This document shows, one piece after another, positions 1 to 27,233 of a stretch of DNA of 27,233 bases (position 1 is the first letter of the stretch; each line of letters begins with the position of its first letter). The DNA is taken from positions 1 to 27,233 of the forward strand of contig JAIRSN010000002.1 of NCBI GenBank assembly GCA_031255425.1. The letters are read 5' to 3'. The position numbers and the translations under genes were made by a program. The notes beneath the pieces were generated by a model that searched no databases, had not been told where the DNA came from, and saw only the letters and a program-made list of their open reading frames with translations. This DNA comes from Dysgonamonadaceae bacterium (GTDB taxonomy: Bacteria > Bacteroidota > Bacteroidia > Bacteroidales > Azobacteroidaceae).

Positions 1-74
1 GCGCCGGTCAGCACGTTGCTGCCGATTTTTATTACAATCCTTTTGTACTTTAGGGTTTCTTTTGTTTTTATCAT
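1..74 (-). CDS. proB: Glutamate 5-kinase, N-terminal fragment (cut by the window edge)
   Basis: Reading the minus strand from an ATG at 74-72 gives 24 codons, open to the window edge: MIKTKETLKYKRIVIKIGSN followed by VLTG. The segment RIVIKIGSNVLT matches the first beta strand and phosphate-binding loop (KIGSNVLT/KxGS) at the N-terminus of glutamate 5-kinase, the first enzyme of proline synthesis, which phosphorylates glutamate with ATP in the cytoplasm. Only the extreme N-terminus is visible, so other members of the amino-acid kinase family cannot be fully excluded, but the wording is typical of Bacteroidales ProB. The gene is transcribed away from the repeat region that follows, so its promoter must lie at about 75-180. 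Confidence 0.72.
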   Translation of the reverse strand, partial: MIKTKETLKYKRIVIKIGSNVLTG

Positions 75-105
75 TCCTCTATTTATAGCTGTTTGTAAGG
101 AAATG

Positions 106-113
106 CAAATTTA
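106..113 (-). promoter_or_regulatory. Candidate -7 box for proB
   Basis: The minus strand reads TAAATTTG here, matching the Bacteroidota -7 consensus TAnnTTTG, about 32 bases upstream of the proB ATG. No clear TTTG -33 element is found at 19-21 bases upstream, so the call rests on one box and its position. Confidence 0.4.
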
Positions 114-180
114 GAATAAATTTTTTAATGTAATGCGTCTTTCCAAATAAACAAATATCTTTTTTCTTTCCTGTATAAAG

Positions 181-320
181 GACACGCAGTGTCTTTTAGA
201 GGCGCAGCCTCTTTTATAATTTAAAGGAGTAACAACCTCAGCAGGCGGCGCAGCCGCTTTTATAATTTTAAAGAGGTGCGATGTATCTGCTTGGCTACGG
301 AACCAAAGGGACGCAGTCTC
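181..320 (+). repeat. Cluster of four GCA-loop hairpins with AT-rich tails
   Basis: Four short hairpins share one design, a 5-bp stem around a GCA loop: GACAC-GCA-GTGTC (181-193), GAGGC-GCA-GCCTC (199-211), GCGGC-GCA-GCCGC (245-257) and GGGAC-GCA-GTCTC (308-320, one G-T pair). Most are followed by a T-rich tail; the second and third carry a version of CTTTTATAATTTTAAAG. The stems differ but still pair, while loop and tail stay constant. Each looks like an intrinsic terminator for plus-strand transcription. The stretch appears to be a broken, nested copy of the arms that flank the arrays elsewhere in the window: words such as GTATCTGCTTGGCT near 283-296 recur inverted at 14840-14851. Confidence 0.75.
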
Positions 321-405
321 TAAAACCTCATTAAAATATAAAAAATACGGTGTATTTGCTACGCACAGGGGACTGCTTCCCTAAAATATAAAAGCGGCTG
401 CGTCG

Positions 406-628
406 CCGGGAACTCCCGAAAGTTATTTTACAACTGAATTCATGCTTTCGGGAGTTCCCGAAAGTTATTTTACAACTGAATTCATGCTTTCGGGAGTTCC
501 CGAAAGTTACTTTACAACTGAATTCATGCTTTCGGGAACTCCCGAAAGTTATTTTACAACTGAATTCATGCTTTCGGGAACTCCCGAAAGCATTTTTCCA
601 ACTGTATTTATACTTTCGGGAGTTCCCG
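406..628. repeat. Palindrome array 1: six palindromes, exact 42-base period
   Basis: The full unit palindrome is CTTTCGGGA, a central AC or GT, then TCCCGAAAG (20 bases). Copies lie at 445-464, 487-506, 529-548 and 571-590, with arm-truncated copies at about 406-422 and 613-628. All are separated by 22-base linkers containing ATTTTACAACTGAATTCA; one linker has TTAC for TTAT and the last (591-612) is degenerate. The centre is AC in the first, fourth and fifth copies and GT in the second, third and sixth, so the palindrome appears in both orientations while the linker keeps one. Identical linkers exclude a CRISPR. The 42-base period is a multiple of three, so an open frame with a 14-residue repeat (MLSGVPESYFTTEF) exists at 442-654, but nothing suggests it is translated. 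Confidence 0.9.
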
Positions 629-655
629 GCGGCGCAGCCGCTTTTATATTTTAGG
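629..655 (+). terminator. Hairpin with T-rich tail leaving array 1
   Basis: GCGGC-GCA-GCCGC at 629-641 is followed by TTTTATATTTTA, the standard shape of an intrinsic terminator on the plus strand. Its mirror copy on the left side of the array (about 382-406, GCGGC-TGC-GTCGC preceded by AAAATATAAAA) would work for the minus strand. The array is thus bounded by two outward-facing terminator-like hairpins. Confidence 0.5.
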
Positions 656-833
656 AAGCAGTCTCCCCATGCGTGGCAAATACACCGTACTTTTTTATAT
701 TTTAATGTGGTTAGGATATAGATTATATCTGCTTATCTCTACTGTTATTAAAATTAGGTAGAAATGAGGTTTTGCGGGCTGCATTCCTCGCCGGATACCG
801 CGACCCAAGGCGTTGCCGTTGGGCTGGGTTATT

Positions 834-929
834 CGACCCTTTCAGGGTCGGGGGTCGGGGAGGCATATTCTCCCCGGGTTTGCACCCGGGGTTACTCATA
901 TTCGACCCTCCGGGTCGCCGGCGCAGCCG
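834..929. repeat. GC-rich hairpin module
   Basis: Three perfect hairpins follow each other: CGACCCT-TTC-AGGGTCG (834-850), CCCCGGGT-TTGC-ACCCGGGG (872-891) and CGACCC-TCC-GGGTCG (903-917). They are closed by a GCA-loop hairpin, CGGC-GCA-GCCG, at 919-929 with a TTTTGCATTTTA tail. The word ATTCGACCCT precedes both CGACCC hairpins, so the module is internally duplicated. Similar strings of GC-rich hairpins are common in Bacteroidota intergenic DNA and are often misannotated as small proteins; open frames exist here in several phases, as expected for palindromes. Confidence 0.7.
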
Positions 930-955
930 CTTTTGCATTTTAAGAAGGCAGGGCA

Positions 956-985
956 TTGTATTTTCAAAGATTTTCATTATTTTTG
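956..985 (+). promoter_or_regulatory. Promoter upstream of a protein-free structured stretch
   Basis: TTG at 956-958, a 19-base spacer and TATTTTTG at 978-985 fit the Bacteroidota housekeeping promoter. Transcription would begin near 991-993 and run rightward through about 500 bases without a convincing protein gene before reaching the separate murF promoter. This is one of two reasons to suspect an RNA gene here. Confidence 0.5.
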
Positions 986-991
986 CAACGT

Positions 992-1456
992 TTTTATCAA
1001 AAAGTTGATTAAAGAACAGTGAGTTAATTGACATAGTTGGATTTTAGAAAAGCGTTAAGCTGTTTATTCTTGTTATTGAAACTTCAACAATTTCTATTTC
1101 CATAAGAATAAATGAGTCGGCGCTCGCGTGGATGCGTGGGTGTAACTTATTTGTGGAATGGGTAGTTGAAGACCTCAATAACGAATAAAATTACATGTCC
1201 CACGCTTTGGCTTTTTAAAGCGGTGGGACAAACGGATACAATCAAGTATTCCGGCGCCGGTAAAGTTTCTTTTGAGCAAAGCCAAAATCTTTCCATCAAC
1301 GCTAAGTTCGTTTGCTCAAAAGAGTCGTTTTATATCATGTTTATATATTCATCGTTGTGTGGCTTTACCGCGCCGGATTTTAAGAAATAAAAGTTGTGTG
1401 AGTGAGTTGTGAGAGAAGGGGGTGATCGATGCTGAAGCGGACAGTCGATCGCCCCT
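992..1456 (+). ncRNA. Candidate structured non-coding RNA upstream of murF
   Basis: Three strong foldings occur in this region. (A) 1196-1208 pairs with 1217-1230 (TGTCCCACGCTTT against AAAGCGGTGGGACA), 13 pairs with one bulged G. (B) A nested pair: an outer stem of 15 pairs, 1250-1265 with 1363-1377, with one bulged C, encloses a perfect 13-bp stem, 1268-1280 with 1311-1323 (TCTTTTGAGCAAA). (C) 1419-1429 pairs with 1445-1455, 11 pairs including one G-T. A promoter lies just upstream (956-985). The exact ends are unknown; the RNA might cover only about 1190-1456. I do not recognise RNase P RNA, tmRNA or SRP RNA signatures. A divergent 6S-type RNA, a repeat-derived element or a long murF leader are alternatives. 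The 74-codon frame at 1166-1390 starts with TTG, matches nothing I know and is explained by the stems. Confidence 0.35.
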
Positions 1457-1491
1457 GATTATTTGGCGGGCGGTGTTTCAAAAAATGTTGT

Positions 1492-1499
1492 TATCTTTG
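1492..1499 (+). promoter_or_regulatory. Candidate murF -7 box
   Basis: TATCTTTG matches TAnnTTTG and stands 46 bases before the murF ATG. No good TTTG is found at the right distance upstream, so this is a single-box prediction. Confidence 0.45.
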
Positions 1500-1545
1500 C
1501 GAGGTTTTTTGAACAAAAAAGACAACCGTGTGACTTTGAATTGAT

Positions 1546-2841
1546 ATGAACAAGCAAATAGATCAACTGTACGAAATTTTCAGGCAACACCCGGCCGTGG
1601 CGACAGACAGCCGCTGCTGCACCGGCGGGGCGATTTTCTTTGCCCTGAAAGGCGACCGGTTCGACGGGAATGATTACATCGGGCAGGCGCTTGCTTCCGG
1701 CGCGGTTTGTGCCGTGGGCGACCGGAGCGATTTGCCGGAAGACCCCCGGATCATCCGGACGGACAACGTTTTGCAGACGTTGCAAGCGCTCGCCCGGCAT
1801 CACCGCCAACAGATGCCGGCAACCGTTATCGCCGTCACCGGAACCAACGGGAAGACGACGACGAAGGAACTGGCCGCCGCCGCCCTGTCCGCCCAATACA
1901 AGGTCCTGTATACGCAAGGCAACCTCAACAACCACATCGGCGTCCCCCTGACGCTGTTGCAACTGAGGCAGGAACATGCTTTCGCCATCATCGAAATGGG
2001 CGCCAACCATCCGGGGGAGATCCGCGCGCTCTGCCGGATTGCCGACCCCCGCTACGGATTGATTACCAATGTCGGAAAGGCGCATCTGGAGGGCTTCGGT
2101 TCCCTGGAGGGGGTCGTCCGCGCGAAGACGGAACTGTATGATTTTCTGCGCGAAAAGCACGGAACGGTCTTCGGCAACCCCGGCAACCGGCTCCTGAGCG
2201 CTTACTACCGCACGTTGCAAACGATTTCCTACGGCGAAACGCCCGGCGCTTTTGTCTGGGGGAAAATCCTTGCGGCGGCGCCCGCCCTGGACCTGGAATG
2301 GCAAAAAGGAGAGGAAACAAACCGCCTGTCCACCCGGCTTGCGGGAGCTTACAACCTGGAAAACGTGCTGGCAGCCATCTGTATCGCCGCTTATTTCGAA
2401 GTGGAAAGCGGGAAAATCAATGCCGCCATCGCCGCTTATTCGCCGGACAACCACCGCTCGCAAAACCGTGCCACCGACCGCAACCGGCTGATCATCGACG
2501 CCTACAACGCCAATCCCAGCAGTATGCAGGCGGCGCTGGACAACTTTACCGCCCTGCCGGTTGCCCCCAAAATGGTGATACTGGGCGAAATGAACGAGTT
2601 GGGCGCCTGTGCGCGGGAGGAACATCAACGGCTGGTAGACCGGCTGAACGAATCGCCGGTGACCGTCCGGCTGGTTGGGAAAAACTTCACGGAATGTTCT
2701 GCGCTCAATCCCGAATGGCAACTGTTTGCGAACACAACCGAGTTAATAAATGCCTTACAAACCGCGCCTCCGCAAGGCTACCACATCCTGGTCAAAGGTT
2801 CGCGGAGCAATCAATTAGAGAAAATCATTCCATATTTATAA
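1546..2841 (+). CDS. murF: UDP-N-acetylmuramoyl-tripeptide--D-alanyl-D-alanine ligase
   Basis: MurF joins D-Ala-D-Ala to the UDP-MurNAc tripeptide with ATP, the last cytoplasmic step of peptidoglycan precursor synthesis. The 431-residue product has the Mur ligase layout. The N-terminal UDP-substrate domain contains ATDSR near residue 20 and FFALKGDRFDG near 31-41. The central ATPase has the P-loop GTNGKTT at 99-105, then GNLNNHIGVPLTLL at 125-138 and EMGANHPGEI at 150-159. The C-terminal domain carries NDNPSSM-type wording (DAYNANPSSMQAAL) and the VILGEMNELG strand. The length is usual for Bacteroidales MurF. The ATG at 1546 fits the family N-terminus. It is followed after 18 bases by the TonB-dependent receptor, so the two may be co-transcribed. 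It is not inside a division and cell-wall cluster here. Confidence 0.96.
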   Translation: MNKQIDQLYEIFRQHPAVATDSRCCTGGAIFFALKGDRFDGNDYIGQALASGAVCAVGDRSDLPEDPRIIRTDNVLQTLQALARHHRQQMPATVIAVTGTNGKTTTKELAAAALSAQYKVLYTQGNLNNHIGVPLTLLQLRQEHAFAIIEMGANHPGEIRALCRIADPRYGLITNVGKAHLEGFGSLEGVVRAKTELYDFLREKHGTVFGNPGNRLLSAYYRTLQTISYGETPGAFVWGKILAAAPALDLEWQKGEETNRLSTRLAGAYNLENVLAAICIAAYFEVESGKINAAIAAYSPDNHRSQNRATDRNRLIIDAYNANPSSMQAALDNFTALPVAPKMVILGEMNELGACAREEHQRLVDRLNESPVTVRLVGKNFTECSALNPEWQLFANTTELINALQTAPPQGYHILVKGSRSNQLEKIIPYL

Positions 2842-2859
2842 ATCCTTTAAACAAATAAA

Positions 2860-4821
2860 ATGAAACAGCTGTTTTTACTTGCCCTGCTGATTGTCCACTG
2901 TACACTCCCGGCACAACCCGGCGTGGATCCGGACACAGAAGATTTTGAAACAAAAAGCTATGTGATAGAAGGAATCGTTGTCTCCTCCATGCGCAGCACG
3001 CGCAGCATCGAAGCCATTCCGACCCGGATCGAGTTTATCACCGGCGATGAATTGGACGAAAAAGGGAACATGAAACCCGGCGACATCCGGATGCTGCTCA
3101 ACGAAAGTACCGGCATCCAGACGCAACAAACCTCGCCGATCTCCGCCAACGCCTCCATCCGTATCCAGGGGCTGGACGGGCGGTACACGCAAATCCTCAA
3201 GGACGGATTCCCGCTCTATTCGGGCGCTGCAAGCGGGCTGGGGCTTTTGCAGATTCCGCCGCTCGACCTGAACCAGGTTGAGATCATCAAAGGGTCGGCC
3301 TCCACGCTCTACGGCGGCGGCGCCATTGCCGGGCTGGTCAACCTGATCTCCAAAGCGCCGCGGCCGGAACGGGAATTGACCTTCCACCTCAACGGTACGT
3401 CGGCGCTGGGATTAGACCTGAACGGCTTCTTCGCGCAACAGTTTGAGAAAACCGGGCTGACGGTCTTCGCTTCGCGCAACAGCAACGCGGCTTACGACCC
3501 CGCCGGCAACGGTTTTTCGGCAATCCCGAAGGTGGAACGCTACAACCTGAACCCGCGCCTGTTTGTGTCTTTCGGCCCGAAAACAAAATTAGATGCCGGA
3601 ATAAACGCCACCGTCGAAGACCGTTTGGGCGGCGACATGCTTTACCTCAAAAACCGCGGCGAGTCCCGGTATTTCGAAGACAATCAAACGCAACGGATGA
3701 GCGCGCAACTTTCGGCGGAACACCGGCCGAACGAACGGTCGAAGTGGCGGTTCCGCAGCAGTTACCATTATTTTCACCGCCTCATTGCCGTTCCGGACTA
3801 CCGGTTCGACGGCAGCCAGAGCGGTTCTTTCTCCGAAATCAATTATTTACGTACCCTGGAAACGGTCGAATGGGTGGCGGGCGCCAACCTGTGGACAGAC
3901 CGTTTTTGGGAAAAGCAAGCCGCCGGCGGGCCGTCGCGCGATTACAGCCGGACGACAGGCGGGCTTTTCGTCCAGGGCGATGCGAAAATCACGAGATACT
4001 TCAGCCTCGAAAGCGGTTTGCGCGGCGATTATGTTGAGGGATACGGCTTTGCCCTGCTGCCGCGCGTGTCCACGCTGTTTTATTTCAACCGGAAATGGTC
4101 GTCGCGCATCGGCTACGGCTTGGGCTACAAGACGCCGACCATCTTCACGGAGGAAAGCGAGCGCATCCATTACCGGAACGTCTTGCCCGTCGACAACAGG
4201 CAGCACAAACTGGAACGGAGCAACGGCGCCAATGCCGACGTCAACTACCGGACGGCAATCGGCGAGGCGGTGTTCCTGTCCGTCAACCAACTGTTTTTCT
4301 ACACGCGGCTCAACCACCCGCTCCTGCTCGAACGTTCCGGCGCCGGGATGTACCAATTCCGGAACATCGGCGGGCACATAGACACCAAAGGGACGGAAAC
4401 AAACCTGAAAGTCCGTTACGACGATTTCACCCTCTTTGTCGGCTACACGTTTACAGACGCCGCGGTGAATGAAAACGGGACACGTTCCCCGAATCCCTTC
4501 ACGTCCAAGCACCGGCTGAACAATGTACTGATGTACGAACGGGAAGACAGTTGGAAAATCGGGCTGGAGGCTTACTATTACAGCCCGCAGCAGCTCAGCG
4601 ACCGGTCTACCGGCAGGAGTTACTGGATCTGCGGCGCTATGGCGGAAAAGATATGGGAACATTTCTCGGTCTATGCCAACTTCGAGAACTTTACGGATAC
4701 GCGGCAAACCCGCTTCGAAAGCATCTACACGGGTGCGGTTGCCGATCCGGTCTTCAAAGACATTTACGCTCCGCTCGACGGGTTTGTCGTCAATGCCGGC
4801 ATCAAAATAAGGATTGAATAA
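2860..4821 (+). CDS. TonB-dependent outer-membrane receptor
   Basis: A 653-residue outer-membrane transporter. A signal peptide (MKQLFLLALLIVHCTLPAQ) is followed by a short region with a TonB-box-like stretch (EGIVVSSMR, about 38-46). The plug domain runs over roughly 45-170, with typical wording: TGIQTQQTSP, IRIQGLDGRYTQILKDGFPL, QVEIIKGSASTLYGGGAIAG and VNLISK. The rest is a beta barrel ending in the aromatic and charged strand DGFVVNAGIKIRIE. There is no N-terminal carboxypeptidase-like extension, so it is of the classical vitamin or siderophore type and not SusC-like. The substrate cannot be read from sequence; cobalamin, iron chelates and small peptides are all possible. It starts 18 bases after murF and ends 16 bases before the convergent kdsA. 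Confidence 0.93.
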   Translation: MKQLFLLALLIVHCTLPAQPGVDPDTEDFETKSYVIEGIVVSSMRSTRSIEAIPTRIEFITGDELDEKGNMKPGDIRMLLNESTGIQTQQTSPISANASIRIQGLDGRYTQILKDGFPLYSGAASGLGLLQIPPLDLNQVEIIKGSASTLYGGGAIAGLVNLISKAPRPERELTFHLNGTSALGLDLNGFFAQQFEKTGLTVFASRNSNAAYDPAGNGFSAIPKVERYNLNPRLFVSFGPKTKLDAGINATVEDRLGGDMLYLKNRGESRYFEDNQTQRMSAQLSAEHRPNERSKWRFRSSYHYFHRLIAVPDYRFDGSQSGSFSEINYLRTLETVEWVAGANLWTDRFWEKQAAGGPSRDYSRTTGGLFVQGDAKITRYFSLESGLRGDYVEGYGFALLPRVSTLFYFNRKWSSRIGYGLGYKTPTIFTEESERIHYRNVLPVDNRQHKLERSNGANADVNYRTAIGEAVFLSVNQLFFYTRLNHPLLLERSGAGMYQFRNIGGHIDTKGTETNLKVRYDDFTLFVGYTFTDAAVNENGTRSPNPFTSKHRLNNVLMYEREDSWKIGLEAYYYSPQQLSDRSTGRSYWICGAMAEKIWEHFSVYANFENFTDTRQTRFESIYTGAVADPVFKDIYAPLDGFVVNAGIKIRIE

Positions 4822-4837
4822 CAGGTGGGTGGGCGCG

Positions 4838-5638
4838 TCAGAGCGCTTTTCTTATCCGCAGCAGTTTGGCAAGCAGCGGTTCCAGCAGGTCGAGGGGCAA
4901 CATGTTTGCCCCGTCCGACAAGGCTTTTGAGGGTTCGGGATGCGTTTCGATAAACAAGCCGTCCGCACCGGTGGCGATGGCTGCTTTGGCGATTGTTTCA
5001 ATCAGTTGGGGCATCCCACCGGTCACACCGCTCGCCTGGTTGGGTTGTTGCAGCGAATGTGTCGCGTCCATCACAACGGGAAAGCCGAACGCCTGCATCT
5101 CCGGTATCCCCCGGTAATCAACTACTAAATCCGTGTATCCGAAGGTCGTGCCTCTTTCGGTGAGCAAGACCTGGTCGTTTCCGCTGTCGACCACCTTCTG
5201 CACGGCGAACTTCATGGCGGCAGGCGAAAGGAACTGTCCTTTTTTGATGTTGACCACCCGTCCCGTCCGGGCAGCCGCCGCCAACAGGTCGGTCTGCCGG
5301 CAAAGGAAAGCCGGTATCTGCAACATATCCACATACTGCGCCGCCCGGGCAGCGTCGCAATTTTCGTGTATATCCGTGACCACCGGTATATGGAACGTGT
5401 CCCGCACCTTTCCCAGGATTTTCAACGCTTTTTCGTCGCCGATTCCGGTAAACGAGTCCACTTTCGACCGGTTGGCTTTCTTGAAGGAGCCTTTAAATAC
5501 ATAAGGGATACCCATTCTTTGGGTAATTGTCGCGATTTTCTCGGCAATCGCCAGCGCCATCGCTTCGCTCTCGATGACGCAAGGTCCCGCCAACAGGAAA
5601 AAGGCGTCTTTTTGTACTAATTTTTTGATGGTAAGCAT
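4838..5638 (-). CDS. kdsA: 3-deoxy-8-phosphooctulonate synthase (Kdo-8-phosphate synthase)
   Basis: The enzyme condenses phosphoenolpyruvate with arabinose 5-phosphate to Kdo 8-phosphate, feeding the inner core of lipopolysaccharide. The 266-residue product is full length, with AGPCVIESE (17-25), FKGSFKKANRSK, TDIHE, QIPAFLCRQTDLLAAAARTGRVVNIKKGQF (stated by its conserved blocks), LTERGTTFGY, DATHS and ETHPEPSKALSDGANMLPL. Cys20 in AGPC is the metal ligand of the metal-dependent class, as in Aquifex aeolicus; the E. coli type has Asn there. The His of DATHS and the Glu of ETHPEP complete the expected ligand set. It is preceded by its own -7 box and separated from the upstream DUF1015 gene by a terminator. 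Confidence 0.96.
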   Translation of the reverse strand: MLTIKKLVQKDAFFLLAGPCVIESEAMALAIAEKIATITQRMGIPYVFKGSFKKANRSKVDSFTGIGDEKALKILGKVRDTFHIPVVTDIHENCDAARAAQYVDMLQIPAFLCRQTDLLAAAARTGRVVNIKKGQFLSPAAMKFAVQKVVDSGNDQVLLTERGTTFGYTDLVVDYRGIPEMQAFGFPVVMDATHSLQQPNQASGVTGGMPQLIETIAKAAIATGADGLFIETHPEPSKALSDGANMLPLDLLEPLLAKLLRIRKAL

Positions 5639-5659
5639 GTCTTTCGTATTCTATGGCAG

Positions 5660-5667
5660 CAAATGTA
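5660..5667 (-). promoter_or_regulatory. Candidate kdsA -7 box
   Basis: The minus strand reads TACATTTG, a full match to TAnnTTTG, 21 bases upstream of the kdsA ATG. That gives a leader of about 15 bases. No clear -33 box was seen. Confidence 0.45.
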
Positions 5668-5751
5668 CGAAATAGTTTTGAATATCTGCGGATTCTTTAC
5701 TGCCCCGCGTTGTTATCCGGGGCGTATGGGATACGGTACCCGCCCGGCAGT

Positions 5752-5787
5752 TATAAAAATGAAGGCATCCTTTTTGGACGCCTTCAT
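5752..5787 (-). terminator. Intrinsic terminator after the DUF1015 gene
   Basis: On the minus strand ATGAAGGC (5787-5780) pairs with GCCTTCAT (5766-5759) around a loop containing AAAAA; inner bases TCC and GGA extend the stem. It is followed by TTTTTATAA. It lies 28 bases after the DUF1015 stop and before the kdsA promoter, so it separates the two genes. Confidence 0.8.
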
Positions 5788-5814
5788 CGATTCCTGCTGC
5801 GCACAAAAACCCGT

Positions 5815-7062
5815 TCAATCCTCCAGCTTGTGGATAATCAGTCCGGAGCGCAGTTTCGGTTCGAACCAGGTTGTTTTGGGCGGCATGATGTTGCCGGTGT
5901 CGGCGATGTCGATCAACTGCTTCATCGATACGGGATACAGCGCCAGCGCCGCTGCCATCTCTCCGCTGTCGACCCGCCTTTGCAACTCTTCCAAACCGCG
6001 CAGGCCGCCGACAAAGTCGACCCGCTTGTCGGTGCGCAGGTCTTTTATCCCGATGATCTTATCCAGAATAAGGTTGGACGAAATCGTGACGTCTAATACC
6101 CCTATCGGGTCGTTGTCGTCGTATGTTTCCGGTTTGGCTTCCAGGGAATACCAACGCTTGTTCAGGTAGAGGGCGAACTGATGCAGTTTTTCCGGGTGAT
6201 GGATTGCCTCGCCTTTGTCGGTCACGTAGAAATCTTCGGAAAGCGCGTGCAGGAACCCGGCGGGCGTCAGTCCGTTCAGGTCTTTTATCACGCGGTTGTA
6301 ATCCATGATTTTCAACTGATTGTCGGGGAAACAGACCGCCATGAAGTAATTGTACTCCTCTTTTCCGGTATGATGCGGATTTTGCCTGGCTTTTTCCGCA
6401 CCCACCAGCGCCGCCGCCGCCGAACGGTGATGACCGTCCGCGATATATAAATAAGGTATCGCCGCAAAAATCGCCGTGATCCGTTGGATGGCCGCTTCGT
6501 CGTCGACAACCCAGAAATGATGCCCGATGGCGTCGGAAGAAACAAAATCGTATTCGGGCGCTTTCCGGACAACTTCCCGGACGATGCGGTCCAGCTCCGG
6601 ATTTTCGGGATAAGCAAAGAAAACCGGTTCGATATTGGCGTTGTTGATGCGCACATGTTTCATCCGGTCTTCCTCTTTGTCTTTGCGGGTCAACTCGTGT
6701 TTTTTGATCACGCCGCTCAGGTAATCCCCGACATACGAACCGACGACCAGGCCGTATTGCGTGCGGCCGTTCATCGTTTGCGCATAGATGTAGTAGTTTT
6801 CCTTTTCATCCTGTACCAGCCACCCGTTTTCCTGGAACTTCCGGAAATTGTCGACGGCTTTTTGGTAAACATCCGCATCATGCTCGTCCTTTCCGGCGGG
6901 GAAGTCGATTTCGGGTTTGATAATGTGGTAGAGTGATTTTTCGTTTCCTTTGGCTTCTTCGCGCGCTTCTTCGGAACTTAATACGTCGTAGGGACGTGAA
7001 GCGATCTCGGTTACATACTTTTTAGGCGGGCGAATGCCCTTAAATGGTTTTACAACTGACAT
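5815..7062 (-). CDS. DUF1015 family protein
   Basis: This 415-residue soluble protein has no signal peptide or membrane segment. It starts MSVVKPFKGIRPPKKYV, typical of DUF1015 (COG4198) proteins, which open with a 'PF.g.rp' motif. The central block IADGHHRSAAAALVG lies near residues 205-219 and is the family hallmark; YAYPENPELDR-like wording (FAYPENPE) and FMAVCFPDNQLKIMDYNRVI are also conserved. The biochemical role is not established. A DGHHR-type motif followed by Arg resembles the ligand-binding motif of the ParB/sulfiredoxin-like fold, including archaeal free-serine kinase, so phosphoryl transfer is a possible but untested idea. It is divergent from the exported-protein gene at 7181 and has its own promoter and terminator. 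Confidence 0.9.
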   Translation of the reverse strand: MSVVKPFKGIRPPKKYVTEIASRPYDVLSSEEAREEAKGNEKSLYHIIKPEIDFPAGKDEHDADVYQKAVDNFRKFQENGWLVQDEKENYYIYAQTMNGRTQYGLVVGSYVGDYLSGVIKKHELTRKDKEEDRMKHVRINNANIEPVFFAYPENPELDRIVREVVRKAPEYDFVSSDAIGHHFWVVDDEAAIQRITAIFAAIPYLYIADGHHRSAAAALVGAEKARQNPHHTGKEEYNYFMAVCFPDNQLKIMDYNRVIKDLNGLTPAGFLHALSEDFYVTDKGEAIHHPEKLHQFALYLNKRWYSLEAKPETYDDNDPIGVLDVTISSNLILDKIIGIKDLRTDKRVDFVGGLRGLEELQRRVDSGEMAAALALYPVSMKQLIDIADTGNIMPPKTTWFEPKLRSGLIIHKLED

Positions 7063-7088
7063 AATGATATAAAGTTAAAATTTGGACG

Positions 7089-7120
7089 TAAAAGTATGGA
7101 AAGTTTTGTAATATACCAAA
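7089..7120 (-). promoter_or_regulatory. Promoter of the DUF1015 gene
   Basis: On the minus strand TTTG (7120-7117), a 20-base spacer and TACTTTTA (7096-7089) form a near-consensus promoter; the last base of the -7 box is A in place of G. Its start point would be about 20 bases from the gene's ATG. It interleaves with the plus-strand promoter at 7105-7136. Confidence 0.55.
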
Positions 7121-7136
7121 TGTATCCTTACCTTTG
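7105..7136 (+). promoter_or_regulatory. Promoter of the exported-protein, queD, queE, rnz run
   Basis: TTTG at 7105-7108, a 20-base spacer and TACCTTTG at 7129-7136 match the Bacteroidota consensus exactly. The start point would be about 7142, giving a leader of about 40 bases before the ATG at 7181. Confidence 0.7.
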
Positions 7137-7180
7137 CCTGCTAAGGTGATAAAAATCAAACAACTCAATAATTACTACAC

Positions 7181-8443
7181 ATGAAAAGGCAGTTCGAATT
7201 GATTTTGCTGAGCTTCCTGGTCGTCGTTCCCCGGATGGCATTGTCCCAAAACGAAGAAGCATTTTACAGGATCGGCGGGACCGTGAAAAACGCGAAGAAT
7301 AAGAAAAGCATTGAATATGTCCAGGTCGCTGCCGTGGGAACCAACGTGGCGACGATCGCCAATGCGGACGGCGAATTTGTACTCAAAATAAATAAAGACC
7401 TGCCCGTGACGGAAATCGAATTGTCCTGTATCGGATACTACAATGCCCGGTACGACATCACGCAGGCGACCCCGCCGGACCGGGTCTTCTATCTTTCCCC
7501 GCATCCCATCGAATTGAAAGAAATCGAAGTTTTAAGCTGGAAAAACCCGGCAGACCTGATCGAGGCAGCCATCGATCAGATCGAACACAATTACAGTCCG
7601 GCGCCCCAGTTGCTGAAAGCGTTTTACCGGGAAACGATTCAGAAGGGGAAAAAGTACATCAACATTTCCGAAGCGGTGATGGACATCTACAAATCCTCCT
7701 ACCTCCGGAATGCCGCGGGCGACAGGGTGCAGGTCTTGAAAGGCAGGAAGCTGTTGAGTCCGCGCCAGAAAGATACGCTGGCGGTAAAACTGCTCGGCGG
7801 ACCGAATATGGCGGTCTTTATGGATGTGGTGAAAAATCCGGAAGTGTTGCTGGACAAGGAATGTCTTCCTTTTTATGCTTATCAATTGAAGGACGCCGTC
7901 TCCATCGACGACCGGCTGCAATACGCAGTGCAATTCAAACCGCAGGGAATCACCTCGCAACCGCTTTATTCGGGCATCTTTTACATTGATCAGGAAACCC
8001 TGTCCTTTACGCGGATCGAATTTAACATGGAAATGCGCGACAAAGCCAAAGTGACAGACCTTATATTGAAAAACAAACCCAGAGGACTGCGGTTTACCCC
8101 GGACAACATCGCGTACATCGTCTCCTACAAACAACAGGAAGGCAAAACGCACCTGAATTACATCCGCAACGAGATTCAGTTCAAGTGCGACTGGAAAAAA
8201 AGGCTGTTTTCCACCCGTTACACGGTAACCAGCGAGATGGTTGTGACCGGAAGGGAACAGGAAAACGTTTCCGGAATCGCCGGGAAGAACGCTTTCTCCA
8301 CCCGGAAATCCCTGGGCGATGAAGTGATGCTGTATTACGACGCCGATTTCTGGGGCGCCTACAACATTATCGAACCGACGGAATCGCTGGAATCCGCCAT
8401 CGGCAAATTATATTCCGCGCAGGAAAAAACAAGTAACAAATAA
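7181..8443 (+). CDS. Exported protein with N-terminal carboxypeptidase-like regulatory domain
   Basis: A 420-residue product. An N-terminal signal peptide (MKRQFELILLSFLVVVPRMALSQ) is followed at about 29-110 by a carboxypeptidase-D-like regulatory domain of the Bacteroidota type: GGTVKNAKNKKSIEYVQVAA, NADGEFVLKI, LSCIGYYNARYDI and a terminal PIELKEIEVL. That beta-sandwich normally prefixes outer-membrane transporters, but here no TonB plug follows. The remaining ~300 residues are rich in beta-strand-like alternation (FYRETIQKGKKYINISEAVMD, YSGIFYIDQETLSFTRIEF, stated by block) and match a widespread uncharacterised Bacteroidota family. It probably sits in the periplasm or at the outer membrane. 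Function is unknown. queD begins 5 bases after the stop. Confidence 0.85.
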   Translation: MKRQFELILLSFLVVVPRMALSQNEEAFYRIGGTVKNAKNKKSIEYVQVAAVGTNVATIANADGEFVLKINKDLPVTEIELSCIGYYNARYDITQATPPDRVFYLSPHPIELKEIEVLSWKNPADLIEAAIDQIEHNYSPAPQLLKAFYRETIQKGKKYINISEAVMDIYKSSYLRNAAGDRVQVLKGRKLLSPRQKDTLAVKLLGGPNMAVFMDVVKNPEVLLDKECLPFYAYQLKDAVSIDDRLQYAVQFKPQGITSQPLYSGIFYIDQETLSFTRIEFNMEMRDKAKVTDLILKNKPRGLRFTPDNIAYIVSYKQQEGKTHLNYIRNEIQFKCDWKKRLFSTRYTVTSEMVVTGREQENVSGIAGKNAFSTRKSLGDEVMLYYDADFWGAYNIIEPTESLESAIGKLYSAQEKTSNK

Positions 8444-8448
8444 ACCGC

Positions 8449-8802
8449 ATGTACAAGATTAGCAAACAGTTTTCGTTTTCGGCATCCCATGTATTGGACC
8501 TGCTGGAAAAGGAGCATCCCTGCGCCCGGATGCACGGGCATAACTACGTCGTCACCGTTCACCTGAAATCGGAAACATTGGATGCCTATGGCTTTGTGAA
8601 AGACTACAAAGCCTTGAAAATCGTGAAACAATACATCGACGAAACGCTGGACCACCGCCACCTGAACGACCGGATTCCCGGCGCGCCGACATCGGAGAAC
8701 ATCGCCCGGTTTATCTACGAAAAGTTTAAGCCGGAAATCCCCGAACTGTATGCGGTGGAAGTAAGCGAAACGCCTCAAACGTCCTGTATCTATGAACCTT
8801 AA
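8449..8802 (+). CDS. queD: 6-carboxy-5,6,7,8-tetrahydropterin synthase
   Basis: QueD turns 7,8-dihydroneopterin triphosphate into 6-carboxytetrahydropterin, the second step of queuosine (7-deazaguanine) synthesis for tRNA wobble bases. The 117-residue product is of usual size. Zinc ligands are His14 (FSASH), His29 and His31 (ARMHGHNY). Cys25, four residues before His29, is the catalytic cysteine of the CxxxHGH motif that marks QueD. LDHRHLN (67-73) holds the catalytic His, PTSEN is at 80-84 and VSET lies near 105-108. It overlaps queE by 11 bases, indicating coupled translation and the same pathway. Confidence 0.95.
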   Translation: MYKISKQFSFSASHVLDLLEKEHPCARMHGHNYVVTVHLKSETLDAYGFVKDYKALKIVKQYIDETLDHRHLNDRIPGAPTSENIARFIYEKFKPEIPELYAVEVSETPQTSCIYEP

Positions 8803-9376
8803 TGTAAACGAAATCTTCTATTCCCTGCAAGGAGAAGGCGGGCGGCAGGGCGAAGCCTCCGTCTTTATCCGCCTGGCGGGATGCAACCTGAAATGCGCCT
8901 TCTGCGACACCGATTTCGCCGAAGGCAGGGAGATGACCGCCGGGCAAATCCTTTCGTTTATCCGGCAATTCCCCTGCCGGAAAATCGTGTGGACGGGCGG
9001 AGAACCCACCCTGCAACTGACGGACGCAATCGGATTGTTTTTCAAAGAAAAAGGCTTTTCGCAAGCCATCGAAAGCAACGGACACCGGAAGTTGTCCGGC
9101 TGGCTGGACTATACCGTCGTCAGCCCGAAGGGGGATTCCGGTTACGCGAAGGCGGTAAACCCGCAGGTGGACGAAGTCCGGTTGCCGGTGCAAAAGGGCG
9201 ACGCGATTCCCCCGGTTCTCTCCCTGCCGGAGGCGTGCCATTACTTTCTCAGCCCGGTATTTACGGCAGACGAAGCGGCTACAAAAGAAAACATAACTTA
9301 TTGCGTGGAACAAATCAAACAGCATCCGCAGTGGCGTTTGAGCCTGCAAATACACAAACTGATAGGAATCGAATAA
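8792..9376 (+). CDS. queE: 7-carboxy-7-deazaguanine synthase (radical SAM)
   Basis: QueE rearranges 6-carboxytetrahydropterin to 7-carboxy-7-deazaguanine using S-adenosylmethionine and a 4Fe-4S cluster. The 194-residue product begins MNLNVNEIFYSLQGEG. It carries the radical-SAM motif Cys31, Cys35, Cys38 (GCNLKCAFCDTDF, spacing CxxxCxxC) and the GGEPTLQ glycine-rich block near 69-75. YTVVSPKG and the C-terminal CVEQIKQHPQWRLSLQIHKL region (given by block) are typical of the short Bacteroidota form. Start ATG lies inside the end of queD. rnz follows after one base. queC and queF are not in the window. Confidence 0.95.
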   Translation: MNLNVNEIFYSLQGEGGRQGEASVFIRLAGCNLKCAFCDTDFAEGREMTAGQILSFIRQFPCRKIVWTGGEPTLQLTDAIGLFFKEKGFSQAIESNGHRKLSGWLDYTVVSPKGDSGYAKAVNPQVDEVRLPVQKGDAIPPVLSLPEACHYFLSPVFTADEAATKENITYCVEQIKQHPQWRLSLQIHKLIGIE

Positions 9377-9377
9377 G

Positions 9378-10298
9378 ATGGAACGATTTGAAATAAACGT
9401 ATTGGGCTGTGGTTCCGCCCTTCCCACCACGCGGCACTGTTTGAGTGCGCAAGTGATTAACCTGCGCGAAAAGTTGTTCCTGATCGACTGCGGCGAGGGG
9501 ACGCAACTCCAGTTCCGCGCCATGAAGCTCAATTTCAGCCGGCTGAATCATATTTTCATCTCCCACCTGCACGGCGACCATTGCTTTGGGCTACCGGGGC
9601 TGATCTCTACGCTGGGTTTGTTGGGACGGACCGCCGACCTGCACATCTACGCCCAGCCGGATGCCGGAAAGGTGTTCTCGTTCCTGCCGGATTATTTCTG
9701 CAAGGAGCTTCCGTATCAGGTTCTTTTCCACTCGTTCGACCCCGCTGTGAGCGAACAAATCTTCGAAGACCGCACGCTGAAAGTGACCACCATTCCGCTG
9801 AAACACCGGGTTCCCAGCGCCGGGTTTTTGTTTGAAGAAAAACCGAAAAGCGCGCACATCCGCCGGAACATGCTTGACTTCTACCGGATTCCGTTCGCCC
9901 GGATCAACGCCATCAAAGAGGGGGAGGACTTTGTCACGCCCGAAGGCGAGGTGATTCCGAACGCGCGCCTGACCCTGCCGCCGCGTCCCACGCAGAAATA
10001 CGCCTATTGCTCGGATACCGCTTACGACGAATCGATTGTCCCGCTGATCGAAGGCGTTAACCTGCTCTACCACGAAGCCACCTTCAGTCACAAAGACCTG
10101 GCAAGAGCCCAAGAAACGTATCATTCTTCCGCGCAGCAGGCCGCCCTGATTGCCCGCGCCGCCCGCGTGGAGCGGCTGCTGCTGGGTCACTTTTCGGCGC
10201 GTTACCCGGATGAAAAGATTTTGTTGGACGAGGCAAAAGAAATCTTTCCGAATACCCTGCTCGCCAAAGAACGGCTCAGGATTGCTTTGCCTGCCTGA
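9378..10298 (+). CDS. rnz: Ribonuclease Z (tRNA 3'-end endonuclease)
   Basis: RNase Z removes the 3' trailer of precursor tRNAs with two zinc ions. The 306-residue product is the short-form (ElaC-type) length. The metallo-beta-lactamase motif HxHxDH is at 63-68 (HLHGDH). Preceding blocks are LGCGSALPTTRH (9-20) and LFLIDCGEGTQLQ (33-45). Later ligand regions include KHRVPSAGFLFEE, YCSDTAYDE (the metal-bridging Asp), LLYHEATF and GHFSARY near the C-terminus. It follows queE by one base, so a run devoted to tRNA modification and tRNA maturation is plausible. It ends 10 bases from the convergent tolC-like gene. Confidence 0.96.
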   Translation: MERFEINVLGCGSALPTTRHCLSAQVINLREKLFLIDCGEGTQLQFRAMKLNFSRLNHIFISHLHGDHCFGLPGLISTLGLLGRTADLHIYAQPDAGKVFSFLPDYFCKELPYQVLFHSFDPAVSEQIFEDRTLKVTTIPLKHRVPSAGFLFEEKPKSAHIRRNMLDFYRIPFARINAIKEGEDFVTPEGEVIPNARLTLPPRPTQKYAYCSDTAYDESIVPLIEGVNLLYHEATFSHKDLARAQETYHSSAQQAALIARAARVERLLLGHFSARYPDEKILLDEAKEIFPNTLLAKERLRIALPA

Positions 10299-10308
10299 GC
10301 AACCTTCC

Positions 10309-11637
10309 TTACTCTAAGTAATGCCCAATCTGTCCGGATATTTGAAAGAGGGAGATTTCGCAAAGTTTGGTGTTGAACTGCGCCTGCAACAGGCGTTCTT
10401 CGGCTTCCAGCAAGCTGTTTTGCGCTTCCCTTAGTTCGATGCCCGACAAATCGCCCAAGCGGTAGCGTTCGATGGCTATCTCGTAATTTTCGCGCGCTAC
10501 TTCCAGGTTTTCTTTTTCGAGGTCAATCAGTTGCAGGTTGTTCCGGTAAGCCATCCACCTGTTCGAGAGGTCGGCTTTCAGCGCCAGTTCCAGTTGTTGG
10601 TGTTCCCAGTCGCGGTTTTGGATGGCGACGCGGGCATTTTTCTGTTCGCGTTTCCGGTTCATGCCGTCGAAAAGGCTGTATCCCAGGGTAAAGCCGTAAT
10701 TGAGTCCCAGGTTGCCCTGTTGTTTCACACTCGATGCCTCGTAAAAATTATGGGTGTAGCCGTAGCCCATGTTCAACTTCAGGTAGGGGAAATTGCGCGA
10801 ACGAAAGGCTTTCAGGTCCAGCTCGCTCAGCGTTTTATTCTTTTCCGAGAGCAACAGGCGGGCGTTTACCGCCAGGGTTTTTTCCCACAGGGACTGCTCG
10901 GACGGCAGGACATCCGATTCGATCAGCGTATCGCAAACCGCCGGTTTCTGCGAAACGTCGTTCATCGCCATCAACTGGTTCAGTACGATGGCGGAGGTGT
11001 TTACGGCTTCGTGCTGTTTGATCAGGCTGGAACTGTCGGCGTTGAAGTCCACCCGGGCTTGCTGCAAATCCAGGCGCGACATGGAGCCGATGTTGTAACG
11101 CGCTTCCACTATCCGCAGGCGTTCCCGGGAAAGCGAAACGGCGTACTTAAGGTTTTTAAGCCGCAAATTCTGCCGGACGTAATTGTAGTATTCCGAGGTC
11201 AATCCGGCGATAAGGTTTTCGATGGACAGCCGGGTGTTCAGCTCGCCCATCTGTTGAAATTCTTTCAGCCGGTCGTACTCCGCCTGCATCCGGAAGCCGT
11301 CGAAAGCAGTCCAGTTCAGGTTCAAGCCGATGTTGGCGCCCTGGTTAAACACCGAATGGTTCCGCGTGGTGGAGCCGTCTGCCTGGCGCTGGTTCACATC
11401 CGAAAGCGAGGCGTTGTATCCCGCGTTGGCGTCCAGGACCGGCAATATCCCGGCGTTACCCAGGGTTGCGTTGTTGTCGGTAATCTGTTGTTCGTTGCGG
11501 ATGATCCGGATGTCGTAGTTTTGCTCCAGCCCGGTTTCCAGGACGCGTTTCAGGTCGTAAATGTCCTGCGCGGGCAATGCGGCGGTGAGGAACAGGAATA
11601 CTGTCGGAAGGAGGAATCGCATTTTGCTATCTGTCAT
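10309..11637 (-). CDS. TolC-family outer-membrane efflux protein
   Basis: A 442-residue outer-membrane channel of the TolC family, which normally docks with a membrane-fusion protein and an inner-membrane pump. A signal peptide (MRFLLPTVFLFLTAALPAQ) suggests the true start may be the Met at 11622; the ATG at 11637 adds only MTDSK. The two halves show the expected repeat: DLKRVLETGLEQNYDIRI and then FRMQAEYDRLKEFQQMGEL in the first, and LSELDLKAFRSRNFPYLKLNMGYGY in the second (given by blocks). Long heptad-rich helices lie near EYYNYVRQNLRLKNL and EREQKNARVAIQNRDWEHQQ. IERYRLGDLSGIELREAQNSL near the C-terminus is a family hallmark. No pump or adaptor gene lies next to it, so its partner must be encoded elsewhere. 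Confidence 0.92.
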   Translation of the reverse strand: MTDSKMRFLLPTVFLFLTAALPAQDIYDLKRVLETGLEQNYDIRIIRNEQQITDNNATLGNAGILPVLDANAGYNASLSDVNQRQADGSTTRNHSVFNQGANIGLNLNWTAFDGFRMQAEYDRLKEFQQMGELNTRLSIENLIAGLTSEYYNYVRQNLRLKNLKYAVSLSRERLRIVEARYNIGSMSRLDLQQARVDFNADSSSLIKQHEAVNTSAIVLNQLMAMNDVSQKPAVCDTLIESDVLPSEQSLWEKTLAVNARLLLSEKNKTLSELDLKAFRSRNFPYLKLNMGYGYTHNFYEASSVKQQGNLGLNYGFTLGYSLFDGMNRKREQKNARVAIQNRDWEHQQLELALKADLSNRWMAYRNNLQLIDLEKENLEVARENYEIAIERYRLGDLSGIELREAQNSLLEAEERLLQAQFNTKLCEISLFQISGQIGHYLE

Positions 11638-11662
11638 GATTTTGTATATTTGTTTTTTCTTG

Positions 11663-11693
11663 CAAAGGAAATAATTTATTCTCTAATAACAAA
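11663..11693 (-). promoter_or_regulatory. Promoter of the TolC-like gene
   Basis: On the minus strand TTTG (11693-11690), a 19-base spacer and TTCCTTTG (11670-11663) resemble the Bacteroidota promoter, with one mismatch in the -7 box. The start point would be about 20-35 bases before the possible start codons. Confidence 0.5.
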
Positions 11694-11715
11694 ATGAGTC
11701 GGCGTGTCCCGCCAG

Positions 11716-11747
11716 TTAGGTTTTCAGGGAAAATTAATCTATATTTG
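11716..11747 (+). promoter_or_regulatory. Promoter of the ftcD-hutI-cyclodeaminase operon
   Basis: TATATTTG at 11740-11747 is a perfect -7 box, and TTAG at 11716-11719 is a one-mismatch -33 box at a 20-base spacing. This gives a leader of roughly 70 bases before the ftcD ATG. Confidence 0.55.
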
Positions 11748-11825
11748 TGCCGAAAAAAAAACCGGACGAGAGAAGAAATCGATTGATCCCGAAAAACAAT
11801 AACATACAACTTAATATACTTTATT

Positions 11826-12722
11826 ATGAATAAAATTATCGAATGTGTCCCCAACTTCAGCGAGGGACGCGACCCGGAAAAAGTAGAGCGAATCGTCAAC
11901 ACCTTCCGCGCAAAAGAAAACATCAAACTCCTGGATTACAGCAACGACAAAGACCACAACCGGATGGTCGTCACCCTGATCGGCGAACCGCAAGCCGTCC
12001 GGGAAGCGATCGTCGAAGCCGTGGGCATTGCCGTGAAAGAAATCGACCTGACTAAGCACAACGGGCAACATCCGCGGATGGGCGCGGTCGACGTGATTCC
12101 GTTTATCCCCGTGAAAGGCATCACCGTAAGCGAGGCAGACGCGCTGGCAAAGGAAACCGGGAAACAGATCGCCGGAAAATACCGCCTGCCGGTCTTTCTG
12201 TACGAAAAATCAGCCACCGCCGACCACCGCCAAAACCTGGCAGCAATCCGCAAAGGCGAGTTTGAAGGATGGGCGGAAAAGATCAAACAGCCGGAATGGA
12301 AACCCGATTTCGGTCCGGACGAACGGCACCCGACCGCCGGAGTCGTTGCCGTCGGCACAAGGATGCCCCTTATCGCCTTCAACGTAAACCTGAACAGCAA
12401 CCGGTTGGAAATCGCAGACAAAATCGCGAAGAAAGTGCGCTTTCTCGGCGGCGGGTTGCGCTTCTGCAAAGCAATGGGCGTCGAATTGAAAGAGAAAAAC
12501 CAGGTGCAAGTGTCCATGAACCTGACGGATTACACCAAAACCGCTGTCTACCAGGCAGTCGAAATGATCCGTTTCGAGGCGCAGCGGTACGGCATATCCA
12601 TCGCCGGAAGCGAATTAATCGGGCTGGTGCCGTTGCAGGCGGTCGTCGACACGGCTTCCTACTACCTGGGACTGGAAAATTTTGAAATCAAACAAATATT
12701 GGAATCCCATTTAATGGAATGA
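11826..12722 (+). CDS. ftcD: Glutamate formimidoyltransferase
   Basis: The enzyme moves the formimino group of N-formimino-L-glutamate, made from histidine, to tetrahydrofolate. The 298-residue product is the stand-alone transferase; the cyclodeaminase half of the fused animal enzyme is a separate gene here (13955). It opens with ECVPNFSEGRD (6-16). The catalytic His is His82 in HNGQHPRMGAVDVIPFIP, and later blocks GVVAVGTRMPLIAFNVNL and GSELIGLVPLQAVVD are typical. Its last four bases (ATGA) overlap the start of hutI, so the two are translationally coupled. It heads a three-gene operon of late histidine degradation. Confidence 0.95.
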   Translation: MNKIIECVPNFSEGRDPEKVERIVNTFRAKENIKLLDYSNDKDHNRMVVTLIGEPQAVREAIVEAVGIAVKEIDLTKHNGQHPRMGAVDVIPFIPVKGITVSEADALAKETGKQIAGKYRLPVFLYEKSATADHRQNLAAIRKGEFEGWAEKIKQPEWKPDFGPDERHPTAGVVAVGTRMPLIAFNVNLNSNRLEIADKIAKKVRFLGGGLRFCKAMGVELKEKNQVQVSMNLTDYTKTAVYQAVEMIRFEAQRYGISIAGSELIGLVPLQAVVDTASYYLGLENFEIKQILESHLME

Positions 12723-13936
12723 AAAACTATATCATCGAAAATATCGGACAGTTAGTGACTTGCTCCGGCTTTTCCGCCAAGCACGGCAAAGAAATGTCCG
12801 ACCTGGGCATCGTCGAAAACGCAACGGTCGTCGTCACCGGCGGAATCATCGCCTACGCCGGCGCACGTTGCCGTGATTTACCGTTGGACGGCACGAAAAC
12901 CTACGAACGAATCGACGCCGGCGGCAACGCAGTGTTGCCCGGGTTTATCGATTCGCACACCCATTTCGTGTTTGCCGGCTACCGCGAAGAAGAGTTCGCG
13001 TGGCGCATGAACGGCGACAGCTACCTGTCGATTATGCAGCGCGGCGGCGGGATTTACCGCACGGTCGACGCGACCCGCCGGGCATCCGCCGGGGAACTGA
13101 AAGCCTTGGCGCAACGCCGTTTAGACCGGATGTTTGAAATGGGCGTGACCACCGTGGAAGGGAAAAGCGGCTACGGGCTGGACCGGGAAACGGAGTTGAA
13201 ACAGCTACGCGTAATGCAGGAACTGGGCACGCATCCGGTAGACATCGTCGCCACCTACCTGGGGGCGCACGCCGTCCCGGAGGGCTACACCGAAAAGACG
13301 TACATCGCGTTTATGCTGGAAGAAGTTATGCCCGTCGTCCGCCGGGAAAACCTGGCGGAATGTTGCGATATTTTCTGCGAAAAAGGAGTGTTCAACATCG
13401 AAAACACCGCCCGCTTCCTGGAAGCCGCCCGGGCGATGGGGTTCCGGCTCAAACTGCATGCCGACGAAATCGTAACGACCGGCGGAGCGGAATTAGCCGC
13501 CGCACAAAACGCATTGTCCGCCGACCATTTGCTGCGCGCGTCCGAAGAAGGAATCGCAGCGCTGGCAAAAAGCAACACGGTCGCCACGCTCCTGCCCTGC
13601 ACCGCCTTTTCTTTAAGGGAAGAATACGCGCAGGGACGGAAAATGATCGATGCCGGTTGCGCCGTCGCCATCGCGACCGACTTCAATCCGGGAAGCTGTT
13701 TCACACATTCCATTCCGCTGACGATCGCGCTGGCATGTATCCGGATGCACCTGACGCCCGAAGAAGCCGTTACCGCATTGACCATCAACGCGGCGGCTGC
13801 GCTGGGAAAAGCCGGAAGCATCGGAAGCATCGACGTGGGGAAAAAAGGCGACATCCTTATTTTAGCATATCCCTCCTACCGGTTTTTACCCTATTATGCA
13901 GGGATGAATTGCGTAAAGAAAACCATCAAAAGTTAA
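12719..13936 (+). CDS. hutI: Imidazolonepropionase
   Basis: HutI opens the ring of 4-imidazolone-5-propionate to give N-formimino-L-glutamate, the substrate of the neighbouring ftcD. The 405-residue product is an amidohydrolase-superfamily metalloenzyme. The first metal pair is His80 and His82 in FIDSHTHFVFAG; substrate-binding wording YREEEFAWRMNG and SYLSIMQRGGGI follows. TTVEGKSGYGLD is at about 144-155 and YLGAHAVPEGY at 180-190. HADE and ADHL carry later active-site residues, and ATDFNPGSC is the C-terminal metal site. All are family marks and none is missing. The ATG overlaps the ftcD stop. Confidence 0.96.
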   Translation: MKNYIIENIGQLVTCSGFSAKHGKEMSDLGIVENATVVVTGGIIAYAGARCRDLPLDGTKTYERIDAGGNAVLPGFIDSHTHFVFAGYREEEFAWRMNGDSYLSIMQRGGGIYRTVDATRRASAGELKALAQRRLDRMFEMGVTTVEGKSGYGLDRETELKQLRVMQELGTHPVDIVATYLGAHAVPEGYTEKTYIAFMLEEVMPVVRRENLAECCDIFCEKGVFNIENTARFLEAARAMGFRLKLHADEIVTTGGAELAAAQNALSADHLLRASEEGIAALAKSNTVATLLPCTAFSLREEYAQGRKMIDAGCAVAIATDFNPGSCFTHSIPLTIALACIRMHLTPEEAVTALTINAAAALGKAGSIGSIDVGKKGDILILAYPSYRFLPYYAGMNCVKKTIKS

Positions 13937-13954
13937 TTTATAAATCAAAATAAC

Positions 13955-14587
13955 ATGCAATCACTATCAGAATTAGCCGTTAAAAAATTTTTATTAGTCA
14001 CCGCCGGCGACGATCCCGTTCCGGGCGGAGGAAGCATCTCGGCGCTTTGCGGCGCTTTGAGTGCCGCTTTGGGTCAAATGGTTACCAACCTGACCATCGG
14101 AAGAAAGAAATATGCCGGCCAGGAAGAAAACATGAAAGAAATGGCGGTCGTGTTCAATTCTTATTTGGACGAATTTGCCGGATACATAGACGCCGATTCG
14201 GAGGCTTACGATGCGGTCTTTTCGGCGTATAAGTTGCCGAAAGAGAGCGAGGAAGAGAAAGCCGTCCGGACGCAGGAAATTCAGGCGGCGACCAAAATAG
14301 CGGCGGAAATACCGCTCCAGGTAGCGCGAAAAGCGTATAAGATGATGGACTTCGTCAGCATGGTGGCAAAAACGGGGAATCAGAACGCGGTGACTGACGC
14401 CGGCGTCGCCATGATGTGCGCCCGGACAGCCGTATTGGGTGCCTTGCTGAATGTGAAGATCAACCTTTCCTCTATTCTCGACGCGGAGTATGCGGACAGG
14501 ATGAAAAAGGAGTGCGATTTCATAGAAGAAAAGGCTATCGAAAAGGAACAGAAACTATTGAGCTGGCTACGGACGGCGTTGGAATAG
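13955..14587 (+). CDS. Formimidoyltetrahydrofolate cyclodeaminase / cyclohydrolase family protein
   Basis: A 210-residue protein of the FTCD_C (FchA-like) family. In this position it most likely releases ammonia from 5-formimino-tetrahydrofolate to yield methenyl-tetrahydrofolate, completing the reaction started by ftcD; some relatives act as methenyltetrahydrofolate cyclohydrolases. The family signature PVPGGGSISALCGALSAALG is near residues 21-40, followed by MVTNLTIGRKKY. The rest is all-helical in appearance, with VARKAYKMMDF and DAGVAMMCARTAVLGALLNV in the second half. It begins 18 bases after hutI. Only seven bases separate its stop from the first hairpin of the second repeat region. In many Bacteroidales hutH sits next; it is absent here. 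Confidence 0.9.
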   Translation: MQSLSELAVKKFLLVTAGDDPVPGGGSISALCGALSAALGQMVTNLTIGRKKYAGQEENMKEMAVVFNSYLDEFAGYIDADSEAYDAVFSAYKLPKESEEEKAVRTQEIQAATKIAAEIPLQVARKAYKMMDFVSMVAKTGNQNAVTDAGVAMMCARTAVLGALLNVKINLSSILDAEYADRMKKECDFIEEKAIEKEQKLLSWLRTALE

Positions 14588-14593
14588 GCGCCG

Positions 14594-14617
14594 GACACGC
14601 AGTGTCTTTTATAATTT
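14594..14617 (+). terminator. Terminator-like GCA-loop hairpin after the hut genes
   Basis: GACAC-GCA-GTGTC (14594-14606) followed by TTTTATAATTT begins seven bases after the cyclodeaminase stop. It is identical in stem and loop to the first hairpin of the other repeat region (181-193). It probably ends the ftcD operon transcript and shows that this repeat family supplies working terminators. Confidence 0.6.
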
Positions 14618-14890
14618 GCGGCGGTGCCGGTGGCGCTGCCGCTTTTGTATTTTAAAGAGGCTGCGGATTATCATCATTCTATACCTATATATAAGGTGTA
14701 ATGAAACATGCGATGCCGTATCCTATACTTCGCAAATAGAAGTAAAAGCGGCTGCGCCGCCAAAACAACCAGTAGCCACAAAGACATTATCCCCTATATC
14801 CCAACCTCATTAAAATATAAAAGTGGCTATGCCGCCGCAGCCAAGCAGATACACCGTACTCCTTTAAAATTATAAAAGAGGCTGCGCCTC
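14618..14890. repeat. GCA/TGC-loop hairpin cluster, left part of repeat region 2
   Basis: A larger stem GCGGC...GCCGC (14618-14642) with inner GGC-GCT-GCC is followed by a T-rich tail in plus orientation. Then come three hairpins in the opposite orientation: GCGGC-TGC-GCCGC (14748-14760), GTGGC-TAT-GCCGC (14823-14835, one G-T pair) and GAGGC-TGC-GCCTC (14878-14890). All three follow an A-rich stretch such as ATATAAAAG. The word CTATATCC, then AACCTCATTAAAATATAAAA at about 14803-14822, is also found inverted at the right end of element 1 (about 700-720). About 14650-14740 contains nothing else that I recognise. Confidence 0.65.
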
Positions 14891-15116
14891 TGCCCCGGGG
14901 CAAAAGTTATTTTGCAACTGGATTTAAGGTTTTGCCCCGGGGCAAAAGCTATTTTGCAACTGAATTCAAGGTTTTGCCCTAGGGCAAAAGCTATTTTACA
15001 ACTGAATTCAAGGTTTTGCCCCGGGGCAAAAGCTATTTTGCAACTGAATTCAAGGTTTTGCCCGGGGCAAAAGTCATTTTACAACTGAATTCATGCCTCC
15101 GGGAACTTCCGAAAAC
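14803..15116. mobile_element. MITE-like element 2, right arm degraded
   Basis: The left arm (14803-14890) is homologous to the arms of element 1, with the same end word, ATACACCGTAC and a terminator-like hairpin, and leads directly into the palindrome array. On the right the matching arm is missing or decayed: after the last palindrome there is an A-rich stretch and a single GACAC-GGA-GTGTC hairpin (15152-15164) without the usual T-rich tail. No transposase is present and mobility is inferred. Confidence 0.4.
14892..15116. repeat. Palindrome array 2: six palindromes, 42-base period
   Basis: The unit palindrome is TTTTGCCCCGGGGCAAAA, with cores GCCCCGGGGC at 14892, 14934 and 15018. A symmetric variant GCCCTAGGGC is at 14976, and a shortened GCCCGGGGC at 15060. 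Starts are exactly 42 bases apart. The linkers contain ATTTTRCAACTGAATTCA (R is G or A), essentially the same linker as in array 1, although the palindromes have no similarity. The sixth palindrome (about 15096-15116, CCGGGAACTTCCG) is different and resembles the array-1 palindrome. Identical linkers exclude a CRISPR. Confidence 0.9.
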
Positions 15117-15151
15117 AAAAAAAATAAATCGAATTACTTAAGCCGCTAAAA

Positions 15152-15164
15152 GACACGGAGTGTC
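15152..15164. repeat. Isolated GACAC hairpin with GGA loop
   Basis: GACAC-GGA-GTGTC keeps the stem of the hairpins at 181 and 14594 but has GGA in the loop and lacks the T-rich tail. It marks the right limit of repeat region 2, just before the promoter of the secreted-protein gene. Confidence 0.55.
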
Positions 15165-15185
15165 CCCCGGAAGTGTTGCTTTTTT

Positions 15186-15217
15186 TTTGGAAGTTAAGGA
15201 TCGTTTTCCTATTTTTG
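15186..15217 (+). promoter_or_regulatory. Promoter of the type IX secretion cargo gene
   Basis: TTTG at 15186-15189, exactly 20 bases, then TATTTTTG at 15210-15217 match the Bacteroidota consensus. The start point would be about 15223, downstream of the possible GTG/TTG/ATG-type start at 15173. This supports the ATG at 15269 as the true start. Confidence 0.7.
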
Positions 15218-15224
15218 CCGCGCA

Positions 15225-15240
15225 GGGCTTTGACCAGCCC
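15225..15240 (+). other. Stem-loop at the 5' end of the leader
   Basis: GGGCT-TTGACC-AGCCC forms a 5-bp hairpin starting within a few bases of the predicted transcription start. It may stabilise the messenger RNA; no T-run follows, so it is not a terminator. Confidence 0.4.
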
Positions 15241-15268
15241 CTTTATTTACCATTTAATTTCTATAATT

Positions 15269-16690
15269 ATGAAAAAAAAACTTAGCTATTTTGTGATGAT
15301 GTCCTGCTTTCTTCTCTCAGGACAAGTGAGTACCGGAAATGTTTATTTACCTACCGTGGCGTATCGCGGCGCCGAGCGTAATTTGAAGATCGAATACAAG
15401 TACGACCTTCAGGGAAATATGACATTGGAACAGTATTCTTACCGGGATGCCGCATCGGGAAAGTACCTGCCGGAGTCTATTGTCGCGTTGGAATACCACC
15501 TGCTGCCCAACGGCGAGTATGCCACCTCCAAGCGGGAAATTACAATGTACAGCAAAATCGGGAGTGAAACAGACATCATGCGTTATCGTCAAACATTCGG
15601 TTTCGACAACAACGGGATGAGATTGTTTGAAAAGTATGAATACCTCAACCCGCAAGCAACCCAATGGACGCAATCGTGGGGAGAGGAAGCTATCCTCGAT
15701 CAAAACGGCATCCGTACCGGACTGAAAACGTGGAACTACGAAACCGGTCAACTGGAAGTAGATCCCCATTACTCCTTCGACAATAAGGGGCGGCTGACAA
15801 AGATGCCTTACGGCAGCGACGGCAGTGGGGCAGTGTCTTATCTCCATTGCACATGGGGCAGCAAACTGAACGAATTGACGGACATTCGTATCGACAACGG
15901 CACGAGCTTCACCAATATCGTTCCCCGTATCAATCAGGAGTACTTCGATGCGTACACCCTTTATCCGATGGATGCGAGCAAAGGAAGTATCGGCAATGGC
16001 ATTTATGCCTGGGAAGATTACATGTTGCACACCGTGTTTGCCGATATGGACGTGACGCTTATGGGAAAGACCGGAAAGTATGCCTGTACGATAGACGACG
16101 CCAAGGGAGAGTGGACGCGAACACTCACATTGGACGGGCAGGTACACTCCCGCAATACACTCACCCGGCTTCCCAACGGCGGATGGGAGTCGACGGAGGT
16201 TTCTGCCAATGATGGGAACCGGGAAAGGAAAACCCGGATAGAGTACAATAAATACGGCGCATTGGTGCATTATTATGATTTGGGAACCCAATCCGATCCG
16301 GACGGCAACTTTGTTCCGGAGGAACATTTCTACGACCGTGAATACGACTCGTCGGGTCGCCCGAAAAAAACCACTCACCGCAGGAACGGCTACGAGGAAT
16401 ATACCGAAACCTACGAGGACTGGGCTAACGTAAACGCGACGGTAGGCATTCGGGAAATTGCCCAGCCGGTGGCGTCGGTTTATCCCAATCCGGCAACGGA
16501 TTACATTCGGATCGGCAACGTTGAGAAAGCGGATATTATGATCAGCGACCTGTCCGGACGCATCGTCTACCGGCAAGCAGGCGTAACGGGCGGTGAGGCT
16601 ATCCCGGTCGCTTCGCTGGTGAAAGGGATGTACCTGATGACCGTTCGGGAGGGAAATCGTACGACAAGCAACAAATTCATTAAAAAGTAA
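15269..16690 (+). CDS. Secreted protein with type IX secretion sorting domain
   Basis: The 473-residue protein is exported by Sec and then by the type IX system, and is probably attached to the cell surface or released. The signal peptide is at about 1-22 (MKKKLSYFVMMSCFLLSGQV). The body contains loosely repeated YD-like units ([YF]-[DN]-x-x-G), for example YKYDLQGNM, FGFDNNGM, YSFDNKGRL, IEYNKYGAL and YDSSGRPKK, suggesting a beta-rich scaffold. The C-terminal domain at about 401-473 has the diagnostic blocks VYPNPATDYIRI, ISDLSGRIVY, GMYLMTV and a final NKFIKK. No catalytic motif was seen; binding or structural roles are likely. The upstream in-frame start at 15173 is rejected because the promoter lies at 15186-15217. 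A strong terminator follows. Confidence 0.88.
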   Translation: MKKKLSYFVMMSCFLLSGQVSTGNVYLPTVAYRGAERNLKIEYKYDLQGNMTLEQYSYRDAASGKYLPESIVALEYHLLPNGEYATSKREITMYSKIGSETDIMRYRQTFGFDNNGMRLFEKYEYLNPQATQWTQSWGEEAILDQNGIRTGLKTWNYETGQLEVDPHYSFDNKGRLTKMPYGSDGSGAVSYLHCTWGSKLNELTDIRIDNGTSFTNIVPRINQEYFDAYTLYPMDASKGSIGNGIYAWEDYMLHTVFADMDVTLMGKTGKYACTIDDAKGEWTRTLTLDGQVHSRNTLTRLPNGGWESTEVSANDGNRERKTRIEYNKYGALVHYYDLGTQSDPDGNFVPEEHFYDREYDSSGRPKKTTHRRNGYEEYTETYEDWANVNATVGIREIAQPVASVYPNPATDYIRIGNVEKADIMISDLSGRIVYRQAGVTGGEAIPVASLVKGMYLMTVREGNRTTSNKFIKK

Positions 16691-16718
16691 ATCCGATTAC
16701 CTGTTAATGAATTACTAC

Positions 16719-16765
16719 AAACGGGTCTATCGTTAGGACGAATGATAGACCCGTTTGCATTTTGC
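16719..16765 (+). terminator. Intrinsic terminator after the secreted-protein gene
   Basis: AAACGGGTCTATC (16719-16731) pairs perfectly with GATAGACCCGTTT (16744-16756), followed by GCATTTTG. The 13-bp stem lies between two convergent genes (stop at 16690 and sufS stop at 16794) and may also stop the long suf operon transcript from the other side, although the T-run there is weak. Confidence 0.8.
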
Positions 16766-16793
16766 AGAAATGCACGTTGTACCCAACGCTTTT

Positions 16794-18020
16794 TCAAAAC
16801 ATCCCGGAAACCTTCCCTATCCCTGCAACCAGGGCATCTATCTCGGCTTCCGTATTGTAGAAGGCAAATGAAGCGCGTAAGGTGCCTTCGATTCCAAAGG
16901 CATCCATAAGCGGCTGCGCGCAATGATGGCCGGTGCGGACGGCAATCCCCAGGCGGTCGAGCAGCATCCCCATATCGTATGGATGAATATTTTTTACCAG
17001 GAATGAAATGACCGGCCCTTTCTGCGGGGATGCGCCGAGTATCTGTATGTTATCCATTTGGAGGAGTTTATCCGTTGCGTAATGAAGCAGTTGCTCTTCG
17101 TAGCGGCGGATGTTCTCCAGTCCGAGGCTTCCGAGGTAGCGGATGGCTTCGCCCAAAGCCGTAGATCCGGCATAATCGGGCGTACCGGCTTCAAACTTAA
17201 AGGGAAGTTCGTTGAAGGCAGTTTTCTCGAAAGAGACGTGCGCAATCATCTCGCCGCCGCCCTGGTAAGGGGGCAGCCGGTCTAACCACGCTTCTTTGCC
17301 GTAGAGGACGCCGATTCCGGCAGGGCCGTACATCTTATGGGAGGAAAAGGCGAGGAAGTCGCAATCCAGCGCCTGCACGTCTATCGGGAGATGCTGCACC
17401 GACTGTGCCGCGTCGATCAGGACAGGGATGTTGTAGCTGTGTCCCAGCCGGATGATGGACTCGACCGGGTTAACCGTTCCCAGGACATTGGAGACGTGCG
17501 CGACGGAAATCAGCCGGGTACGCGAGGAAATCAGTTCTTCGACATCTTCCGGGCGGATTTCACCGGTTTCGGTGATGGGAACGACTTTGATCTCAATCCC
17601 CGTGATGTCGCGTTGAATCTGCCAGGGGACAATATTGGCGTGGTGTTCCATCGTCGTAAGGATGATTTCGTCGCCGGGCTTGCACTGCGAGCGGCAAAAA
17701 CTGCCGGCAACCAGGTTGATCGCCTCCGTCGCCCCCCGTGTGAAGATGATTTCGCCGGGCGATGCCGCGTGGATATAATCCTGAACCGTTCTCCGCGCCT
17801 CTTCGTGCGATTCGGTCGCCCGCTGGCTCAGGTAATGAACGCCCCGGTGGATGTTGGCGTTGATGGTGGTGTAGACTTCTTCTATCTTCCGGATCACACA
17901 CAGCGGTTTTTGCGTGGTGGCGGCATTGTCCAGATAGACCAGCGGTTTGCCGTAGACTTCCTGCGTCAGTATGGGAAAGTCTTTCCGTATGTTTTCAATA
18001 TTTAAATACATCCTTGACAT
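16794..18020 (-). CDS. sufS: Cysteine desulfurase, SufS type
   Basis: SufS is a pyridoxal-phosphate enzyme that takes sulfur from cysteine as a persulfide for the SufBCD scaffold. The 408-residue product is usual in length. Key blocks are RKDFPILTQ, VYLDNAATTQKP, RGATEAIN, MEHHANIVPWQ (the His stacking on the cofactor), the cofactor lysine in FSSHKMYGPAGIGVLYG, and Cys367 in RTGHHCAQP, the motif of the group II (SufS/CsdA) enzymes. The start at 18020 overlaps the end of sufD by 19 bases; the Met three codons later (18011) would overlap by 10 and is an equally good start. It is the last gene of the operon. No sufE or sufU is in the window. Confidence 0.95.
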   Translation of the reverse strand: MSRMYLNIENIRKDFPILTQEVYGKPLVYLDNAATTQKPLCVIRKIEEVYTTINANIHRGVHYLSQRATESHEEARRTVQDYIHAASPGEIIFTRGATEAINLVAGSFCRSQCKPGDEIILTTMEHHANIVPWQIQRDITGIEIKVVPITETGEIRPEDVEELISSRTRLISVAHVSNVLGTVNPVESIIRLGHSYNIPVLIDAAQSVQHLPIDVQALDCDFLAFSSHKMYGPAGIGVLYGKEAWLDRLPPYQGGGEMIAHVSFEKTAFNELPFKFEAGTPDYAGSTALGEAIRYLGSLGLENIRRYEEQLLHYATDKLLQMDNIQILGASPQKGPVISFLVKNIHPYDMGMLLDRLGIAVRTGHHCAQPLMDAFGIEGTLRASFAFYNTEAEIDALVAGIGKVSGMF

Positions 18021-19327
18021 TTAATTAATTCACCTCTGAAACGTTTCTCTATCAGTAATTTCAAGCGGTCGCGCAATCCTTCCAGTCGGATTCCCTGTAT
18101 GACGTCGCTTGTAAATGCAAATTTGAGCAGCAAAGCAGCTTCGTCCGCCGGGATTCCCCGCGAGCGCATGTAAAACAAAGCGGCTTCGTCTAATTGGCCG
18201 GTAGTCATTCCGTGCGAACACTTCACGTCGTCGGCATAGATTTCCAGTTGCGGCTTGGAATACATCCGGCAGTTGCGGCTTCCCAGCAGGTTGCGGTTGT
18301 TCTGGTAAGCCTCCGTCCGCTGAGCGTCCGGCGAAACGATTATTTTGCCGCAGAACGCCCCGGTCGCTTCGTCGTCCAGAATGTATTTGAACAGTTCGCT
18401 GCTCCGGCATTCGGGCACGAGGTGGTTGATGCGCGTAAACGTATCTATCTTTTGCCGGGCGTCTGCAATCGCCATCCCGTAGAGGCGAGTTTCCGCCTGC
18501 CTGCCCGCCAGGTCAATCCGGTAGTTGTTGCGGGTGAAGCCGTTGCTCAGGGTAATGCTGTTTGTTATCATACGAGAAGCCGCCGCTTGCCGGATGTAAT
18601 TACCGGTCAGCCGGACCGCCTCCGGAGCGCTTTCTTCTAATTCGTAGAAGTCGAGATGAGCGTTTTCACCGGCGTATACCTCGACAACCTGCGTAACAGC
18701 CGGGGCAGACTTTTCGTCGGAAGTATGATCGCAGAGCAGCAATTTGGCTTGCGCGCCGGCTTCCAGGATAACCAGAATGCGCCGGTTGATCAGGGACCGG
18801 CTGCTTCCGCCGGAGATGCCGGTTAGCTGGACGGTGTTTTCGAGGATTACATGCTCCGGCACATACAGGACATAGCCATCCTGAACGAACAGGGTGTTGA
18901 AAGCCGCCAGTCCGTCTTCTTCCTGTCCGGCGAGGCGGTTGTAGTATTTCAGGAACAGTTCGGGGTGTTGCCGGGCAAATACATGGAGGCTACCCGAAAA
19001 GACGCCTTGCGGCAGGGGGGCGTTGTCCTTTGTTTCGAGGAGATACCCGTTGACGATAAAGTGCTTTATCGCATTCAGGTTGACGACATTGCACCGGAAT
19101 GCTTTGTGCGGGTCGACCGTTCGTCCGGGCGGGTTCAGGAAAAACCCAAAGTCGTCTTTCAGCAAAGCCGCAACGTCCGTATGCAGGTAATCTTCGGAAG
19201 GGCAGGGCGGGAATCCGGTTTTTCGGAAAACATCGAACGCCTTCTCCCGGAAGGAGTTTAGCGCCGGCGCGCACGATTCGTCGATCTGTTGCCGGTGAGT
19301 TCTGAAGAAATCTATGTATTGCTGCAT
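18002..19327 (-). CDS. sufD: Fe-S cluster assembly scaffold protein SufD
   Basis: SufD is the partner of SufB in the SufBC2D scaffold on which iron-sulfur clusters are built. The 441-residue product has a variable helical N-terminal part (FREKAFDVFRKTGFP, SEDYLHTDV) and a beta-helix core. The conserved C-terminal block is KPQLEIYADDVKCSHGMTTGQLDEAALFYMRSRGI (cited by its core CSHG and YMRSRGI), with the His needed for iron-sulfur assembly in CSHG. It overlaps sufC by 16 bases and sufS by up to 19, so the three are translationally coupled. Confidence 0.94.
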   Translation of the reverse strand: MQQYIDFFRTHRQQIDESCAPALNSFREKAFDVFRKTGFPPCPSEDYLHTDVAALLKDDFGFFLNPPGRTVDPHKAFRCNVVNLNAIKHFIVNGYLLETKDNAPLPQGVFSGSLHVFARQHPELFLKYYNRLAGQEEDGLAAFNTLFVQDGYVLYVPEHVILENTVQLTGISGGSSRSLINRRILVILEAGAQAKLLLCDHTSDEKSAPAVTQVVEVYAGENAHLDFYELEESAPEAVRLTGNYIRQAAASRMITNSITLSNGFTRNNYRIDLAGRQAETRLYGMAIADARQKIDTFTRINHLVPECRSSELFKYILDDEATGAFCGKIIVSPDAQRTEAYQNNRNLLGSRNCRMYSKPQLEIYADDVKCSHGMTTGQLDEAALFYMRSRGIPADEAALLLKFAFTSDVIQGIRLEGLRDRLKLLIEKRFRGELIKCQGCI

Positions 19328-20073
19328 GTCGATTCTTTCGTTAGCCAGTCGTAACCTTTGCTTTCCAATTCGAGCGCCAGCTCCGGTCCGCCGGTTTTGA
19401 CGATACGCCCGTTGTACAGGACGTGAACAACATCGGGACGGATATAATCCAGCAGGCGCTGGTAATGAGTAATCACTATCGTGGCGTTTCCGGGGCGCTT
19501 CAGGTGGTTGACACCGTTCGCCACAATGCGCAGGGCGTCGATGTCCAATCCGCTGTCGGTTTCGTCCAGAATCGCCAACTCCGGTTCGAGCATAGCCATC
19601 TGGAAAATCTCATTGCGTTTCTTTTCTCCTCCGGAAAATCCCTCGTTCACGGAACGGTTGACCAGATTCTTGTCCAATTCCACGACGGATTGTTTTTCGC
19701 GCATCATTTTCAGAAATTCCCCCGCCGTCAGGGGCGTTTCCCCTTTGCGTTTGCGGTGTTCGTTGACCGCCGTCCGCATGAAATTAACCATGCTTACGCC
19801 GGGAATTTCTACCGGGTATTGGAAGCTCAGGAAGATTCCCCGGCAAGAGCGTTCTTCGGGCGAACATTCCGTAAGCGGTTCTCCTTTGAAGGTGATTTCG
19901 CCCCGCGTCACTTCAAACGCCGGGTTCCCCACCAAAACGGCCGACAAAGTGCTTTTGCCCGAACCGTTCGGTCCCATGATGGCGTGTACTTCACCGGCAT
20001 TGACCTGCAAATTCAAGCCTTTCAATATTTCTTTTCCATTAATGGAAGCATGTAAATCTTTTATTGTTAACAT
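19312..20073 (-). CDS. sufC: Fe-S cluster assembly ATPase SufC
   Basis: SufC is an ABC-type ATPase, soluble, that drives conformational change in SufB-SufD. The 253-residue product has Walker A GPNGSGKST at about 34-42. The SufC-specific Q-loop block LSFQYPVEIPGVS is followed by the signature SGGEKKR (the SufC form of LSGGQ), Walker B LAILDETDSGLDID with the catalytic Glu, and the switch His in VITHYQRLL. There is no membrane domain. The gene follows sufB by 44 bases and overlaps sufD by 16. Confidence 0.96.
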   Translation of the reverse strand: MLTIKDLHASINGKEILKGLNLQVNAGEVHAIMGPNGSGKSTLSAVLVGNPAFEVTRGEITFKGEPLTECSPEERSCRGIFLSFQYPVEIPGVSMVNFMRTAVNEHRKRKGETPLTAGEFLKMMREKQSVVELDKNLVNRSVNEGFSGGEKKRNEIFQMAMLEPELAILDETDSGLDIDALRIVANGVNHLKRPGNATIVITHYQRLLDYIRPDVVHVLYNGRIVKTGGPELALELESKGYDWLTKESTCSNT

Positions 20074-20117
20074 AACACGATCTTAATCTGTTTTTCTTCT
20101 TTTATCTGTAAAACGTT

Positions 20118-21611
20118 TTATCCCACACTCCCTTCCAACGAAACAGACAGCAGTTTTTGTGCTTCCACGGCAAATTCCATGGGTAATTTGTTCAGGACTT
20201 CTTTCGCATATCCGTTCACAATCAGTCCGACAGCTTCTTCGGTCGGGATGCCCCTCTGGTTGCAGTAAAACAGTTGGTCTTCGCTTATCTTGGAAGTAGT
20301 GGCTTCGTGTTCCACGATAGCCGTTTCGTTCTGAACATCCATATATGGAAAGGTATGCGCACCGCAGGTATTGCTCAGCAGCAGGCTGTCGCACTGGGAA
20401 TGGTTCCGGGCATTTTCCGCTCCTTTGTTAATCCGGACAAGTCCCCGGTAACTGTTTTGGCTTTTTCCGGCAGAAATCCCTTTGGAAACAATCCGGCTCC
20501 GGGTATTTTTCCCTATGTGGATCATTTTCGTTCCGGTATCCGCCTGCTGGAAATGATTGGTGACGGCTACCGAATAAAATTCCCCGATAGAATTGTCGCC
20601 GGCCAAAATACAACTCGGATACTTCCATGTGACGGCAGAGCCGGTTTCGACCTGCGTCCATGAAATTTTGGACGATTCGCCTTTGCAAATGCCTCTTTTG
20701 GTCACGAAATTATAGATGCCTCCCTTGCCGTTCTTATCCCCCGGATACCAATTCTGAACCGTCGAATACTTTACTTCCGCCCGGTCTAAGACCACAATTT
20801 CGACAATCGCCGCATGTAATTGGTTTTCATCCCGCATGGGAGCGGTGCAGCCTTCGAGATAGCTGACGTAAGCATCTTCTTCGGCGACGATTAGCGTGCG
20901 TTCGAATTGGCCCGTATTCCGCGCATTGATCCGGAAATAGGTGGACAAATCCATCGGGCAACGGACTCCCTTGGGAATAAAAACAAACGAACCGTCGCTG
21001 AAAACAGCCGAGTTCAAAGCGGCAAAGAAATTATCCCGGTAAGAAACCACACTTCCCAAGTACTTCTTTACCAAATCGGGATGGTCGTGTACGGCTTCGC
21101 TGAACGAACAGAAAATAATCCCTTTTTCCGCTAAATTTTCCTTGTAAGTCGTTTTGACGGAGACACTGTCCATCACGGCGTCGATCGCCATTCCGGAAAG
21201 CATTTTCTGTTCATGCAGCGGGATGCCCAACTTATCGAAGGTTTTCAGTAATTCGGGATCCACTTCGTCCGGATGCCTGGAAGTTTCTTTGGTCTTTGGC
21301 GACGCATAATAAATAATGTCCTGATAATTAATGGAAGGAATATCCAGGTGCGCCCATTCGGGCATTCGCAACGTCAGCCAATAACGGTACGCTTTCAGCC
21401 GGAAATCGAGTAACCATTCCGGTTCATCCTTTTTTGCGGAAATAAGGCGAACAATTTCTTCGTTCAGCCCTTTAGGGATGAAGTCTGTTTTTATATCCGT
21501 AACAAAGCCATACGCGTAGTCTTTGTTCGTCAGTTCGTTTAATAAATTGTTAGTTTCGTCCGACATAATCTGTTTTTCAGTTTCGATTTGCATTGAAATG
21601 CTTTCTTTCAT
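20118..21611 (-). CDS. sufB: Fe-S cluster assembly scaffold protein SufB
   Basis: SufB is the main scaffold receiving sulfur from SufS and assembling clusters with SufC and SufD. The 497-residue frame contains [59 protein letters not shown] (cited as a block), [43 protein letters not shown] and [21 protein letters not shown]. The cysteine of TCGAHTFPY is the conserved cluster-assembly residue. Homologues begin close to the internal Met at 21566 ([13 protein letters not shown]), so the first 15 residues from 21611 may not be translated. It is more AT-rich than sufC, sufD and sufS. It lies 57 bases after cvpA. Confidence 0.95.
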
Positions 21612-21668
21612 TGTAAAGGCATCGATTTTCTGCCTTCCGGTGAATGGCCTGTTTTTCTCTTCCGGATT

Positions 21669-22175
21669 CTAAGCGTTCTTAAAAAACTCTTTTATGTAGG
21701 GATAAACAGACGGAAGAATTTTCTTCACCCTGTTGTAGTAAATGGATTTTTCCGTAGTTTGCTTATAAATCAGCGCATTATTGGAATCAAAAACAGCTAC
21801 GATATTGAGAAATATACTCAAACAAAGCATCCACATAAATGCCCCGAACAGAGCGCCTAACAGCCTGTTGAAAATTTCGGCAGGCGTATAATTGATTATC
21901 TTGTCCACAAATTTTGCCACTAAAGCAAATAGTATAATGATGATAATGAAAGCGGCAACGTAGTAAATGGCGCTTATCGTACCTGCTGAAAATGAGTTTT
22001 CGGCCGGAAAGTACATATAGGTGAGTTTACGCAACCACGTCGCAACACTTCCCGACAAAACAACCGCCAATATCAAGGCGATAACGGAAATAAGCTGTTT
22101 GATGATTCCATCAAACAGCCCTTTAATGATTCCTATTACTAAGCAAATAACAATTATTACGTCTAACCAGTTCAT
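21669..22175 (-). CDS. CvpA family membrane protein
   Basis: A 168-residue inner-membrane protein with four hydrophobic segments: roughly 2-20 (WLDVIIVICLVIGIIKGLFDG), 26-48, 66-86 (SAIYYVAAFIIIIILFAL) and 102-126 (RLLGALFGAFMWMLCLSIFL). The N-terminal pattern NWLDVIIVI...GIIKGLFDGIIKQL matches the CvpA / colicin V production family. The family's exact role is unclear; E. coli CvpA affects colicin V export and purine-operon phenotypes. It sits between infB and sufB in the long operon, as in other Bacteroidales. Confidence 0.88.
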   Translation of the reverse strand: MNWLDVIIVICLVIGIIKGLFDGIIKQLISVIALILAVVLSGSVATWLRKLTYMYFPAENSFSAGTISAIYYVAAFIIIIILFALVAKFVDKIINYTPAEIFNRLLGALFGAFMWMLCLSIFLNIVAVFDSNNALIYKQTTEKSIYYNRVKKILPSVYPYIKEFFKNA

Positions 22176-22236
22176 TTTATGTGCTCTACTTCATCTGCCG
22201 TGCATCCGGCACTCCAAGCGAAACGGGAATCTCGCT

Positions 22237-25170
22237 TTACAGCGTTTGTTTTACTTCTATTTCTTCGAATGCTTCCACAATGTCGCCGACCTTAATATCG
22301 TTGAAGTTATGAATATTCAAACCACACTCGTAACCTTGTGCAACTTCTTTCACATCGTCTTTGAACCGTTTCAGCGAACCCAATTCTCCGGTGTAGATAA
22401 CGATACCGTCACGCACCAGCCTGATTTTATTTCCACGTTTGATTTTACCTTCCTTCACCATACATCCCGCCACTGTACCCACTTTGGTAATTTTGAATAT
22501 TTCACGGATTTCAACATTTGCCGTAATTTCTTCCTTAATTTCGGGGGAAAGCAGTCCTTCCATTGCCGCTTTTACTTCGGCAATCGCGTCGTAAATAATG
22601 GAATACAAACGAATATCTACTCCTTCTTTTTCGGCCGACTTGCGGGCAAGTTGCGACGGACGCACCTGGAACCCAACGATAATGGCATCGGAGGCAGCCG
22701 CAAGAATAACATCCGATTCGGATATTTGCCCGACGCCTTTGTGAATCACATTGACCTGAACCTGTTCGGTGGAAAGGCGTATCAACGAATCCGACAACGC
22801 TTCGACCGAACCATCCACATCTCCTTTTACAATCACATTCAACTGCTGGAAATTTCCAATGGCGATCCGGCGCCCAATATCGTCTAATGTCAACAACTTT
22901 TGGGTACGCAAACCCTGTTCGCGTTGCAACTGTTCGCGTTTGGTCGCAATCTCCCGTGCATTTTGCTCGGTTTCCATCACGTGAATCGTATCTCCCGCCT
23001 GAGGCGCGCCGTTCAATCCCAAGATTAAAACCGGTTCCGAGGGACCGGCTTCCGTAATTCGTTGATTCCGTTCGTTGAACATTGCCTTGACGCGGCCGTG
23101 ATGCGTACCGGCTAAAACAACGTCGCCCATTTTCAGCGTACCGTTTTTCACCAGCATGGTGACTACATAACCGCGGCCTTTATCTAAGGAAGATTCGATG
23201 ACCGAACCGATCGCCCGCCTTTTCGGATTGGCTTTCAGTTCCAGCAATTCGGCTTCCAAGAGTACCTTTTCCAACAATTCCTGTACGCCGATTCCTTTCT
23301 TTGCAGAAATATCCTGGGATTGGTATTTCCCGCCCCATTCTTCTATCAAATAATTCATACCGGCCAACGTTTCTTTTATTTTATCGGGATTGGCTCCGGG
23401 CTTGTCAATTTTATTGATAGCAAATATCATCGGAACCCCTGCTGCTGCCGCATGGTTGATTGCCTCAACGGTTTGAGGCATCACATTGTCGTCGGCGGCA
23501 ACAATTATAATCGCAATATCCGTTACGCTTGCACCCCGCGCACGCATGGCGGTAAACGCCTCGTGTCCGGGAGTATCGAGGAACGTGATTTTGCGCCCAT
23601 CTGCCAATTCCACATTGTACGCCCCGATGTGTTGCGTAATCCCTCCGGCTTCTCCGGCTATCACATTTGTATTTCTTATATTGTCCAACAACGAAGTTTT
23701 TCCGTGATCCACGTGTCCCATCACGGTTACAATCGGGGGACGCTGTGCCAAATCCTCTTCGTTATCTTTTTCTTCCGTAATGGCTTCCACCACTTCGGCG
23801 CTTACGTATTCCGTTTTGTATCCAAATTCGCCGGCAACGATGTTGATGGTTTCCGCGTCCAGCCGTTGGTTGATGGAAACCATGATTCCAATCGCCATGC
23901 AGGTAGATATAATCTGAACGACAGGCACATTCATCATATTAGCCAAGTCGTTGGCGGTAACAAATTCGGTGATTTTAATGACCTTGCTTTCCTGCTGTTC
24001 AATTTCATACTGTTCGCTCTGGCGTTGCGAAACGGCGTCTCTTTTTTCCTTGCGGTATTTCGCGCCTTTCTTTTGCCCTTTGTTGGTCAGGCGCGCCAAG
24101 GTTTCCTTGATTTGCTTTTGAACGTCTTCTTCGTTTACTTCATTTTTCGAAGCGGGCTTACGCAGTTTCAAACGGGGATTTTCGCTGTTTTTCTGCGCGA
24201 CCGGCGGAATGCCTTTTTCGATGTCTATCCTTTCCCGTTTGATGCGATTCCGCTTCTTTTTCTTTGCTTCTTCCAAATCCGCTTTTTTCATCAGAACCGG
24301 CTTCTCCCGCTTTTCGGCTTTGGGGTCTTCTTCTTCCGGTTTTCGATTTACGGCTAAAGCGGCTTTCTTTTCTTTCTCCATCCGGTCCTTTTCGGCGCGT
24401 TCTTTTTTCTTTTCTTCTTTGGTTTTTTTCTTTGGCCGGGTCGAAAGATTGATGTCCGACAAATCGATTTTCCCAATAAGTTTAATCTGTTCAACTCGCG
24501 GTTGCTCCAAACGGAACACCTCGCCGGTGTCTGTTCCCTCCGTTTCCCCTGTTTCTTCCGTTTCGGAAGGTATTTCCGGTTCTGCCGATTCTTCCGGTAT
24601 TATCTCCGGTTCGGTTATCTCCGGCACTTCTTCTGTTTGGCCCGTTTCAGTCACTTCTTCTGCTTCAACGGTTTCGGAAGGAACTTCTTTTTCTTCGGGA
24701 ACTTCCGGTTTCTCTTCTTCTACCGGAAGGACAACCTCTACCGTTTCTTTTTCAAGATCTTCTTCCGGTTTTACGGTTGTTTTTTCTTCTACGGGCGCCA
24801 CAATCTTCGGCTCCGGTTTCTTTTCTTTCAATGTTTCCAGATCCAATTTACCCTTCACAACTACTTTGGGTTTGAAATCTTCCGGAATTTCAACTTTAAT
24901 TTCTTCCACTTTTTTAGGCTGGTTTTCATAACCTTCTGCGGCTATGCTTTCTTTCTTTTCTTTATGATGGCGTTTTTGGCTAATTTTTTCTGATTCCAGT
25001 TTCAGATTTTTATCCTTATTAAATTCTTTTATAAGGAGTTCATATTCTTCATCACTAATCTTCGTATTGGGATTGGCTTCCGTCGCAAATCCCTTTTTCT
25101 GTAGAAATTCTACTACTGTAGAAAGCCCTACATTCAAATTTCGTGTTACTCTGTTTAATCTAATAGACAT
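22237..25170 (-). CDS. infB: Translation initiation factor IF-2
   Basis: IF-2 is a GTPase that brings initiator tRNA to the 30S subunit. The chosen start gives 977 residues beginning [13 protein letters not shown], the usual Bacteroidales N-terminus; the extension to 25245 starts with TTG, has no family support and is rejected. The N-terminal winged-helix-like domain (1-60) is followed by a very long low-complexity region (about 100-370) with acidic E/P/T repeats and then K/R/E-rich helices. The G domain has GHVDHGKT near 481-488, DTPGH near 530 and NKID near 587. Domains II, III and IV follow, ending [19 protein letters not shown]. It lies 80 bases after nusA with a stem-loop between. Confidence 0.96.
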
Positions 25171-25205
25171 ATAATAATTTGTAATATGCTGATTGCAAAT
25201 GGGCT

Positions 25206-25243
25206 GATATGCCCTGTGGATTTCCTCGGCACAGGAGCCTATC
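25206..25243 (-). other. Stem-loop between nusA and infB
   Basis: On the minus strand CCTGTG (25235-25230) pairs with CACAGG (25218-25213), and outer GATA/TATC (25243-25240 with 25209-25206) extends it across small internal loops. No T-run follows. It could be a processing site or a translational control element for infB. Confidence 0.4.
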
Positions 25244-25250
25244 AATATTG

Positions 25251-26501
25251 TTATTCTTCTTCAAATTCGGACTTTAAGATTCCGAGCAGTTCGTCTACCG
25301 AACTTTCTTCCAGATCCGCTTTTTCTATAATTTCGTTCCGGTCCATAGCCAAAACGTTTTTAGCAGTATAACAACCGATATTTTTCAATGCTTCAATGAT
25401 CCACATTTCAATTTCATCGGAAAATTCATCCAGGTAAATATCTTCTCCATCAATATCCACATCCCTGAATACATCAATTGTATATTCGGTCAGCATACTT
25501 GCCAATTTGATATTCAATCCGCCTTTCCCTATTGCGAGGGAAACTTCTTCGGGACGAAGATACACTTCTGCTTTCTTATCTTCTTCGCGGATTTTGATGG
25601 AGGAAATTTTCGCCGGACTTAAGGCGCGTTGGATAAACAGGGATATATTGGCTGTATAATTGATCACGTCAATATTTTCGTTGCATAATTCGCGGACGAT
25701 GCCATGAATGCGGGCGCCCTTCATGCCGACACAGGCGCCTACCGGGTCAATCCGGTCGTCGTAGGATTCCACGGCTACTTTCGCCCGTTCGCCCGGGATG
25801 CGGGCAATCCGCTTGATGGTGATCAGTCCGTCGTGGATTTCAGGTACTTCCAATTCAAACAACCGCTGCATAAATAAGTTCGATGTACGCGAAAGAATGA
25901 TTTTCGGATTATTATTCAGGTTATCGACTTTCACCACTACGGCGCGGCGCGATTCGTTTTTCCGGAAAAAGTCGCCCGGTATCTGTTCGGATTTCGGAAG
26001 AATCAACTCGTTTCCTTCGTCATCCAGCAAAAGAATTTCTTTCTTCCATACCTGGTATACTTCTCCGGAAACGATTTGCCCGACCTGGTCTTTGTATTTG
26101 GTATAAAGGGTATCCTTTTGCAATTCCATAATCTTGGAAGACAAGGTTTGACGAAGATTCAAAACCGCACGGCGCCCAAAACCCGCAAAGTCGACCGCGT
26201 CTGTTATTTCCTCACCGACTTCGTAATCGGGGTCTATTTTTTGCGCTTCCGTCAATGAGATTTGCAGGTTGGAGTCTTCCAGTTCGTCGTCGGGAACAAC
26301 TTCCCGGTTTCTCCAGATTTCAAAATCGCCTTTGTCCGGATTGATAATAATATCATAATTATCGTCAGAACCGAACATTTTGCTTATTACATTCCGGAAT
26401 GCTTCCTCCAGTACACTGATCAACGTGGTCCGATCTACATTTTTGTTCTCCTTAAAGTCCGCAAATGTTTCAATCATACTTGGTTCCTGTCTTCTTGCCA
26501 T
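25251..26501 (-). CDS. nusA: Transcription termination/antitermination factor NusA
   Basis: NusA binds RNA polymerase and modulates pausing, termination and antitermination. The 416-residue product starts [20 protein letters not shown]. The N-terminal polymerase-binding domain covers about 1-130, with [17 protein letters not shown]. The S1 domain follows ([18 protein letters not shown]...GNELILP). KH1 contains [19 protein letters not shown] and KH2 contains [16 protein letters not shown]. The C-terminal tail is short and acidic, with a helix-hairpin-helix-like region ([18 protein letters not shown]), and lacks the extra repeats of the E. coli protein, as is usual outside Proteobacteria. It starts 8 bases after rimP ends. 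Confidence 0.97.
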
Positions 26502-26509
26502 ACGTTTTT

Positions 26510-26974
26510 TTATTTGAATCTAATAATATTTTTTGTGTATTTAATATCGTCGTAACGAAACGTCCAATCTTCTTTTTGCGCGATTTTCCGTTTAGCGCCC
26601 TCCGGCTTTACCTTTTTTTCTATTGTAAGGATGATTTCATTTTCACCGGCTTCTTTTAAGACGCCTGCATACTTTTTCCCGTCTTTCAGCAGTGTTTCCA
26701 CTTCATTGCCTACATTTTTCTTATATTGCCGGAGCAGTTTGAAGGGTTGCGTGATTCCGGCGGATCCTACTTCCAATTCGTAATCTTCGATATTGCGGTC
26801 GAGTTGGGATTCGATGTGTTTTGTCAACGCAACACAATCGTCGATCGCCACGACGTGATCGCTGTCGATTTCCACCACAATTTTATTATCTGCTTGAATA
26901 TTTGCCTCCACCAGATATTGGTCCGACGCGGCCAGGTATTCTTCTATTATGCTTCGAATTTTATTTATTTCCAC
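26510..26974 (-). CDS. rimP: Ribosome maturation factor RimP
   Basis: RimP helps late maturation of the 30S subunit. The 154-residue product has the two-domain layout. The N-terminal alpha/beta domain contains VVEIDSDHVVAIDDCVALTKHIE and the family-marking LEVGSAGITQPF (the usual EVSSPG-like turn). The C-terminal Sm-like domain starts near NVGNEVETLLKDGKKYAGVL. The start codon read here is GTG (26974-26972); no in-frame ATG lies upstream. It is the first gene of the operon, 60 bases after the predicted transcription start, with a terminator-like hairpin in between. Confidence 0.93.
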   Translation of the reverse strand: MEINKIRSIIEEYLAASDQYLVEANIQADNKIVVEIDSDHVVAIDDCVALTKHIESQLDRNIEDYELEVGSAGITQPFKLLRQYKKNVGNEVETLLKDGKKYAGVLKEAGENEIILTIEKKVKPEGAKRKIAQKEDWTFRYDDIKYTKNIIRFK

Positions 26975-26996
26975 CAGACACTTTCAATTAAGAAAC

Positions 26997-27022
26997 AAAA
27001 AAGAGAGGCGTCAGCCTCCCCC
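26997..27022 (-). terminator. Terminator-like leader hairpin ahead of rimP (possible attenuator)
   Basis: On the minus strand GAGGC (27018-27014) pairs with GCCTC (27009-27005) around TGAC; outer GGGG against TCTC can add four more pairs, two of them G-T. It is followed directly by TTTTTT (27002-26997). It lies between the promoter (27039-27070) and the rimP start (26974), so the operon's own transcript must pass it. It would yield a leader RNA of about 35-40 bases if it terminates. Confidence 0.6.
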
Positions 27023-27038
27023 TCCTTTAATTCGGTTG

Positions 27039-27070
27039 CAAATATACTATTTTATCTGTTTAATACCAAA
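27039..27070 (-). promoter_or_regulatory. Promoter of the rimP-nusA-infB-cvpA-suf operon
   Basis: On the minus strand TTTG (27070-27067), exactly 20 bases, then TATATTTG (27046-27039) match the Bacteroidota consensus. The predicted start is near 27033, with a leader of about 60 bases. No other good promoter was noticed inside the operon, so it may serve all eight genes. Confidence 0.75.
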
Positions 27071-27211
27071 ATAAATAGAATAAATATTTTTTCCGGAACA
27101 AAATCACTTCAAATAAGACCGTGCTAACCCGGTGAAAAAAGAAAGAAGCAATTCCTTGCTGAAAATAATATACAATTTGATTTACAACCCATTGCATTTT
27201 CAGGAAAATAC

Positions 27212-27233
27212 AAAAAAAGAAAGCCGCCGTTCG
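27212..27233 (-). terminator. Possible half of a terminator at the window edge
   Basis: The minus strand reads GGCGGCTTTC followed by TTTTTTT, which looks like the 3' arm and T-run of an intrinsic terminator whose 5' arm lies beyond the window. A gene on the minus strand probably ends just outside. The rest of 27071-27211 is AT-rich, and I see no gene in it. Confidence 0.35.

Follow-up and report, generated by a model that had tools for sequence, protein, structure and literature searches.

Dyad arrays with a period of 41-43 bp before two gene families of Bacteroidota, traced from a stray copy in a Dysgonamonadaceae contig

The stretch of DNA analysed here, called the window, is a contig of 27,233 bases (C175) from a Dysgonamonadaceae assembly of 2.0 Mb in 274 contigs that is 76.9% complete. 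It carries two tandem arrays that combine one linker with two different palindromes, and the second of these, array 2, raises the question of what kind of element would keep its period and its symmetry while its palindrome is exchanged.

Array 2 lies on the plus strand at 14891..15093, where Tandem Repeats Finder reports a period of 42, 4.9 copies, and 91% matches. Its palindrome is TTTTGCCC(CG)GGGCAAAA and its linker CAACTGAATTCAAGG..GCTATTTTG, with five palindromes of the array's own type whose cores stand at 14892, 14934, 14976, 15018, and 15060, giving unit lengths of 42, 42, 42, and 41. The first palindrome (14891..14902, no strand) is cut by the left flank to 12 bases, TGCCCCGGGGCA, and is fused there to a flanking short hairpin repeat, AAAAGAGGCTGCGCCTC. 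The second (14930..14947) and fourth (15014..15031) both read TTTTGCCCCGGGGCAAAA, the third (14972..14989) reads TTTTGCCCTAGGGCAAAA, with a paired change at its centre, CCCTAGGG, and the fifth (15056..15072) has 17 bases, lacking one central base, which accounts for the final spacing of 41. A sixth palindrome at about 15097..15113, CCGGGAACTTCCG, is decayed and resembles those of array 1; judged by eye, the tail that holds it is common to the arrays of contigs C23, C28, C60, and C62, which have other palindrome types.

The initial annotation had described a linker core common to both arrays, and CAACTGAATTCA is indeed present in each. It was also right that the palindromes differ in length, TTTTGCCCCGGGGCAAAA having 18 bases and CTTTCGGGAACTCCCGAAAG of array 1 having 20, and that linker length offsets the difference. 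Its count of six palindromes in array 2 has to be amended to five of the new type, the sixth being the decayed array-1-like copy, and its 42-base period holds for the first three spacings, but the last one, at 41, makes the period less than rigid. A CRISPR reading of the arrays was considered as well; unique spacers were not found, and linker and palindrome both repeat inside an array.

Array 1 (407..628, plus strand; period 42 by Tandem Repeats Finder) has the same linker, shows CTTTCGGGAACTCCCGAAAG next to units with this palindrome exactly inverted (AGTT loop), and is flanked by inverted copies of GCGGCTGCGCCGC-TTTTATATTTT. A second dispersed family occupies the window at 181-420, 600-700, and 14600-14890; its short palindromes are bracketed by AAAAG and CTTTT, with TATAATTTTAAAG coming next, and examples are AGGCTGCGCCT, ACACGCAGTGT, and CGGCTGCGCCG. 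This hairpin family also keeps its frame and swaps its palindrome, and it borders several arrays, with inverted copies at some of them.

The linker recurs throughout the source genome. The 2.0 Mb assembly contains 48 copies of its core CAACTGAATTCA, against 0 for a reversed control, and tandem pairs of the linker at the array spacing number 56 + 58 = 114, again against 0, so chance does not explain the sharing of the core. Parsing of 37 stretches from 36 source contigs besides the window, with 5 of 40 array chains discarded as chance before the units were analysed, yielded at least 35 arrays and 166 units, of which 137 are 42 bases long, 28 are 41, and one is 43. The family has the consensus CAACYGNATTY, with copies scattered over both strands. 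In 119 unique 42-base units the linker hardly varies at AAC, ATT, and TTT, and the stem forms Watson-Crick pairs in 84-92% of cases at columns 17-21 and in 75-80% at the outer columns 15-16. The two innermost stem pairs are common in all four Watson-Crick forms, which relates the palindrome types to one another by paired changes, and because the dyad axis is fixed relative to the linker, the period within this family follows loop length.

Clustering of the hairpin cores at up to four mismatches gave 23 clusters, a rough figure, since similar types fall together and variants that differ by one base in length come apart; ten clusters occur in at least two of the 35 arrays. They include TTTCGGGAGTTCCCGAAA (eight arrays), TTCCGGGAAACCCGGAA (five), TTGTTCGTGAACAA and TTTTGCCCCGGGGCAAAA (four each), and the smaller TTCCGCCCACCGCCGGAA and CGTCGCCCCGGGGCGACG (three each) and TTGCTAAACGATTAGCAA (two). 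The palindrome type switches midway in the arrays on C23, C124, and C85, and in 4 of the 35 arrays a palindrome stands beside its own exact inversion, which points to hairpin or cruciform intermediates. The suggestion that the palindrome is exchangeable, with several types to be expected in one genome, is thus borne out by the many types that one linker carries here at a period of 41 or 42. Two source-genome arrays have linkers other than CAACYGNATTY, L161 9571-9759 (period 41) and L167 2361-2622 (period 42), with the palindromes TTCCTAATGCATTAGGAA and GGGGTAACCCC.

Within the genomes scanned, arrays with this linker are confined to the source species and a single contig from a close relative. 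A scan of genome contigs for three linker copies returned 24 stretches, most of which, by eye, are chance tandem or coding repeats, and only L072 has the same array, 95% identical to source contig C212 over 581 bp. L072 is identical to contig C102 of the same-genus genome G014, and the 95% identity suggests either a close relative or a misbinned contig. Among 45 family genomes the linker was found in the source, in G014 (on that contig), and in four genomes with a single match each; among 395 phylum genomes, six besides the source gave single chance-like matches, and the viral contigs scanned held no linker arrays. In another organism, Pedobacter nototheniae, the loci L074 and L093 of one genome hold 41-base arrays that combine one linker (..TCCCGACAACCGGATTC..) with two different middles, just as the two arrays of the window do.

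Arrays on C15, C47, and C111, with the same linker as array 2, precede genes of one type. The longest gene piece, on C47, matches the Pfam family DUF6261 (PF19775), and the short contig-end pieces on C15 and C111 match it only via relatives. The source genome has 14 PF19775 matches, 12 of them above the cut-off. With the source included, the family was matched in 14 of the 43 family genomes searched and in 12 of the 395 from the phylum (11 above the cut-off), with up to 14 matches in a genome, and named carriers include many Chryseobacterium species, C. nepalense among them, and two 'Tannerella sp.' MAG proteins. An array was called where at least 42 of 60 bases were identical at the best lag, with lags of 20-69, and each locus had to have 250 bp or more of upstream sequence. 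This removed 12 of 61 loci; L259 (a weak PF19775 match) was also left out, and the gene start of L225 was reset by hand because the open frame of the gene extends through its array.

A strong array precedes the gene in 37 of the resulting 49 DUF6261 loci, and its best lag is 42 (21 loci), 41 (14), or 43 (2) and no other; if doubled periods are also accepted, the count becomes 39 of 49. Without the two discovery loci (L217 and L242), 35 of 47 loci remain, and by origin the arrays fall into 5 of 5 loci of the source genome, 20 of 24 of family genomes, and 12 of 20 of other phylum genomes. Five of the 12 loci below threshold still have a best lag of 41 or 42. Palindromes differ from gene to gene, and so in most cases do linkers, the array sequences including TTTCTACCCATGGTAGAAA, TTGCTGCAACGCAGCAA, AACAGATCCGCCGGATCTGTT, TTTCAGGAAGTCCTGAAA, and TTTCGGCGCGTGCCGAAA. 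The linker had been proposed as the common scaffold of the arrays; since the linkers of paralogues and of other species are mostly unrelated, that role does not fall to it, and what persists is period and dyad symmetry.

In the structure model of DUF6261 the body is helical and the C-terminal part Ig-like. The proteins scanned reached no Pfam cut-off except that of DUF6261, the best other being MLTR_LBD at 22.1 bits against a cut-off of 26.3. Tandem repeats of 69 bases also lie beside DUF6261 genes at L224, L226, L228, L230, L240, and L246, and from their period we presume them to be BspA-type leucine-rich repeat genes. At L232, a SAM-II riboswitch (Rfam RF01726; 1662-1720) faces a SAM synthetase-like gene near the intergenic region with the DUF6261 array. 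On the minus strand of L164 (C170), at 12348-12716, an ORF with a DUF6261-like start (..ARNEAHFQ..) runs into a linker array and looks as if the array arose or landed within the gene start.

A second gene family shows the same arrangement. Two arrays of the linker scan, L073 and L084, precede genes of a family of ~320 residues, both proteins being without a Pfam match, which is here called family 2. A search of six genomes gave 42 matches, of which 12 had no locus; of the 30 loci, four with less than 250 bp upstream were dropped, leaving 26. These genomes are not a random sample, five having been picked for a linker-like array and one (G256) for a family-2 match. Arrays with a period of 41-43 bases stand before 23 of the 26 genes (22 of 25 without the seed locus), with a best lag of 42 in 20, 41 in two, and 43 in one; of the other loci, one has a best lag of 21, and two, L272 and L291, miss the threshold, their best lags being 41 and 42. 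The random phylum draw held family 2 in 1 of 395 genomes, and that locus, L270, has a best lag of 21. Comparison of family 2 with DUF6261 by hhalign gave nothing convincing (probability 8% global, 1% local), and by our reading of the sequences the two are probably built alike, with a helical body and an Ig-like end.

Controls were the upstream regions of mechanically called ORFs with ATG. Arrays were found in 2 of 285 of these (40 stretches from 15 same-genus genomes), and one of the two belongs to a DUF6261 gene itself. With the source-genome loci added the figure is 14 of 428, 12 of the 14 lying in source loci (L040-L069, L160-L165) chosen because they carried, or possibly carried, the linker. 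ORFs neighbouring the target genes had an array in 17 of 135 cases; sorted by strand and position by eye, 15 of these are on the strand opposite to the target and have its intergenic array in common with it; of the other two, one overlaps the target and L241 is on its own. Two further arrays were noted. An orphan in another species, L197 115-597 (G021:C2), has 21/42-base units with TTTTTGCCGGCAAAAA and lies upstream of what by eye is a homocitrate/isopropylmalate synthase-like gene, in a genome without a PF19775 match. At L092 4801-5110, a 42-base array precedes a 220-residue gene at 5205 that has no Pfam match; by eye it looks helical with a fibronectin-like end, and it is possibly a third array family.

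Arrays with units of 41-43 bp are thus associated with DUF6261 and with family 2. They have about 2-9 units, mostly with a dyad, and period, symmetry, and position are conserved. The occurrence of fixed-period dyad arrays before two gene families is the strong result. For their function, the best explanation, to which we would give about an even chance, is that these are upstream dyad arrays phased at four helical turns and acting in cis near promoters. The array would work as DNA: if 42 bp make four helical turns, all dyads would lie on one face of the helix, where a protein that bridges the sites or binds them cooperatively, or the extrusion of hairpins, could act and tune the nearby promoter. 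Several observations weigh against this explanation. Most DUF6261 cores are acidic (median pI 5.5, n=51), and no DNA-binding fold was recognised in the family. Of the 35 source arrays, three lead to a DUF6261-type gene, 15 to a contig end, and 17 are orphans, and similar arrays occur elsewhere at L197 and L241. In the source species, where the linker family is dispersed, arrays stand before unrelated genes as well.

The alternative that fares best, though still unlikely, is a type III toxin-antitoxin-like module made up of promoter, array, and gene, in which repeat RNAs of ~42 nt would bind their own downstream protein and paralogues would diverge against cross-talk. Type III systems (ToxIN, CptIN, TenpIN) combine a ToxN-type endoribonuclease toxin with repeats that are the transcribed antitoxin, and the likeness lies in locus-particular tandem repeats directly upstream of a gene; the hairpins, the position 5' of the gene, and the up to 14 family matches per genome would suit an RNA. 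On this reading one expects promoters upstream of the arrays and tolerance of G-T pairs on the sense strand. Boxes of the form TAnnTTTG, which we take to be the Bacteroidota -7 promoter box, were counted on both sides, leaving out three DUF6261 loci with the array more than 350 bp from the ATG. Of 37 DUF6261 loci, 14 have a box upstream of the array (resampled mean 2.5, maximum 8), from which transcription would run through the repeats, a point against the DNA reading, and 7 have one in the gap between array and gene (mean 1.2, maximum 5). Family 2 speaks against RNA, with boxes upstream in 1 of 26 loci (mean 2.5) and in the gap in 10 of 26 (mean 3.3, maximum 8).

The stem mismatches are likewise divided. 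In 21 family-2 arrays G-T outnumbers A-C by 28 to 10, and in the source linker arrays by 12 to 6, as an RNA would have it; 22 DUF6261 arrays have no such excess (27 to 32), and unpaired linker bases are biased in the same direction by about 1.4-1.5. The family-2 ratio exceeds that linker background of ~1.5, and this, like the excess in the source linker arrays, counts against the preferred reading in terms of DNA. A further point against it is that the palindromes are only moderately better than those of shuffled units, 4.5% of shuffles reaching the consensus-palindrome median for DUF6261 and 9% for family 2. PADLOC models gave no match for three DUF6261 proteins, Rfam gave no match at the array in ten array loci, and a ToxN-type toxin was not found downstream of arrays (Pfam for the scanned DUF6261 proteins, L073, and L084; PADLOC for the three DUF6261 proteins). 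The helical DUF6261 model with its Ig-like end and the family-2 boxes between array and gene are further differences from type III systems, and a period of 41-43 kept across the phylum would be unexpected for RNA repeats. Promoter sides and mismatches together are taken as favouring DNA, with an RNA role possible for some members.

A purely neutral origin is somewhat more doubtful again. Slippage would make minisatellites, hairpins would rewrite the palindromes, and gene conversion would homogenise the arrays, all without selection. Turnover is very fast. The DUF6261 paralogues L235 and L247 of one genome are 69% identical over their first 235 residues, and their DNA matches ahead of the array (z 17.5) but not in the arrays themselves, which are unrelated (z 1.1), so arrays can be replaced, not merely drift, and replaced by another of the same period. 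The arrays of L230 and L246 (68%, one genome) are unrelated too, with no shared upstream region, and those of the close pairs L210/L213 and L260/L265 are shared. Protein and array similarity correlate (Mantel r 0.30, 0/2000 permutations), a correlation driven by a few close pairs (L210/L213, L043/L217, L250/L260/L265); the median unit similarity is 12 both above 40% and below 25% protein identity, so protein and array sequence do not co-vary in general.

Loop inversions and mixed arrays would also suit neutral change. It leaves unexplained, however, why arrays precede members of two gene families and are rare in other places, why their period is 41-43 when other tandem repeats in the same genus are scattered in period, and why linker positions differ so sharply in conservation, AAC, ATT, and TTT standing out from the rest. 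For arrays acting in cis as DNA, the freedom of sequence would follow if hairpins served as templates for paired changes and inversions of the palindromes and if arrays were homogenised or replaced in blocks. The initial annotation's model, that period and symmetry matter and the palindrome is exchangeable, holds insofar as period and dyad persist across unrelated arrays; the linker, which it had kept constant, proves exchangeable too. Its comparison to specificity variants describes a possible reading.

It is improbable that the arrays are MITE-like or REP/BIME-like elements moved in trans by a transposase, as are BrickBuilt and PgRS of P. gingivalis. REP/BIME elements are dispersed extragenic palindromes of about 20-40 bp with paired changes and tandem clusters and a GTAG or CGTC hairpin tag. 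The arrays resemble them in dispersal outside genes, paired changes, and tandem clustering, but their units are direct and not alternating, and column composition gave no conserved GTAG/CGTC tag beside the hairpin, one palindrome type having CGTC inside its stem. Mobility would fit the dispersal of the linker family on both strands, the recurring leaders and tails, and the several arrays beside GCGGCTGCGCCGC-TTTTATATTTT repeats, of which only some lie between inverted copies. The flanks of the arrays differ, however, and elsewhere arrays go with particular genes and have unrelated sequences, a pattern not to be expected from transposition of a single element. The initial annotation had advised looking for a DNA-binding or transposase gene whose variants co-occur with the palindrome types; the DUF6261 family does co-occur with arrays, but it has no recognised DNA-binding fold, and no Y1 (IS200/RAYT-type) transposase was found in the 76.9%-complete assembly (0 matches to PF01797).

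The nearest described elements are in the same order. P. gingivalis BrickBuilt and 464/PgRS MITEs are intergenic tandem repeats of 23 nt and 41 nt at many sites, the 41-nt repeats lying inside 464/PgRS (PMC4596501). Bacteroidales hosts, intergenic tandem repeats, and a leader and tail or repetitive flanks are common to both, as far as the portion of that paper drawn on here extends (PMC4596501). In the same portion, terminal inverted repeats define the elements, each element family has one repeat sequence, and neither a gene-private array nor a period common to unrelated sequences is described (PMC4596501).

A coding origin, with 42 bases as 14 codons and 14-residue repeats (..FQLNS.. or ..TEF..), is highly improbable and was rejected because the frame is not kept: many arrays leave two of the three frames open, and an ATG lies in frame upstream of the C160 array, but that frame runs into a stop within the array, the 41-base units (28 of 166) break the frame, open frames differ between arrays, and variation, with columns read by eye, is not concentrated at third positions.

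Among known systems the arrays also resemble phased operator or partition-site arrays. Iterons and parS/parC are tandem sites at helical spacing whose bound sequence is kept. The arrays share with them tandem sites upstream of a gene and helical spacing; they differ in that the sequence here can change completely between paralogues. A cis element with conserved length and symmetry but free sequence is the opposite of what motif searches target and would have been missed by them, and no description of such arrays was found in open-licence full-text literature, where one paper mentions DUF6261 a single time. A bolder proposal, which we think has a small but real chance, is an array-writing process in Bacteroidota with a 42-bp ruler of four helical turns. 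It would make dyad arrays from local sequence before the two multicopy families and replace them in blocks between a conserved promoter region and a gene that is conserved too, each paralogue thereby gaining a private cis-acting barcode read by period and symmetry and not by sequence.

The array class joins two families of unknown function, DUF6261 and the Pfam-less family 2, and offers a direct handle on both. As independent natural arrays, its members form a series for studying the readout of DNA spacing and the birth and replacement of satellite-like arrays in bacteria, and the Chryseobacterium species that carry DUF6261 genes put cultured organisms at hand.

Array 2 itself is a stray copy of this apparently undescribed class, which precedes two unexplained gene families in several Bacteroidota classes. 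It has the anatomy of the DUF6261-type arrays, with 41-43 bp units and a dyad, and no DUF6261 or family-2 gene downstream. On its 5' side is a gene for 210 aa (13955..14587, plus strand), which we take to be a formiminotransferase-cyclodeaminase. The next gene on its 3' side (15269..16690, plus strand), 175 bp away, encodes 473 aa, has by eye a signal-peptide-like start, and is not DUF6261; the array is an orphan on that account. Between array 2 and this secreted-type gene, at 15210..15217 on the plus strand, TATTTTTG matches TAnnTTTG and is likely to be the promoter box of the 473-aa gene, to judge from its sequence, so that array 2 would lie upstream of a promoter box, in the same placement as the family-2 arrays.
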